Source: Anaeromyxobacter sp. Fw109-5 (GTDB lineage Bacteria; Myxococcota; Myxococcia; Myxococcales; Anaeromyxobacteraceae). From it: 64,000 nucleotides of DNA. This document shows, piece after piece, positions 1 to 64,000 of this stretch. Numbering within the stretch: the first letter of the stretch is position 1; each line of letters begins with the position of its first letter. The notes below the pieces were generated by a model. It saw only the letters and a program-made list of their open reading frames with translations. It was not told the origin of the DNA and ran no database searches. The stretch lies in contig NC_009675.1 in NCBI RefSeq assembly GCF_000017505.1, forward strand, positions 5,088,501-5,152,500. The letters are read 5' to 3'. Position numbers and translations under genes: made by a program.

Positions 1-586
1 AGAGGCGGACCGCGCTCGTCTCCCCCAGGAGCAGCTCCGGGATGGGGGCGCCGGCGAGGAGGTCCTGCGCCCGCAGCGCGCCCTCCGCGAAGCGCCGCAC
101 GAAGAAGATCTGGTAGCTCTCCAGGCCGTCCCAGCGGTGCGGCCGCTCGAGCGCGCCGCCCAGCGCGCGGCAGAGCTCCTCCGCCTCCCGCCGCGCCGCC
201 CCGTCGATCTCCGGGGTGGACTCGCCGAACAGCTCCTCGCCGAGCCGGACGAGGTCCTCGAGCGCGGTGCCCGGGGAGATGGGCAGCTTGTAGAGGATCG
301 ACACGACCCCGTAGTCGAAGACGTGCGCGCTCGCCTCCGCGGCGCGCGCCCCCGAGCCGAGCGGCACCTCGCGCCCGCCGAGGGTGATCGCCAGGGGCGG
401 GCGCGGCAGCTCCAGCGCGGTCGCTGCCGGCGCGCCGGTGAGGCGGGCGCGCGACTTGGGCGCCGCCATCGCCACCTCGACGGCGCGCTCGGCGGCGGGC
501 AGATCGATCGCGTCGGCCACGTCGAACAGCCGGTAGACGTGGACCCTCCCGTCCGCGACGACGTAGCGCTGAGGGTTCGCCGCCAT
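1..586 (-). CDS. Hypothetical protein, 5' part (cut by window edge)
   Basis: An open frame reads on the minus strand from ATG at 586 to base 1 without a stop, giving about 195 residues that continue past the window. The product looks soluble and acidic, with no signal peptide or membrane segment. It contains the stretch HVFDYGVVSILYKLP around residue 88. That stretch faintly recalls the FxYGVVVFW motif of RMD1/YagE-type proteins, but the match is too short to assign the family. No Shine-Dalgarno sequence precedes the ATG; a TAAGCT hexamer lies 9 nt upstream, fitting a leaderless transcript. Its 5' end is separated by 117 nt from the purF stop. Function is unknown. Confidence 0.7.
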   Translation of the reverse strand, partial: MAANPQRYVVADGRVHVYRLFDVADAIDLPAAERAVEVAMAAPKSRARLTGAPAATALELPRPPLAITLGGREVPLGSGARAAEASAHVFDYGVVSILYKLPISPGTALEDLVRLGEELFGESTPEIDGAARREAEELCRALGGALERPHRWDGLESYQIFFVRRFAEGALRAQDLLAGAPIPELLLGETSAVRL

Positions 587-595
587 GCGCGTCCG

Positions 596-601
596 AGCTT
601 A
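596..601 (-). promoter_or_regulatory. Candidate -10 element (TAAGCT), leaderless geometry
   Basis: TAAGCT reads on the minus strand and ends 9 nt before the ATG at 586. This would place the transcript start at or next to the start codon. No clear -35 is visible. Confidence 0.35.
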
Positions 602-703
602 AGCACGCTCTCCGACGCCACGGCGGCCCCACCTGCGCGGCCGCCCCGATTGAGCGGTGGGCAAACGGTCGGCGCGCGAAGCGAGCCGCCCGGTGCCGTC
701 CGC

Positions 704-2158
704 TCAGGAGCCGACGACCCGCAGCGGCGGCGCCGGGGTGCGCTTCGGGAACGCGACGAGGTACTCGCCGGAGAAGCAGGCGTCGCAGAAGGTGGAGCGG
801 TCCTCGCCGATGGCGGCGTAGAGGCCGGGCTGCGACAGGTAGCCGAGCGAGTCCGCGGTGACGTAGGTCGCGATCTCTTCCACCGAGTGCGTGCTCGCGA
901 TGAGCTCCTGCCGCGTGGGCGTGTCGATGCCGTAGTAGCAGGGCCAGGCGGTGGGCGGCGAGCTGATGCGGAGGTGGACCTCCTTCGCGCCCGCCGCGCG
1001 GATCATCTTCACGATCTTGCGGCTCGTCGTGCCGCGCACCACCGAGTCGTCCACCACCACCACGCGCTTGCCGGCGAGCACGCCGCGCAGCGCGTTCAGC
1101 TTCAGCTTCACGCCGAAGTGGCGGATCGACTGCTGCGGCTCGATGAAGGTCCGGCCGACGTAGTGGGAGCGGACGAGCCCCATGGCGAAGGGGATCCCCG
1201 AGCGCTCGGCGTAGCCGATGGCGGCGGGGACGCCGGAGTCCGGGACCGGGATGACGAGGTCGGCGGGGACGGGGTGCTCCTCGGCGAGCTTCCTGCCGAA
1301 GGCGTGGCGCACCTCGTAGACCGACTTGCCGAAGAGCACGGTGTCCGGGCGGGCGAAGTAGATGTGCTCGAACACGCAGCGGCCGAGGCGCGACGGCGGC
1401 TGGGCCGGGAAGAGCCGCTCGCTGCGGAGCCCGTCGCCGTCCAGGACGACCAGCTCGCCCGGCTCGACCTCCCGGACGTACTCCGCCTCGATGAGGTCGA
1501 GGGCGGTGGTCTCGCTCGCGACCACCCAGCTCCCCTTCAGCTTGCCGAGCACGAGCGGGCGGAAGCCCATCGGATCGCGCGCGGCGACGAGCGCCTTCGG
1601 GGTGAGGAACAGGATCGAGTACGCGCCCGACACGCGCCAGAGCGCCTCGCGCACGGCGCCGACGAGCTGCTCGACCGAGCCGGCCGGGCCGGGGGCGCGC
1701 GCGCGGGCGAGCAGGTGGACGATCACCTCGGTGTCGGTCGAGGCCTGGAAGATGGAGCCGTCGCGCTCGAGGTCGGCGCGCAGCGCCTCGGCGTTCACGA
1801 GGTTGCCGTTGTGCGCGACCGCCACCGCGCCGCCCGCGTACTGCACCGCGAGCGGCTGCGCGTTCTTCACGTGCGAGCCGCCCGCCGTCGAGTAGCGGAC
1901 GTGACCGATGGCCGCGCCGCCCTTGAGCCGCTGGATGACCTCGGCGGTGAAGATGTCCGCGACGAGCCCCATGTCCCGGTGGACGTGCAGGGTCTCGCCG
2001 TCGGTGGCGACGATGCCGGCCGACTCCTGGCCGCGGTGCTGGAGGGCGTGCAGCCCCAGGTAGGCGTAGTTGGCCGCCTCTTCGGACTGGCCGAGCGCCC
2101 AGATCCCGAAGACCCCGCACTCGTCCTTCATCTTGTCGTAGACGGCGTCGTACCCCAT
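704..2158 (-). CDS. purF: Amidophosphoribosyltransferase
   Basis: PurF catalyses the first committed step of purine synthesis, transferring glutamine amide nitrogen to PRPP to give phosphoribosylamine. The 484-residue product begins with a 13-residue propeptide ending in DE before Cys14 of CGVFGIW, the N-terminal nucleophile of the class II glutaminase domain. The phosphoribosyltransferase half carries the PRPP loop [13 protein letters not shown] at about residues 360-373. Cysteines including a late CDAC pair (about 457-460) match the iron-sulfur, propeptide-cleaved Bacillus-type enzyme. ATG 2158 is chosen because it gives the short propeptide; the frame runs much further upstream but without homology. 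There is no Shine-Dalgarno sequence, and TATACT lies 10 nt upstream. purL is 9.6 kb away and not in the same operon. Confidence 0.97.
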
Positions 2159-2168
2159 GAGGCGCGGG

Positions 2169-2176
2169 AGTATAAC
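2169..2176. promoter_or_regulatory. Overlapping divergent -10 elements between purF and the ceramidase-like gene
   Basis: On the minus strand TATACT (2174-2169) ends 10 nt before the purF ATG. On the plus strand TATAAC (2171-2176) ends 9 nt before a CTG at 2186. Both match the -10 consensus at five of six bases, and they overlap. The two start codons are only 27 nt apart, so the mRNAs would be almost leaderless. Confidence 0.5.
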
Positions 2177-2185
2177 GGTGCACGT

Positions 2186-3559
2186 CTGAAAAAGCTGCCC
2201 GCCAGCCGGCTGCTGCGCCGCGTCGCCGTCGCCCTCGCCATCCCCGCGATCGCGCTCGCGATCGCTTCGCTCCCGTGGCGTGCTGAAAGGCCCGAAGCGC
2301 CGCCGGGGATCGCCGCTGCGGCGTGTCGGGCGGGCCCTCTCTCTGCGGGCGTGGGAGCGGCCGAGTTCACCCTTCCGGCGGAGGCGCCCATCGCCGGCTT
2401 CCCTCGGCTGCGCTGGGCGAGCGAGGGCGTGCGCGAGCCGGTCGGCGCGCGCGCGCTCGTCCTCGCCGCGCCCGGGTGCCGGGTGGCGCTCGTCTCGGCG
2501 GAGCTGCTCGTCGTGCCGGCGGAGCTCGAGGAGGCGGTCCGCGGCCGCGTCGAGGACCTCGGGCTCGATGGCCTCGTCGTCGCCGCGACGCACACGCACG
2601 CGGGACCGGGCGGCTACTGGCGGAACCTGCTCGGCGAGCGCATCGGCGCGGCGCCCTTCGAGCCTCGCATGCGTGAGGCGATCGTGGCGGGCCTCGCCGA
2701 CGCCGTGCGGCGCGCGGCCGGGGCGGTCGGGCCGGCGGAGCTCTGGATCGCGCGGGGCACGGTGGAGCCCCTCGTGCGGAACCGCGGCGGCGGGGCGGAG
2801 GAAGGGCGGCTCCTCGCGGTGCGGCTCGCGCGGCCGGGAGGCGCGCCGCTCGCGGAGCTGGCGGTCCTCGCCGCGCACCCGACCACGCTCGGCAAGAAGA
2901 ACCGGCTCATCTCCGGCGACTGGCCGGGGCGGTTCCTCCACGATCCGGCGGCGCGCGCCGGGGTGCGGCTCTTCTTCCAGGGCGCGCTCGGCGATCAGTC
3001 CGTCACGCTGCCGGAGGGCGGGCCGGTCGCGCCGGAGCGCTACGCCGAGGCCGTGTCACGAGAGGTGAACGCGCTCCGCTTCGAGCGCGCCGCCGCCCCC
3101 GCCCTCGGCTTCGCCGCCGCGGAGGTGGCGCTCCCTGCCCTCGCGCCCGGCGCGCTGCCGTCGCTCCTCCGCGCCGCCGCGCACAACCTGGCCGGCGGCG
3201 CGCTGCCCGCCGAGGCGCGGGTCGCGGCGCTCCGGCTCGGGCCGGCGGTGCTCGCGCTCGTCCCCGGCGAGCCGGTGGCGGAGGTGGGCGCGGCGTGGCG
3301 CGCCGAGGCCGGCGCGGGCGTGGAGCTCGTCTCGCTCGCCGGCGGGTACGTGGGCTACGTGGAGACGCCCGAGCAGCTCGAGGCGCGGCGCGGCGAGGCG
3401 GTGCGCACCTACTACGGACCGGAGCTCGCGGCGCGGCTCGGCCACGGGCTCGCGGCGGCGGTGAAGGCCGCGCGGACGGAGCCGGCCGCGCGCGGTGCGG
3501 CGGCGAGGCCGGCCGGGGCGCGCGCCGAGCCGGCGGCGCGCGCGGGCAGCGCGCGCTGA
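2186..3559 (+). CDS. Neutral/alkaline ceramidase-like secreted hydrolase, probable CTG start
   Basis: The product resembles the zinc-dependent neutral ceramidase N-terminal domain: an early beta strand ([10 protein letters not shown]), the metal-site signature THTHAGPG near residue 136, and GDWPG further on. That family cleaves the amide of ceramide; the substrate here is unproven. A hydrophobic segment ([19 protein letters not shown]) lies in the same frame upstream of the domain and looks like a signal peptide or anchor. No ATG, GTG or TTG precedes it in frame, so CTG 2186 is proposed as start. The conservative alternative is GTG 2351, which would remove the signal and clip the first strand. 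The Ala/Arg-rich C-terminal tail (about 25 residues) is low complexity. Confidence 0.75.
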
Positions 3560-3566
3560 CCCCCGG

Positions 3567-4025
3567 CTACTTGCGCGACGACCCGAGCGGCGGCAGCTCC
3601 TGGAACTCGGGTGCCCTGGGCAGGTTTCCGATGGCCTCGCCCAGCGCGGCCGGCGCGGGCACGAGGTGGCGGGTGCGCAGGTCCATCCAGCCGCCCAGCA
3701 CGACGACGCGCGCGGCCTGCTTGCCGTTCGGCCTGAAGAGATCCTGCCGGAACCTCCACTTGCCGCCCTCCGGGGAGAGGCCGAGCACCACGAGATCGAC
3801 CGTCACCGTCTCGCCCGCGCGGATCTCGCGCTGGTAGTCGATCTCCTCGCGGAGCAGCACCGGGCCGATCATGTGCGCGGCGAGCTGCTCGTAGCCGAAG
3901 CCGTGCTCGGTCAGGTACGCCATGCGCGTCTCGATGGCGTACTCGCTGTACATGGTGTTCCGCACGTGCCCGTTCATGTCGCAGTCGCCCCAGCGGACGG
4001 TGAAGGTCTGGGTGAAGCGGTCCAT
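3567..4025 (-). CDS. Acyl-CoA thioesterase, hotdog fold
   Basis: This 152-residue protein has the size and motifs of a single hotdog-fold thioesterase of the 4-hydroxybenzoyl-CoA/YbgC group. Near the N terminus it reads WGDCDMNGHVRNTMYSEY, with the conserved Asp (residues about 13-15) and the NxHxxN-like segment that binds the thioester. Such enzymes hydrolyse acyl-CoA in the cytoplasm; the acyl chain cannot be told from sequence. The start ATG has a good GGAGGA Shine-Dalgarno 9 nt upstream. It ends 7 nt past the convergent hydrolase stop at 3559 and appears monocistronic. Confidence 0.85.
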   Translation of the reverse strand: MDRFTQTFTVRWGDCDMNGHVRNTMYSEYAIETRMAYLTEHGFGYEQLAAHMIGPVLLREEIDYQREIRAGETVTVDLVVLGLSPEGGKWRFRQDLFRPNGKQAARVVVLGGWMDLRTRHLVPAPAALGEAIGNLPRAPEFQELPPLGSSRK

Positions 4026-4128
4026 GGCGGGTTCCTCCGGGCGCGCCTCTCGAGGGCGTGAGGGTGAGCGCGCCTGCGTTGTAGCGCGGACGCGGCCGTC
4101 CGGCGCGCGCCGGGAGGGGACGCGGGCG

Positions 4129-5787
4129 TCAGAAGCGGAAGGCGACGAGCGATCCCGGATCCGGGGATCGATCCCAGGACATCCAGCCGAGCACGCCGGC
4201 GGCCGTGGCGAAGGCGGCGGCGAAGCCCGCGGAGACGTAGGTGTTCCTGCGGGCGCCGTCCGCGTCGGCGCGGAGCTGTGCGTAGCGCGTCCGATCGGCG
4301 CCGGGACGGAAGACTTCGCCGTCGAGCATCGCGTCCGCCTCGCTGGAGGCGCTCGACGCCGCCATGCCTTGCTGGACGGCGAGCGCGGCGAGCGCGACGG
4401 CTGCGACGCCCGAGCCGATCGCGGTCGGGCGCATCCACGCGGGAGCGGGCCGCCTCGCGGCGAACGGGCCGGCCAGCGGCTCGCTCGACGAGGCGGGGGG
4501 CGGGGCGAACACGAGCGACGGGCGCGCCGAAGGCTCGGGCGACGCGCTGGAGGCGGGGCGGGTCACGCCGCCCGCGGGGCCAGCCGACTCGACCGCGCCC
4601 GGCGCGCGGGTCGCCGCGGTCGCGGCAGGCGAGGCGGCCTCGGCCTTGCGCTCCGGCGGTGGCCGCTCGGGGCGGGCCGGCTTCGTCGCCTCAGGCGCAG
4701 CGGCGACGAGCCTGGCGGGCGGCGTGCGCGGGACGTCCGGTGTCCGATCCTTCACGTCGCGCGACGACTGGCCAGTGAGCAGGAACGACGCCAGCGCGCC
4801 CAGGTTCACGGCGGGCACGCTGCCCGCCACCATCCTGACGCTCCCCTCGCGCAGGAGGGCCCCGCGGCGCACGTCGTAGATGGAGCCGAGCAGGAACTGC
4901 GCCCCTCCCTCCTCCACGCGCGTCGCCACGACGAGCTTGTCCACCCCGAGCCAGGCGCCCGCGCGGATGATGCCGTAGGCCCGGTGCGCGGCCGCGAGGG
5001 CGAGCCCCGGCCCCGCGTTCACCCGCAGCGACTCGGCGAGCGCGAAGTCCAGCACCACCGTGCGATCCTCGTCCTGGAGATCCACCGTGAAGCTCGGGAC
5101 GCGGAGCCCGTCCGCCGCGCCGCCCACCCGGTAGGTCCCGGTGGGCAGCGAGACCGACACCGGCGACGGCCCCATGTTGCGGCCGTTGACGTAGACGACG
5201 CCCGGCTTGCCCTCGGCGAGCACCGTCAGGCGCCGCCTCGGCAGCGCGCGGACCTTCGCCTTCACCTCCTCGAACCGCCTCCGGTAGCCCGGCGAGTACT
5301 GGTCCGGATCCGGCTGGAGCGTCGGCTCGGTGCGGGCGAGCTTCGTGAGGGCGGCGAGCGCGTCGCGATCCATCCCGATGGTGGCGGCCGCGTGCGCGAG
5401 CCGCTGCAGCGCCCGCGTCCACTGCCGGTAGGCCTCGTCGCTCTCCGGGATGCTCTCCAGGTCCTCGACGATCGCGCGCAGCGTCCGCACGGAGCTCTCG
5501 AACTCACCGTTCTGGTACACGGCCAGCGCCCCGCCGTAGGCGCGGTCCAGCTCGGAGAGCGTCGCGTTGGACGCCTGCCCCAGCAGCCGCGCGCGCATCG
5601 TGGGGACGTCCTCCACCCCGCCGATCCGATCCCGGCAGGCGGCGCGGAGCTGGTGCCCGAGCTCGGCCAGGTCCGCGTCCGGACCCGCCGGCGGATCGGC
5701 GACGGCCACGACGCCGAGCCGCTCGGCCGCGGTCGCCCGGAGGGCGAGCAGGGCGGCCGCGACCGCGAGGAGCCGCCGCCCCGTCAC
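4129..5787 (-). CDS. PEGA-domain envelope protein with C-terminal two-helix membrane module
   Basis: The 552-residue product starts at GTG 5787, whose GTGA overlaps the stop of the upstream lipoprotein gene, implying translational coupling. In order: an N-terminal signal sequence (LLAVAAALLALRATA), an alpha-helical region with CRDRIGG near residue 50, a PEGA-type beta domain at about 182-249 (VLAEGKPGVVYVNGRNMGPS, then LPTGTYRV), a Pro/Ala-rich linker at about 355-450, and two hydrophobic helices near the C terminus. PEGA domains are thought to bind cell-surface material. It is the last gene of a three-gene operon. The C-terminal helix pair resembles that of the first gene (7369-8022), suggesting related membrane partners. 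Precise role unknown. Confidence 0.8.
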   Translation of the reverse strand: MTGRRLLAVAAALLALRATAAERLGVVAVADPPAGPDADLAELGHQLRAACRDRIGGVEDVPTMRARLLGQASNATLSELDRAYGGALAVYQNGEFESSVRTLRAIVEDLESIPESDEAYRQWTRALQRLAHAAATIGMDRDALAALTKLARTEPTLQPDPDQYSPGYRRRFEEVKAKVRALPRRRLTVLAEGKPGVVYVNGRNMGPSPVSVSLPTGTYRVGGAADGLRVPSFTVDLQDEDRTVVLDFALAESLRVNAGPGLALAAAHRAYGIIRAGAWLGVDKLVVATRVEEGGAQFLLGSIYDVRRGALLREGSVRMVAGSVPAVNLGALASFLLTGQSSRDVKDRTPDVPRTPPARLVAAAPEATKPARPERPPPERKAEAASPAATAATRAPGAVESAGPAGGVTRPASSASPEPSARPSLVFAPPPASSSEPLAGPFAARRPAPAWMRPTAIGSGVAAVALAALAVQQGMAASSASSEADAMLDGEVFRPGADRTRYAQLRADADGARRNTYVSAGFAAAFATAAGVLGWMSWDRSPDPGSLVAFRF

Positions 5788-7358
5788 GGCGCGGTCCCCG
5801 CGTTGTTCGTGTTGCGGGGATCGTGGAACGCCTTCGGCCACGGCGCCGCGGTGTCGAGCTGGCCGTCGACGATCACGGCGTAGAGCTTGCCGTCGGCGCC
5901 AGAGACGTAGGCCGTACTCGTCACCGCGCCCGCGGGCTGCCCAGGTGGCGTGTAGATGTTGGCCGGCTGGAGCGCTGCTCCCGCGGCCGAGAGCTTCACG
6001 GACCAGGCGATGCCGCCGTCGGACTCGCGAACGGCGTAGAGACGACCGGTCGAGGTGGGGACGATCAGCTGCGTCGCCTGCCCAGAGACGACCATCGGAG
6101 TCGCGGGAACACCGCTGAGCTGCGCACTCTCATTCCACGCGGGAGAGCGGAGCGGATCGAGTCTTCGCAGGGTGCCGCTCTCTTGAGACAAGATCACGTT
6201 TCCATCTTTGAGAACCGCGATGCCGCTTGCCCCGACTCCGAGCGACCCCATCCCCGTAGACGTGGCGTCCAGCTCCGTAGCCTGCACGTTTCCCGTGCTG
6301 GAAACACTCCATATTGCGTGCTCGTCCGCAGCAAGCGGAGCAGTGACCAATCCGCCTAGCGAAGGCCTCGCGGGAGCAGGCGGTACTCCAGTCCAGTTCG
6401 CGGATAGCGCCCCATTCGCCAACAGGGTGAAGCTCTCCATCGTTGAGCCGGACGCCACGAGTACTTCACCTGATGAGGTAGCTACCGGCGTTGCACGCAC
6501 GGGGCCCGCAGTTGCCGTCAAGCTGCACAAGCCGGTCGTGCTCGCAACAGCGACGACCGCGGCCGCCGATCCGGCGAGGGCCCTGGTCCCATCCCCAATT
6601 AGAACCGGAGCCGTCTGGATGCTCTCGCCTGTGCCGCACTCCGTCTTCACAGAACCCGCATCCAGCGCGACGCCGTAGAGATTCCCATCGTTACTCGCGA
6701 TCCAGATCGCATCGATTCCGATGACTGGTGCACCGGCGTGGTAGGCGATCCCCACGGCGATCGGAGCACGCCTCGGAATCCCCGCATCATCAAACACGTG
6801 TAACTTTCCGTTGGCGGCGCCGACTACGAGTTCACCGCCGTCGCCGACAGCAGGCGACGTAAGCGCTATTGACGGTGCGACCTCCCGCTCCCACCTCAAC
6901 CTCGTCACCTCCACCGGCGACGCCGCTGCGGTGCTCTCGTTGCGAGCACCGTCGCGCGCGACCACCCCGACGATCACGGGGCGGGAGTACGCCTCGAAAG
7001 GCCAATCGCGCAGCGGGAGGTCCGCCCCCCAGCCGGCCCCGGAGCGCGTCAGGGCGACCTTGCGCGTCCCGCCGTCGAGATCGATGAACGCCTCGACGCC
7101 GGCGAGCTCCTCGCCGTCGGAGGCGGTGGCCTCGACGCGCAGCACGCCGTCCCGCCGGCACGGAGTGGTGGAGCACGAGACCGTCACCCCCGACACGACC
7201 GGCGGCTCGGCGTCGCTCCAGCAGACGTTCCCGTCCGGCGTGCGCGCGCAGTACTGGCCTGCGGGACAGTCGGCGCTCGCCCAGCACGAGCCGCGGTCGT
7301 CGACCGAGTCGCAGGAGAGCGCGAGGAACACCGAGGCGACGATGACGGCGTGCTTCAT
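5784..7358 (-). CDS. Beta-propeller (PQQ-like repeat) lipoprotein with Cys-rich N terminus
   Basis: The 524-residue product begins MKHAVIVASVFLALSC, a lipoprotein signal with Cys16 as lipid site. A short Cys-rich segment follows (SCWASADCPAGQYC), then an Ig-like stretch (SGVTVSCSTTPCRRDG). A long series of blade-like repeats comes next, with phrases such as VGAANGKLHVFDDAG, IASNDGNLYGVALDAG and PTSTGRLYAVRESDGGIAWSV, typical of PQQ-like beta-propellers. ATG 7358 is chosen for the lipobox and a GAGAGGA ribosome site. It lies 10 nt after the upstream gene and overlaps the next by 4 nt. The middle of the gene (about 6100-6900) is clearly lower in GC than its neighbours. Likely outer-membrane or periplasmic binding protein; ligand unknown. 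Confidence 0.8.
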   Translation of the reverse strand: MKHAVIVASVFLALSCDSVDDRGSCWASADCPAGQYCARTPDGNVCWSDAEPPVVSGVTVSCSTTPCRRDGVLRVEATASDGEELAGVEAFIDLDGGTRKVALTRSGAGWGADLPLRDWPFEAYSRPVIVGVVARDGARNESTAAASPVEVTRLRWEREVAPSIALTSPAVGDGGELVVGAANGKLHVFDDAGIPRRAPIAVGIAYHAGAPVIGIDAIWIASNDGNLYGVALDAGSVKTECGTGESIQTAPVLIGDGTRALAGSAAAVVAVASTTGLCSLTATAGPVRATPVATSSGEVLVASGSTMESFTLLANGALSANWTGVPPAPARPSLGGLVTAPLAADEHAIWSVSSTGNVQATELDATSTGMGSLGVGASGIAVLKDGNVILSQESGTLRRLDPLRSPAWNESAQLSGVPATPMVVSGQATQLIVPTSTGRLYAVRESDGGIAWSVKLSAAGAALQPANIYTPPGQPAGAVTSTAYVSGADGKLYAVIVDGQLDTAAPWPKAFHDPRNTNNAGTAP

Positions 7359-7368
7359 GGGGGTCCTC

Positions 7369-8022
7369 TCAGAACGCGAACCGCCAGGTGAGGCCGGCCG
7401 CGACGGCGGCGCCCCCGGCGGCGAAGGAGAGCGCGCTCCAGCGGCGACGGTCTTCCCAGGTCTGGCGTGACCGGGTGTACGCGGCCGGGTCGAGCGCGCC
7501 CCGCGCGTCGGCGGCGGCTCCACGAGCGGAGAGCGCGAAGAGGGTCCCCGCGGCGAGGGCGACGGCGCCCGCGCCGGTCACGGTCCAGGCCGCGACCCGG
7601 GACGTGCTGGGACCTGGCGGAGGGGGGAGGCTGGCGACGAGCTCGCGGAGCGCGCCTCGCAGCGGCCGCACCGCGTCGGCGCCGGGTGCCACCTCGAGCG
7701 TGCGGCGGGTTCGCTCGGTCTCCGTCGCGGCGTCGGCGAGCACGAGGACGAAGCGGCTCCCCTCGACGCGACCCTCCACGGCGGCGGCGACCGCGTAGGC
7801 CAGGCCCGCTCGGCGGGCGGCGCGGGCGCCCTCGGCGGCGTCCTCGCAGGTGACGCCGTAGTCGAGGAACCGTCCGCCGGCCTTTCGAGCCGCCTCACCG
7901 ACCGCGTCCCCGCGCGCGAGCGCGGGATCCCCTGCGACCTGCGGACGGCACAGCAGCAGCCGCTCCTGATCCGCGGCGGCGAGCAGCGCGAGCGTCAGCG
8001 TGAGCGCTCCGGACAGAGCCAT
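7369..8022 (-). CDS. Envelope protein with C-terminal membrane helix pair, first gene of operon
   Basis: This is a 217-residue protein of unknown function. An N-terminal hydrophobic stretch (LSGALTLTLALLAAA) looks like a signal sequence. The middle forms an alpha/beta domain with two cysteines (LLLCRPQ, GVTCEDA) reminiscent of small periplasmic nucleotide-like folds, though I cannot name a family. Two hydrophobic helices (about residues 137-165 and 195-215) flank a charged segment containing AAYTRSRQTWEDRRRW. The same arrangement ends the PEGA protein of this operon. The start ATG has GGGAGG 11 nt upstream. The gene starts 304 nt from a divergent lipoprotein gene. Confidence 0.7.
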   Translation of the reverse strand: MALSGALTLTLALLAAADQERLLLCRPQVAGDPALARGDAVGEAARKAGGRFLDYGVTCEDAAEGARAARRAGLAYAVAAAVEGRVEGSRFVLVLADAATETERTRRTLEVAPGADAVRPLRGALRELVASLPPPPGPSTSRVAAWTVTGAGAVALAAGTLFALSARGAAADARGALDPAAYTRSRQTWEDRRRWSALSFAAGGAAVAAGLTWRFAF

Positions 8023-8262
8023 GTCGAGCAGTGCCTCCCGGTGAATGAGACCGCCGGTGGATTTTCGAGCAGCCGCTCACCGGCTGCAAGCGCCGTGCGC
8101 TCTTTCTCCCACGCCCCGCGCGACGGGCGGGTCCGCCCATGGCCGTGGCTCCGGTCCTGCGGCGGACCCGACCGGCCGCCGCGCGGACCTCACACCTCGC
8201 GGAGAACGAGCGCGGATGTGTGTGACGGCGGGTGGAACGATCGTCGCATGTGCCGTCTGCCG

Positions 8263-8292
8263 TTGAGTCGACTCGCAGCGCACCTTTACGAT
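8263..8292 (+). promoter_or_regulatory. Candidate sigma-70 promoter for PKD-like lipoprotein
   Basis: TTGAGT (8263-8268), an 18-nt spacer and TACGAT (8287-8292) precede the ATG at 8327 by 34 nt, leaving room for the GGGAGGG ribosome site. The rest of the 304-nt divergent gap (8023-8262) holds only a small CAGCCG/CGGCTG inverted repeat near 8090 and no other clear signal. Confidence 0.45.
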
Positions 8293-8326
8293 TCGTGACC
8301 AGACCTGGTTCTTCCGGGAGGGAAAG

Positions 8327-10138
8327 ATGATCACGCCTCACCGTCCGGCGCGCCTCGGCGCGCTCACCGCCTCGCTCGCGGCCGCCGCGCTGGCCTGCTC
8401 CACCGACGCGCCCGCGCCGATCGCCTGCGACTCCTCCGCCTCGTGCCCCCCGGCCTCGCGCTGCCTGCAGCGAGCCTGCACCGCGGACGCCCCGCCGCTC
8501 GCGACGATCGCGGCCCTGGGGACGGTCGAGGCGAACGCGATCGCCGTGCTGGACGGCTCGCGCAGCACGGATCCGGACGCGCCCGGAGACGCGGTGGTCT
8601 CCTACGAATGGTCGGCGCGGTCCGTCGACGCACCGTGCGACCCGCCCGCCATCGCGGGGACCACTGCCACCACGCAGGTCAGGTTCGCCTGTCCGGGCCG
8701 CTACGAGGTGACGCTCGTCGTCGTCGACGAGCTCTCCGTGCGCAGCGAGCCCGTGACCCAGCTCGTGGAGGTGGCGCCGCGCGCCGGCCCTCCGCTCGTC
8801 ACGGCCGGCGCGGACGTCGGCGTGAACCACCGCTGCGCGGGCGACCCGCTCCTGTGCCGGGCCGTGACCGCGCTCGGGGACGCGATCGCCCTCTCGGGGG
8901 TCTCGGCCGTCGAGGGCTGCGCGTTCCGCTGGACCGTCCACCCGCCGGAAGGCCGCCCGCTCGACGCCGCGCGACGCGTGACGTTCGATCCAGGCCCGGA
9001 CGTCGCCGCGCCGGTCGTCCGCATCGAGACCGACGGCACGGCCATCTCCGGCGACTGGGTCTTCCGGGTCGAGGCGCGAGACGGGGTGGGCGTCGTCGGC
9101 GCGGCGGAGATGCGTGTCAGCGTGGCCAACTCCGCCCCCGTGGTGACCGAGAGGATGCCGGCCTTCCATCACAGCCTGAGCCAGTCCTCCTCCCGTTTCC
9201 TGGTGGACGACGCCATCACCGTGGCGGTGTCGGACCCGGACGGCGATCCCATCGAGGCGCGGAGCGTCACGGGGCACCACGTCGGTGACGGCGGCGCGAC
9301 GTTCGACGTCGAGGACTTCGGAGATCGGGTCGCCGTCCGCGTCGAGCTGCCGTACTCGCAGCCGAGCGACGCCCTCTACCTCATCGGCGGCGAGGGGCTC
9401 GAGCGGGCGGTCAGGTTCGCGGTCCGTGACGTCAACGGCGCGGAGACGAGCGAGACCTGGCCAGTGCACGTCGGGAACCGGCCGCCGGAGCTCGTCGGGG
9501 AGTGGACCAGCACCTCCGTGCACCACACCTACTCGGCGGGCGCCTACCGTGCGGCGGCCGCGCTCAGCACCTGGGTCGACCCGGACGGCGACCCGCTGGT
9601 CCAGGCCGAGCCCACCAGCGACGCCGCCTGCGCCACGTTCACGCTCGACGCCACCGGGCGCGTGCGCCTCGAGTGCAGCCTCTCGTCCCCCCTCGCGGCG
9701 GCGGCGCAGAACTTCGTCGGCCCGCACGACGTCCACCAGCGGGTCCGAGATCCCTGGGTCGAGGGGGGAGCGAGCGTGAGCCGGGTCGAGATCCTCAACC
9801 GCCCGCCGGTGCTCTCGCTCTCGACCATCATCCTCGCCGCCGACTGCGTCGAGACGGCAGAGTGCTGCGACGCGGAATGCATCAGCGGCAAGCTGGACGT
9901 CTCGGCGGTCTCCGGGGAGGTGACGAGCTTCGTGACGGATCCGGACGGCGACCCCGTCCAGCTGACCGTCTACCCCGGGTCCACGACCGTCTGCTTGCCG
10001 AGCTCCTGCCGCATCCCGGTCTCGTTCTCGGCCGACCTGACCTGCGCCCCGTCGAAGAACCGGACCTATTCCGTCTCGGTGACGGACGGCGTCGGCGTCG
10101 CGACGGGGGCGGTCACGGCGAGGCGCCTGTGCGGGTGA
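8327..10138 (+). CDS. PKD/cadherin-like repeat lipoprotein
   Basis: The 603-residue product has a lipoprotein signal ending in LAAAALAC (Cys24), then a Cys-rich segment (CDSSASCPPASRC). Several Ig/PKD-like beta domains follow. The phrase DPDGDP, typical of calcium-binding loops between such domains, occurs three times (near residues 303, 418 and 540), each preceded by strand sequences such as ITVAVS and followed by Pro-rich linkers (NRPPEL, NRPPVL). These features point to an extended surface-exposed adhesin or scaffold. The N-terminal Cys pattern resembles that of the divergent propeller lipoprotein, suggesting that the two work together. GGGAGGG sits 4 nt before the ATG. Its 3' end overlaps the convergent regulator gene by 26 nt. 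Confidence 0.8.
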   Translation: MITPHRPARLGALTASLAAAALACSTDAPAPIACDSSASCPPASRCLQRACTADAPPLATIAALGTVEANAIAVLDGSRSTDPDAPGDAVVSYEWSARSVDAPCDPPAIAGTTATTQVRFACPGRYEVTLVVVDELSVRSEPVTQLVEVAPRAGPPLVTAGADVGVNHRCAGDPLLCRAVTALGDAIALSGVSAVEGCAFRWTVHPPEGRPLDAARRVTFDPGPDVAAPVVRIETDGTAISGDWVFRVEARDGVGVVGAAEMRVSVANSAPVVTERMPAFHHSLSQSSSRFLVDDAITVAVSDPDGDPIEARSVTGHHVGDGGATFDVEDFGDRVAVRVELPYSQPSDALYLIGGEGLERAVRFAVRDVNGAETSETWPVHVGNRPPELVGEWTSTSVHHTYSAGAYRAAAALSTWVDPDGDPLVQAEPTSDAACATFTLDATGRVRLECSLSSPLAAAAQNFVGPHDVHQRVRDPWVEGGASVSRVEILNRPPVLSLSTIILAADCVETAECCDAECISGKLDVSAVSGEVTSFVTDPDGDPVQLTVYPGSTTVCLPSSCRIPVSFSADLTCAPSKNRTYSVSVTDGVGVATGAVTARRLCG

Positions 10139-11594
10139 GGCGCCTCCGCTCCACCACCCCGTCCGCCGCCTCCGCCACCCGCTCGGCCCCGAGCGCCTTC
10201 TCGAGCACCTCGTCCGCCCCGGCGGCGAGGAGCCTCGGGGCGAGCTCGGGGCCGGACTGGCCGGTCACCACCACCACCGCGAGCTCGGTCTCCCCGCCCG
10301 CGTGGCGGATGGTGCGGACGAACGCCTCGCCGTCCATCCCGGGCATGCACAGGTCGGTGAGCAAGAGGTCGAGGGTGAGCAGCTCGTCGGCGAGCGCGCG
10401 CAGCCCCTCCGCGCCGTCGGCGGCGGTGACCACCTCGAAGCCGCGGTCGCGCAGGGCGTCGCCCAGCATCCGGCGGTGGAGCGCGTCGTCGTCCACCACG
10501 AGCGCGCGGCGCGGGCGGGCGGTGAGCTGCACGATGGCCGCGTAGAGCCGCGCCTCCTCCTCCGGCGCGAGCTGGAAGCGGACCCCCATGCCCTCGTCGC
10601 TCACGTAGGCCACGGTGGCCCGCGTGTGGAGATCCCCGCCGTCGGGGAGCCGCAGCGCGAGCGCCACCGGCGTCCCCACCGCCGCCGGCGCCTGGGTCCG
10701 CACGAACGCGCCGCCCTGCGAGAGGTTCTCGACGAAGTCCTGCTCGAGCTCGGCGCTGCTCTCGTAGGCGATGGTCGCGCACGCCACCGCGGCCGGCGCC
10801 TGCGCGCGCTCGAGCGCGATGCGGCCGAGCACCTTGGCCGGCGAGTGGAGGTCGAGGCGCGGGGCGGCGCGGGTGAAGTCGGAGGCGGGCGGCGCGGGCG
10901 CGGGGACGTGCGCGGCGAGGGCGGCGCGGAGCGCGGGCGGCTCGGGCTGCACCGAGAGCGTGTAGCCGGCGGGCGCGCCGGGGGTGGCCTCGGCCGGACG
11001 GCGCACCGACGTGACCTGGGCGCGGCCCTCGAGCACGCCGGCGGCGCCCGCCACGCGCACGACGAGCCGCAGCTCGTCCCCCTCCGGCGGCGCCATGGGC
11101 GAGGGGACGAACAGCGCGCCGCCCCCGGGCTCGTAGCTCGCGCCCGCTGCGGCCGCGCCGGCGAGGTCGAGCACGAGCTGCGGCCGCTCCCCCGGGCTCC
11201 GGCGGCGCAGCGCGGGCGCCCCGGCGTCGGTGAAGAAGGCCGCGCTGGCGAGGTACAGCTCCGCGCCCGCCGCGTCGGCGAGCCGCGGCTCGCAGCGGCC
11301 CAGCACGCCGCGCAGCTCGGCGAGGTCGGCGGGCGGGACCTGGCCGATGTCGCAGGCCCGCCCGCCCGCCCGCGCCGCCCAGAAGGCGAGCCGCTCGCGC
11401 GCGCCCGGCGGGACCGGGGCGCGGGAGAGGCGGAGCAGGACGAGGAGCCGGCGCGAGGCGCCGTCGAGCCCGAGATCGCAGCCGTCGAGCGCGGCGCCGA
11501 GGAGCTGCGGCAGCGCCAGCACGAAGCGCTCGGCCGCGAGGAGGCGCTCGCCGGTGGCGCGCTCGAAGATGCAGAGGTGGTCGGCGGTGCTCAT
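10113..11594 (-). CDS. PilZ-like domain plus C-terminal receiver domain protein
   Basis: The 493-residue product has an uncharacterised N-terminal half, a PilZ-like beta domain around residues 255-345 (FVENLSQGGAFVRT, then ATVAYVSDEGMGVRFQL), and a response-regulator receiver domain at about 365-480. The receiver shows the acidic pair VVDDD, the phosphoacceptor in LLLTDLCMPGMDG (near 411) and the Lys in EVLEKALG. The PilZ-like part lacks the N-terminal RxxxR motif needed to bind cyclic-di-GMP, as in the myxobacterial TIGR02266 group. It may therefore couple phosphorylation to a protein target rather than read the dinucleotide. ATG 11594 is preferred over an in-frame TTG at 11627. No output DNA-binding domain is present. 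Confidence 0.8.
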   Translation of the reverse strand: MSTADHLCIFERATGERLLAAERFVLALPQLLGAALDGCDLGLDGASRRLLVLLRLSRAPVPPGARERLAFWAARAGGRACDIGQVPPADLAELRGVLGRCEPRLADAAGAELYLASAAFFTDAGAPALRRRSPGERPQLVLDLAGAAAAGASYEPGGGALFVPSPMAPPEGDELRLVVRVAGAAGVLEGRAQVTSVRRPAEATPGAPAGYTLSVQPEPPALRAALAAHVPAPAPPASDFTRAAPRLDLHSPAKVLGRIALERAQAPAAVACATIAYESSAELEQDFVENLSQGGAFVRTQAPAAVGTPVALALRLPDGGDLHTRATVAYVSDEGMGVRFQLAPEEEARLYAAIVQLTARPRRALVVDDDALHRRMLGDALRDRGFEVVTAADGAEGLRALADELLTLDLLLTDLCMPGMDGEAFVRTIRHAGGETELAVVVVTGQSGPELAPRLLAAGADEVLEKALGAERVAEAADGVVERRRLTRTGASP

Positions 11595-11672
11595 CCGTGT
11601 GCGATCGAGGTCGTGCTGCGAGTGCAACCCGGACGCCGGGGTCGCCGGCCGGGTACGCCTGTGATCCGGGGC

Positions 11673-11692
11673 GCTCCGACGCGGGTCGGAGC
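11673..11692 (-). terminator. Hairpin downstream of purL
   Basis: GCTCCGAC and GTCGGAGC form a perfect 8-bp stem with loop GCGG, about 60 nt after the purL stop. There is no U-tract, so it could terminate with help from Rho or serve to stabilise the mRNA end. Confidence 0.4.
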
Positions 11693-11751
11693 CGCACGAG
11701 GGGCGCAGGATACCCGAACGCGCGACCCAGGGCAGCCCGGGCCCGCCGGAG

Positions 11752-14055
<2,304 letters not shown>

Positions 14056-14065
14056 GAGGCGGCGG

Positions 14066-14071
14066 ATTCTA
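14066..14071 (-). promoter_or_regulatory. Candidate -10 element (TAGAAT) of purL, leaderless geometry
   Basis: TAGAAT on the minus strand matches the -10 consensus at five of six bases and ends 10 nt before the purL ATG. A weak TTCCCG lies 17 nt further upstream. Confidence 0.45.
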
Positions 14072-14210
14072 GACGGCGAGCCTCGCTTCGGGAACCGCCA
14101 ACGCGCGCAGCGCGCCCGGCGGGCGTCCCGGCGCCGCCGTGGAGCCGCTCGCGCGGCGCGCGGCGCATGCCCGCCCGGCGGGGAAGCGCCGGGTCGGCCG
14201 CCTCACGCCC

Positions 14211-14891
14211 CTAGGGGCAGGTCACCGTGGCGTCCGGCGTGACGGTCAGCTCGCAGGCGCCGCCGCCGACGTTCTCGAGCGAGCTCGGGCCGCTCACGAT
14301 CCCGCCCACCCGATCCTCCACGCGCAGCTCGGCGCGCGCGCCGCCGGCGAGCTCGACCGTCGCGACGCCGGCGGGGTACCCGCGCGCGTCGAGGAACGCT
14401 CCGCCGCCTTTCCCGCCGGCGAGCCGAAGCGTCAGCTGATCCCCGCCGGCCCCGGAGAGGACCAGGTCTGCGCCGTCGTCGGCCTCCACCGCCATGACGT
14501 CCGTCGCGACGCCGGCCACGACCGCGTGGCAGCCGTCGGTCGCTGCGATGAAGCGAAAGACCGGCACGGAGACCACCACCCGCAGCGGGTGGGTGGACTC
14601 GAAGGACGACAGCGAGGAGCGGACCTCCAGCACCTGGCCGTGGACGGGGTCGGCCCGCACCGACGTCTGGACGTGCTGCAGGAGGTTCTCGTCGCCGCTC
14701 ACCACCACCCGCTGGCTCTCGGCGCCGGCCGTGACCTCGGCGTGGATCCCGTCCTCGACGCGGAGGCCCTCGAACGCGCCGACCGAGCGCGTCTCCTCGC
14801 GCAGGATGCCGTTCCCCTTCACGTACGGGTCGCAGGCGACCAGCAGCGCGGGCAGGAGGGCGAGCGCGAGAGAGGCGTGCCGGAGGAGCAC
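14211..14891 (-). CDS. DUF2807/GIN-domain-like lipoprotein
   Basis: From GTG 14891 the product is 226 residues with a clean lipoprotein signal (LLRHASLALALLPALLVAC). It continues CDPYVKGNGILREETRSVGAFEGLRVEDGIHAEVTAG, the typical opening of the head-GIN/DUF2807 beta-helix family. The domain goes on with repeating beta strands rich in Asp and Val to the C terminus (VTPDATVTC). These are envelope proteins of unknown ligand. An alternative in-frame GTG at 15020 would add 43 Arg/Pro-rich residues and move the lipobox too far from the N terminus, so it is disfavoured. No good ribosome site precedes either start. Confidence 0.75.
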   Translation of the reverse strand: MLLRHASLALALLPALLVACDPYVKGNGILREETRSVGAFEGLRVEDGIHAEVTAGAESQRVVVSGDENLLQHVQTSVRADPVHGQVLEVRSSLSSFESTHPLRVVVSVPVFRFIAATDGCHAVVAGVATDVMAVEADDGADLVLSGAGGDQLTLRLAGGKGGGAFLDARGYPAGVATVELAGGARAELRVEDRVGGIVSGPSSLENVGGGACELTVTPDATVTCP

Positions 14892-15286
14892 GCCGGGTGT
14901 CGCGCGGCGGCGACGGCGTGGCGGATGAGCGCCGGCTCCCGTCGCGGCGGCGGAGGCGCCGCCCTCCACCGCTGAGGACCCGGACCACGAGGTTTCGAGG
15001 AGATGCGCGCCTGCGTTCACGATCGAGGCTCCCCGGCCGCTCCCGGGCGTTCGGGATCGTGCCGTCCGCGAGGATACCTCTGCATCTCGCCGGCCGAGAA
15101 TTCCTCATCGGTGGATCCCCACGCGATGCGGGAATCGACGGACGACGCACGGCGGCACGCGGCGACGCCCCGCGCGCTGGATGCGCTCGATGAACCCGGC
15201 TGAGCAACCGATGGCGCGAGCGGCGCTGGCGCTCGGCGCTCGGCCGGGACGCCCGCCCCGGCACGGACGCCGGCGCGCCACCCGCG
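14892..15286. other. Intergenic gap with little recognisable content
   Basis: These 395 nt lie between the DUF2807-like gene start and the exonuclease gene end. A possible -10, TATCCT (minus strand, 15076-15071), could give the lipoprotein gene a 5' leader of about 170 nt. Short GC-rich open frames here show no homology or ribosome site. I see no RNA gene or repeat. Confidence 0.4.
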
Positions 15287-16087
15287 TCACAGCGCCAGCA
15301 GGAGCTTCGTCATGTCGTAGCGGTGGTCGCCGCGCTCCGACACCGGCACGGGCGAGGCGGGGAGCCGCAGCCGGTCGATCATCCGGTTGTAGCCCATGTC
15401 CATGAGGGTCCGGAGGTTCACCGCGTCGTGCAGGTTGTACTCGACGAGCGTGCGCAGCGCGGTGGCGTCGCCGCGCAGGTGCAGCCGCCAGAGCCGGATG
15501 GCGTCACGCCCGTCCACCCCGTCGACGCCCGGGGAGCGTCCGACGCCCGTCTCCTTCTCGAGGAGCTTCAGGCCGCCGCGGTGGCCGAGGCGCCCCCACA
15601 GGTGGCGCAGGTCCACGTGCGCGAGGGGCGGCCGCCACCCCGGAAAGGCGGCGCGCAGGATCGGCACGTCGAAGGAGAGGCCGTTGAAGGTGACGAGCAG
15701 CTTCCAGTCGCTCGTCGCGGCGGGGAAGTCGTGGAGGTCGCGGCCGGCGAGGAAGACGCGCGGGCCGCGGCGATCCAGGACGCCGATGGCGGTGACGGCC
15801 TCGCCGTCGGTCTCGATGTCGAGGAAGGCGGCGTCGCGCGCGAAGGCGGCGTAGAGCCGCCAGCGCTCGTTGCGCGGGAGCATCGCCGCGAGCGCGTCGG
15901 CGTCGCCCCGCGCGAGGGCGGCGCGCGCGGCGGAGATGGCCTCGCGCAGGCGCGCGTCGGTGCGGGCCGAGAGCGCCACCGCGGGCGGCGGCGGGAAGTC
16001 CTCCCAGCTGCGGACGCCTGCGACCCAGAGCTTCGCCTCGAGCCAGGGGCCCACGCCGGGCGTGAGCCGGAAGGTGCTGCGGATCAA
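15287..16087 (-). CDS. YprB-type ribonuclease H-like 3'-5' exonuclease
   Basis: The 266-residue product opens LIRSTFRLTPGVGPWLEAKLW, a helix-hairpin-like lead-in common to this group. It then has an RNase H-fold exonuclease core: AFLDIETDG (DxE, near residue 89), LVTFNGLSFDVPILRAAF, HVDLRHLWGRLG, and a final EYNLHDAVNLRTL with the last acidic ligand. It fits the YprB/DEDD-like nuclease family; the nucleic acid substrate is unknown. TTG 16087 is chosen because AGGA lies 6 nt upstream. ATG 16192 would overlap the preceding gene and add a Pro-rich stretch lacking homology. It follows the PAS kinase gene on the same strand. Confidence 0.75.
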   Translation of the reverse strand: MIRSTFRLTPGVGPWLEAKLWVAGVRSWEDFPPPPAVALSARTDARLREAISAARAALARGDADALAAMLPRNERWRLYAAFARDAAFLDIETDGEAVTAIGVLDRRGPRVFLAGRDLHDFPAATSDWKLLVTFNGLSFDVPILRAAFPGWRPPLAHVDLRHLWGRLGHRGGLKLLEKETGVGRSPGVDGVDGRDAIRLWRLHLRGDATALRTLVEYNLHDAVNLRTLMDMGYNRMIDRLRLPASPVPVSERGDHRYDMTKLLLAL

Positions 16088-16163
16088 GCCGTGTCCTGGG
16101 ATGCGGAGTGGAGACGCCGCCCGGATCGTCGGCGGCGCGGCGAGCTTACGCGGGGGCGGCGGG

Positions 16164-17708
16164 TCAATGCAAAGCGGCCACGCCGTTCCCATCCGCGGAG
16201 GGGAGCACCACGCGGAAGGTGCTCCCCTGGCCGAGCCGGCTCGAGACCTCGATGCGGCCGCCGTGGGCCTGCACGAGGTGGCGCGTGATGTAGAGGCCCA
16301 GGCCGAGCCCCTCCGGCTGGCGCGCCCCCCGGGCGCGGAAGAAGCGATCGAACACGTGCGGCACGTCCTCGGGCGCGATCCCCACCCCGCGGTCCGTCAC
16401 CACGATGGCCACGCCCTCCGGGGCCGGCGCGAGCTCGAGGACGACCTCTCCCTGCGGAGGCGAGTACTTGAGCGCGTTCGTGAGGAGGTTCACCACGATG
16501 CGCTCGAGCCGCTGCGGGTCCGCCAGCGCCCGCGGGAGGTCGGGATGCACGACGAGCCGCACGCGGTCCACGTCGATCGCCCCGTGGAAGCGCTCGAGCA
16601 GCTCGGGGACGGCGGCGGCGAGGTCCACCGGCTCGGGGGAGATCTGGAGCTGCCCGTCCTCGAGCAGGGTCGCCTCCACGAGGTCCTGGATCATCGCGCT
16701 CATCCGCTCGCAGCTCTTCAGGACCGCGGCCGCGCGCGCCTCCACCCGCGCGGCGTCGTTCGGGTACCGGCGGAGCAGGTGGGCCTGGTTGTAGATGGCG
16801 TTCAGCGGGGTCCGCAGGTCGTGCGAGATCATGCGCACGAGATCGTCGCGGGCCTGCTCCATGGCGTGCAGCGCGGTCTCGTCGGAGAAGGTGAGCACCG
16901 CGCCGGCGATCGAGCCGTCCGCCCCGCGCACCGGGGCGCTGCTCGCGAGCACCCAGAGCGACCTCCCCTGGTACTCGACCCGGGCGTGGAGGCTGCGGAC
17001 CGTCTCGCCCTGCAGCGCGCGCACCACCGGCGTGTCCTCGAGGCGCATGAGCCGCCCGTCGGGCGCGTACACGCGCAGCGCGGCGAAGCGCTCGGCGAAG
17101 CTCGGGCTCGCCTCGCCGGCGTCGTAGCCGAGCTGGCGCATCGCGGCGCGGTTCATGCGGAGGATCTCGCCGTCGCGGCCGTAGATGACGAGCCCGTCGG
17201 CGATCGCGTCCACCGTGGCGTCGAGCTCGCCGGCGCGCGTGAGCGCGGCGGCCGCGGCCTCCTCGGCCGCACGCCGCGCCGCCCACGCCTCGGAGGTCTC
17301 CCACACCGCGACCAGGACGGCGAGGCCGCGCCGCCACGGGATGCGCCGCACCTGCACGCAGAAGCGGCGCACCCCTCCGGCGGCGGGGACGGCGTAGTCG
17401 TCGACGCACAGGCCGGCGCCGGTGGCGAGCACGTTGCGGAGGGCGGGGAGGACGGCGGGATCGCCCGTCGGCCACACGTCCTCGAAGGGCTGCCCGACGG
17501 GGTCGACGTCCGCGCGCGTGAGGGCGCGGCACGCCGCGTTCGCGTGGTCGACGATCAGGTCCGGGCCGACGAGCACGGCGAGGCCGGCGGGCGAGGCGTC
17601 GAACACGGCCTCGAACATCGCGGCGGTGATCCCGCCGAAAGCGTTCCGCGCGATGTCACCCGGCGCGGGGACGAGCGTTCGCCCCGAGCCGTCGCCCGTC
17701 GTACCCAT
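16164..17708 (-). CDS. PAS-PAS sensor histidine kinase, soluble
   Basis: This 514-residue kinase has no membrane segment. A first PAS-like domain (MFEAVFDASPAGLAVLVG, about 31-140) is followed by a short coiled coil (RRAAEEAAAAALTRAGEL) and a second PAS (DATVDAIADGLVIYGRDGEILRMN, about 165-280). Then come the dimerisation/phosphoacceptor helix MISHDLRTPLNAIYNQ with His near 293 and an HATPase_c domain with NLLTNALKYS, DRGVGIAPED and GLGLGLYITRHLV boxes. No receiver is fused, and the partner regulator is not adjacent. A possible -10 TACGTT lies 24 nt before the start ATG. The downstream exonuclease gene begins 76 nt after its stop. Confidence 0.88.
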   Translation of the reverse strand: MGTTGDGSGRTLVPAPGDIARNAFGGITAAMFEAVFDASPAGLAVLVGPDLIVDHANAACRALTRADVDPVGQPFEDVWPTGDPAVLPALRNVLATGAGLCVDDYAVPAAGGVRRFCVQVRRIPWRRGLAVLVAVWETSEAWAARRAAEEAAAAALTRAGELDATVDAIADGLVIYGRDGEILRMNRAAMRQLGYDAGEASPSFAERFAALRVYAPDGRLMRLEDTPVVRALQGETVRSLHARVEYQGRSLWVLASSAPVRGADGSIAGAVLTFSDETALHAMEQARDDLVRMISHDLRTPLNAIYNQAHLLRRYPNDAARVEARAAAVLKSCERMSAMIQDLVEATLLEDGQLQISPEPVDLAAAVPELLERFHGAIDVDRVRLVVHPDLPRALADPQRLERIVVNLLTNALKYSPPQGEVVLELAPAPEGVAIVVTDRGVGIAPEDVPHVFDRFFRARGARQPEGLGLGLYITRHLVQAHGGRIEVSSRLGQGSTFRVVLPSADGNGVAALH

Positions 17709-17793
17709 GGTCCGTCGGCCCCCGCCGCACCGAACGTATGTCAGCGGGTCGGCCCTGACGCGGCCCCCGGCGGAGCCGCGCGAGAGCGCGCAT

Positions 17794-19671
17794 TTACAGA
17801 GGTTCCCGCGTTCGCTCCCACGCGCTGCGCCACGCGCCGCTGGCCTCCGCGTGCGACAGGAACCGCGCGTAGAACGGATGGCGCGCCACGGTCGCGCCGT
17901 CGCCGACCACGACGAGCTTCATCCGGGCCCGGGTGAGCGCCACGTTCATGCGACGCACGTCCGCGAGGAACCCGACCTCTCCCGTCTCGTTGGCCCGCAC
18001 GAGGGAGACGACGACCGCGTCCTTCTCGCGCCCCTGGAAGCCGTCCACCGTGTCCACCTCGAGGCCGCGATCGAGGTGCGCCGCGAGGAGCTGACGCAGG
18101 CGCTGGACCTGGGCGTCGTACGGGGAGATCACTGCCACCTCGGCGGGATCGAGCCCCTGGGCGAGGAGCGCCTCGACCTCGCCGGCGACCAGCGCCGCCT
18201 CGCCCGCGTTCTGCTTGGAGTCGGAGCCCTCCGGCGTCTCCTCCTCGAAGCCGCGCCCCGCGGTGTCCACCACCTCGAGCGGCGCGCCGTCGATCGCGCG
18301 CTCGGCGACGGCGGGGTGGGCCCGGAGCGCCCCGCCGTAGAGCGCCTCGGATGGGAACGCCATGATGCGGGCGTTCATGCGGTGCTGCTCGGCGAGGGTG
18401 ACCTTGATCGCGTCCCCGTGAAGCGCGACCAGCCGCTCGAAGAGCGACACGCCCAGCCCGCCGGCCTGCGCCGCCCCCGAGAGCACCGTCGGAGGGAGCT
18501 GAAGGTGGTCGCCCGCGAGGACCGCCCGCTCCGCGCGGAGCAGGGCGAGGTACAGGGCGGGCTCGACCGCCTGCGTCGCCTCGTCGGCGACCGCGAGCGT
18601 GAACCTCCTGCGCGCGAGGGGAGGGGCGTCGAGGCCGGTCAGCGTGGAGAGCACCACCTCCGCCCGGTCGAGGACCTCGCCCTCTGCGCGGGCCTCGAGC
18701 GTGCGCGCCTCCGCGAACAAGGCGCGGGCGTCGCGCTCCTGTTCCCGCGAAGCGCTGAACCGGCCCGGGCCGCGCTTCTGGCGCCGCCTGGCGGCCGAGC
18801 GGCGCAGCGCGATCGCCTCCTCGACGAGGCCGCGCGCGATCCGGGCCGCCTCGTGGGATTCGGTGAGCGCCTCGAGCGTGTGCGAGAGGACGGCCGGCAG
18901 CACCCGGGCCGGGTGCCCGACCCGTACGCAGCGCACGCCCGCGGCGGCGAGCCGCTCGACGAGGTTGTCCACCGCGAGGTTGGAGGGGGCGGTGGCGAGC
19001 ACCTTCTCCCCGCGCGCGACGGCCCGGCGGATCACCTCCACCAGCACGGTGGTCTTGCCGGTCCCCGGCGGCCCGTGCACGAGCGCGAGGTCCACGGCGC
19101 GATCGGCGAGGTCGAGCGCCGCCGCCTGCTCGGCGTTGAGGACGCTCGCGAGGACCGGTCCGCGGGCGGCCCGCTCGAAGCGCGGCGCCGTCCCCGCGAG
19201 CACCGGGTGCCAGCGGCGGCCGGCCGGATCGTCCCGCAGGCGCGCGAGCCCGCCGGCGAGCCGCTCCCACGTCACCGGGGAGGGCTCGAGCTCGAGCACG
19301 ACCCGGCCGTCGGTCGCCCAGTCGGGAGGGGGCTCGTCGAAGGCGACCGCGATGCTGGCGCGGCTCCGGCGCGCGACCACCCCGCGCGGCGCGTCGGGCC
19401 GCTCCTCGCGGCGGAGCGTCACCGATACGAGGCTGCCGACGCCCACCCGCCCACCGCCGAGCGGCCGGCCCCCGGGGCGCGCGTACGTCACGAGCGCCCT
19501 GCCGGCGAGCGCCGCCTCCTCGACCGCCTCCACGTCCGCGAGCGCCAGCCCGCGCGCCTCGCGCTCCGCGACCCCGAGGCGCTTCCGTGCCTCGTCGAGG
19601 CGGGCGCGCTCCTCCCCGCGCTCGGCGTCGAGGAGGGAGGACAGGTGCTCGAGGTGGTGCGCGAGATCCAA
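17794..19671 (-). CDS. SF1 (Upf1/IGHMBP2-like) helicase
   Basis: The 625-residue product is an ATP-dependent helicase of the Upf1-like branch of superfamily 1. Motifs in order: an OB-like N-terminal region, Walker [15 protein letters not shown] near residue 203, motif Ia TAPSNLAVDNLVERL, motif II DEATQ near 362, motif III GDHLQLPP, then VDGFQGREKDAV and NVALTRARMKLVVVG in the second RecA fold. These enzymes unwind DNA or RNA 5'-3'; the substrate is not evident. TTG 19671 is chosen because it begins the conserved N terminus and has GAGG 4 nt upstream. The divergent ArsC-like ATG is only 22 nt away, across a shared AT element. Confidence 0.88.
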   Translation of the reverse strand: MDLAHHLEHLSSLLDAERGEERARLDEARKRLGVAEREARGLALADVEAVEEAALAGRALVTYARPGGRPLGGGRVGVGSLVSVTLRREERPDAPRGVVARRSRASIAVAFDEPPPDWATDGRVVLELEPSPVTWERLAGGLARLRDDPAGRRWHPVLAGTAPRFERAARGPVLASVLNAEQAAALDLADRAVDLALVHGPPGTGKTTVLVEVIRRAVARGEKVLATAPSNLAVDNLVERLAAAGVRCVRVGHPARVLPAVLSHTLEALTESHEAARIARGLVEEAIALRRSAARRRQKRGPGRFSASREQERDARALFAEARTLEARAEGEVLDRAEVVLSTLTGLDAPPLARRRFTLAVADEATQAVEPALYLALLRAERAVLAGDHLQLPPTVLSGAAQAGGLGVSLFERLVALHGDAIKVTLAEQHRMNARIMAFPSEALYGGALRAHPAVAERAIDGAPLEVVDTAGRGFEEETPEGSDSKQNAGEAALVAGEVEALLAQGLDPAEVAVISPYDAQVQRLRQLLAAHLDRGLEVDTVDGFQGREKDAVVVSLVRANETGEVGFLADVRRMNVALTRARMKLVVVGDGATVARHPFYARFLSHAEASGAWRSAWERTREPL

Positions 19672-19679
19672 GCTCCCTC

Positions 19680-19686
19680 TATTATC
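19680..19686. promoter_or_regulatory. Shared divergent -10 element (TATTATC)
   Basis: On the plus strand TATTAT (19680-19685) ends 8 nt before the ArsC-like ATG. On the minus strand GATAAT (19686-19681) ends 9 nt before the helicase TTG. Only 22 nt separate the two start codons, so one near-symmetric element would serve both. Confidence 0.5.
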
Positions 19687-19693
19687 CGCCGCG

Positions 19694-20065
19694 ATGCCCC
19701 CGCACTGCGTCCTCTGGTTCGACGCGCGCTGCCCCGCGAGCCGCCGCACCCTCGAGCTCCTCCGCGAGCGAGGCGTCGAGCCGAGCCTTCGCCGCTTCCT
19801 GGAGGAGCCGCCCACGGTCGAGGAGCTCGACGCGCTGCTGCGGGTGCTGGGCGCGCCACCTCACGCGCTCGCCCGCGCCGACGCCGACGAGTACCAGGCG
19901 CTGCGGCTCTCGGAGCGGACCGCTCCCGACGCGCTCATCCGAGCGATCGTCCAGCACCCGCGCATCCTCGAGCGCCCCATCGTCGTGTGCGGGGAGCGGG
20001 GCCTCGTGGCGAGGCCGCCGGAGCGGGTCTCGGAGCTGTTCCCGGCGGAAGCCGGCATGGTGTGA
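19694..20065 (+). CDS. ArsC/YffB-family thioredoxin-fold protein
   Basis: This 123-residue protein has the ArsC-like architecture: a beta strand, then Cys13 in FDARCPASRRTLELL (aligned with the catalytic Cys of arsenate reductase), and the RPIVVCGERGLVARPPERV segment equivalent to the RPI motif. Length is near the usual 115-120. Members include glutaredoxin-dependent arsenate reductases and YffB-like proteins of unknown role. The basic patch that binds arsenate is not obvious, so I leave it as a family assignment. No arsenic operon genes lie nearby. It is transcribed divergently from the helicase and ends 152 nt before a hybrid kinase. Confidence 0.8.
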   Translation: MPPHCVLWFDARCPASRRTLELLRERGVEPSLRRFLEEPPTVEELDALLRVLGAPPHALARADADEYQALRLSERTAPDALIRAIVQHPRILERPIVVCGERGLVARPPERVSELFPAEAGMV

Positions 20066-20217
20066 CGCCCAAACCCCGGGGCGGAACGCACCCGGGTATC
20101 CCTACACCTCCGCCGTTGTCGCACCTCCGGTCGCGGATCTCCGCGCCGTTGTTGGGCGATTCCTAGCGGCATCGACCGGCCCCGATTGTACCAGTTCATG
20201 CATCCCCTTTCGGGCCG

Positions 20218-22620
20218 GTGACCGACCCGCTCGCAGGCAACGTCCGGCGTCTACCCGTCGCGCGCGCGACGGACCTGTTCACCGGCAGCCCGGCCGCGCT
20301 GTTCGACGCGCTCTCCGCCGCCTCGCCGGACGGGTTCCTCATCTCGTCCGTCGACGGCCGGCTGCTCGCCGCGAGCGAGCGGCTGTTCGAGCTCTGGGGA
20401 GTGCCCGCCGCCGAGCGCGCCGAGATCCGCGCCCTCGGCCACACCGTCGCCGCCCGCCAGGCGCTACAGCTCGCCTTCGAGCGCCGCGCCGGCTGCGAGC
20501 TCGGGTGCTGCCGCCAGCTGGATACCTCCACCGTCCGCGTGGACGAGCTCTCGCTCGTGGATGGCCGCGTCCTCGAGCGCCACGTGGCGCCCACGATGGG
20601 GCTCGACGGCGCGCCGACCGGCCGGATGGTCGTGTTCCACGACATCACGCGCCGCAAGCGCAACGAGAGCGCCCTGCGTGAGCGGGTCCGGCACGAGGCG
20701 GCGCTCGCGGCGCTCGGCGAGCTCGCGATGAACGCCGAGGACGTCGTGCCGCTGGCGAAGACGGCCTGCGCGACGGCGGCGGAGCTCCTCCGGCTCGACG
20801 CGGTCGCGGTGGTGCGGGCGGATCCGCGCGGCGGCTCGATCCTGGCGGCGGCCGGGCTCGCGGGCGTGGACCGCGAGCGGGCCCTCTCCCCGGCGGACGC
20901 GGCCGGGCGGCCTGGCGGACACCTCGCGACGCTCGGCTTCGTCGCCGCCCTCGAGGTGGCGCTCCCCGGGCGCGAGGACGGACCGCGGCGAATCCTCGGC
21001 GCCTACGCGCGGGCCCCGCGGACGTTCTCCCCGGACGACGAGCGGTTCCTCACGGCGGCGGCGAGCGTGCTCGCGTCCGCGCTGGCGCGCGCCGACGCGG
21101 AGCACGAGCTGCTCTCGCGCGAGCGGCAGCTGCGTGCCGTGTTCGACGGCGCCCGCGACCCGATGCTCATCGTCGCCGGCGGCGGCCTCGTGATGGACGC
21201 GAACGCCGCCGCCGCCACCCTGCTCGGCGACGGGCGGGGCGGGCTGGCGGGGCGGCCCCTCGACGCGCTCGCGCCGCTCGCCTCCGCCGCGGCGGGCGAG
21301 GGCGGGTGGGCGTCCCTCCTCGCCACCGGCGGGGCGCGCGGCGAGGCGGAGCTCGCGCTGCCCGCGCGGCGATGCCAGGTCGAGGTGGCGGTCACCCCGG
21401 GGATCCTCCCGGGCCGGGCCCTCGTGACGCTCCGGGACGTGACGGAGACCCGTCAGCTCCAGGCGCGCCTCGCGCTCGCCGATCGCCTGGCGTCGGTCGG
21501 CACGCTCGCCGCGGGCGTGGCGCACGAGCTGAACACGCCGCTCGCCTACGTGAGCGCCAACCTCGCCTTCGTGTCGGACGGGGTGGAGCGCCTCGGGCGG
21601 CTGCTCGACGGGGCGCCGGAGGCCGGCGCCGAGCTGGCCCGGCAGGTCGCGGACGCGGCGCGCGACGCGCGCGAGGGCGCGGAGCGGATGCGCGTCATCG
21701 TCCGGGATCTGCGCACCTTCTCGCGCGGTCAGGACGACGACGAGGGCCCGGTGGAGCTCGCGTCGGTGCTCGGCTCGTGCCTCAACATGGCCGCCGCCGA
21801 GCTCTGCCGGCGCGCCCGGGTCACCCGCTCGCTCTCGCCGGTGCCGCCCGTCCGCGGCAACGCGGCGCGGCTCGGACAGGTCTTCCTCAACCTGCTCGTC
21901 AACGCGGCCCAGGCGATCCCGGAGGGCGCCCGCGAGCGCCACGAGGTCCGGGTGACCACCCGGACGCTCCCCGACGGCCTCGTCGCCGCGGAGGTGCGCG
22001 ACACCGGCTGCGGCATCCCCGCGGAGCACCTCGCGCGCGTCTTCGACCCGTTCTTCACCACCAAGCCGCCCGGCGTCGGGACCGGCCTCGGGCTCGCCAT
22101 CTGCCACGGCATCGTCACCGCGCTCGGCGGCGCGATCGAGGTGGAGAGCGCCCCCGGCGCCGGGACCACGTTCCGCGTCCTGCTCCCCCCCGCCCCCGCG
22201 GCGGGCGCCGGCGCGCCGACGCCGCCGCCGCGGGCGGCCGCGCGGGCCCGGATCCTCGTGGTGGACGACGAGCCGCTCGTCGCCTCCGTGCTGCAGCGCA
22301 CGCTGCAGCACGACCACGAGGTGGTGGCCGCCTCCTCGGCGCGCGGCGCCCTCGAGCGGCTGGCGCGCGGCGAGCAGTTCGACGCGATCCTCTGCGATCT
22401 CCTCATGCCGGAGATGAGCGGGATGGAGCTCCACCGCACGCTCGTCGCGGCGGGGGATCCCCACTCCGGACGCATGCTGTTCCTCTCCGGCGGCGCGTTC
22501 ACCGCCTCCGCGCGTGCGTTCCTCGAGACGACCGGCGCACGCTGCCTCGAGAAGCCCTTCGAGGTCGCCGCGCTCCGCGGCACCCTCGCCCGCCTCCTCG
22601 CCGGCGACGCCGTCGCCTGA
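20218..22620 (+). CDS. Hybrid sensor histidine kinase (PAS-GAF-PAS-HK-REC)
   Basis: The 800-residue cytoplasmic protein reads in order: a PAS-like domain (ALFDALSAASPDGFLISS, about 27-150), a GAF-like domain (about 165-290), a second PAS (AVFDGARDPMLIVAGGG, about 305-400), the phosphoacceptor segment GTLAAGVAHELNTPLAYVSAN with His near 434, an HATPase_c domain (NLLVNAAQAIPEG, DTGCGIPAEHL, GTGLGLAICHGIV), and a C-terminal receiver domain with Asp near 726 (AILCDLLMPEMSGMEL) and Lys in CLEKPFE. Phosphate probably passes to the fused receiver and on to an unlinked partner. GTG 20218 lacks a Shine-Dalgarno sequence. The signal sensed is unknown. Confidence 0.9.
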   Translation: MTDPLAGNVRRLPVARATDLFTGSPAALFDALSAASPDGFLISSVDGRLLAASERLFELWGVPAAERAEIRALGHTVAARQALQLAFERRAGCELGCCRQLDTSTVRVDELSLVDGRVLERHVAPTMGLDGAPTGRMVVFHDITRRKRNESALRERVRHEAALAALGELAMNAEDVVPLAKTACATAAELLRLDAVAVVRADPRGGSILAAAGLAGVDRERALSPADAAGRPGGHLATLGFVAALEVALPGREDGPRRILGAYARAPRTFSPDDERFLTAAASVLASALARADAEHELLSRERQLRAVFDGARDPMLIVAGGGLVMDANAAAATLLGDGRGGLAGRPLDALAPLASAAAGEGGWASLLATGGARGEAELALPARRCQVEVAVTPGILPGRALVTLRDVTETRQLQARLALADRLASVGTLAAGVAHELNTPLAYVSANLAFVSDGVERLGRLLDGAPEAGAELARQVADAARDAREGAERMRVIVRDLRTFSRGQDDDEGPVELASVLGSCLNMAAAELCRRARVTRSLSPVPPVRGNAARLGQVFLNLLVNAAQAIPEGARERHEVRVTTRTLPDGLVAAEVRDTGCGIPAEHLARVFDPFFTTKPPGVGTGLGLAICHGIVTALGGAIEVESAPGAGTTFRVLLPPAPAAGAGAPTPPPRAAARARILVVDDEPLVASVLQRTLQHDHEVVAASSARGALERLARGEQFDAILCDLLMPEMSGMELHRTLVAAGDPHSGRMLFLSGGAFTASARAFLETTGARCLEKPFEVAALRGTLARLLAGDAVA

Positions 22621-22634
22621 ACGGAGCGGCCAAG

Positions 22635-22707
22635 GGCTTCAGGCTCCCGGCTTCGGGAACGGCGCCGGCGAGCCTCTCTCGTAGCCCGTAGCCCTGAAGC
22701 CTTCTCT
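22635..22707 (-). repeat. Intergenic palindromic repeat, copy A
   Basis: This copy lies between convergent stops at 22620 and 22708. Its ends GGCTTCAGGCT and AGCCCTGAAGCC are near-inverted. Read on the minus strand it runs GAGAGAAGGCTTCAGGGC, GGGCTACG, GAGGCTCGCC and CCCGAAGCC. Similar blocks recur at 42.9, 55.4 and 58.7 kb. Confidence 0.6.
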
Positions 22708-23526
22708 CTAGAACGCCACGCGCAGGCCGATCGGCAGCGGCACGAACGTCACCCGCTCCGCGTCGGCGTCGCCGGCCCCGCTCCTCTCCCGCGGGTGGAG
22801 GAGCCTCGGCGCGGCCACGCCGACCGCGGTGCCGATCACCGCGCCGGTGAGGACGTCGGTCAGGTAGTGCCGATCCGCCGCCACGCGAAAGTAGGCGACC
22901 CCCGACGCGAGCGCCATGCCGACGCCCCAGATCCAGGGCGCGCTCCGGTAGCCGCGCAGGCTCGCCACGGTGCCCGCCGCCGCCGCGAACGAGAAGGCCG
23001 TCGAGGTGTGGCCGGAGTAGAACGAGAGCTGGTCGTCCGGATCCGCCGGCCGGTCGGGCTCCGCGTAGTTCCCGAAGTGCACGAACGGCCGCTCCCGCGC
23101 CACCGCGAACTTCACGAGCTGGTTCACGTCCGCCGCGATCGCCACCGCCTCGATCACGAAGAGCGCGTCGAGGAGCGCGTCGTCCCGGGTGTCCGCGGCG
23201 GCGGCGAGGGGGACGAGCGCGGCCGCCGGGGCGACGGCGAACGCGAGGAGGTCCGAGGTCACGCGGGCCGGGACGGTGTTGGACCAGACGAGCCGGGTGC
23301 GCGCGTCGCGATCGAGCCCGGGGGGATCGCACCAGCGGCACCCCTCCGGCGCGAGGTACGGCTTCGCCAGCTCGGAGCCGATCCAGAGCGCGCCCGCGCC
23401 GATGGTGAGCGGGAGATCGACGGCGCGATCGTAGCGCAGCGCGTGGTGCGGCCCGGCGGCGGCGGGGAGCGGCGCGGCTGCGACGGAGGCGGCGAGCGCG
23501 AGGGCGGCGGCGCGGGCGGCGAGCAT
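22708..23526 (-). CDS. PAP2-family membrane phosphatase
   Basis: The 272-residue product carries a signal sequence (LALAASVAAAPLPAAA) and several hydrophobic helices. The three PAP2 catalytic motifs are present: KFAVARERP near residue 137 (KX6RP), SFYSGHTS near 172 (PSGH-like), and RVAADRHYLTDVLTG near 215 (SRX5HX3D-like, with Arg, His and Asp kept). Such enzymes remove phosphate from lipids such as phosphatidate or undecaprenyl diphosphate at the outer face of a membrane. The substrate is not decided by sequence. The divergent Smr gene starts 29 nt away. TAGCGT lies 6 nt before the ATG, with no ribosome site. Confidence 0.88.
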   Translation of the reverse strand: MLAARAAALALAASVAAAPLPAAAGPHHALRYDRAVDLPLTIGAGALWIGSELAKPYLAPEGCRWCDPPGLDRDARTRLVWSNTVPARVTSDLLAFAVAPAAALVPLAAAADTRDDALLDALFVIEAVAIAADVNQLVKFAVARERPFVHFGNYAEPDRPADPDDQLSFYSGHTSTAFSFAAAAGTVASLRGYRSAPWIWGVGMALASGVAYFRVAADRHYLTDVLTGAVIGTAVGVAAPRLLHPRERSGAGDADAERVTFVPLPIGLRVAF

Positions 23527-23532
23527 GCGCGG

Positions 23533-23542
23533 ACGCTATCAT
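23533..23542. promoter_or_regulatory. Divergent -10 elements between PAP2 and Smr genes
   Basis: Minus-strand TAGCGT (23538-23533) ends 6 nt before the PAP2 ATG. Plus-strand TATCAT (23537-23542) ends 13 nt before the Smr ATG. The gap between the two genes is only 29 nt. Confidence 0.4.
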
Positions 23543-23555
23543 CCCGGGCGCGCCC

Positions 23556-23873
23556 ATGCCGCTCCCCCCTGACGCTGGCGGACCCCCCGGCGATCCGCCC
23601 TTCGAGGACCCCGTACCGCTCCCGATGGACGGGACGCTCGACCTGCACGCCTTCCGGCCGTCGGAGGTGGGGGACCTCGTGCCCGAGTGGCTCGCGGCGT
23701 GCCGCGCGACGGGCCTGCGCGAGCTGCGCATCGTCCACGGCAAGGGGACCGGCGCGCTGCGCCGCTCGGTGGAGGCGATCCTCGCGCGCCACCCCGACGT
23801 CGCGGCCTTCCGTCCGGCCGGCGAGGACGCCGGAGGGTGGGGCGCGACGCTGGTGTCGCTCAAGGCGGACTGA
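23556..23873 (+). CDS. Small Smr-domain protein
   Basis: This 105-residue protein is almost entirely one Smr domain, the nuclease-like module found at the C terminus of MutS2. It shows LDLHAFRP at about 29-36 and RIVHGKGTGALRRSV at about 58-72, the two signature segments with the conserved His and GxG. Stand-alone Smr proteins can cleave nucleic acids, including mRNA on collided ribosomes in some bacteria. The role here is inferred only from the domain. The first 25 residues are Pro-rich and probably disordered. Its stop overlaps the convergent AlaX gene by 14 nt. Confidence 0.9.
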   Translation: MPLPPDAGGPPGDPPFEDPVPLPMDGTLDLHAFRPSEVGDLVPEWLAACRATGLRELRIVHGKGTGALRRSVEAILARHPDVAAFRPAGEDAGGWGATLVSLKAD

Positions 23874-25065
23874 GCGTCGCCTCGGCGTCGACCAGCGCCG
23901 CCTCGAGCCGCGCCGCCTCCGGCCCGCTGCCCTGCGCCAGGTCGGGCGCCCCTCCGCCCTTGCCGGAGAGTGCCGCGGCGGCGACCCGCACCAGCTCGCC
24001 GAGGTGCGGGCCGCTCCCCTTCGGGCGCGCGAAGGCGAGGTGCGCCCGCCCGTCCTCCACCGCCCCGAGGAGCGCGACCCGACCGCGCGCCGCGAGCGCG
24101 GCGGCGACCGCCTTCACGAACGCGGGGGCGCCCGCCGCGGGCGGAACGATCACCGCCCGGACGGTCCCGCCCGATGCGGCCGCGAGCCGGTCGGCCTCGG
24201 TCGCCGCCAGCGCGAGCGCGAGCCGCTCCACGTCCTTGCGCCTCGCGGCGCCGTCCTCCGCCGCCCGCGCCGCCGCCGCCGGCACCTCCGCCGGCGCGCA
24301 GCGCAGCGCCCGCGCAGCCTCTCCGAGGCGGGCCCGTGCCTGCGCGAGCGCCGCCACCGCGCGCGCGCCGCAGACGAACTCCACGCGCGACCCCGCGCCC
24401 CACTTCTGGACGCCCAGCACGGCGATGGCGCCGACCTCGCCGGTGCGTCGCGGGTGCGTGCCGCCGCAGGGAGACGCGTCGACGATCCCCCCCGGCGTCC
24501 CCGCCTCGCCCACCACCACCACCCGCGCGCCCTTCGTGGGCGCCTTGCGGAGGGGGAGCGCGTCCAGGTCCGCGGGCGAGAGCTCGCGCGCCTCGACCGG
24601 CAGGTCGGCGAACACGAGCGCGTTCGCTGCCGCCTCGACCGCGCGCAGGGCGCCCTCGTCGAGCGACGCCGCCGGGGCGTCGAGGTCGATGGTGCAGGTC
24701 GCCTCGCCCAGGTGGAACGAGAGCGTGCGCGCCCCGCGGGCGCCCTCGAACGCGGCGGAGAGGAGGTGCTGGCCGTGGTGCTGCTGGACGTGATCCCGGC
24801 GGCGCTGCCCGTCCACCCTGCCGGCGACCTTCCCGGCGGGCGCCGGCCCGGCGAGCACGTGCAGGATCTCTCCGCCCAGCTCTCGCACGTCCACGACGGG
24901 CACGCCGCCGAGGCTGCCCCGGTCCGCGGGCTGCCCGCCACCCTCGGGGTAGAAGGCCGTCCGGTCGAGCAGGACGGCGGCCCGCCCGTCGACCTCGCGG
25001 GCGGCGGTCACGATCGCCTCGAAGTCGAGCAGGCGGCTGTCGGAGAGGTAGAGGCGGTCGGTCAC
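23860..25065 (-). CDS. Trans-acting alanyl-tRNA editing protein, AlaX type with DHHA1-like tail
   Basis: The 401-residue product is a free-standing version of the AlaRS editing domain, which removes serine or glycine wrongly attached to tRNA-Ala. It starts TDRLYLSDSRLLDFEAIV after GTG 25065 and has FYPEGGGQPADRG, the zinc/catalytic pair HHGQH (near 92) and SPCGGTH (near 198). Its C-terminal third resembles DHHA1 (GRVALLGA, then ELVRVAAAALSGKGGGAPDLAQGSG). It lacks the AlaRS aminoacylation core, so it acts only in trans. There is no Shine-Dalgarno sequence; TAGACT lies 7 nt upstream. The neighbouring hpf-like and Smr genes also relate to ribosomes. Confidence 0.88.
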   Translation of the reverse strand: MTDRLYLSDSRLLDFEAIVTAAREVDGRAAVLLDRTAFYPEGGGQPADRGSLGGVPVVDVRELGGEILHVLAGPAPAGKVAGRVDGQRRRDHVQQHHGQHLLSAAFEGARGARTLSFHLGEATCTIDLDAPAASLDEGALRAVEAAANALVFADLPVEARELSPADLDALPLRKAPTKGARVVVVGEAGTPGGIVDASPCGGTHPRRTGEVGAIAVLGVQKWGAGSRVEFVCGARAVAALAQARARLGEAARALRCAPAEVPAAAARAAEDGAARRKDVERLALALAATEADRLAAASGGTVRAVIVPPAAGAPAFVKAVAAALAARGRVALLGAVEDGRAHLAFARPKGSGPHLGELVRVAAAALSGKGGGAPDLAQGSGPEAARLEAALVDAEATLSPP

Positions 25066-25072
25066 CCCGGCG

Positions 25073-25078
25073 AGTCTA
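25073..25078 (-). promoter_or_regulatory. Candidate -10 element (TAGACT) of AlaX gene
   Basis: TAGACT on the minus strand ends 7 nt before the GTG start, so the transcript would be leaderless. No ribosome site is present. Confidence 0.4.
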
Positions 25079-25126
25079 ACCGCCGGTGGGGCCCCGCGGG
25101 GCCAGGACGGTGGCCATGGTATCGGC

Positions 25127-25531
25127 ATGAAGCTCTCCATCCACGCGAACCACCTGTCCCTCCCGAACGACGTCATGCGGTTCATCGAGAAGCACGTCAC
25201 GCGTCCGCTCGCCCGCGTGTACGACGACTCGGCCGCCGAGCTGGCCGTGCACTTCGACGACTCGCGGCGGAAGAAGGGCGGCGTCGATCAGGCGTGCCGG
25301 CTGTCGTTCCGGATGCCCGGCGCCCGCACCGTCCACGTCGAGAGCGTGGAGGACGACCTCTACAAGGCGCTCCTCGACGCCTCGGAGCGGCTGAAGCGGC
25401 ACGTGCGCAAGCAGGTCGACAAGATGCGCGCCAGCTCGCGCAAGCCCATGCACCGTCCGCTCGGGCGCAGCTGGCGCGAGCGATCCACGCGTCGCGGGGT
25501 GACGCCCGAGGGAGATCCGGCGTCGCTGTGA
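25127..25531 (+). CDS. Ribosome hibernation promoting factor-like protein (HPF/RaiA family)
   Basis: The 134-residue protein matches the S30AE/HPF fold: MKLSIHANHLSLPNDVMRFIEKHV at the N terminus, a beta strand region AAELAVHFDDSRRKKGG, then RTVHVESVEDDLYKALLDASERLKRHVRKQVDK, whose basic helix contacts the 30S decoding channel. These proteins inactivate or dimerise ribosomes in stationary phase. A basic tail (RKPMHRPLGRSWRERS) extends beyond the core, but the second domain of long HPF is missing. A large hairpin element begins 8 nt after its stop. Confidence 0.85.
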   Translation: MKLSIHANHLSLPNDVMRFIEKHVTRPLARVYDDSAAELAVHFDDSRRKKGGVDQACRLSFRMPGARTVHVESVEDDLYKALLDASERLKRHVRKQVDKMRASSRKPMHRPLGRSWRERSTRRGVTPEGDPASL

Positions 25532-25538
25532 AGCGGGC

Positions 25539-25602
25539 GGCCAAACCATGGTCCATGATTCGCGATCACCTTCGGTGTCGCGAATCACGCCATGGTTTGG
25601 CC
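25539..25602. repeat. Long perfect hairpin element after the HPF-like gene
   Basis: A 13-bp outer stem (GGCCAAACCATGG with CCATGGTTTGGCC), a small internal loop, a 10-bp inner stem (TGATTCGCGA with TCGCGAATCA) and a 4-bp tip (CACC-TTC-GGTG) fold 64 nt almost completely. It is less GC-rich than its surroundings. It could be a bidirectional terminator or a small mobile repeat. Confidence 0.7.
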
Positions 25603-25637
25603 ATGTTCTGACGGGGCTGCGCCCCCGCCCCGCCGAC

Positions 25638-25656
25638 CCTGAGCCTGTCGAAGGGG
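25638..25656. repeat. CCTGAGCCTGTCGAAGG-type palindromic repeat
   Basis: CCCTGAGCCTGTCGAAGGGG forms an imperfect hairpin. A close relative lies at 60631-60663. The surrounding gap (25603-25803) contains further GC-rich inverted repeats but no gene. Confidence 0.55.
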
Positions 25657-25803
25657 CGTCGGGGCCCCACCCCTGCTACGCGGGGCCCGGGCTCGCTTCG
25701 CCCCTCGCATGGCTCGGGGCTCGCGCGCCGTCCCGCGGGCGCGGCTTCGCCGCGCTGTTTCTCCGAATCGCGCGCCGTGGTCTAGGGCGCCCCGCCGGCG
25801 GTC

Positions 25804-27729
25804 TCACGCGCTCGCCTTCGCCGGCCCGAGCAGCCGCCGGACGTGGCCGAGCAGGATCTCGCTCGTGAACGGCTTCTGGATGAGCTCGACGTCGCCGTCG
25901 CGCAGCCGGTCCTCGACGAGGGCGTCCTCGGTGTGGCCGGTCATGAAGAGCACCTTCATGGCCGGCTGCTCCCCCTGGAGCGCGTGCGCCAGCTCCGCGC
26001 CGGTCATGCGCGGCATGACGAGGTCGGCGAGGAGGAGATCCACCCGGCCTCCCCGCTCGCGCGCCGCCTGCAGGGCCTCCGCCCCGTTGCGCCCGGCGAC
26101 GACCTCGTAGCCGCTCCCGGCCAGCACGCGGCCGAGCAGGACCCGCAGCGCGTCCTCGTCCTCCGCGAGCACGACCACCTCGCCGAGGCCGCGCGGCGCG
26201 GCCGCCGCGACGGGGACGTGCGCCCGGCCGCCCTGCTCGGCGCCCACCGGGAGGAACGCCGTGAACGTGGCGCCCTGGCCCGGCTCCGAGTCGACCCGGA
26301 TGGCCCCGCCCGCCTGGCGCACGATGCCGTAGACGGTGGCCAGCCCGAGGCCGGTGCCGGTCTCCTTGGTGGTGAAGAAGGGGTCGAAGATGCGGGAGCG
26401 GACCTCCTCCGTCATGCCGCAGCCGCCGTCCCTCACGGCCAGCGACACGTAGCGGCCCGCGGGGATGGGGAGGTCGCGCGGCGGCTCCGAGAGCTCGACG
26501 TTGGCGGTCTCGATCGCGAGCGGGCCTCCGTCGGGCATGGCGTCGCGCGCGTTCACCGCCAGGTTGAGCAGCACCTGCGCGAGCTGGTCCGCGTCGGCGA
26601 GCACCGGCCAGAGGCCGTCCTGCAGCCGCGTCGTGAGCTCGATGCGCTCGCCGATGGCGCGGGCGAGGAGCTTGCCGAGGTCCTGCACCACCTTGTTGAG
26701 CGAGAGGACCTCCGGGCGCAGCAGCTTCTTGCGCGAGAGGGTGAGGAGCTGGCGCGTCACCCCCGCCGCCCGGTGCGCCGCCTCGACGATGCCCTCCGCG
26801 CTCTCGCGCGACCGCGCGTCGCCCGCCGGCAGATCGCGCATGAGCAGCTCGGAGTAGCCCAGGATCACCGCGAGGACGTTGGAGAAGTCGTGCGCGACGC
26901 CGCCCGCGAGCCGCCCGACCGCCTCCATCTTCTGCGCCTGGCGGAGGTTCTGCTCGAGCGCGCGCCGCGCCTCCTCGGCGCGCTCGCGCTCGGAGACGTC
27001 GCGGATGGAGAGCACGCGCAGCGAGCGATCCTGGAGCCGCAGCTCGCCGGCGGTGAGCTCCACCGGCAGCTCCGAGCCGTCCGGCCGGCGATGGCGCGCC
27101 GGGAGCGAGCGGGCGCCGGGCGCGGGGAGGGTGGCCACCTCGCCGTCCTTCCCGGGCGGCTGCAGCTCGCCGTAGCACCGCTCCCGCAGCCGCTCGCGCG
27201 GCTCGCCGTAGAGCCGCTCCGCGGCGGGGTTCGCGTCGCCGATGCGGCCGGAGTCCACGTCCACCAGCAGGATCGGGTCGGACGAGGTCTCGAAGACGCC
27301 GCGGTGCAGGGACTCGCTCTCCATGAGGCGCGCGACGAGATCGCGCTGCTCGCGCCGCATGCGGCCCTTGTCGATCGCGTTCTGCACCTTGAGGTTCAGC
27401 GCGTCGTAGTCCGAGACCGGCTTCGTCACGTAGTCGTAGGCGCCGATCTGGACCGCGGCGATGGCGGAGTCGATCGAGGCGTAGCCGGTGACGAGGATCA
27501 CCTCCGCGTCTGGCTTCACGGCCTTGAGCCCGCGCGCGACGTCCAGGCCCGAGCCGTCGCCCAGGTTCTTGTCGATGATGGCGACGTCGATCTCGCGGGC
27601 CTCGGCGGCGATGGCGAGCGCCTCGCGGACGGAGCCGGCGAGCAGGAGCCTGCGCCCGTCGCCTTCGAGGAAGCGGCGGAAGACGTCGAGGATGACGGGC
27701 TCGTCATCGACGATGAGGATCGTCGCCAT
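25804..27729 (-). CDS. Hybrid kinase REC-PAS-HK-REC, last gene of five-gene operon
   Basis: The 641-residue product has a receiver domain first (ILIVDDEPVILDVF, Asp near 52 in VAIIDKNLGDGSG, Lys in YVTKPVS). A PAS domain follows (VFETSSDPILLVDVDSG, about 155-260), then the phosphoacceptor helix RLAGGVAHDFSNVLAVILGYSE with His near 277. Next are the HATPase_c boxes (NLAVNARDAMPDGG, DGGCGMTEEV, GTGLGLATVYGIV) and a second receiver with Asp near 567 (LLLADLVMPRMTGAE). Two receivers bracketing one kinase suggest that it accepts phosphate from the upstream kinases and relays it. ATG 27729 lies 26 nt inside the end of the upstream gene, a sign of coupling. Confidence 0.9.
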   Translation of the reverse strand: MATILIVDDEPVILDVFRRFLEGDGRRLLLAGSVREALAIAAEAREIDVAIIDKNLGDGSGLDVARGLKAVKPDAEVILVTGYASIDSAIAAVQIGAYDYVTKPVSDYDALNLKVQNAIDKGRMRREQRDLVARLMESESLHRGVFETSSDPILLVDVDSGRIGDANPAAERLYGEPRERLRERCYGELQPPGKDGEVATLPAPGARSLPARHRRPDGSELPVELTAGELRLQDRSLRVLSIRDVSERERAEEARRALEQNLRQAQKMEAVGRLAGGVAHDFSNVLAVILGYSELLMRDLPAGDARSRESAEGIVEAAHRAAGVTRQLLTLSRKKLLRPEVLSLNKVVQDLGKLLARAIGERIELTTRLQDGLWPVLADADQLAQVLLNLAVNARDAMPDGGPLAIETANVELSEPPRDLPIPAGRYVSLAVRDGGCGMTEEVRSRIFDPFFTTKETGTGLGLATVYGIVRQAGGAIRVDSEPGQGATFTAFLPVGAEQGGRAHVPVAAAAPRGLGEVVVLAEDEDALRVLLGRVLAGSGYEVVAGRNGAEALQAARERGGRVDLLLADLVMPRMTGAELAHALQGEQPAMKVLFMTGHTEDALVEDRLRDGDVELIQKPFTSEILLGHVRRLLGPAKASA

Positions 27730-29668
27730 GCCGCTCCTTCCGCCCGATGCGCACGCCCACGGAGAGCGCGAACGACGGGAGCGCCCCGCGGTCCGCCCCG
27801 AGCGCGCTCGCCTCCACGAACGGCATCCCTTCCCGCTGCAGCCATCCGGCGCCGAGGGCCAGCCGCCCCGCCGGCGCCGCGCCGCTCCCGCCCGGCCGCG
27901 AGCGCTCGAGGACCACCCCCGCCCCCGCGCTCGCCCACACCGTGGTCGCCCCGAGCTCGCGCCGGACGCTCGCCCCGGCGAGGAACGATCCGGCCGTGGA
28001 CGCGCGCGAGCTCCCAGCCTCCTCTTCCGAGACCCGCGAGAGCCGCGTCCACTCCGCGTCGAGGCGCCAGGAGAGTCCGAGCCCGGCCACCTCGCGCGCC
28101 GCGTCGCGCTCGAGCGCCACGGCCGCGCGGGGCCCGAGCGCGCCGCCACGCCCGAAGGCGGCGCCCGCCGAGAGGAGCAGCCCCTCGCGCCCGCGCGGCG
28201 GCACGAGCAGGACCGTCCCCTGCGCGCGCACGTCCCCCACCGCCAGGGTGAGCCTGTCCTCGCCGCGCCGCTCCACGGCGGGCGTGAGATAGCGCGCCCG
28301 GTACGCGCCGTCTCCGTCGAGCGCGACCTCGAGGACGCGGCCACGCGCCGCCGCGAGGGTGGGCGTGGCGGGGACGGGGTTCCCGTGGCGGTCCTGCACG
28401 ACCACCCGCAGCGACGCCTCCCGGGCGCCGTCCGCCACGACCGTGCGGCCCTCGATGCGGGCGGTGGCCGGCGGCCCCGGGCGGAGCTGAAGCGCGCGCG
28501 AGCCGGCGAAGGTCCCGCCCGCACGGGCCGTGACGAGGACCTCGCGGCGGCTGCCGAAGCGCGGAGGCACCGCGAGGCGCGCCTCGTGGACCCCCGGCTC
28601 GCGCTCCACGGGGCGCGAGAGGGCCCCGGCGTCGGCGTCGAGCTCGAGGTCGCGCGGGCCCTGCGAGGCGGTGTTCCCCGCCGCGTCCACGACGCGCGCG
28701 GTGACGACCACCTCCGCCGGCGTCTCGTCCTCCGCCACGAAGGCGTCGCGATCGAAGCTCAGCGCGACGCCGGCCGGCGGCCCGGGCAGGGCGGCCACCT
28801 TGACCGCCGCCTTCGAGGCCGGCGCCCCCGCGAGCCGGACCGCGAGCCGCTCCTCCCGGCTCGGGCCGGGCGGCAACGTCCAGACCACCTCGAAGGCGCC
28901 CGGCTCGCGCGACGTCATCGAGACAGAGCCGCGCGACGGCTCGAGCACGGGCACGTCCCCGCGGCGCGCCGCGCCGTGCGGCGCGACGACGTAGGCGACG
29001 ACCCGCACCTGCTCGGCGCGATCCGCCTGCACCGTCGCGCGGTGCGCGACGGCGTGCACGAGCGACGTCTCCGGCACGTGCAGGTCCACCGAGCGGAAGC
29101 CGTGATGCGCCTCGCGCACGCCGGGAGGGACGATGACCGGGATGACGGCCAGCCCGTCGGCGCCGGCCGTCCTCGGTCCGAAGGTGCGATCGCCGATCCG
29201 CAGGGTGACGATCTGCCTCGGATCGGCCTTGACGCGCGCGTCTCCCTGACCCGAGAGCGGGAGCGCGAGCCAGCCGTCGAGCGGGCCGGCGGCGCCCTGC
29301 GCCGTGGCGGCGACGATGGCGACCTGCGGGTAGCGCTCTGCGGGCGCGCGATAGCGCGCGACGAATCCGCCGCCGGACAGCCGGCGCACGCCCTCCACGC
29401 GACCCGCGCTCGCGGTGAGGGTGAGCTCCTCGACCTCCGGCGGGGCCGAGATGCGCAGCTCGGCGGTGCCGTGCCGGCCGAGCACGAGGCGGGGCGGATC
29501 GGCCGTGATGCGCAGCGCTCCGCCTCCGGCGGGCGCGCCGTCCTCGGCCGGCGGGGCGCGTGGAGGGGGCGCCGCGGCGTGCGCCGGCCTCTCGGCCGCG
29601 AGCAGGATGCCCGTGACCACCGCGAGGAGGGCGAGGACCCTCGGCTCAGCGCGTCGCGGACGGAGCAT
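27704..29668 (-). CDS. Ig-like repeat outer-membrane protein with predicted C-terminal barrel
   Basis: The 654-residue product has a signal peptide (LALLAVVTGILLAAERPAHA). Repeated Ig/Big_1-like beta domains follow: VALSFDRDAFVAEDETPAEVVV and ATARIEGRTVVADGAREASL begin two of them, each ending in VTAR or TLAV strands, as in invasin-type proteins. From about residue 470 on, alternating hydrophobic strands (GLLLSAGAAFGRGG, GLGLSWRLDAEW, TTVWASAGAGVVLE, SFALSVGVRIG) look like a small outer-membrane barrel. It probably displays Ig domains between outer membrane and periplasm. It sits between a small membrane-anchored protein and a hybrid kinase in an overlapping operon, suggesting an envelope sensor role. 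Confidence 0.7.
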   Translation of the reverse strand: MLRPRRAEPRVLALLAVVTGILLAAERPAHAAAPPPRAPPAEDGAPAGGGALRITADPPRLVLGRHGTAELRISAPPEVEELTLTASAGRVEGVRRLSGGGFVARYRAPAERYPQVAIVAATAQGAAGPLDGWLALPLSGQGDARVKADPRQIVTLRIGDRTFGPRTAGADGLAVIPVIVPPGVREAHHGFRSVDLHVPETSLVHAVAHRATVQADRAEQVRVVAYVVAPHGAARRGDVPVLEPSRGSVSMTSREPGAFEVVWTLPPGPSREERLAVRLAGAPASKAAVKVAALPGPPAGVALSFDRDAFVAEDETPAEVVVTARVVDAAGNTASQGPRDLELDADAGALSRPVEREPGVHEARLAVPPRFGSRREVLVTARAGGTFAGSRALQLRPGPPATARIEGRTVVADGAREASLRVVVQDRHGNPVPATPTLAAARGRVLEVALDGDGAYRARYLTPAVERRGEDRLTLAVGDVRAQGTVLLVPPRGREGLLLSAGAAFGRGGALGPRAAVALERDAAREVAGLGLSWRLDAEWTRLSRVSEEEAGSSRASTAGSFLAGASVRRELGATTVWASAGAGVVLERSRPGGSGAAPAGRLALGAGWLQREGMPFVEASALGADRGALPSFALSVGVRIGRKERHGDDPHRR

Positions 29669-30107
29669 TCCAGTCGATCTCGACCGAATCGATCCCTTCC
29701 TCGGGTGGGCAGCGCTCCGCCTTCGGGCCGCGCGGCGCGCCCGCGCCCTTGCCGCCGCGCCGATCGGCCGCGGCCGGCTCGCGTGCGGGCTCGCAGCGCT
29801 CCTGGGCGCTGCGCGAGGCGACCTTGGCGAGCACGCCGGCGGTGACCTCCTCCGGCCCCGCCTGCGGCGCGCGCCAGCGGGCCGGCGGCGACCCTCCCGG
29901 CGACTTCACCGGGGTCTCGGGGCGCGGCTCGCGCGCCTCGGGCGCGGCGGGGGGCGTCGCCTCGGCGGCGGAGGGCTTCGCCGCGAGGGCCGGCTCCGCG
30001 ACCGCGGTCGAGGGCTCCACCACCTCGCTGACCCTCGCGACGCCCACCACCATCCCGGCGAGCGCCGCGCCCGCGGCGAACGCCGCCATCACGCGCATGG
30101 CGCTCAC
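29646..30107 (-). CDS. Small membrane-anchored Pro/Ala-rich protein
   Basis: The 153-residue product starts at GTG 30107, whose GTGA overlaps the stop of the upstream kinase gene and which has GGAGGT 5 nt before it. One N-terminal hydrophobic helix (MRVMAAFAAGAALAGMVVGVA) anchors it. The rest is low-complexity Pro, Ala and Glu, with two cysteines (QERCEPA, AERCPPEEG) in a short conserved-looking tail ending SVEIDWNAPSATR. I recognise no domain. Its place between a soluble kinase and an outer-membrane Ig protein, with 4-nt and 23-nt overlaps, suggests a periplasm-spanning connector. Confidence 0.75.
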   Translation of the reverse strand: MSAMRVMAAFAAGAALAGMVVGVARVSEVVEPSTAVAEPALAAKPSAAEATPPAAPEAREPRPETPVKSPGGSPPARWRAPQAGPEEVTAGVLAKVASRSAQERCEPAREPAAADRRGGKGAGAPRGPKAERCPPEEGIDSVEIDWNAPSATR

Positions 30108-30844
30108 CGCGCACCTCCGGCGGGAGATCGGACGAGGACGCAGAACTCGGTGACGGCCCAGGGCAAGCGGGCGGGATCCTCCTCGGGGACGAGGTACACC
30201 TGTCCGCCGTTTTTCGCCATCAGCACGCGAGAGAGGTGCAGCCCGAGCCCCGTTCCCTTGCCCGGCGGCTTCGTCGTGAAGCGCGGCTCGAAGAGCCGTG
30301 GGTGCGCCTCGGGCGGAACGCCCGCGCCCTCGTCCGAGACGCGCACCTCCACCGCGTGGTCGCCCTCGGCGAGGACGCGCACCGCGATGCGCGGCGCGCC
30401 GGCGACTCCCTCGATCGCGTCGAGCGCGTTGGACAGGAGGTTCGTCGCGACGTGGACGAGCGCCTCCGGACGGCCGAACCCCTCGAGCCCCGCCGGCCCC
30501 CGCGCGAGCGCGAAGCGCGGGCCGAGCGGCCGGATGCGGTGGGCGAGCAGCTCCACCGCGCGCGCGACCGCCGCGCCCACCGGGAACGGCGCGGGCGGCG
30601 CCGCGGAGGGGCGCAGGAGCCCCTCGTAGCCGTTCACGATCTCGCCGAGCCGGGCCAGCTGGCCACGCAGGAGCCGCCACTCCTCGGCGCCCTCGAGCGC
30701 CGGGCCCAGGCTCCGCTCGAGCAGCGTCGCCGCCGCGTCGGCCCCCATGAGCGGCTGGCGGAGCTCGTGCAGCAGCCCGGGCGCGAGCAGCTCCGCGTCC
30801 AGGCTCTCGAGCGACGTCGCGCTGTCCTCAGGCGTTCGTGGCAT
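30104..30844 (-). CDS. Histidine kinase core without input domain
   Basis: At 246 residues this is a bare kinase. A degenerate phosphoacceptor helix GLLHELRQPLMGADAAATLL has His near residue 26. An HATPase_c domain follows with NLLSNALDAIEG, DEGAGVPPEAHP and GKGTGLGLHLSRVLM. There is no membrane helix, PAS or GAF. It begins 8 nt after the stop of the membrane-bound kinase and overlaps the anchored protein gene, so it probably works in complex with those partners rather than sensing by itself. Confidence 0.85.
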   Translation of the reverse strand: MPRTPEDSATSLESLDAELLAPGLLHELRQPLMGADAAATLLERSLGPALEGAEEWRLLRGQLARLGEIVNGYEGLLRPSAAPPAPFPVGAAVARAVELLAHRIRPLGPRFALARGPAGLEGFGRPEALVHVATNLLSNALDAIEGVAGAPRIAVRVLAEGDHAVEVRVSDEGAGVPPEAHPRLFEPRFTTKPPGKGTGLGLHLSRVLMAKNGGQVYLVPEEDPARLPWAVTEFCVLVRSPAGGAR

Positions 30845-30852
30845 CGCTCTCC

Positions 30853-32727
30853 CTAGACCAGGTGCGCCGCCGCCGCGGCGGGGAGCAGGACCGTGATCGC
30901 CGACCCGGTCCCCTCCTCGCTCTCCACGAGGATCTTGCCCCGATGCGCCTCCACGATGCTGTGAGAGACGGATAACCCGAGCCCCACGCGGCCCGCCTGG
31001 TCCTTCGTGGTGAAGAACGGATCGAAGATCCGCTCGCGGAGCTGGGACGGGATGCCCTTGCCCGTGTCCGCGACGCGCAGCCGGAGGGCGTCTCCGTCGA
31101 TCGAGCCGACCGAGACCTCCAGCACGCCCCCCTGCGGCATGGCGTTGATGGCGTTCTCGACGAGGTGCGCGACCACCTGCTGGAGCTGCACCGGATCGCC
31201 CTGCGTGTCGGGCAGCGGCTCGTCGAAGCGGATCCGGACCTCGATGCCCGCGGCGCGCAGCCGGTCCTCGTAGAGGTCGACGGCGGCCCGGACCGGCCGC
31301 ACGAGCGAGAAGCGCTGGCCCTGCGCCGCGCGCTCCTGGTCGGCGAAGCTGCGCAGGTCCTCGATCACGCGCGCCACGCGGGCCGCCTGCTCCTGGGCGT
31401 GCGAGATGAGCTCCCCCTGCGGCGAGGCCGGGCCGAGCTGCTTCCTCAGGATGGCGAGGTACCCCGTGATGGCGGTCATGGGGTTGTTCAGCTCATGGGC
31501 GATGCCGGCGCCGAGCGAGCCGAGCGCGGCGAGGCGACGGGTGCGGAGGATCTGGTCCTGGGCGGTCTTGAGCTCGGCGGTGCGCTCCTCGACGCGCTGC
31601 TGCAGCTCGCGGTTCCAGCCCCGGATCTCCTCGTCGCGGCGGCGGATCTCGGCCGTCATCCGCCCGAAGGCGCGGCCGAGCTCGGCGATCTCGTCGCGGC
31701 CGCGCGCCTCCACCGGCGCGCGGTAGTCGCCCGCCGCGATCGACGCCGCCGCTCGCGAGAGCCGCTGCACCGGCCGGGCGACGCGCCGCGCGAGGAGCCA
31801 CCCGACCGCGAGGGCGAGCAGGATCGCCAGGCCCGCGAACGTGACCGTGTAGGCGCCGAGGCTCTCCGCGGCGGCGAACGCCACCTCCACCGGCTGCGCG
31901 ACCACCGCCCCCCAGCGGTACGTGCCGACGGGCGCGAACGCCGCGAGCCAGCGCCGGCCGTCGGCGCGGCGGACGAGCAGCGAGGAGGCGGCGCTCCCGG
32001 TGAACCCCTCCCGAGGCAGGCGCTGCTCCTCGGGGGCGATGCGCGCGTCGGGGTCGCCGTGCGCCAGGATCTCCCCGCGCCCGTCCACGAGGTACGCGAC
32101 GCCGGCGCCCTTGCGCGAGAGCTCCGCCACGCGCGCGGCGACGTCCGAGAGCACGAGCTCGGCGGCCAGGGTGCGGTTCGGCTCGAGCCGCAGCGCCACC
32201 GCGAGGCGGGGAGCGCCGTCCGTGCCGCGGTACGGGGCGGAGAGCTCGAAGGTCCCCACCTCGGCGGGCGGCGCCGGCAGGCGGCGCGCGAAGGCGTCCA
32301 GGGCCTCGTCGCTCACCTGGACGCGGCCGGCGAGGGCCGGGTCCTCGGCGCGCTCTGCGCCGGGGGGCGCCCGCGGCACCGGGACGAAGATGGGCCCGGC
32401 CACGGGGGCCTTGCCGTCGTCGACGATGGCGAGGACCGAGACGAACCGGAGCTGCCGGTACTGGAGCCCGAGGATGTTGCGCAGCTCGGAGCGCGAATAG
32501 ACGTCGAGGGGGAGCACCGCGCTCGTGGAGAGCCGCAGGTTCTCGAGCGCCGCCGAGACGAACCGCTCCGTGAAGAGGGCGAGGTCCTCCGCCGACTGCT
32601 CCTGCATCCTGCCGACGGTCCGCTGCAGCTCGTCCCGGCTGAGGGTGTACGAGGCGATGCCGAGCAGGGCGACCGGGAGGACGCCCACGGCGAGGAGCAG
32701 CAGGCCGATCTTCGCGGCGAACCGCAT
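30853..32727 (-). CDS. Membrane sensor histidine kinase with periplasmic domain and HAMP
   Basis: The 624-residue product has a first membrane helix (IGLLLLAVGVLPVALLGIA), a large periplasmic dCache-like sensor region (about 30-290), and a second helix (VTFAGLAILLALAVGWLLA). A HAMP domain follows (VARPVQRLSRAAASIAAGDY), then a coiled coil (RRDEEIRGWNRELQQRVEER), His near 407 in GAGIAHELNNPMTAITGYLA, and HATPase_c boxes (HLVENAINAMPQGG, DTGKGIP, GLGLSVSHSIV). ATG 32727 is chosen at the start of the first helix. It is the first gene of a five-gene operon and the likely source of phosphate for the downstream hybrid kinase. Confidence 0.9.
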   Translation of the reverse strand: MRFAAKIGLLLLAVGVLPVALLGIASYTLSRDELQRTVGRMQEQSAEDLALFTERFVSAALENLRLSTSAVLPLDVYSRSELRNILGLQYRQLRFVSVLAIVDDGKAPVAGPIFVPVPRAPPGAERAEDPALAGRVQVSDEALDAFARRLPAPPAEVGTFELSAPYRGTDGAPRLAVALRLEPNRTLAAELVLSDVAARVAELSRKGAGVAYLVDGRGEILAHGDPDARIAPEEQRLPREGFTGSAASSLLVRRADGRRWLAAFAPVGTYRWGAVVAQPVEVAFAAAESLGAYTVTFAGLAILLALAVGWLLARRVARPVQRLSRAAASIAAGDYRAPVEARGRDEIAELGRAFGRMTAEIRRRDEEIRGWNRELQQRVEERTAELKTAQDQILRTRRLAALGSLGAGIAHELNNPMTAITGYLAILRKQLGPASPQGELISHAQEQAARVARVIEDLRSFADQERAAQGQRFSLVRPVRAAVDLYEDRLRAAGIEVRIRFDEPLPDTQGDPVQLQQVVAHLVENAINAMPQGGVLEVSVGSIDGDALRLRVADTGKGIPSQLRERIFDPFFTTKDQAGRVGLGLSVSHSIVEAHRGKILVESEEGTGSAITVLLPAAAAAHLV

Positions 32728-32835
32728 GTGCGGGTGAGGGCCTCGAGGTGATGCGGTGTGCGCGTCCGAGAACGCTGGGCGCCCCGATCCTGTTCCGGGG
32801 AGCGGCGTCGCCTGAGGACAGGCGTCTATATGAAA

Positions 32836-32846
32836 GCCTGCCAGGC
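32836..32846. promoter_or_regulatory. Small dyad (GCCTG-C-CAGGC) next to an AT-rich island
   Basis: A GCCTGCCAGGC dyad adjoins TCTATATGAAAG (32824-32835) in the gap between the kinase operon and the phosphate genes. On the minus strand TTGCTC, 18 nt, CATATA could be the kinase promoter, with the dyad lying in its spacer. Confidence 0.25.
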
Positions 32847-32908
32847 AGACGAGCAAGCTCCCCTGTCGTTCACGCTCCCACCTCGGTCGTCCATACCCCC
32901 ATAGGCAC

Positions 32909-32924
32909 TCGGGTTAATTCCCGA
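32909..32924. promoter_or_regulatory. Operator-like dyad TCGGG-N6-CCCGA
   Basis: An inverted repeat around TTAATT lies about 60 nt upstream of the -35 of the phosphate transport promoter. It could bind a regulator; no known consensus fits. Confidence 0.3.
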
Positions 32925-32985
32925 TGCACCCCCATTCGGGCGGTAACGCTTGGAGCACCTCCGTTCTCTCCGAGCAACGGCTCCG

Positions 32986-33014
32986 TTGGCCGGATGTGCC
33001 TGGTCGGGTATTTT
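32986..33014 (+). promoter_or_regulatory. Candidate sigma-70 promoter of the phosphate transport genes
   Basis: TTGGCC (32986-32991), a 17-nt spacer and TATTTT (33009-33014) precede the DUF47 gene ATG by 31 nt, leaving space for the GGAGA ribosome site. Confidence 0.5.
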
Positions 33015-33045
33015 GCGCGCGCCTCGCGACCCTCCGGAGAGCTCC

Positions 33046-33681
33046 ATGACCTTGCTCGAGAAGCTGATGCCGAAGTCGGACGACTTCTTCTCCGACTTCG
33101 AGGCCCAGGCGGCCACCGTCGTCGAGGGCGCGAAGCTCCTGAAGGCGCTGCTCGACGACTTCACGGACGTCCCTGCGAAGGTCCAGGCCATCAAGGACGT
33201 CGAGCACCGGGCGGACGACATCACCCACCGCGCCTTCGCCCGGCTGCACACGCAGTTCATCACGCCGTTCGACCGCGCCGAGATCCACGAGCTCCTCTCC
33301 CGCATCGACGACGTGCTCGATCTCGCGGACGCCGCCGCGGAGCGGCTCGGGCTCTACGACATCGACCACGTGCTGCCGGAGGCGCGCGACCTCGCGGCGG
33401 TGCTGGTGGCGCAGGCGGAGAAGATGCGCGAGGCGGTGGTCGGGCTGCGCGAGATGAAGAAGAACCCGAACGCGATCCTCGAGGCGTGCAAGGAGGTGAA
33501 CGTCCTCGAGAACCAGGCGGACAGCCTGCTGCGCCGCACCATGGCGAAGCTCTTCAAGCGCGGGAACGACCCGCTGACGGTCCTCATGTGGAAGGAGATC
33601 ATCGATCTCATCGAGACCGCCACCGACCGCGCCGAGGACGTCGCGAACGTGCTCGAGGGCGTGGTGCTCGAGCACGCCTAG
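33046..33681 (+). CDS. DUF47 (PhoU-like) partner of PiT phosphate transporter
   Basis: The 211-residue all-helical protein fits the DUF47/TIGR00153 family, distant relatives of PhoU. It opens LLEKLMPKSDDFFSDFEAQAATVVEGA. It then shows paired helices with metal-binding-like motifs ehradd (VEHRADDITH, about 48-57) and VLENQADSLLRR and ETATDRAEDVANVLE near the C terminus. Such proteins are thought to modulate PiT-type transporters encoded next door, as here with a 36-nt gap. The ATG at 33046 has GGAGAG 5 nt upstream; an extension to 32950 lacks family homology. Confidence 0.9.
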   Translation: MTLLEKLMPKSDDFFSDFEAQAATVVEGAKLLKALLDDFTDVPAKVQAIKDVEHRADDITHRAFARLHTQFITPFDRAEIHELLSRIDDVLDLADAAAERLGLYDIDHVLPEARDLAAVLVAQAEKMREAVVGLREMKKNPNAILEACKEVNVLENQADSLLRRTMAKLFKRGNDPLTVLMWKEIIDLIETATDRAEDVANVLEGVVLEHA

Positions 33682-33717
33682 CGCCCGGCGCGACGCACCC
33701 ACCTCCGCCTGAACCCC

Positions 33718-34779
33718 ATGCTCCTCACCATCGTCGTCGGGCTGATCCTCGTCGCCCTCGCGTTCGACTTCATCAACGGCTTCCACGACGCGGCGAACTC
33801 CATCGCCACCGTCGTCTCGACGCGCGTGCTCTCGCCGCTGTGGGCGGTCGCCTGGGCCGCCTTCTTCAACTTCATCTCCGCCGCGCCGGTGCTGTGGGGC
33901 GTCGAGCTGAAGGTCGCCGCGACGATGGGCAAGGGCATCGTCGACTTCGGGATGCTGCGGGCGCAGGGCACGCCGCTCGTCCTCACGGTGGTGTTCTCCG
34001 CGCTCATGGGGGCGATCGTCTGGAACCTGCTCACCTGGATGTGGGGGTTGCCGTCCTCGTCCTCCCACGCCCTCGCCGGCGGGATCATCGGCGCGACCAT
34101 CCCCTCCCTCGGCACCTCGGGGCTCATCGCCTCGGGGATCATCAAGATCGTGGCGTTCATCGTGCTGTCGCCGCTCATCGGCCTGACGCTCGGCTCGGCG
34201 ATGATGATCCTGACCGCCTGGCTGTCGCGGCGCGGGACCCCCGCGCGCGTCGACCACTGGTTCCGGCGCCTGCAGCTCGTCTCCGCCGCCATCTTCAGCT
34301 ACAGCCACGGCACGAACGACGCCCAGAAGGTCATGGGCGTCATCTCGGTCATCCTCTACGGCACGGTCTGGGCGGACCGCGTCTCGACCGCCGACGTGGC
34401 GGCCAAGTTCCCGGTGCCGTTCTGGGTGGTGCTCGCCTGCCACGGCGCCATCGCGCTCGGCACGATGTTCGGCGGCTGGCGCATCGTGAAGACGATGGGC
34501 CATAGCCTCACGAAGCTGCAGCCCATCGGCGGGTTCTCCGCGGAGACCGGCGGCGGCGTCACCATCCTCGCGCTCGCGCACTACGGCATCCCGGTCTCCA
34601 CGACGCACACCATCACCGGGGCGATCGTCGGCGTCGGCTCGACCAGGGGCACGCGGGCGGTGCGCTGGGGCGTCGCGGGCCGGATCGTGTGGGCCTGGAT
34701 CCTGACCATCCCCGCCTCGGCCATCGTGGCGGCGGTGTTCTACCTCGCCACCCACGCGCTCGTGTCGGCCCTCGGCTGA
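33718..34779 (+). CDS. Inorganic phosphate transporter, PiT family
   Basis: This 353-residue membrane protein has about ten hydrophobic helices and the two inverted PiT signatures: FDFINGFHDAANSIATVVST at about 17-36 and SYSHGTNDAQKVMGV near 194-208. It also has GLPSSSSHALAGGIIGATI and GIPVSTTHTITGAIVGVG, the paired re-entrant motifs that carry phosphate with cation coupling. Length is at the short end for bacterial PiT proteins without a large central loop. It forms an operon with the DUF47 gene. A GC-rich hairpin follows before the convergent RlmN gene. Confidence 0.93.
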   Translation: MLLTIVVGLILVALAFDFINGFHDAANSIATVVSTRVLSPLWAVAWAAFFNFISAAPVLWGVELKVAATMGKGIVDFGMLRAQGTPLVLTVVFSALMGAIVWNLLTWMWGLPSSSSHALAGGIIGATIPSLGTSGLIASGIIKIVAFIVLSPLIGLTLGSAMMILTAWLSRRGTPARVDHWFRRLQLVSAAIFSYSHGTNDAQKVMGVISVILYGTVWADRVSTADVAAKFPVPFWVVLACHGAIALGTMFGGWRIVKTMGHSLTKLQPIGGFSAETGGGVTILALAHYGIPVSTTHTITGAIVGVGSTRGTRAVRWGVAGRIVWAWILTIPASAIVAAVFYLATHALVSALG

Positions 34780-34797
34780 CTCCGAGCCCGGCGGGCC

Positions 34798-34821
34798 GAG
34801 GCGCGGCGGGGCTCGCGCCTC
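34798..34821. terminator. Hairpin between convergent PiT and RlmN genes
   Basis: GAGGCGC and GCGCCTC form a 7-bp stem around a 10-nt loop in the 46-nt gap between two convergent genes. It has no U-tract; a bidirectional terminator role is inferred. Confidence 0.35.
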
Positions 34822-34825
34822 GCCG

Positions 34826-35836
34826 CTAGCGGGTGCGGGAGGAGAGCATCCCGCAGGCGGCGTGCTCGTCCTGGCCGCCCGAGTAGCGGCGCACGATCGG
34901 CTGCCCCGGCAGCTCGCGCGCGAGGGCGTCGCGGAAGGCGTTCCACTCCGCCTCGTCCGGCGGGCGGTGGCGGCCCGTCGCGTCGTTCACCGCGATGGGG
35001 TTGAGGCGCACCGGGATGCCGGCGAGGAGCCGGCCGAGCGCGGCCGCGTCCTCGTCGCCGGTGTTCACGCCCGCGATCATCACGTACTCGAGGGTCACGC
35101 GCCCGCGCTGGGCGGCGTGCTCGCGGACCGCGTCCACGAGCTCGTCGAGCGGGAAGCCCTCCTCGATCGGCATGAGGGCGCGGCGCTTCCAGGGGATCGC
35201 GGCGTTGAGGGAGACGCACAGGCGGAACTTGTGCCCCTCCGCCGTGTAGCGGCGGATCATGGGGACGACGCCCGCGGTCGAGATCGAGATGCGGCGCCCG
35301 TCGATGCGCCCGCCGGCGGGATCGCACAGCGTGTACGCCGCCTCGAGCACCGCGTCGTAGTTGAGGAACGGCTCGCCCTGGCCCATGAACACGACGCCGG
35401 TGATGGGCCGCGTCGAGTCCGCGCGGACGTGGAGCAGCTGCGCGACGATCTCCCACGCGCGGAGCGAGCGGGCGAGCCCGAGCGCGCCGGTCGCGCAGAA
35501 GGAGCAGCCGAGCGCGCAGCCCGCCTGCGAGGAGAGGCACACGGTGTGGTGGGTGTCGAACAGCGGGATCCGCACCGCCTCCACCCGCGCGCCGTCGCCG
35601 AGCTCGAGCAGGTAGCGGCGGAAGCCGTCCTTCGCGTCGGTGCACGCGACCCGCCGCAGCTCGCCCGGCGTCGCGAGCGCCTCCACGCGATCGAGCACCG
35701 CGCGGCGCACGTTGCGCGCCGAGCGGAGCGGCGCCCCGCGGCCGATCACCGCCCCGGTGATGCGGCGCGCGTCCTCGAGCGAGATCCCCGCCTTTCGCGC
35801 GAGCGCGCGGCTGTCCTGGCCGAGGAGGTGGAGCAC
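34826..35836 (-). CDS. RlmN/Cfr-family 23S rRNA adenine C2-methyltransferase
   Basis: The 336-residue product is a radical-SAM methylase of the RlmN type, which methylates A2503 of 23S rRNA and A37 of some tRNAs. The iron-sulfur motif [11 protein letters not shown] is at about 105-115. It is preceded by [13 protein letters not shown] and followed by [15 protein letters not shown] and [14 protein letters not shown]. The C-terminal methyl-carrying cysteine is in AACGML near residue 329. It is some 45 residues shorter than E. coli RlmN at the N terminus. GTG 35836 has no ribosome site but TATGTT lies 6 nt upstream. RlmN and Cfr are hard to separate by eye; the housekeeping context favours RlmN. 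Confidence 0.88.
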
Positions 35837-35842
35837 GCGCGG

Positions 35843-35848
35843 AACATA
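35843..35848 (-). promoter_or_regulatory. Candidate -10 element (TATGTT), leaderless geometry
   Basis: TATGTT on the minus strand ends 6 nt before the GTG start of the RlmN-like gene. The start has no Shine-Dalgarno sequence. Confidence 0.4.
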
Positions 35849-35936
35849 ACCCAGATCGGCCTCGAGCGAGGCGGCGCGCGGGCGAGCCTCTCCCCGCCGG
35901 GCGGCGCCGTCCGGCCGAGCCGATCGCTCGCCCGGA

Positions 35937-36521
35937 TCAGCGGCGGCGGCCGCGGACCGCCCGCCACTCGCCCGGCGCGCGGCTCACGAACGCGTTCCCT
36001 TCGAGCGCGAACCGCCACGGCCGCTCCGCCCAGGGTCCGGCGTAGTCGACGTTCACGCGGCGGGCGGCGACGATCCGCTCGCGCGGCGGCGGCGCGTCCT
36101 CCACGAACAGGTCGTCGCCCGCGAGGTCGCGGCCGTTGTCGTGCTCGCGCCGGATGGCGAGCGCGCGGCAGAGGTTCCCCGGGCCGCGCGTGGAGTGGAG
36201 ACAGCCCTCGACGGGCTCGCCGGCGCGCAGCAGCACCGCGGAGGGGAAGCCCTCCGCGCCGGTGACCACGTTCATGCAGTGGCTCGTGCCGTAGATGAGG
36301 TAGACGTACGCCACGCCGGCGGGGCCGAACATGATCCCGGCGCGGCGGGTGGGCCCGAAGCGCGCGTGCGAGGCGAGGTCGTCCGGACCGTGGTACGCCT
36401 CGGTCTCCACGATCCGGGCGGCGCGCCGGACGCCCCCGTCCCGGTGGACGAGCACCTTGCCCAGCAGGTCGCGCGCCACCTCGCGCGTGTCGCGGGCGTA
36501 GAACTCGCGGGCGAGCTTCAT
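35937..36521 (-). CDS. 3-methyladenine DNA glycosylase, MPG/AAG type
   Basis: The 194-residue protein removes alkylated purines from DNA in base excision repair. It matches the AAG fold family: [24 protein letters not shown], then [19 protein letters not shown] with the catalytic Glu, [24 protein letters not shown], and [12 protein letters not shown], all in the expected order and at the usual length. ATG 36521 fits the conserved N terminus; longer frames upstream are Arg-rich noise. TACCGT lies 10 nt upstream and no ribosome site is seen. Confidence 0.95.
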
Positions 36522-36531
36522 GGGGGTCGCG

Positions 36532-36537
36532 ACGGTA
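36532..36537 (-). promoter_or_regulatory. Weak candidate -10 (TACCGT) of glycosylase gene
   Basis: TACCGT on the minus strand ends 10 nt before the ATG. It matches only the TANNNT frame of the consensus, so support comes mainly from position. Confidence 0.25.
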
Positions 36538-36628
36538 CCAAGTCGGGACCGCCGCGCAAGCGCCCCCCGCGGATACGCCGTTTTCCCGCGCCGGCCCGGA
36601 CCGTCTCCGTTACCCTCGGTACCACTCC

Positions 36629-37357
36629 GTGCGGCCACTCGCGATCATCCCGATCCTCGCGGCGCTCGCCGCCGCGGCGCGCGACGCCCGCGCGGAGGAC
36701 GGCCCGGCGAGCGCGCGGGCTGCGACGCAGCAGGAGCCTGCCTCCCCCCCGCCGTCCGCGCCACCGCCCGGCGACGCGGAGATCTACGTCACGGGCGACG
36801 ACGCGGACTTCGAGCCGGAGCGGCCCCGCCACTCCCTCGCGCTCGGGCCCGTCGGCCGCGGCGACATGATCGCGTCGCTCGACGTCGGCTGGCTGCGCAG
36901 CGCCGTCCGCGCGGACCTGGGCCTCGGCTCCTGGCTGGACCTCGTGCTCCGCTTCGACACCCTCCTGCTCTACGAGGGGTTCGGCGGCCAGAACGGCATC
37001 CACGTCGGCGTGCGCGCCTCGCCTGCGGCGACGGGCCTGCTTCGCGCGGGCGTGGAGCTCACGCTGGGGCAGCTCTTCGTGCCGGGCGACGTCTCCATGG
37101 CGAACCTGACGGCGCTCCGCGGCTCCGCGACGGCCGGGCTGGTGCTCGACTGGGCCACGTTCTACGCGCGCGGGGACATCCGCTGGCTCTCGAGCCTCGA
37201 GCCGAGCGGGGCAGGCTGGGCGCGCGACCATGAGCTCGGCGCGGGGATCGAGCGCGGCCTCGGCAGGTTCATCCTGGGCGCCGAGGCCTACCTCTGGTCG
37301 CGGCCGGGCCTCTCGACGCTCGGCCAGTGGAGGCTCCGTGTCGGCTACGCGATCTAG
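36629..37357 (+). CDS. Predicted outer-membrane beta-barrel protein
   Basis: The 242-residue product starts at GTG with a signal peptide ([19 protein letters not shown]) and a Pro-rich linker ([17 protein letters not shown]). About eight amphipathic strands follow ([61 protein letters not shown]), ending WRLRVGYAI, the aromatic C terminus typical of outer-membrane proteins. I know no specific family. It overlaps the next lipoprotein gene by 20 nt, so the two are likely co-translated and may form a complex at the outer membrane. Confidence 0.7.
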
Positions 37358-38078
37358 CGCGCTCGCCCCGCTGGTCGCCGCGGCGCTCGCCGCGTGCGGG
37401 AACCACGATCTCGCGACCCACCCGTTCGCGATCCAGGTCACCCGCTCCGACCAGCAGGCGCTCCCGCCCGAGACGGACGCCTTCGTCCTCGTGGGGACCG
37501 GTCGGGTCGCCGCGCCCACGGTGTTCGTCCTGGCCGGCGCGGTGTTCACGGAAGGTGATACCCCCGTGGACGTCGAGATCGCCTTCCGGGACGAGGTGCC
37601 CGGCGACGTCGCGCTGCCGCCGGAGCTGGACGGCGCGCCGGTGACGCTCCTGCTGCTCGCCAACCGCGCGGGCAGGCCCGGCCCGAACGGCGAGCCCCTC
37701 CCTTACCTGGGCTTCCGGCTCGCCACCGGGACGGGCGCCGACGCCGTCCACCGCTTCCTCCTCTTCGAGGGCTCGTACGAGGGCGCGGGGACCTCCACGC
37801 TCCCCATCACCGGCGTCGAGCCGACCGCCGAGCTGCCGTTCTTCCGCGTGCGCGACGACTGGGCCGAGTTCGAGCCGGCCGAGTGTGGGCCCGTCTACTA
37901 CGACTGGCTGGAGGTGACCGGCGACGACCTCTTCTCCCTGCGTCACGGCGACCGCCGGGACGTGCGGGTCGGGGCGCCCGAGGAGCGGTGGACCGTCCTC
38001 CACGTCCTCTCCTGGCATCGCCAGGGCACCTGCGGAAGCCAGGCAGAAGCCTGGACGCAGTTCGCCGCCTGGCGCTAA
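37338..38078 (+). CDS. Lipoprotein of unknown function
   Basis: The 246-residue product starts at GTG 37338, set 4 nt after a strong GGAGG inside the end of the preceding gene. The lipobox LVAAALAAC follows a Ser/Arg n-region. The mature part is beta-rich with no recognised domain. It contains FVLVGTGRVAAPTVFVLAGAVF, RFLLFEGSYEGAG and a C-terminal cysteine pair (AECGPVYYDW, RQGTCGSQAEAW). Its pairing with the barrel protein upstream suggests an outer-membrane attachment. Pyruvate kinase follows 3 nt after its stop. Confidence 0.7.
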   Translation: MSATRSSALAPLVAAALAACGNHDLATHPFAIQVTRSDQQALPPETDAFVLVGTGRVAAPTVFVLAGAVFTEGDTPVDVEIAFRDEVPGDVALPPELDGAPVTLLLLANRAGRPGPNGEPLPYLGFRLATGTGADAVHRFLLFEGSYEGAGTSTLPITGVEPTAELPFFRVRDDWAEFEPAECGPVYYDWLEVTGDDLFSLRHGDRRDVRVGAPEERWTVLHVLSWHRQGTCGSQAEAWTQFAAWR

Positions 38079-38081
38079 ACG

Positions 38082-39557
38082 ATGTACCCCATGCGCCGCG
38101 CCAAGATCGTCGCCACCCTCGGTCCCGCCTCCTCCGATCCCGACGTGCTGCAGCGCATGCTGGCCGCCGGGGTGGACGTGGCGAGGCTCAACTTCTCCCA
38201 CGGCCGTCACGAGGACCACGCCCAGATGCTGGATCGCATCCGGACGGCCTCGCGCCATCTCGGCCGCGCCGTCGCCGTCCTCCAGGACCTCCAGGGCCCC
38301 AAGATCCGCACCGGCCCCTTGGCGGCCGGACGGGAGGGCGTCCGCCTCGAGGCGGGGGCGGAGCTCGTCATCGCCACCGACGCGGAGGTGAAGGGCGACG
38401 CGAAGCTCGTCTCCACCACCTACCCGCACCTCGCCGAGGACGTTCGCCCGGGGGACCGCCTCCTCGTCGACGACGGGCTCATCGAGCTGCGCGTCCTCGA
38501 GACCGACGGCGTCCGCGCGCGCTGCCAGGTGGTCGAGGGGGGCGTGCTGCGCGAGCACAAGGGGATCAACCTCCCCGGCGTGGCGCTCCGCGCCGAGGCG
38601 CTCTCCGAGAAGGACCGGGCGGACATCGCCTTCGGCCTCGCGCACGGCGTGGACGCGGTGGCGCTCTCGTTCGTGCGCTCCGCGGAGGACATCCGGGCCT
38701 GCCGCGACGAGATGGAGCGGGTCGGCCGGGTCGTCCCGGTGATCGCCAAGATCGAGAAGCCCGAGGCGCTCGACGCCATCGACGCGATCATCGAGGCCGC
38801 CGACGGGATCATGATCGCGCGCGGCGACCTCGGCGTGGAGATCCTGCCCGAGCGCGTGCCGCTGCTGCAGAAGGACATCTGCCGGCGCGGCAACGCGGCC
38901 GGCAAGCCGGTGGTCATCGCCACCCAGATGCTCGAGTCGATGATCGAGCACCCCCGGCCGACCCGCGCCGAGGCCTCCGACGTGGCGAACGCCGTCTGGG
39001 ACGGCGCCGACGCGGTGATGCTCTCCGCGGAGAGCGCGAGCGGCCGCTTCCCCCTGAACGCCGTGCAGATGATGGACCGCATCGTGCGCGAGGCGGAGAC
39101 GAGCCCCGCCCCGTCCGTGGGCATCCCCGACGTCCGCTCTCGCCCGGCCGCGTTCAACCTCGTCACCGCCGCGGCCGCCTGCGAGGCGGCCGACGCCGCC
39201 GGCGCGGTGGCCATCTGCTGCTTCACCCTCTCCGGCACGACCGCGCGGCTCCTCTCGCACTTCCGGCCGCGCGTGCCCGTCATCGCCTTCTCGCCCGACC
39301 AGTCGATCCGGCGCCGCCTCGCGCTGTACTGGGGCGTCGTCCCGCGGGTCCTCGAGCCGGTGAAGAACGCCGACCTCATGGCGGAGCTCGTCTCGGACGT
39401 GCTCCTCGGCGACGGCGTCGTGAAGCCGGGCGACCGGGTCGTCCTGGTCCACGGCTCGCCGCTCGGCATCCCGGGCCAGACGAACTCCATCCGCCTGCAC
39501 GAGATCACCCACCCCTCGGAGCGCGGGCCCGCGCAGCGCTACCGCGTTCCCATCTGA
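38082..39557 (+). CDS. pyk: Pyruvate kinase
   Basis: Pyruvate kinase converts phosphoenolpyruvate and ADP to pyruvate and ATP, the last step of glycolysis. The 491-residue product shows RAKIVATLGPAS and VDVARLNFSHG at the N terminus, LQDLQGPKIRTG leading into the B domain, the catalytic VIAKIEKPEALDAID with Lys, MIARGDLGVEI, and VIATQMLESMIEHPRPTRAEASDVANAVWDGADAVMLSAESA. The C domain is complete (CCFTLSGTTARLLSHFRP). ATG 38082 and 38091 are both possible. It starts just after the lipoprotein stop, in the same operon. Confidence 0.97.
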   Translation: MYPMRRAKIVATLGPASSDPDVLQRMLAAGVDVARLNFSHGRHEDHAQMLDRIRTASRHLGRAVAVLQDLQGPKIRTGPLAAGREGVRLEAGAELVIATDAEVKGDAKLVSTTYPHLAEDVRPGDRLLVDDGLIELRVLETDGVRARCQVVEGGVLREHKGINLPGVALRAEALSEKDRADIAFGLAHGVDAVALSFVRSAEDIRACRDEMERVGRVVPVIAKIEKPEALDAIDAIIEAADGIMIARGDLGVEILPERVPLLQKDICRRGNAAGKPVVIATQMLESMIEHPRPTRAEASDVANAVWDGADAVMLSAESASGRFPLNAVQMMDRIVREAETSPAPSVGIPDVRSRPAAFNLVTAAAACEAADAAGAVAICCFTLSGTTARLLSHFRPRVPVIAFSPDQSIRRRLALYWGVVPRVLEPVKNADLMAELVSDVLLGDGVVKPGDRVVLVHGSPLGIPGQTNSIRLHEITHPSERGPAQRYRVPI

Positions 39558-39576
39558 TGATGAGCCAGGACGCCCG

Positions 39577-40800
39577 ATGACCTCCTCGAACGCCACGGCC
39601 CCCATCCCCGCGGCCGGCCTCCCCGCCCTGCAGCGCGCGCTCGCCGAGTCGGGGCTCGACGCCTGGCTGCTCTACGACTTCCACGGCCAGAACCCGACCG
39701 CGGTGAGCGCGGCCGGGCTCGAGGGCCACATGCTCACGCGGCGCTGGTTCTACCTCGTGCCCGCCCGTGGCGAGGCGGTCGCGCTCGTCCACGCCATCGA
39801 GCTCGGCTCCTTCCCGCCCGAGCTGCCCGGGCGCAGGGAGCGCTACGCCTCGTGGGCGTCGCTGCGCGAGGCGCTGGCGCGCCTCCTCGGGGCGCTCCCC
39901 GCCGGCGCGAAGGTGGCGATGGAGTACTTCCCGGAGGGCGCCATCCCGTACCTGTCGCGCGTCGACGCGGGCACGCTCGAGCTCGTCCGCTCCTTCGGCG
40001 TGGAGGTGGTCTCGTCCGCGGAGCTCGTCCAGCGCTTCCTCTGCCGCTGGGACGCGGCGCAGGTGGCGAGCCACGAGCGCGCGCTGCTCGCCATCGACGC
40101 GGCGAAGGACGCGGCGTTCGAGCGCATCGGGGACGCGCAGCGCCGGGGCGAGACGCTCCTCGAGACGGACGTGCAGCGCTTCCTCATGGAGCGCTTCGCC
40201 GAGGCGGACCTCGAGACCGATCACCCGCCCATCGTGGCCGTGAACGGCCACGCCGGCGATCCGCACTACGCGCCCTCCGAGCGGACGCCCACGCCCATCC
40301 GGCCGGGCGACATGGTGCTCATCGACCTGTGGGCGCGCGGGAGGGGGCCGCGCGACGTCTACGCGGACATCACCTGGGTCGCGTACTGCGGCGATCGTCC
40401 GCCGGAGCGGCTCGAGCAGATCTTCCGGGTGACCGTGGGCGGCCGCGACGCGGGGCTCTCCGCGCTCGAGCGGGCGCATCGCGAGGGCCGCACGCTGGAG
40501 GGGTGGCAGGTGGACCGGGTGGTGCGCGATCACATCGCCGCGGCGGGCCTCGGCGATCGCTTCGTCCACCGCACCGGCCACTCCATCGGCCGCTCCGTCC
40601 ACGGCGACGGCGCGAACCTCGACGACCTCGAGACGCACGACACCCGCCGGCTCGTGCCGGGGCTGGCGTTCTCGATCGAGCCCGGCGTGTACCTGCCGGA
40701 GGAGGGGCTCGGGGTGCGCAGCGAGATCGACGTGTTCCTCGCCGACGACGGGCCGAAGGTGTTCTCCAAGATCCAGCGCGAGCTGGTCCGCATCCGCTGA
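39577..40800 (+). CDS. M24-family metallopeptidase (Xaa-Pro aminopeptidase-like)
   Basis: The 407-residue product has a creatinase-like N-terminal domain and a pita-bread C-terminal domain. The five metal ligands are in MVLIDLWARG (Asp), RDVYADITWVAYCG (Asp), HRTGHSIGRSVHG (His), FSIEPGVYLP (Glu) and GVRSEIDVFL (Glu). It is probably a cytoplasmic dipeptidase or aminopeptidase acting on proline-containing peptides, though creatinase-like activity cannot be excluded. It lies 19 nt after pyruvate kinase and 2 nt before the NUDIX fusion gene, so it is in the middle of an operon. Confidence 0.88.
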   Translation: MTSSNATAPIPAAGLPALQRALAESGLDAWLLYDFHGQNPTAVSAAGLEGHMLTRRWFYLVPARGEAVALVHAIELGSFPPELPGRRERYASWASLREALARLLGALPAGAKVAMEYFPEGAIPYLSRVDAGTLELVRSFGVEVVSSAELVQRFLCRWDAAQVASHERALLAIDAAKDAAFERIGDAQRRGETLLETDVQRFLMERFAEADLETDHPPIVAVNGHAGDPHYAPSERTPTPIRPGDMVLIDLWARGRGPRDVYADITWVAYCGDRPPERLEQIFRVTVGGRDAGLSALERAHREGRTLEGWQVDRVVRDHIAAAGLGDRFVHRTGHSIGRSVHGDGANLDDLETHDTRRLVPGLAFSIEPGVYLPEEGLGVRSEIDVFLADDGPKVFSKIQRELVRIR

Positions 40801-40802
40801 TC

Positions 40803-42257
40803 GTGCGCCCCGCCCTCGACGCCACCGCGGTCGTGCTGTACCGCGACGGTCCGCCGGGCCGCGAGGTGTTCCTCGTGCGGCGCGGGGTCGACCGGCGCTT
40901 CGCGGCCGGCTTCCACGCCTTCCCGGGCGGCCGGCTCGACCCCGAGGACGGCGAGCTCGAGGTGGCGGGGCTCGCCGGCGAGGCGGCCGCGCTCGCGGCC
41001 TGCGCCGCGCGCGAGCTGTTCGAGGAGACCGGCGTCCTCGTCGCCCGCGGGCCGCCACCCTCTTCGCCGGAGCGCGACGAGGGCCGGCGCGCGGTGCTCG
41101 AGGGGAGGCTCTCGTTCCGAGCCTTCCTCGCGCGCCAGGGGCTCGTCGTGGACGGCGCCCGGCTCGTGCCCGCCGGCCGCTGGGTGACGCCGGACCACCT
41201 CCCGCTCCGCTACGACGCCCGGCTGTTCCTCGTGCGGCTCGCCCCGGAGGACGCGCCGGAGGTCTGGCCGGGCGAGCTCGCCGGCGGCGCCCTCGTGCCG
41301 GTCGCGGACGCCCTGCGGCGCTGGTCCCGCGGCGAGCTCCTGCTCCACCCGCCGAACCTGCACGCGCTGAGGGTGCTCGCGCGCCCCGGCGCCCCGTCGC
41401 TCGAGTCCCTCCGGGCGCCGCCGGACTGCGAGGCGTTCGTCTCGCGGCGCATCGAGTTCCAGGAGGGCTTCTTCCTCGCCGCGCTGCGCACCCCCACGCT
41501 CCCGCCCGCGACGCACACGAACGCCTGGCTCGTCCCGGCGGACGGCGGCCTCGCCGTCGTGGATCCCGGCCCGACGGACGCGGGCGAGCAGGCGAAGCTC
41601 CTCGCCCTCCTCGAGGCGCTCGCCGCCGAGGGCCGTCCGCCCCGGGCCGTGTGGCTCACGCACGCCCACCCCGATCACGTGGGCGCCGTGGCGCTCGTGG
41701 CGGAGCGCTACCGCGTGCCGGTGCTGGGCCACGCGCTCGCCGCCGCGCGGCTCCCGCCCGGCCTCGACTTCCGCCCGCTGCGGGACGGCGAGCTCCTCGG
41801 CGCGCGCTTCCGGGTGCTCGCCACTCCCGGCCATGCCCGCGAGCACCTGGCCTTCCTGGACGAGGACAGCGGCGCGCTGCTGTGCGGGGACATGGTCTCG
41901 ACGCTCTCGACGATCGTGGTCGATCCGCCCGAGGGCGACATGGCGGAGTACGAGCGGCAGCTCGAGCGGCTCCGCGCGCTCGCGCCTCGCACGCTCTACC
42001 CCGCGCACGGGCCGCCCGCGCCCGCCGCGCCGGAGCGGCTCGGGGCGTACCTCGCGCACCGGCACGCGCGGGAGGCGCTCGTCGTGGAGGCGCTCGGGAA
42101 GAGCGGGCGGACGCTCCCGGAGGTGACCGCGCTCGCGTACGCCGACACCCCGCCCGCGGCGCTGCCGTTCGCCGAGCGGAGCTGCCTCGCCGCCCTGCTG
42201 AAGCTCGCGGCCGAAGGGCGTGCCGCCCTTTCGGGCGAGGGCTGGCTCCGTCCCTGA
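40803..42257 (+). CDS. NUDIX hydrolase fused to metallo-beta-lactamase fold hydrolase
   Basis: The 484-residue product joins two enzymes. Residues about 1-200 form a NUDIX domain like NUDT19, an acyl-CoA diphosphatase: VFLVRRG, FPGGRLDPED and, after a long insert, AARELFEETGVLV (residues 68-75). Residues about 230-470 form a metallo-beta-lactamase fold of the LACTB2 type: NAWLVPADGGLAVVDPGP, THAHPDHVGAVALV (ligands near 285-290), ATPGHAREHLAF, LLCGDM and LYPAHGPP. The tail resembles the LACTB2 winged helix. The start GTG is 2 nt after the upstream stop. The joint substrate is unknown; nucleotide or acyl-CoA clean-up is plausible. Confidence 0.85.
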   Translation: MRPALDATAVVLYRDGPPGREVFLVRRGVDRRFAAGFHAFPGGRLDPEDGELEVAGLAGEAAALAACAARELFEETGVLVARGPPPSSPERDEGRRAVLEGRLSFRAFLARQGLVVDGARLVPAGRWVTPDHLPLRYDARLFLVRLAPEDAPEVWPGELAGGALVPVADALRRWSRGELLLHPPNLHALRVLARPGAPSLESLRAPPDCEAFVSRRIEFQEGFFLAALRTPTLPPATHTNAWLVPADGGLAVVDPGPTDAGEQAKLLALLEALAAEGRPPRAVWLTHAHPDHVGAVALVAERYRVPVLGHALAAARLPPGLDFRPLRDGELLGARFRVLATPGHAREHLAFLDEDSGALLCGDMVSTLSTIVVDPPEGDMAEYERQLERLRALAPRTLYPAHGPPAPAAPERLGAYLAHRHAREALVVEALGKSGRTLPEVTALAYADTPPAALPFAERSCLAALLKLAAEGRAALSGEGWLRP

Positions 42258-42285
42258 TCGCGGATTTCCGAAGCCGTGTCTCGGA

Positions 42286-42307
42286 TTGCCACGCGGACCC
42301 GTGGCAA
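42286..42307. promoter_or_regulatory. Dyad TTGCCACG-N6-CGTGGCAA
   Basis: A perfect 8-bp inverted repeat with 6-nt spacer is centred about 76 nt upstream of the transcript start predicted from a sigma-54-like promoter. This is a usual place for enhancer-binding protein sites. It could alternatively be a terminator hairpin for the NUDIX fusion gene. Confidence 0.45.
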
Positions 42308-42345
42308 GAATTCCCCAAATCCCCGATTTTTCCCGGCAGCCGGGC

Positions 42346-42361
42346 GGGCATGCGCGTTGCA
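42346..42361 (+). promoter_or_regulatory. Sigma-54-like promoter GGGCATG-N4-TTGCA
   Basis: The site matches TGGCAYR-N4-TTGCW at all specified positions but the first. The start predicted from its GC at -12 is near 42372, 4 nt from the ATG of the next gene. Confidence 0.45.
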
Positions 42362-42375
42362 GCCCCGATATCCGC

Positions 42376-42900
42376 ATGCCTCCCCGCGCGTGGAAAGTGG
42401 CCCGCGTCGGCCTCATCATCCTGTCCGCCTTCCTGGTCGGGGGGGCCTCGGCCGAGGTGGCGGTCCGCACGCACGGCGCGCTCGCCCGCGCGCGGGCCGA
42501 GCGCGAGGTCGGCGCCGCCGGCCAGCTCGTCGCGCTGGAGCTGCGCGACCAGAGCGGCGAGGTCGTGGCCCGGCCGCGCATCGTGGCCCCCGCCGGCAAG
42601 GCCGCCGAGGTGGTGCTGCACGAGCCCGGCTCGCAGGGTGCGATCCGGGTCGCGTTCCGGGTGGCCGCCGTGCGCGAGGCGACGGGCGACATCGCGCTCG
42701 CCTACGCGCTGTGGGTGCCGGGGCACGAGGTCCAGGCGAGCGGGACGGTGCAGCTCACCCCGGGCGTCGAGCAGCAGATCGCGCTCGGCGACGGCGCGCT
42801 CGTCGCCACCTGGCTCGCCGTGCCGGTGCCGTCGGCCGCGCTCGACGCGTTCCTCGAGAGCGAGGGCGCGCAGCGGCCGCGCCCGCGCCGGTCGACCTGA
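42376..42900 (+). CDS. Hypothetical secreted or membrane-anchored protein
   Basis: The 174-residue product has one N-terminal hydrophobic segment (VGLIILSAFLVGGASA) that is either a cleaved signal or an anchor. A beta-rich domain follows with VALELRDQSGEVVARPRIVAP, AAEVVLHEPG and AIRVAFRVAAVREATGD. No family is recognised. ATG 42376 and GTG 42397 both suit the signal peptide; neither has a good ribosome site. The gene may be driven by the sigma-54-like promoter just upstream. Its stop runs into a repeat element. Confidence 0.65.
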   Translation: MPPRAWKVARVGLIILSAFLVGGASAEVAVRTHGALARARAEREVGAAGQLVALELRDQSGEVVARPRIVAPAGKAAEVVLHEPGSQGAIRVAFRVAAVREATGDIALAYALWVPGHEVQASGTVQLTPGVEQQIALGDGALVATWLAVPVPSAALDAFLESEGAQRPRPRRST

Positions 42901-43020
42901 GAGAGAAGCTGCGGGCTACGGCAGCGGCTCGCGACGGACGGTGCTCCGCGCAAGCGGGCGCCGTCTTCCCCGAAGCGTGAAGCCTGGAGGGCGGAAGCCT
43001 TCCCCGAAGCCCCGAGCCTT
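42900..43020 (+). repeat. Intergenic palindromic repeat, copy B
   Basis: Between convergent stops, this block shares GAGAGAAGC, GGGCTACGG, CGGCTCGC, GGCGCCGT, CCCCGAAGC and GAAGCCTGGAG with the element at 22.6 kb read on its minus strand. It carries several direct GAAGCC units. Confidence 0.55.
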
Positions 43021-43024
43021 CCTC

Positions 43025-43543
43025 CTACCGCTCTCCCTCGATCGCGTTCGCCTCGGCCTCGAGCCGCGCCGCCTCCGCGAGCACGGCGCGCTGCCGCTGG
43101 GCGAGGAGCTGGCGCTGCTCGACGAGGAGGCGGAGCCGCTGGTGGCGCTCGGGGGACGCCGGCGTGGCCATGGCGGCGCCGATCTGCGACATGCGCAGCT
43201 CGTTGCTCGCGGTGGTGATGCGGATGTCGAGCGCGTGGAGCGCCGCCGCGATGCGATCGGCCTCGTCGCGGGCGGCGTCGGCGCGCTCGCGCAGCTCCTC
43301 GGGAGAGGGGGGCAGCGCGAGCGGCAGGGCGCCGTCGTCGTGGAGCTCGCCCTCGATGACCATGGCGAGCTCCTGCGCCCGCACGAGCAGCCGCTCCAGC
43401 TCGCGCCGCACGTTCTCGCCGTGCAGCTGGCGCAGCTTGAGCTGCTGGATCTGACCGGCGATCACGTCGAGCTCCGCGCGGTGCGCGTCGAGCTCGGCGG
43501 TGGGAGCACAGAGGAGCAGTGCGAGCGCGATGCCTTCGAACAT
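43025..43543 (-). CDS. Coiled-coil protein with signal peptide
   Basis: The 172-residue product starts MFEGIALALLLCAPTAELDAH, a short signal with a Cys that could be a weak lipobox. The rest is a long charged helix region rich in Glu, Arg, Ala and Leu (AELDVIAGQIQQLKLRQL, ADAARDEADRIAAALHAL, RLRLLVEQRQLLAQRQRAVL) with heptad spacing. That predicts a periplasmic coiled coil. No named family is evident. ATG 43543 is preferred over a GTG eight codons earlier because it places the signal at the N terminus. Its promoter is not clear. Confidence 0.65.
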   Translation of the reverse strand: MFEGIALALLLCAPTAELDAHRAELDVIAGQIQQLKLRQLHGENVRRELERLLVRAQELAMVIEGELHDDGALPLALPPSPEELRERADAARDEADRIAAALHALDIRITTASNELRMSQIGAAMATPASPERHQRLRLLVEQRQLLAQRQRAVLAEAARLEAEANAIEGER

Positions 43544-43711
43544 CCGGGTCCGGACAGAGCAACCCACGTGCCCGCGCGGTGCGCCGCGCGATCAAGCACT
43601 TACACGCGGTCCTCGGCCAGCGACGTACGCAAACCCGTCGAAAGCCTCGGAAATCCGTGACGCATGTGGCAGGCGGCCGCCCCGTCCCGTCCCGGGCGGC
43701 GCGCGGGGGGT

Positions 43712-44217
43712 TCACGGCGTGAGCGAGGGCTCGCCGTATTCGCCGCTGCCGACGAGCGCGCCGCGCTCGTCGTAGCTGCGCCAGGTGCCGCACTGGGCGC
43801 CGCCGCAGCGGCGGCCCTCGGTCTTCTTCCCGCCGCCGGGCCAGTAGGCGGTGAACCCACCGTGCGGGAGGCCGTCCTTGAACTCGGCCTCCTCCTCGCG
43901 CGTCCCGGAGGGTGACCAGATCGTCCAGCGTCCCGTCTTGGCGCCGCGCGCGTACTCGCCCTCGCGCGCCTTCCCGCCGCCGCGGTGGTACTCGACGAAG
44001 GGACCGTGGAGCTCGCCCGCCCGGAAGCGCTCCTCCACCCACAGCCCGCCGTCGTCGTAGTAGCGGCGGGCCGGCCCCTCGCGGCGCGCCCGGCCCGCGG
44101 GATCCTTCCCCTCGCACCACTCCTCGTAGCCCTCGGGCGGCGGCAGGCCGCGGCGCTCGGTGCCCGGCGGGCACTCGAGCGGCGCGGCGGCCAGCGCGAG
44201 GGCGAGGGCGGCGGCGA

Positions 44218-44221
<4 letters not shown>
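43712..44221 (-). CDS. MORN-repeat (YwqK-like) protein with signal peptide, probable CTG start
   Basis: The frame from CTG 44221 encodes 169 residues. First comes a signal-like stretch ([17 protein letters not shown]), then a Cys-containing linker. Several MORN_2 units follow: [52 protein letters not shown] and [22 protein letters not shown] proteins often act as scaffolds. No ATG, GTG or TTG precedes the signal in frame; GGAGG stands 7 nt before the CTG, and C-TGA overlaps the stop of the upstream activator gene. The conservative alternative is GTG 44038, which would lack the signal and leave 180 nt of coding-like sequence unused. Confidence 0.7.
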
Positions 44222-45624
<1,403 letters not shown>

Positions 45625-45634
45625 CGGGGGCGAG

Positions 45635-45640
45635 AGTCTA
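45635..45640 (-). promoter_or_regulatory. Candidate -10 element (TAGACT) of the sigma-54 activator gene
   Basis: TAGACT on the minus strand ends 10 nt before the ATG, with no ribosome site between. This is the same hexamer as before the AlaX gene. Confidence 0.4.
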
Positions 45641-45778
45641 ACCGACGCTCCCGCCGGGACGCTCGCCCGCCCGCTCTCGTTTTTTGGAAGGTGTGCCTGC
45701 GACATTTCGTATTTGTCAGTGGCCGGGCGGTGGTTACGGATCGGGGGACGCCGGGCACGGGCCCGGCGGGAGCCCTCG

Positions 45779-47650
45779 ATGCCCCTCGACAAGAAGACCA
45801 AGGCGACCAGCTTCAACCTCGGCTACGTGCTGCTCGCCGCGCTCGGCGTGATGCTCCTGCAGAACTGGTGGTTCCAGTCGCAGGCGGTCCAGACCCTCCC
45901 CTACAGCGAGTTCCAGAAGCTCGTCCGCGAGGACAAGGTCGCGCGGGTGGTGGTCTCGCAGGACGAGGTCCAGGGGGAGCTCAAGGAGCCGCTCAACGGC
46001 AAGAAGCGCTTCGCCACGAACCGCGTCGACCCCGAGATGGCGAAGGAGCTGGATCAGCACGGGGTGGTCTACGCGGGCCGCTTCGAGAACGAGCTCCTCC
46101 CGCTCATCCTCTCCTGGGTGGTCCCCATCGCCCTGTTCTTCGGGATCTGGGTCTTCCTCGGCCGGCGCATGGCGAAGCAGCTCGGCGGACCCGGCGCGGG
46201 CGGCGGGCTCATGGCCATCGGCAAGTCCAAGGCCAAGGTGTACGTCGAGACCGACACCAAGGTGACCTTCGACGACGTGGCGGGCGTGGACGAGGCGAAG
46301 GCCGAGCTGAAGGAGGTCGTCGAGTTCCTGAAGGACCCGAAGCGCTACGGCCGGCTCGGCGCGCGCATGCCGAAGGGCGTGCTCCTCGTCGGCCCGCCGG
46401 GCACCGGCAAGACCCTCCTCGCGAAGGCGGTGGCGGGCGAGGCGGCGGTGCCGTTCTTCTCCATCTCCGGCTCCGAGTTCGTGGAGATGTTCGTGGGGGT
46501 GGGCGCGGCGCGCGTGCGCGATCTCTTCGAGCAGGCGCGGCTGAAGGCGCCCGCCATCATCTTCATCGACGAGCTCGACGCGCTCGGCCGCGCCCGGGCC
46601 TCGATGCCGGGCATGATGGGCGGCCACGACGAGAAGGAGCAGACCCTGAACCAGCTGCTCGTCGAGCTCGACGGCTTCGACCCCTCCGCCGGCATCGTGC
46701 TCGTCGGCGCGACCAACCGGCCGGAGATCCTCGACCCGGCGCTCCTGCGCGCCGGCCGCTTCGACCGGCAGGTGCTCGTCGACCGGCCCGACCGCATCGG
46801 GCGCGCCCAGATCCTGGCCGTGCACACGCGCAAGGTGACGCTCGGCCCGAGCGTGAAGCTCGACGAGGTGGCGGCGCTGACGCCGGGCTTCACCGGCGCG
46901 GACCTCGCGAACCTCGTGAACGAGGCGGCGCTCGTGGCGACCCGGCGCAGCGCGGACGAGATCACGATGGAGGACTTCAACGTCGCCATCGAGCGGATCG
47001 TCGCCGGGCTGGAGAAGAAGAACCGGCTGCTCAACCCGCGCGAGCGCGAGATCGTGGCCCACCACGAGCTGGGCCACGCGTTCGTCGCCCAGGCGCTGCC
47101 GGGCTGCGATCCCGTCCACAAGATCTCGATCATCCCGCGCGGCATCGGCGCGCTCGGCTACACCATCCAGCGGCCGACCGAGGACCGCTACCTCATGACG
47201 CGCGAGGAGCTCGAGTCCAAGATGGCGGTCCTCCTCGGCGGCCGCGCCGCCGAGCACGTCGTGTTCGGCCACACCTCCACCGGCGCGGCGGACGACCTCG
47301 CGAAGGCCACCGACATCGCGCGCAACATGATCACCCGCTACGGCATGGGCGAGGCGCTCGGGCCGGTCACCTACGAGTCCGAGCCCGACGGGTACCTCGG
47401 CCAGATGACGGGGACGCGGCGGCTCTACTCGGAGGCGACCGCCCGCGAGATCGACGTCGCCGTCCGCCAGGCGGTGGACGGCGCCTTCCAGCGCGCCCGC
47501 GCCATCCTGTCGGAGAACCGGCCGCTGCTCGAGGAGTCTGCGCGGGAGCTCCTGCGCCGCGAGACGCTCGCCGGCGGCGAGCTCGCCGCGGTGCTCGGCC
47601 GCGTTCACCGCGAGCCCTCGCCGCAGGTCGCGGCGGCCGTGCCGGTGTAG
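45779..47650 (+). CDS. ftsH: ATP-dependent zinc metalloprotease FtsH
   Basis: FtsH is a membrane-anchored hexameric AAA+ protease that degrades unstable or misassembled proteins. The 623-residue product has two membrane helices ([18 protein letters not shown] and [21 protein letters not shown]) around a periplasmic domain. It then has Walker [15 protein letters not shown] near 204, Walker [15 protein letters not shown], the second region of homology [18 protein letters not shown], and the zinc site AHHELGHAF (HExGH, near 430). ATG 45779 has GGGAG 6 nt upstream. The window shows a divergent sigma-54 activator and a downstream cardiolipin synthase. Confidence 0.96.
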
Positions 47651-47793
47651 GCGAGGCGCGCCTCGCCCTGCCGCGCGCCCGGTCGAGCGGCGCGCCCGCG
47701 CACCGCCCGGTTCGGGGCGTTCACGGTGGGCGCAGCGTCCTCCCCGACCCGGCCGCTCGACCGCGGCCTCGAACTTTGCTTCCATCGTGGCAC

Positions 47794-49221
47794 GTGCTCG
47801 CGGACCTCTGGAGCGTCGTCGTCGCGTCGGTCAGCCTCGCGATCTCGCTCTTCGCGAGCGGGCACGCCGTGCTGCACAAGCGCGACGTGCGCGCGACCCT
47901 GGGGTGGGTGGGGTTCATCTGGCTCGCGCCCGTGATCGGCGGCGTCGCGTACCTGCTCTTCGGGGTGAACCGGATCCGCCGGCGCGCGCACGCGCTGGGC
48001 CTGCCGGACCTCCGCGCGCGCGCCCACGACGAGCACGCCGCGCCGCCCCCGCCGCTGGCGCCCCAGGCGGCCCACCTCGAGGGGCTGCACGCCCTCTCCG
48101 ACGCCGTCGTGCGCCGCCCGCTCGTCGCCGGCAACGCCCTCGAGCTGCTCCCCGGCGGCGCCGTGGCGTACCCGGCGATGATCGCCGCCATCGACGCGGC
48201 CCGCCGCTCCGTCACGTTCTGCACGTACATCTTCGACCCGGGGGCGGCGGGGGACGCCTTCGCCGACGCCCTCGCTCGCGCGCGGGAGCGCGGCGTCGCG
48301 GTGCGCGTGCTCGTGGACGCGGTCGGCGCGCGCTACCGCTGGCCCCCGGTGCACCGCCGCCTGCGGCGCCGCGGCATCCGCACGGAGCTGTTCCTGCAGC
48401 GGCTCACGCCGGCCTTCCTCCCCTTCGTGAACCTGCGCAACCACCGCAAGGTGCTGGTGGTGGACGGGCGCGTCGGCTTCACCGGCGGCATGAACGTGCG
48501 CGACGACTTCCTCCCCCGCGCCGGCGGCGGCCCGCCGTTCATGGACCTCCAGGTGAGGGTGGAGGGGCCGATCGTCTCGCACCTCCAGAGCACCTTCGCG
48601 GAGGACTGGCTCTTCACCACCGGCGAGGGGCTCGAGGGCGAGGCCTTCTTCCCGGCCCTCCGCGGCGCCGGACCGGTCGTGGCGCGCGGCATCGCCGACG
48701 GGCCCGACGAGGACTTCGAGACCATCCGCTGGGTGCTCCTCGGCGCCCTCGCCACCGCGCGCCGGCGCGTGCGCATCGTCACCCCCTACTTCCTGCCGGA
48801 CGCCGCGCTCATCACCGCCCTCAGCGTCGCGTCGATGCGCGGCGTGGCGGTGGACGTCGTCCTGCCCGCGCGCGGGAACCTGCCGCTCGTGCAGTGGGCC
48901 CAGGCCGCCCAGCTCTGGCAGGTGCTCGACCGCGGCTGCCGCGTGTGGATGACGCCTCCCCCCTTCGATCACACGAAGCTCATGGTGGTGGACTCGGTCT
49001 GGACCCTCGTCGGCTCCGCCAACTGGGATCCGCGCAGCCTGCGCCTCAACTTCGAGCTCGACGTGGAGTGCTACGACCCGGAGCTCGCCGCGCGCGCGGA
49101 GGCGCTCGCCGAGGAGCGCATCGCGCGCGCGCGGGAGGTGACGCTCGCGGACGTGGACGCCCGGTCCCTGGCGGTGAAGCTCCGCGACGGGGCGGCGCGG
49201 CTGCTGTCGCCGTATCTCTGA
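47794..49221 (+). CDS. Cardiolipin synthase, phospholipase D superfamily
   Basis: The 475-residue product has two N-terminal hydrophobic helices (VVVASVSLAISLFASG and LGWVGFIWLAPVIGGVAYLLF) and two HKD motifs. The first is RNHRKVLVVDGRVGFTGGMNV near 216; the second is DHTKLMVVDSVWTLVGSANWDPRS near 392. This is the layout of bacterial Cls enzymes, which condense two phosphatidylglycerols to cardiolipin in the inner membrane. GTG 47794 is chosen just before the first helix; no ribosome site is visible, so the start is tentative. It begins 143 nt after ftsH. Confidence 0.9.
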   Translation: MLADLWSVVVASVSLAISLFASGHAVLHKRDVRATLGWVGFIWLAPVIGGVAYLLFGVNRIRRRAHALGLPDLRARAHDEHAAPPPPLAPQAAHLEGLHALSDAVVRRPLVAGNALELLPGGAVAYPAMIAAIDAARRSVTFCTYIFDPGAAGDAFADALARARERGVAVRVLVDAVGARYRWPPVHRRLRRRGIRTELFLQRLTPAFLPFVNLRNHRKVLVVDGRVGFTGGMNVRDDFLPRAGGGPPFMDLQVRVEGPIVSHLQSTFAEDWLFTTGEGLEGEAFFPALRGAGPVVARGIADGPDEDFETIRWVLLGALATARRRVRIVTPYFLPDAALITALSVASMRGVAVDVVLPARGNLPLVQWAQAAQLWQVLDRGCRVWMTPPPFDHTKLMVVDSVWTLVGSANWDPRSLRLNFELDVECYDPELAARAEALAEERIARAREVTLADVDARSLAVKLRDGAARLLSPYL

Positions 49222-49333
49222 CGGGGCGCGGGCGGGCGAGCGCGACCTGCGCGCGAGCCAGGAAGTAGAGCCGATCCGGTTCACGACAGCGCGGGGCCCC
49301 GCCGGGCCGGCGGCGGCGCCCGCGCGCCGTCCC

Positions 49334-49339
49334 TATGCT
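49334..49339 (+). promoter_or_regulatory. Candidate -10 element (TATGCT), leaderless geometry
   Basis: TATGCT ends 8 nt before the ATG at 49348, so transcript and reading frame would start together. No -35 or ribosome site stands out. Confidence 0.4.
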
Positions 49340-49347
49340 CGGGCGGT

Positions 49348-50844
49348 ATGGCCCGAGCGCGCGCGCTCGCCGCCTGCGCGGTCCTCTCCCTCGCCGCCTG
49401 CGCGCACGCGCCGCGGGCGCCGGAGCGGTTCGTGTGCCCGGCGCGGGGCGGGCCAGCGTGGAGCGAGCTGACGACGGACCACTTCGTCGTCGCGTCGGAC
49501 CTCCGCCGCGCGGACGCCGCCACGATCGCGCGGGAGCTGGAGTCGGTCCGGGCGTGGGTCATCGCCGCGCTCTTCGAGGACGCGCCGGAGATCCCGGGGC
49601 GCGTGCGCGTGGTGGCGTTCCGCAGCGCCGCGGAGTTCGACGAGTTCGCGCCGCCCGGCCTGCGCGCCTACTTCACGAGGAGCGGGATCGCCGAACCGGT
49701 GATCGTGATGCCCGGCGCGCTCGGGCCGGAGCTGCGGCTCGTCCTCGCCCACGAGCTCACGCACCAGGTGGCCCGCCACGTCTACCCGCGCCAGCCGCGC
49801 TGGTTCGGCGAGGGGCTCGCCGGGCTCGCGGAGGCCGAGGCGGACGCGTCGGGGCGGCGAGCGTTCGGGGCGCTCCCGCCACACCGCGCGCGGGGGTTCC
49901 AGCAGGCGCACGTCACCGTGCGCGAGCTGCTCGCCTGGGACGGCCGCGCCATCGACGGCCGCTTCCACCACACCGCCACCGTCCTCGTCCACTACCTGCT
50001 CGCCCACGAGCGGGAGCGGTTCGCCCGGGTCCGCCAGCGGCTCGCCGGCGCCGAGGACCCCGCCGCGATCTGGCGCGAGGTGTTCCCGGAGTGGGACCCC
50101 GCGGGTGGCCGCCCCGAGGAGCTGGATCGGGCGCTCCACGCCCACGCCCGGGAGGCGCTCCTGCCGGGCGGCGAGCGGCACGTGGTGGAGCTCCGGGCGG
50201 TCGCGGACCCGCTCGCCCGCACCCTGTCGCCCGGCGAGGTCCACGCGACGCGGCTCGCGCTCACCCGCTTCGCGCGCGGCGACGCCGGCGCCGTCGCGGC
50301 GGAGCGCGCGGAGATGGAGGAGGCGCTCGCGGAGGATCCCGATCACGTCGTGGCACTTCAGGTGAAGGTCGCGCTCGACTCCCTCCAGCCGCTGCCGCTC
50401 GCACGGCGTGCCGTCCGCGCCCACCCCGACGACGCGCGGGCCTGGCTCTGGCTCGCCTCCGCCGCGCGGCGCAGCGGGCTCGAGGAGGAGCAGCGCGACG
50501 CGCTCGAGCACGCCGTCGCCATCGCCCCGGCGAACGCGATGGCGACGAACAACCTCGCCTGGTTCCTGCTCCTGCGCGGCGACGCCGAGGCGGCGCTGCC
50601 GCTGGCCGAGCGGGCCGCGGCGCTGGCCCCCGGCGACCCCGCCATCCTCGACACCCGCGCGGGCGTGCTCGAGGCGCTCGGCCGTTGCGGCGAGGCGCTC
50701 GAGACGGCGGAGCGCGCCCTCGAGCTCCTCCCGGAGCAGGCGCCCGAGGCCGCGCGCGCGCCGTGGCGGGAGCGCGCCGAGCGGCTCCGCGCGCACTGCA
50801 GCCCGGCGCTGGGCTCCAGGCGCGACGCCGGCGCGCGGCGCTGA
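49348..50844 (+). CDS. Lipoprotein with gluzincin-like peptidase domain and TPR repeats
   Basis: The 498-residue product has a lipobox LSLAAC (Cys18). A domain like Peptidase_MA follows: SELTTDHFVVASDL, then LVLAHELTHQVARHV with HExxH near 134-138 and a downstream Glu in FGEGLAGLAEAEA. The C-terminal third holds TPR-like helices (ARAWLWLASAARRSGLEEEQ, AMATNNLAWFLLLRGDAEAA, AILDTRAGVLEALGRCGEAL). It is probably an envelope-bound zinc protease or a chaperone using that fold; activity is unproven. It is transcribed alone. Confidence 0.83.
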   Translation: MARARALAACAVLSLAACAHAPRAPERFVCPARGGPAWSELTTDHFVVASDLRRADAATIARELESVRAWVIAALFEDAPEIPGRVRVVAFRSAAEFDEFAPPGLRAYFTRSGIAEPVIVMPGALGPELRLVLAHELTHQVARHVYPRQPRWFGEGLAGLAEAEADASGRRAFGALPPHRARGFQQAHVTVRELLAWDGRAIDGRFHHTATVLVHYLLAHERERFARVRQRLAGAEDPAAIWREVFPEWDPAGGRPEELDRALHAHAREALLPGGERHVVELRAVADPLARTLSPGEVHATRLALTRFARGDAGAVAAERAEMEEALAEDPDHVVALQVKVALDSLQPLPLARRAVRAHPDDARAWLWLASAARRSGLEEEQRDALEHAVAIAPANAMATNNLAWFLLLRGDAEAALPLAERAAALAPGDPAILDTRAGVLEALGRCGEALETAERALELLPEQAPEAARAPWRERAERLRAHCSPALGSRRDAGARR

Positions 50845-50967
50845 CGGCCGGCGCGCGCGACGTTGACGGATGGGCGCGCGCGAGCGCACACCCGGGGCCC
50901 CTCGCCGGTCGCGCCGGCCGCCCGACGTACCCCGCCGGTGATAGGCTCCTCCGGACAGGGGGTCCGC

Positions 50968-52278
50968 ATGGAACGGGCATCACGGGGGTTCCGCGAAGGG
51001 CTGCGCCGCGAGCTACCCGCCTGGCGCGCCGAGGGGCTCGTCACCGACGAGGCGGCCCGCGCGCTCGCCGCGCGCTACGACCTCGCGGCGGCGGAGCCGG
51101 GCGGCCCGAGCTTCCTCGCCGTGTACGTGCTGGGCGCGCTCCTCGTGGGCGCGGGCGTGATCTCGCTCGTCGCCTGGCACTGGGAGTCCATGTCCGCCGC
51201 GGCGAAGCTCGTCACGCTGGGCGTGAGCATGGCGGCCGCGCACGGGGCCGGGTGGTGGCTGTGGAAGGGAGCCGGCCGCTCGCCGCGGCTCGGGCACGCC
51301 CTGACGGTGCTCGGCACCCTCGTGTTCGGCGCGAGCATCGGGCTCGTCGCCCAGATCTTCCACGTGTCCGGCGCCTGGTGGGGCGCGTTCGGCGCCTTCG
51401 CCGCCGGCGCGCTCGCCGCCGCGCTCCTGTACGAGAGCGGCCCGCACCTGCTGCTCGCCGCCGTCGCGGGGCTGTGGCTGTTCGGGCCGGGCTTCGCCGG
51501 CGATCACGCCCGCCCAGGCATCGCCCTCGCGTACGCGGGCGGCGCGGCCGTCGCGGCCCTCGCCTGGCGCACCCGGTCGCGGACGCTCCTCGCCGTGGGC
51601 GCGGTCGGCGTGGCGCTCACGCTCGCGAGCGGACACGACGCGCTCCGCGCCGACGAGGGCGTGCTGCCCATGATCGCGGCGCTCGGCGCGGCCCTCGCCG
51701 CGGGGGCGCTCGTGGTGCGCGATCCCTCTCGCCTCCCGCTCGCGGCGGCCTCGCGGCTCCTCGGCCGCCTCGCGTTCTACGGCGCCGCCTTTCTCCTCTC
51801 CTTCCACGACGTCGCGAACCACCTCCGCTTCGAGGACGGCATCACGCCCGCCATCGCGCTCGTGGTCCTCCCGCTCCTCGCCGCCGCGGTCGCGGCGCTC
51901 GCGGCGGGGCTCCGCCGCGACGACGTCGATCCGCTCGCCCGCGGCGAGGCGATGCTGCTCGCCGCGACGGTGCTCGCCCTCGGGGCCGGCCTCTCGCTCG
52001 AGGCGGGCCGCGGCGCCGCGGTGGTGGCGAACCTCTCGCTCGCCTTCCTCGCCATCGGCCGCATCGTGCGCGGGCTCTCCTGGCTCGCCCGCGGGCCGTT
52101 CTGGGAGGGCATGGCGGTCTCGGGGGTGCTGGTGGCGAGCCGCTTCCTCGAGATCGAGACGCACCTGTGGCTGAAGGGGGCCGCGTTCATCGCCTGCGGC
52201 GTGCTCGTCATCGTCGCCGGGGTGGCCTTCGAGCGGCGCCGCGCCGAGCGCGAGGAGGTGAACCATGCCCTCGCGTAG
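50968..52278 (+). CDS. DUF2157 multi-pass membrane protein
   Basis: The 436-residue product opens with a soluble helical segment (FREGLRRELPAWRAEGLVTDEAARALAARYDL), the usual DUF2157 beginning. A dozen or so hydrophobic helices follow. Proteins of this family are of unknown function and often stand beside GDYXXLXY-domain genes, as here, where the next gene overlaps it by 14 nt. ATG 50968 has AGGGGGT 5 nt upstream. A TAGGCT hexamer 19 nt before the start fits a short leadered mRNA. Confidence 0.85.
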   Translation: MERASRGFREGLRRELPAWRAEGLVTDEAARALAARYDLAAAEPGGPSFLAVYVLGALLVGAGVISLVAWHWESMSAAAKLVTLGVSMAAAHGAGWWLWKGAGRSPRLGHALTVLGTLVFGASIGLVAQIFHVSGAWWGAFGAFAAGALAAALLYESGPHLLLAAVAGLWLFGPGFAGDHARPGIALAYAGGAAVAALAWRTRSRTLLAVGAVGVALTLASGHDALRADEGVLPMIAALGAALAAGALVVRDPSRLPLAAASRLLGRLAFYGAAFLLSFHDVANHLRFEDGITPAIALVVLPLLAAAVAALAAGLRRDDVDPLARGEAMLLAATVLALGAGLSLEAGRGAAVVANLSLAFLAIGRIVRGLSWLARGPFWEGMAVSGVLVASRFLEIETHLWLKGAAFIACGVLVIVAGVAFERRRAEREEVNHALA

Positions 52279-52786
52279 CCCCCTGCGCCTCGCCGCGGTG
52301 CTCGCCCTCCAGGTGGCGATCCTGGCGGCCATCCCGCTCCGCCAGGTCCGTGCCCGCCTCGAGGGGACCGTGGTGACGCTCGAGACCGTGCCGTTCGATC
52401 CTTACGACGTCCTCTCCGGCTACTACGCCACGCTGCGGTACGCCGCCGAGGTGCCGCCCGGCCTCGCCGAGGCCCGCCTCGACACCGGGGAGACGGCCTA
52501 CATCCTCGTGGAGCTGGGCGAGCCGGCCTGGCGCGCGGTGGGCGTGGCGCGGGAGCGGCCGGCGACCACCGCCAGCGGCCGGGCCGCCCTGCGGGCGGTG
52601 ATGACGCGACGCGGGCTGGAGATCGTGTCGGCGGGCCGCTTCTACGTGCCGGAGTCCCGCCGCGCGGCGGTGGACGAGGCGCTGCGCGCCCGGCGCGGGA
52701 AGGCCCTCGTGGACCTGCGGGTGGACGAGGACGGCAACGTCGCGCTCCTGCGCCTGCGCGACGGCGAGCGCGTGCTCGCCGAGTGA
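52265..52786 (+). CDS. GDYXXLXY-domain protein
   Basis: The 173-residue product has an N-terminal signal or anchor (LAAVLALQVAILAAIPL) and the family hallmark DPYDVLSGYYATLRYAA, in which the usual GDY reads GYY with the LxY part intact. Beta strands follow (YILVELGEPAWRAVGVA) and a C-terminal VDLRVDEDGNVALLRL. It is probably periplasmic and coupled to the DUF2157 protein by the 14-nt gene overlap. Function of the pair is not known. Confidence 0.83.
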   Translation: MPSRSPLRLAAVLALQVAILAAIPLRQVRARLEGTVVTLETVPFDPYDVLSGYYATLRYAAEVPPGLAEARLDTGETAYILVELGEPAWRAVGVARERPATTASGRAALRAVMTRRGLEIVSAGRFYVPESRRAAVDEALRARRGKALVDLRVDEDGNVALLRLRDGERVLAE

Positions 52787-52817
52787 CGGCGCGCCGCTCG
52801 CCGCGCCCCGCCGCGCC

Positions 52818-54272
52818 CTAGCTGCGCCTCGAACCGAGCCCGAGCGTCGCCACGCGGACGAGGGTGGCGTGCGGCCGCGCCGAGTCGGCGGGCAGGGCGA
52901 GGCGCGCGATCGTGCCGCCGCCGTCGCGCTGCTCGAGCGACAGCGTGCCGCCGTGAGCGTCGGCCACCTTCTTCGCGAGGGCGAGGCCGAGCCCGGTCCC
53001 CTTCTCCTTGGTGGTGAAGAACGGCCGGAACAGGCTCGCGCGCGCCTCCGCGGCGAGCCCCGGGCCGCGGTCGCGCACCTCGATGTGCGCCTCGCCGTCG
53101 GCCACGCGCGCGGCCACCTCGACCTCGCTCGCCGCAGGGGCGGCCTCGACGGCGTTGCGGACGAGGTTCAGCAAGGCCCGGCGGAGCTGCTCGCGATCGG
53201 CCTTCGCCTCGCCCTCGCCTTCCACGGCGATGGAGACCTGTCGCTGCGCCGCGAGGGGGGCGGCGAGATCGGCGACCTCGGCGAGCACGATGCGCAGATC
53301 CACCGGCTCGCGCAGCGGCGGCCGCGCGCGCGCGTAGTCGAGGAACTCCTCCACCACCTTGGACAGCGCCGCGAGCTCGCTCTGGATGCGCGCCACGTGC
53401 GGCGCCTGCGCCCGGCCCTGGAGCTCCTCGGCGAGCAGCCCCGCGAACAGGTCCAGCGCGCCGAGCGGGTTGCGCACCTCGTGCGCGATGCCGGCGAGCA
53501 GCGTCTCCCGCTCCTCGTCGCGCGCCCGGAGCGCCCGGCGCATCTCCTCGAGCGTGTCGCGCAGCGTGCCGATCTCGTCGCGGCGCGCCCGCCGCCAGAG
53601 CGGCGTCTCGAGGTCGCCGCGCGCGATGCGCCTGGCCGCCTCGGTGAGGCGCGTGAGCGGCCGGGTCACCGAGAGCGAGGCGAGCGCGGCCACCAGCGCC
53701 CCGAGCACCGCGCCGGCGATCGCCACCGTGCCGAGGAGGCGGCGGAAGCGGCGCAGCGTCGCGAACGACGCGGCGGTCCCGTCCGCCCCGACCACCGCGA
53801 CCACCTTGCCCTGCGGGTCGGAGAGCGGGGCGTAGCCGGTCTTGTAGAGCCGGCCGTCCGAGCCCTCGAACAGCACCTGGCTCGCCATCGCCCGCCCGGC
53901 GGCGGCCTCGGCGATCTCGAAGCGGTCGCGCTCCAGCGCAGGCACCGGCTCGCCGATGGGCATCCGCCCCTCGGAGTCCACGAGCGCGGTGCGGTCGGGC
54001 TTGACCACGATGAGCCGCGTGCCCGTCGCGCGCGCCACCGGGAGGAGCCGGGCGCGGAGGTGGCCGTAGGTGCGGCTCCCCTCCTGCCCGGCCTCCAGCC
54101 GCACGACGCGCTCCGCGGGCAGGGCCGCGGCGGCGGCCTTGGCGGCCACGACGAGGCGCGCGGAGACCTCGTCGTCGAGGGCCCGCCGGGCGAGGCGGTC
54201 GGCGACGAGGGCCATCACCGCGAGCGAGAGCAGCGCGGGGAGCAGGGCGGCGAGGGCGAAGCGCAGGCGCAC
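52818..54272 (-). CDS. Membrane sensor histidine kinase with HAMP domain
   Basis: The 484-residue product has a membrane helix at the N terminus (LAALLPALLSLAVMALVA), a periplasmic sensor of about 130 residues, a second helix (LLGTVAIAGAVLGALVAALASL) and a HAMP segment (VTRPLTRLTEAARRIARGDLE). His near residue 260 sits in LAGIAHEVRNPLGALDLFAG. HATPase_c boxes follow (NLVRNAVEAAP, RDRGPGL, KGTGLGLALAKKV). Start is GTG 54272, with TAGCAT 6 nt upstream and no ribosome site. The partner regulator is not adjacent; the alpha/beta hydrolase gene lies 9 nt upstream on the same strand. Confidence 0.9.
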   Translation of the reverse strand: MRLRFALAALLPALLSLAVMALVADRLARRALDDEVSARLVVAAKAAAAALPAERVVRLEAGQEGSRTYGHLRARLLPVARATGTRLIVVKPDRTALVDSEGRMPIGEPVPALERDRFEIAEAAAGRAMASQVLFEGSDGRLYKTGYAPLSDPQGKVVAVVGADGTAASFATLRRFRRLLGTVAIAGAVLGALVAALASLSVTRPLTRLTEAARRIARGDLETPLWRRARRDEIGTLRDTLEEMRRALRARDEERETLLAGIAHEVRNPLGALDLFAGLLAEELQGRAQAPHVARIQSELAALSKVVEEFLDYARARPPLREPVDLRIVLAEVADLAAPLAAQRQVSIAVEGEGEAKADREQLRRALLNLVRNAVEAAPAASEVEVAARVADGEAHIEVRDRGPGLAAEARASLFRPFFTTKEKGTGLGLALAKKVADAHGGTLSLEQRDGGGTIARLALPADSARPHATLVRVATLGLGSRRS

Positions 54273-54278
54273 GACGCG

Positions 54279-54284
54279 ATGCTA
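54279..54284 (-). promoter_or_regulatory. Candidate -10 element (TAGCAT) inside the end of the upstream gene
   Basis: TAGCAT on the minus strand ends 6 nt before the GTG start of the kinase gene. It includes the stop codon TAG of the hydrolase gene, so it may be partly fortuitous. Confidence 0.3.
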
Positions 54285-55388
54285 CCCCGGCCCGGCCGCG
54301 CCGGACGAACCGCGCCCCGCGGCGTCGCGCTGCACGACGGGGCGCCCCTCGCTGTGCTCGAGGAGGAAGTCGCGGATCATCGGGAACACCACCTCCGGCG
54401 AGTTCCGGCCGACGAGCACGTCCCCGTGGCCGTAGTCCCGCCCGCAGCTCCAGTAGCGCTTCGGCCCGCCCCAGCCCCGGAACGCCGCCTCGACGACCGC
54501 GGGCGGCGCGAGCCCGTCCTTCTCGGCGGAGACGAAGAGCGCCGGCTGCCGGCAGCTCGCGAGGAGCGCGCGGTAGTCGTGCTGGCCGTCCATGGAGCGG
54601 AACGAGTCCTCCCGCACGAACGTCGCGAACTGCTCGAGGACCCCGCGGTGGAGGTTCTCGATCGCGTTCGACAGCATGCGCCGGTACACCGGCCGCTCGA
54701 CGTTGCGCAGGTTGATGGCGAGCTCCGCCGGGGCCGGGTGCCAGTAGCCGGAGAAGGGGGCGACCAGGCGGGAGAGGAGCCGCACGAACCCGCCGACCGG
54801 CAGGTGGCGCAGCTTCACGAGCGCGCGGAGCCGCGCCTGGGCGTCGAAGTGAGCGGGCGGCGCGAGCGCGACGATGGCCCGGAGCCGTTCGGGGTGGAGC
54901 GCGCAGGCGGCCATGCCGAGGAGCGCGCCCTGGCTGTGGCCGACGTAGAGGACGGACGCCTCGCCGGTCGCGTCGCGGATGGCGTCGAGCGCGGCGGGGA
55001 GGTCCTCGCGCAGGTAGGTGTCGAGGTTCCAGCGGCGGGTCGGGCCCCGGCGCGAGCCGCCGTGGCCGCGCAGGTCGAGCGCGAAGCAGTCGAACCCTGC
55101 GCGAGCCAGGAAGGCGGAGACCGAGTAGCGCTCCACGCCGAAGTCGAAGGCCTGCCGGTTCATGGCGATGCCGTGCACGAGCAGCACCGGCGGGAGCCGC
55201 GCCGGCCCCCGCGGCCGCCGCCGCCCGAGGGCGAGCGTCCAGCCGTCGCCGGTGCGCGCGTGGAGGACCTCGTCCTCGCCCGTCGGCGCCGCGAGGACCC
55301 GCTGCCAGAACGCGTAGTGAAGACCGGTGAGGACCGCGAGCGCGAGGAGCGCGGCCGCGGCGAGGAGCGCGAGCGAGGTGACGGACAT
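54282..55388 (-). CDS. Alpha/beta-fold hydrolase, membrane-anchored
   Basis: The 368-residue product has an N-terminal hydrophobic helix (LALLAAAALLALAVLTGLHYA) and a canonical alpha/beta hydrolase. Its parts are VLLVHGIAMNRQAFDFG (oxyanion region), FALDLRGHGGSRRG, the nucleophile elbow VGHSQGALLGMA with Ser near 151, Asp in VSAEKDGLAPP and His in GRDYGHGDVLVG. It resembles lipase or PHA-synthase-like enzymes such as those acting on membrane lipids; the substrate is unknown. It precedes the HAMP kinase gene by 9 nt. Confidence 0.85.
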   Translation of the reverse strand: MSVTSLALLAAAALLALAVLTGLHYAFWQRVLAAPTGEDEVLHARTGDGWTLALGRRRPRGPARLPPVLLVHGIAMNRQAFDFGVERYSVSAFLARAGFDCFALDLRGHGGSRRGPTRRWNLDTYLREDLPAALDAIRDATGEASVLYVGHSQGALLGMAACALHPERLRAIVALAPPAHFDAQARLRALVKLRHLPVGGFVRLLSRLVAPFSGYWHPAPAELAINLRNVERPVYRRMLSNAIENLHRGVLEQFATFVREDSFRSMDGQHDYRALLASCRQPALFVSAEKDGLAPPAVVEAAFRGWGGPKRYWSCGRDYGHGDVLVGRNSPEVVFPMIRDFLLEHSEGRPVVQRDAAGRGSSGAAGPG

Positions 55389-55392
55389 GGCA

Positions 55393-55517
55393 GGCTTCGA
55401 GCTGCGGGCCAGGGGAACGAGGCTACAGGCTACCGGCCACGGTCAAAAGCGCCGGTGCAGGGTTCCACGGGAGACCCGTCGTCCCGCGCACGCTCTCCTG
55501 AAGCCCCGAAGCCCGGA
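55393..55517 (+). repeat. Intergenic palindromic repeat, copy C
   Basis: It begins GGCTTCGAGCTGCGGGCC, has GAGGCTACAGGCTAC and GCGCCGG in the middle, and ends CTCTCCTGAAGCCCCGAAGC. Blocks appear in the same order as in the copies at 22.6 and 42.9 kb, but diverged. The remainder of this gap (55518-55725) shows nothing recognisable. Confidence 0.5.
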
Positions 55518-55725
55518 AACCCACCCGTGGCCTGACGGTTGCAGCCCTCCGCTTGTGCTCCGGGCTCCTGGCGGTCGATCCGTAGGCGCTCCGCCGGTCT
55601 GGCCGGGGTACGCGTCGTCATCGAGGCCGGCGAGCCGAGCGCTGTCCGGATATCGAGCAGCAGCGGGCCCGAAATCCAGGCAGCACGCCCCGGGGCAGCC
55701 GGCCGGGAGCGTTACGCCGGGTTCG

Positions 55726-56126
<401 letters not shown>

Positions 56127-56135
56127 GCCGCGCGC

Positions 56136-57191
56136 TTGTCCCGGAACGGCAAGCCTCCTCCGCTCCCGGCGGCGCTGGCCCGGGCGGCCGTCGACTCCAT
56201 CGCCGACGCGGTCCTGATCGTCGGCGCCGACGGCGGGGTCGTCCACCTGAACCCCGCCGCCGAGGAGCTCTTCGGCCGCAGCCGGGAGCGCGCGGTGGAG
56301 CTGCCGGTGCGCGCGCTGCCGGGCGGCGCGCAGCTCGCGGTCCTCTGCGAGCGCGTGCGCAGCTCGCAGGAGAGCCAGTCGATCCACTACCCGAGCCCGC
56401 AGGATCCCGGCATCCCGATCGCGGTGGAGGCGGGGCCGCTCCTCGACGGCTCCGCCTGCGTGGGCACCGTCGTCGTGCTGCGCATCCCGCGCGCGTCGGA
56501 GCGCGCGCTGGACTTCGAGGCGCTGGCCGCGGGCCTCGCGCACGAGATCCGCAACCCGCTCGCCGGCCTGCAGGGCTCGGCGGAGCTCCTCGCCCGCGAG
56601 GCCGAAGGGCCGGCGCGCGAGTACGCGGCGGTGATCGCGCGCGAGGCGAAGCGCGTGGACGGGCTCGTGCGCGAGCTCCTCGACCTCGCCCGCCCGGCGG
56701 CGCTCCAGACCGCGGCCATCGACCTGCACGAGATCGTGGGCGACGTGCTCGTCCTCGTGCGCGGCATCCCCGGCGCGGAGCGGGTCACGTTCGTGGAGCG
56801 CTACGATCCGTCGCTCCCCAAGCTGCACCTCGACGCCGAGAAGCTCACCCAGGTGCTCCTGAACCTCGTGCGGAACGCCCTCGACGCGGTGGCCGGGCGG
56901 CAGGGGGCGCAGATCGCGCTCGAGACCGGCGTCTCGTCGCTCCGGCTCCGCTCCGCGAGCGGCCGCACCCGGCCCCTCGTGCGGCTCTCGGTGCAGGACA
57001 ACGGCTCGGGGATCGCGGAGCCCATGCTGCATCGGCTGTTCACCCCCTTCGCGACCTCCAAGGCTCACGGCACCGGCCTCGGCCTGGCGGTGTCCCGCCG
57101 CATCGTGGAGGCGCACGGCGGGCGCATCGAGGTGAAGAACCGCGCCGGCGGCGGGGCGGAGGCGAACGTCTACCTTCCGCTCGACGCCTGA
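56136..57191 (+). CDS. ntrB: Nitrogen sensor histidine kinase NtrB
   Basis: The 351-residue soluble kinase has a PAS domain (AVDSIADAVLIVGADGGVVHLNPAAEELFG, about 15-120), the phosphoacceptor GLAHEIRNPLAGLQGSAELLA with His near 136, and HATPase_c boxes (NLVRNALDAVAG, DNGSGIAEPML, GTGLGLAVSRRIV). With ntrC next and glnB before, it is the kinase/phosphatase that P-II governs. TTG 56136 is the start; it is 9 nt after the glnB stop, so translation is likely coupled. Confidence 0.93.
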   Translation: MSRNGKPPPLPAALARAAVDSIADAVLIVGADGGVVHLNPAAEELFGRSRERAVELPVRALPGGAQLAVLCERVRSSQESQSIHYPSPQDPGIPIAVEAGPLLDGSACVGTVVVLRIPRASERALDFEALAAGLAHEIRNPLAGLQGSAELLAREAEGPAREYAAVIAREAKRVDGLVRELLDLARPAALQTAAIDLHEIVGDVLVLVRGIPGAERVTFVERYDPSLPKLHLDAEKLTQVLLNLVRNALDAVAGRQGAQIALETGVSSLRLRSASGRTRPLVRLSVQDNGSGIAEPMLHRLFTPFATSKAHGTGLGLAVSRRIVEAHGGRIEVKNRAGGGAEANVYLPLDA

Positions 57192-57281
57192 TCCGGCACC
57201 GGGCGAGACGGGCCCCGGCCGGCGGTAGCGAGCTGGCCCCGTCCTTGCTTACGGCAGGACGAGCGCAAGCGGAACGGAGGC

Positions 57282-58739
<1,458 letters not shown>

Positions 58740-58740
58740 G

Positions 58741-58825
58741 GAGGCTCAGGTTACGGGCTGCTGGGTTCGGGAGAGCGAGCCGTGGCGTCCCGTGCCCGTA
58801 TCCCCGGAGCCCGGAGCCAGCCTCC
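58741..58825 (+). repeat. Intergenic palindromic repeat, copy D
   Basis: Right after the ntrC stop: GGAGGCTCAGGTTACGGGC, GAGAGCGAGCC, then CCCGGAGCCAGCC. It is the most diverged member, with order and spacing like the others. Confidence 0.45.
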
Positions 58826-58981
58826 CCGCCGCTCGCCTGCCGGGCACCCGCCTGCCTGCATATCGAGCGACTGCGGCCCGCCGCGGTGTCCCGTGGGCGG
58901 CGCCCGCCCGCCGGGCCGCCGTGGCGTCGGGAGGGGCACTCCGGGCAGACTGCGCCGCGGGAAGCGTCCGCTGCTCGGGAT

Positions 58982-59001
58982 CCGGGCAGCGCGCTGCCCG
59001 G
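58982..59001. promoter_or_regulatory. 20-nt palindrome upstream of the glnA promoter
   Basis: CCGGGCAGCG followed by its exact complement, centred about 95 nt upstream of the predicted glnA transcript start. The position suits an activator site, though it does not match the enteric NtrC consensus. The rest of 58826-59060 shows nothing else clear. Confidence 0.4.
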
Positions 59002-59060
59002 GTGCCACGCAGCGGCGTGCCGAACCCGCCTGGATCGCCCGGTGCGTAGCCGTCCGGGCG

Positions 59061-59076
59061 TGGCATGCAGCGTGCT
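59061..59076 (+). promoter_or_regulatory. Sigma-54 promoter of glnA (TGGCATG-N4-GTGCT)
   Basis: The site matches TGGCAYR-N4-TTGCW at all but one base, with GG and GC correctly spaced at -24 and -12. The transcript start would be near 59087, 34 nt before the ATG. Confidence 0.75.
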
Positions 59077-59120
59077 AAACACCCGCCCGACCACCCCGAC
59101 TTTCTCGGAGAGAAGACCGA

Positions 59121-60545
<1,425 letters not shown>

Positions 60546-60574
60546 TCGCGAGCGCAGCAGCGCTGAACCGAGAG

Positions 60575-60598
60575 ACGGCCGCCCGCGAGGGCGGCCGT
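60575..60598 (+). terminator. Terminator hairpin after glnA
   Basis: ACGGCCGCCC and GGGCGGCCGT form a perfect 10-bp stem with loop GCGA, 30 nt after the stop, followed by TCTCGTCT, a short T-containing tail. Confidence 0.65.
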
Positions 60599-60630
60599 TC
60601 TCGTCTGGAGGGCCCGCGGCACCGATCGAT

Positions 60631-60663
60631 CCGCTCGCCCTGAGCCCGTCGAAGGGCGAGCGG
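60631..60663. repeat. Palindromic repeat CCGCTCGCCCT/AGGGCGAGCGG
   Basis: An 11-bp perfect stem with loop GAGCCCGTCGA. The centre CCCTGAGCCCGTCGAAGGG is one base different from the unit at 25638. It lies between the glnA terminator and the MFS gene. Confidence 0.6.
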
Positions 60664-60696
60664 GCCGTGGGCGACCTCTGGTAAAGCTCGCCCGGC

Positions 60697-61947
60697 TTGC
60701 GCCCGCTCCGCGAGACGTTCTCCGCCGCCGTCGGCGGCCTCCCCCCGACGTTCTGGACGCTGTTCGCCGGGATGCTCGTGAACCGGCTCGCGACCTTCGT
60801 CCCCATCTTCCTCGGCCTCTACCTCGTCGGCGAGCGCGGGCTCGCGCCGGACGCGGCGGGGCGGATCGTGTCGCTCTTCGGGGTGGGCGTCCTCGTCGCC
60901 GGTCCCCTCGGCGGCACCCTCGCCGACGCCATCGGCCGGCGGGCCACGATGCTCCTCTCGCTCGGGCTGGGGGCGGTCGTGGTCGGCACGATCGCGTTCC
61001 TGCGCGCGCCGTGGCTCCTCGGCCTGTTCGCGTTCCTCGCCGCGCTCACGAGCGAGCTCTACCGGCCGGCCATGAACGCGGCGATCGCGGACCTCGTGCC
61101 CCCCGCCGACCGCGTGCGCGCCTACGGCCTCGTGTACTGGGCGGTGAACCTCGGGTGGAGCATCAGCCTCTCGGTGGCGGGGCTCGTCGCCGAGCGGGGC
61201 TTCGCGCTGCTGTTCCTGGCCGACGCCGCGACCTGCGCGATCTTCGCGCTCATCGTCTTCCTGCGCGTGCCGGAGACCAGGCCCCCCGGGACCCAGGCCC
61301 ACTCGCCGCTCGCGGGGATGTCCCTCGCCCTCCGCGACGGCCCGCTCGTCGTGTTCCTGCTCTTGCACCTCGCCGGCCTCGTGGTGTTCCTCCAGTTCCA
61401 GCTCGCCGCGCCGCTCGACATGGGCGCCCACGGGCTCGGCCCCAGGGTCTTCTCGACGCTGATGGCGCTGAACGGGCTCGGCGTGGTCGTGCTCCAGCCG
61501 CTCCTCGGCCCCGCGCTGCAGCGGCGCGACGGCGCGCACCTGCTCGCGCTCTGCGCGCTCCTGTTCGGGCTCGGCTTCGGCGTGAACGCGGCGGTGGACG
61601 CGCCGCTCGGCGCCGCGCTCGGCCCGCTCACCGTGTACGCGGCGGGCATGCTGCTCTGGACCGTCGGCGAGGTGGTCGGCTTCCCCGCGGCGAACGCGGT
61701 CGTGGCCAACCTCGCGCCGGTGGCGCTGCGCGGGCGGTACCAGGGGGCGTTCTCCATGGCGTGGGGCCTCGCCTTCGCGACGGCGCCGCTCCTCGGCGGC
61801 GAGGTGCTCACCCGGCTCGGCGCGCGGTCCCTGTGGCTGCTCTGCCTCGCGCTCGGGAGCGCGGTGGCGCTCGGCCACCTCGCCGTCGCCCCCGCGCGCC
61901 GCCGCCGCCTCGCGACCGTCCAGGCGCCCGCCCCACCACCGCCCTGA
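60697..61947 (+). CDS. MFS transporter
   Basis: The 416-residue product has about twelve hydrophobic helices. It carries the loop 2-3 signature GGTLADAIGRRATMLLSLG (residues about 71-89), typical of the major facilitator superfamily, and a second-half counterpart around LQPLLGPALQRRDGAHLLAL. It begins near the N terminus with TFWTLFAGMLVNRLATFVPIFLGLYLV, as in sugar or drug efflux members. No substrate is indicated. Start TTG 60697 has no ribosome site; TAAAGC lies 9 nt upstream. Confidence 0.85.
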   Translation: MRPLRETFSAAVGGLPPTFWTLFAGMLVNRLATFVPIFLGLYLVGERGLAPDAAGRIVSLFGVGVLVAGPLGGTLADAIGRRATMLLSLGLGAVVVGTIAFLRAPWLLGLFAFLAALTSELYRPAMNAAIADLVPPADRVRAYGLVYWAVNLGWSISLSVAGLVAERGFALLFLADAATCAIFALIVFLRVPETRPPGTQAHSPLAGMSLALRDGPLVVFLLLHLAGLVVFLQFQLAAPLDMGAHGLGPRVFSTLMALNGLGVVVLQPLLGPALQRRDGAHLLALCALLFGLGFGVNAAVDAPLGAALGPLTVYAAGMLLWTVGEVVGFPAANAVVANLAPVALRGRYQGAFSMAWGLAFATAPLLGGEVLTRLGARSLWLLCLALGSAVALGHLAVAPARRRRLATVQAPAPPPP

Positions 61948-62037
61948 CGAACCCTCGGGACCTCTCCCGCGCGCTGCCCTCCTCCGGGGAGGCGGCAGGC
62001 GACGACCGTCCGCAGCATGGGTGTCGGGGAGGCGCGG

Positions 62038-63156
62038 ATGACCGAGCCACGGAGCGGGGTCGACGGGCTGTTCGAGGAGCTCGCGCTGCAGCGCGCGCGG
62101 CTCGCCACCCGCTCACCGCCGTACGAGCGCGCTCTGGCGCTCCTCCCGCAGGTGCTCCGCGGGGCGCCCGGGCGCTTCCTCGACGCGGCGTGGGCGCGGC
62201 GCATCTTCCACGCGCCGTGGGACCGGCCGCTGCTGCTGCTCGCCGCGCTCCGCTACGAGGCGATGCGCGAGGGCGAGGCGCACCCGCTGTTCCACGGCTT
62301 CGCCGCCCGCCCGCCGCGCGCCGAGGCGGTCACCGCCGGCGCCCTGCGCGCCGCGCTCGACGGCAAGCGCGAGGCGCTCTTCGACGCGCTCGCGCAGCGG
62401 AGCCTGCAGACCAACGACACGTCGCGCGCGGTCGCCTGGCTGTGGCCCGCGGCGCTCGCCGGCCTCTCCCACGGCGCTCGCCCGGTCGCGCTCGTCGACG
62501 TCGGCGCGAGCGCGGGGCTGAACCTGATCGCGGACCTCCTGCCCGCCACCTGGACCGACGAGCGGGGCGAGCCCCTCGAGGTGGCGAGGGGGATCGGAGC
62601 CGTGACTCGGCTCGGGCTCGATCCCGCGCCCCTCGACGCGTCCGAGCAGGAGGACGCGGACTGGATCCGCGCGTGCGTATGGCCGGAGGACGTCGAGCGG
62701 CTGGAGCGACTCGAGCTGGCCCTCGCGACCTACCGGCAGGCGCAGACGCGCCCGGACGCGCCGGTGCTCTCCCCGGTGGCCGCGGCCGCGGTGCCGGCGC
62801 GCCTGGACGTGCTCTCCGCCGCCGAGCGCGGCGCGGTGGTGCTCGTCTACCAGACGGTGGTGCGCGACTACCTGCCGCCCGTCGAGCGGACGGAGTACGA
62901 GGCCGGGATGCGCAACTGGCTCGCGACGCAGCCGCCGGGGCAGGCGCTCTGGGTGGAGCTGGAGTCGGCCGGCGAGGAGGCGCGGCTCGAGGACGGCGCC
63001 GCCATCGTCGCGCACGCGCGCGCGCCGGGCGGCGCCGTGAGGGACCTCGAGCTGGCGCGCTGCGGCTTCCACCCGACCCGGATCGCGCGGCGGCCGGAGG
63101 CGGTCGCCGCGCTCGCGTCGCTGATGGCGCGCGAGCGCACCGCGGCGCACCCGTGA
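62038..63156 (+). CDS. DUF2332 family protein
   Basis: The 372-residue product fits DUF2332. It has SPPYERALALLPQVLRG and PLLLLAALRYEAMREGEAHPL at the N terminus, LQTNDTSRAVAWLWPA, then VALVDVGASAGLNLIADL (a Rossmann-like glycine motif near 148-165) and LVYQTVVRDYLPPVERTEYEAGM. The fold suggests a methyltransferase-like protein, but no activity is established. ATG 62038 is preferred over ATG 62017 because GGGGAGG stands 5 nt before it. Confidence 0.85.
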   Translation: MTEPRSGVDGLFEELALQRARLATRSPPYERALALLPQVLRGAPGRFLDAAWARRIFHAPWDRPLLLLAALRYEAMREGEAHPLFHGFAARPPRAEAVTAGALRAALDGKREALFDALAQRSLQTNDTSRAVAWLWPAALAGLSHGARPVALVDVGASAGLNLIADLLPATWTDERGEPLEVARGIGAVTRLGLDPAPLDASEQEDADWIRACVWPEDVERLERLELALATYRQAQTRPDAPVLSPVAAAAVPARLDVLSAAERGAVVLVYQTVVRDYLPPVERTEYEAGMRNWLATQPPGQALWVELESAGEEARLEDGAAIVAHARAPGGAVRDLELARCGFHPTRIARRPEAVAALASLMARERTAAHP

Positions 63157-63216
63157 CCGACCGCCGCCTGGTCGCCGGCCCACCGCGGTGGTGAGCGGCT
63201 CCGTCCCGGGGGACCA

Positions 63217-63246
63217 TTGACGCGTGCAGGGCGGCGTGCCTAGCAT
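63217..63246 (+). promoter_or_regulatory. Promoter of the ATP sulfurylase leader
   Basis: TTGACG (63217-63222), an 18-nt spacer and TAGCAT (63241-63246). The predicted start near 63253 is 2 nt from an ATG at 63255 and about 220 nt upstream of the ATP sulfurylase gene. Confidence 0.6.
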
Positions 63247-63254
63247 CGGCGTCG

Positions 63255-63344
63255 ATGTCACGACCCGACAGCTCGCAGACCCTCGGCGCGGCGGAGTACG
63301 CGCCCTGCATGTGTCGCCTGCCGGGCGCGTTCGCCCGCGGCTAG
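63255..63344 (+). CDS. Putative 29-residue leader peptide with Cys-Met-Cys
   Basis: A short ORF starts 8 nt after the -10 element, so it would be read from a nearly leaderless mRNA. It encodes MSRPDSSQTLGAAEYAPC, then MCRLPGAFARG and a TAG stop. The Cys-Met-Cys run (residues 18-20, codons 63306-63314) sits just before the arm of two competing hairpins. The next gene is ATP sulfurylase, which feeds cysteine and methionine synthesis. The layout is that of a translation-dependent attenuator. The protein product itself is unlikely to matter. Confidence 0.5.
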   Translation: MSRPDSSQTLGAAEYAPCMCRLPGAFARG

Positions 63345-63428
63345 CTGCGCCCGGCCACGCGGGGAGGCTCTCCTCTCCGCTGCTCCTCCCCCGAAACCCT
63401 ACGACCCGGCGGACGGCCTGCGCCGTCC
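63321..63428 (+). promoter_or_regulatory. Alternative hairpins of a probable sulfur-responsive leader
   Basis: CGGGCG-CGTT-CGCCCG (63322-63337) competes with an 8-bp stem CCGGGCGC/GCGCCCGG (63321-63328 with 63347-63354) whose loop holds the leader stop codon. A third stem GGACGGC-CTGC-GCCGTCC is at 63411-63428. GCTCC at 63382-63386 could pair with the GGAGC of the ribosome site at 63461-63465. Confidence 0.45.
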
Positions 63429-63471
63429 CGGTGCCGTGCCGCGGCGGCGCTCTCAGCATTGGAGCTGCGCG

Positions 63472-64000
63472 ATGACCCGCCTTCCCGAACCTCATGCAGG
63501 TGTGCTGGTCGATCTTCACGTCCACGCCGATCGCGCCGCGGAGCTGCGCGATCGAGCCGCTCGCCTCCCGCGGATCTCGCTGGACGCGCGCGAAGCCGCG
63601 GACCTCGACCTCCTCGCCTCCGGCGCCGCGAGCCCGCTGTCCGGGTTCATGGGGGTGCACGACTACCGGAGCGTCCTCGACCGGCTTCGGCTGGCGAACG
63701 GCACGCCGTGGCCCATCCCGGTCACGCTCGCCGTGACCATCGAGCAGATGGCGGGGGCCCTGCGCCACGGGGCTGCGGCGCTGGGGGATGCGCGCGGCCG
63801 GCTGCGCGCCGTGCTCGACGTCACGGACGCGTTCGTGCGCGATCCGCGCGAGGAGGCGCGCGCGCTGTACGGCACGGACGATCCCGACCACGTGGGCGTC
63901 GCGAAGCTGCTGTCGCGGCCCACCGGGACCCTCGGCGGAAGGATCACCGCCCTCCGCCCGAGCGCGCCGCTCGGAGGCGCCGCGCTCGGGCCGCGCGACG
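63472..64000 (+). CDS. ATP sulfurylase (sulfate adenylyltransferase), 5' part
   Basis: The frame runs off the window after 176 codons. It starts MTRLPEPHAGVLVDLHV, then ARLPRISLDAREAADLDLLASGAASPLSGFMGVHDY, LRLANGTPWPIPVTLAV and LLSRPTGTLGGRITALR. This matches the N-terminal PUA-like domain of homo-oligomeric ATP sulfurylase (Sat), which activates sulfate or works in reverse in dissimilatory metabolism. The catalytic domain is outside the window. ATG 63472 has GGAG 7 nt upstream. A leader with a putative cysteine-rich peptide lies in front, pointing to assimilation. Confidence 0.85.
   Translation, partial: MTRLPEPHAGVLVDLHVHADRAAELRDRAARLPRISLDAREAADLDLLASGAASPLSGFMGVHDYRSVLDRLRLANGTPWPIPVTLAVTIEQMAGALRHGAAALGDARGRLRAVLDVTDAFVRDPREEARALYGTDDPDHVGVAKLLSRPTGTLGGRITALRPSAPLGGAALGPRD

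Follow-up and report, generated by a model that had tools for sequence, protein, structure and literature searches.

Genes at the locus

Two genes that face each other encode predicted exported proteins in the window analysed here, a stretch of 64,000 nt from Anaeromyxobacter sp. Fw109-5. Gene A (42376–42900, plus strand) encodes a 174-aa protein predicted to be exported or membrane-anchored, composed of an N-terminal helix and a beta domain, and gene B (43025–43543, minus strand) encodes a predicted exported helical protein of 172 aa. Between B and the gene of an NtrC-type activator (44218–45624, minus strand) lies that of a MORN-repeat protein (43712–44215, minus strand; MORN_2), also predicted to be exported, for which membership in the regulon proposed below is not claimed. 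A membrane histidine kinase with HAMP, HisKA and HATPase domains (Pfam), the proposed partner of the activator, is encoded at 52818–54272 on the minus strand. Further along, a PII-like protein, an NtrB-like kinase and an NtrC-like activator, named by eye, are encoded in a row at 55788–58739 on the plus strand.

Gene A, which the first-pass annotation had called an orphan, was found in 16 of the 24 genomes of the family and in 8 of the 9 genomes of the genus, the present genome being included in both counts; the ninth genus genome, G007, is 66% complete. The model of protein A (pLDDT 79.6) places the N-terminal helix before a beta domain at residues 47–152, and no convincing Pfam family was found for the protein. 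When the model was searched against known structures, the first 27 rows were secretins (VIA Z 8.9–13.4), with the first other protein at Z 7.7; most secretin rows aligned with an rmsd of 2.6–3.8 over 104–129 residues, and four with 6.4–7.1 over 142–143 residues. The beta domain resembles secretin C-domains in structure, with VIA Z up to 13.4 at an rmsd of 3.3 over 105 residues. Foldseek gave a best E value of 2.7e-3 with a TM score of 0.34. None of the 16 A proteins matched the secretin family PF00263 at E ≤ 1, and hhalign of A against 11 secretin segments from the genus returned a probability of 0.5%. The resemblance is structural only, without sequence-profile support, and because the Foldseek match is weak and a profile match is absent, we do not assign A to the secretins.

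A profile search detected B in 9 of 147 genomes of the class, namely eight of the genus and G017, a member of another genus. The model of protein B consists of long helices (pLDDT 82.4). It had no PDB match at E ≤ 0.001, and the nine B proteins gave no convincing Pfam family. The best VIA hit (Z 11.0, rmsd 1.6, 93 residues aligned) was among mixed helical proteins and falls within the noise stated for helices. The MORN protein is conserved in all seven genus neighbourhoods examined. Outside the genus it adjoins A in six of eight loci, the exceptions being G017, where the contig ends just after A, and G019, where no match was found. Its reading frame extends to a likely signal peptide, immediately before which there is no ATG, GTG or TTG, and meets the stop codon of the activator; the gene may use a rare start codon or be translationally coupled.

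Two facing sigma-54 promoters

The −24/−12 element upstream of A, GGGCATG-CGCG-TTGCA (42346–42361, plus strand), is kept in all eight genus loci. The first-pass annotation had scored it at 15 of 16 consensus positions; the site itself holds, but that score counted the four N positions, and 11 of the 12 defined positions of TGGCAYG-N4-TTGCW actually match, the first base being G instead of T. A twin promoter missing from that account, GGGCACG-TGGG-TTGCT (43558–43573, minus strand), precedes gene B and is present in all nine B loci. In both promoters the −24 GG and −12 GC lie 10 bp apart within a close match to the consensus, and both keep GGCAYG-N4-TTGCW. This exact core has two copies in the window where 0.03 would be expected, a count reached in 0 of 100 shuffles, with the second copy at 43572–43558 on the minus strand, before gene B and facing gene A. 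One-mismatch cores showed no excess in the window (8 found, 7.5 expected), and the pattern with the leading T occurs at one site only. The site at 42346–42361 is real and conserved, at a fixed distance from the gene in eight genomes, which bears out the proposal of a sigma-54 promoter for exported protein A.

Sigma-54-like sites with the right GG/GC spacing were also found at all four A genes of genera g2 and g5 (G009, G010, G017 and G019), with 1, 1, 2 and 1 mismatches to GGGCAYG-N4-TTGCW, respectively; shuffled sequences gave at most one mismatch in 0.3% of trials and at most two in 4%. These sites lie 32–48 nt from the start of the match; taking the ATG seen in the alignment as the start codon gives leaders of about 23, 26, 27 and 39 nt. 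At these loci (L014–L017) the sites take the form GGGCAYR-N4-(T/G)TGCW, the leader is of ordinary length and a CGGATTTCCGA enhancer is lacking. At the A genes of four g4 genomes no sigma-54 site was found, the best candidates having 3–5 mismatches. As these comparisons suggest, sigma-54 control of gene A is probably older than Anaeromyxobacter, unlike the enhancer, B and the short leader.

Predicted leaders and start codons

Transcription from sigma-54 promoters begins about 12 nt from the C of the −12 GC, with start points that vary by a few bases. For A, the C at 42360 puts the predicted +1 near 42372, 4 nt before the ATG at 42376 (predicted leader 42372–42375, plus strand). For B, where the C lies 16 nt from the ATG, the same geometry also predicts a 4-nt leader (43544–43547, minus strand). 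The distance from C(−12) to ATG at A is 16 nt in the window and 15 nt in the seven relatives, and at the nine B loci it is 15, 16, 16, 16, 17, 19, 20, 20 and 20 nt. It is thus 15–20 nt in all 17 promoters, corresponding to predicted leaders of 3–8 nt, which cannot hold a Shine–Dalgarno sequence. The 4-nt leader reported for A in the first-pass annotation looks like a real property, and a short predicted leader is conserved in every genus homolog. At the three other strict sigma-54 sites of the same genome with an ATG in range, the predicted leaders are 14, 15 and 17 nt, and two of the three genes carry a GGAGG-type sequence.

The predicted leaders could be wrong, through another transcription start or an inner start codon, in which case there would be nothing unusual about the messages. 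Inside A there is a GTG at 21 nt in the window and an ATG at 21 nt in G004, and the scatter of sigma-54 start points by a few bases would act in the same direction. Against this, no alternative in-frame ATG, GTG or TTG is common to all eight A homologs, and the distance from C(−12) to ATG stays within its narrow range in every promoter. A TTG at −18 of A, present in six of the eight homologs, falls within the −12 element. At one B locus (L028), an ATG at 4 nt was rejected, as it overlaps the −12 region, in favour of the conserved start at 20 nt. We consider it unlikely, if a serious contender, that the leaders are misplaced.

A conserved element upstream of both promoters

The candidate enhancer of promoter A, CGGATTTCCGA (42261–42271, plus strand), is identical in all eight genus A loci, forms the core of the near-palindrome TCGGA-TT-TCCGA and is centred 81 bp from the −24 GG. 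A second, weaker copy, TCGGATTGCCA (42281–42291, plus strand), follows about 21 bp from the first; it has three mismatches to the 12-base consensus, is centred 60 bp from the GG and lies in a conserved block (0.74). Promoter B has a candidate enhancer of the same sequence (43647–43657, minus strand) centred 80 bp from its −24 GG, with a second weaker copy in the window about 20 bp on from the first. A spacing of 20–21 bp between copies is what two paired dimer sites would be expected to show. In unguided profiles of 12-mer conservation, the enhancer ranked first upstream of A (0.98, followed by the −12 region at 0.82; mean identity 0.55) and first upstream of B (0.91, followed by the sigma-54 site at 0.85 and 0.82; mean identity 0.54).

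In the relatives, the B enhancer shows zero or one further change in the 12-base consensus. In the second clade the B promoters have TCGGTTTTCCGA, TCGAATTTCCGA or TCGGATTTTCGA, each with one change, and at B of G003 and of G004 a single change separates the enhancer from an exact CGGWWWTCCG. The enhancer centre lies 80–82 bp from the −24 GG at all eight genus B loci; at A the distance is 80–81 bp in three loci and 92–94 bp in five, two classes that differ by about one helical turn. At the A genes of the eight non-genus loci no enhancer was found, the best candidates having 3–5 mismatches of 12. The short predicted leader and the candidate enhancer thus characterize A in the Anaeromyxobacter lineage, and they accompany the module in every place where B occurs.

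In the genome (5,277,990 bases in a single contig), CGGATTTCCGA occurs exactly four times, twice at A and B and twice elsewhere (L022 and L023). The latter copies lie inside open frames of at least 200 codons, with no GGCAY-N5-TTGCW in the 3-kb loci, and are therefore taken as chance occurrences. A composite enhancer–promoter pattern matched 11 places in eight of the 24 family genomes, all at A or B, and its reversed control matched none. A looser version matched 32 places in 26 of the 147 class genomes (control, 0). Fourteen of these belong to genus genomes and coincide without exception with A or B; the other 18 lie outside the genus, 13 in genus g19 and five elsewhere, of which three were looked at. 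In the two g19 genomes examined, G056 and G057, the pattern precedes a kinase gene; G056 has a kinase–activator pair, a different one, with an activator 43% identical to that at 44218–45624. The g19 places are read as one inherited, separate promoter. In 13 of the g19 genomes covered, a CGGATTTCCG element is kept about 60–90 bp above a sigma-54-like site (L068, L069 and L081), which may represent another enhancer system of this type. In two g20 genomes, G072 (L082) and G074, a CTCGGAATTCCGAG-type palindrome stands above a TGGCATC-N4-ATTGCT-like site near an ATG.

The neighbouring activator and a distant kinase

The sigma-54 activator gene noted nearby in the first-pass annotation is present at 44218–45624 and encodes an NtrC-type protein with receiver, AAA+ and Fis-type HTH domains (Response_reg, 6e-27; Sigma54_activat, 3.4e-75; HTH_8, 1.3e-13), the proposed binder of CGGATTTCCGA. 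Its orthologs are 83–96% identical in the eight other genus genomes and 72% identical in G017, and the next match listed in the family is at about 50%. Within the family, the genomes with close orthologs are the nine B genomes and G007, whose contig ends just beyond the activator. The order A, B (facing), MORN protein and activator holds in all seven genus neighbourhoods examined. B and the activator ortholog are absent from the eight non-genus stretches around A, five of which hold a different regulator (41–42% identity). In G017 the activator ortholog lies elsewhere, flanked on the same strand by a histidine kinase gene immediately upstream and the B homolog immediately downstream. A sigma-54 site precedes the ATG of the G017 B gene by 15 nt, and the enhancer there is poor (3 of 12 positions wrong, centre at 90 bp). 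At the same locus (L051), downstream of B at about 6080–5030 on the minus strand, a frame reads by eye like an outer-membrane beta-barrel precursor.

The G017 kinase is 66% identical to the kinase encoded at 52818–54272, with the next best in the genome at 34%. Orthologs of this kinase (78–81%) were found in five of the eight genus stretches searched, the one in G004 being partial because its stretch stops within the gene, and the remaining stretches, three in number, are short. In the present genome the kinase lies 7 kb from the activator, not adjoining it, and the pairing of the two is proposed by analogy with G017.

Synteny, enhancer conservation and co-occurrence support the link between promoter A and the neighbouring activator that had been suggested earlier, and binding of the regulator to the proposed enhancers is suggested by co-occurrence and linkage. 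Several observations count against a two-promoter regulon under this regulator. The genome holds 17 matches to the regulator at E ≤ 1e-100, any of which could act; the B enhancer of G017 is poor although the recognition helix is identical there; the looser pattern occurs at the 18 non-genus places; and the kinase is distant from the activator in the present genome. The promoters and the CGGATTTCCGA enhancers could thus be real but bound by another NtrC-type regulator, the neighbouring one having other targets. The sigma-54-like sites at A of the four sister-genus genomes, where no ortholog of 44218–45624 lies beside the gene, would also fit such an arrangement. It is opposed by the distribution of the composite enhancer–promoters, which in the family are confined to A and B and to genomes that have a close regulator ortholog, and by the co-occurrence of regulator and B, which extends to another genus and another place. 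We judge control by another regulator to be quite improbable; one two-component regulator probably turns on both facing genes, to the extent that gene order and conserved elements indicate its targets.

The upstream gene and the inverted repeat

The gene upstream of A runs in the same direction with a gap of just 118 nt, so that A could be transcribed only by read-through, with the sigma-54-like site a chance match. One-mismatch sites are indeed at chance level in the window, but the exact sites exceed expectation, the site keeps a constant distance in eight genomes though the flanks diverge, and it is repeated at B in the opposite orientation. Read-through as the sole source of A messages is very improbable.

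The first-pass annotation had also described a perfect dyad, TTGCCACG-N6-CGTGGCAA, and proposed it as the regulatory site. The dyad is in the sequence as described (TTGCCACG-CGGACC-CGTGGCAA, 42286–42307), has perfect 8-bp arms at a fitting distance from the sigma-54 promoter and has no second exact copy in the genome. As a site for the activator or an operator for another protein, it fails on conservation and chance frequency. None of the seven genus relatives keeps it, the very outcome that the first-pass annotation had named as refuting its proposal, with 5–8 of the 16 arm bases mismatched at the best match in each; in the two nearest relatives the left arm is kept with one change and the right arm is gone. 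With up to three mismatches it occurs at 10 places in the genome, compared to 7 for a reversed-pattern control. Perfect dyads with 8-bp arms and loops of 3–20 nt are common in the window (184, against 128–153 in five shuffles), and those with a loop of 6 number 9 (3–10 in five shuffles). Promoter B has no such dyad, the window containing one exact copy. The left arm overlaps the second, weaker copy of the conserved enhancer motif, and the start of the conserved enhancer lies 25 nt upstream of the dyad. An operator role for the dyad is accordingly rejected as having next to no likelihood. Even less credible is a terminator of the upstream hydrolase gene, rejected although the dyad begins 28 nt past the stop codon (42257) and could form an 8-bp hairpin: no T-run follows the stem immediately 3′, a terminator scan of 42100–43800 does not include it, its folding energy is no better than that of shuffles (z −0.28) and it is not conserved. 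On the comparison of relatives, the dyad is not the enhancer and not part of the putative switch, and the locus illustrates how a plausible dyad can mislead.

A proposed enhancer-dependent regulon

The features conserved across the genus, namely sigma-54 sites, enhancers, spacing, start codons and gene linkage, are arranged as in a compact enhancer-dependent regulon of kinase, activator and sigma-54 promoters serving two exported proteins, a reading we consider likely; all genus evidence for it descends from one clade. We infer a scheme in which the membrane histidine kinase (52818–54272) would sense a signal and phosphorylate the NtrC-type regulator (44218–45624). The regulator would bind TCGGA-TT-TCCGA and the weaker copy about 21 bp on, 80–94 bp above the two facing sigma-54 promoters, and would remodel the waiting sigma-54 polymerase through ATP hydrolysis. 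Exported proteins A (42376–42900) and B (43543–43025) would thereby be switched on together. Their messages would begin 3–8 nt before the AUG, and translation would start without a Shine–Dalgarno sequence.

The start-proximal sigma-54 promoters are, as predicted, the unusual part of the locus. Across two gene families and two genera, all 17 promoters hold the −12-to-AUG distance at 15–20 nt, which may couple a two-component signal to Shine–Dalgarno-independent translation of exported proteins. The A genes of the sister genera have a sigma-54-like site, a leader of 23–39 nt and no enhancer, so that A may have been taken over in the Anaeromyxobacter lineage. We tentatively put forward, as a reading with slightly less than an even chance of being right, a sigma-54 regulon in which both target mRNAs would be leaderless or nearly so by design, gene A of Anaeromyxobacter having been taken over by the kinase/activator/B module, with gain of the enhancer and loss of its leader. 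Should the 5′ ends prove to be as predicted, the locus would offer a clean test of whether leaderless translation can be fed by sigma-54 promoters. The genus has many NtrC-type regulators without assigned targets, and here a directly testable regulon, comprising the enhancer TCGGATTTCCGA, the activator, the kinase and two targets, could be proposed from sequence alone.

Comparison with known systems

ZraS–ZraR–ZraP is an enterobacterial zinc and envelope-stress system, and the ZraP family is of the metal-resistance/LTXXQ type. Like that system, the present locus combines a membrane kinase, an NtrC-type regulator and the gene of a small exported helical protein under sigma-54, and the closest solved and curated relatives of the activator include ZraR. 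Scores nevertheless fall far below the curated cut-offs (406.5 bits compared to 760 for ZraR, and 133 compared to 479 for ZraS), and no ZraP-type family was among the matches of the nine B proteins at E ≤ 0.1. The present locus also differs in having a second target, A.

The short predicted leaders recall bacterial leaderless mRNAs. In Sinorhizobium meliloti, according to the portions of the report available, such messages start at or next to the AUG without a Shine–Dalgarno sequence (PMC3616915), and the motif described upstream of leaderless mRNAs in Bradyrhizobium japonicum is an extended −10 (TGnTA) (PMC4842269). The A and B messages are likewise predicted to start near the AUG without a Shine–Dalgarno sequence. 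The excerpts of these two reports draw no connection with a sigma-54 promoter (PMC3616915, PMC4842269), and the accessible parts of the leaderless mRNA literature do not describe sigma-54 promoters feeding leaderless translation.

A further parallel is offered by Nla28 and other NtrC-type activators of Myxococcus xanthus. Nla28 is described in the available sections of its report as a two-component activator whose tandem sites precede TGGCACG-N4-TTGC(T/A) promoters, with an 8-bp half-site CT(C/G)CG(C/G)AG that occurs in clusters and a putative regulon of 70 promoters that includes cell-envelope genes (PMC9765219). Both are myxobacterial NtrC-type activators with, in the present case, proposed tandem sites above sigma-54 promoters. 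Unlike Nla28, as portrayed in those sections, the present system would use the element TCGGATTTCCGA, and two promoters were found compared to the 70 putative ones of Nla28. The accessible parts of the literature on Anaeromyxobacter sigma-54 and enhancer binding proteins and on leaderless mRNAs in M. xanthus do not describe the A/B locus. The kind of regulon is known; the present member is new.
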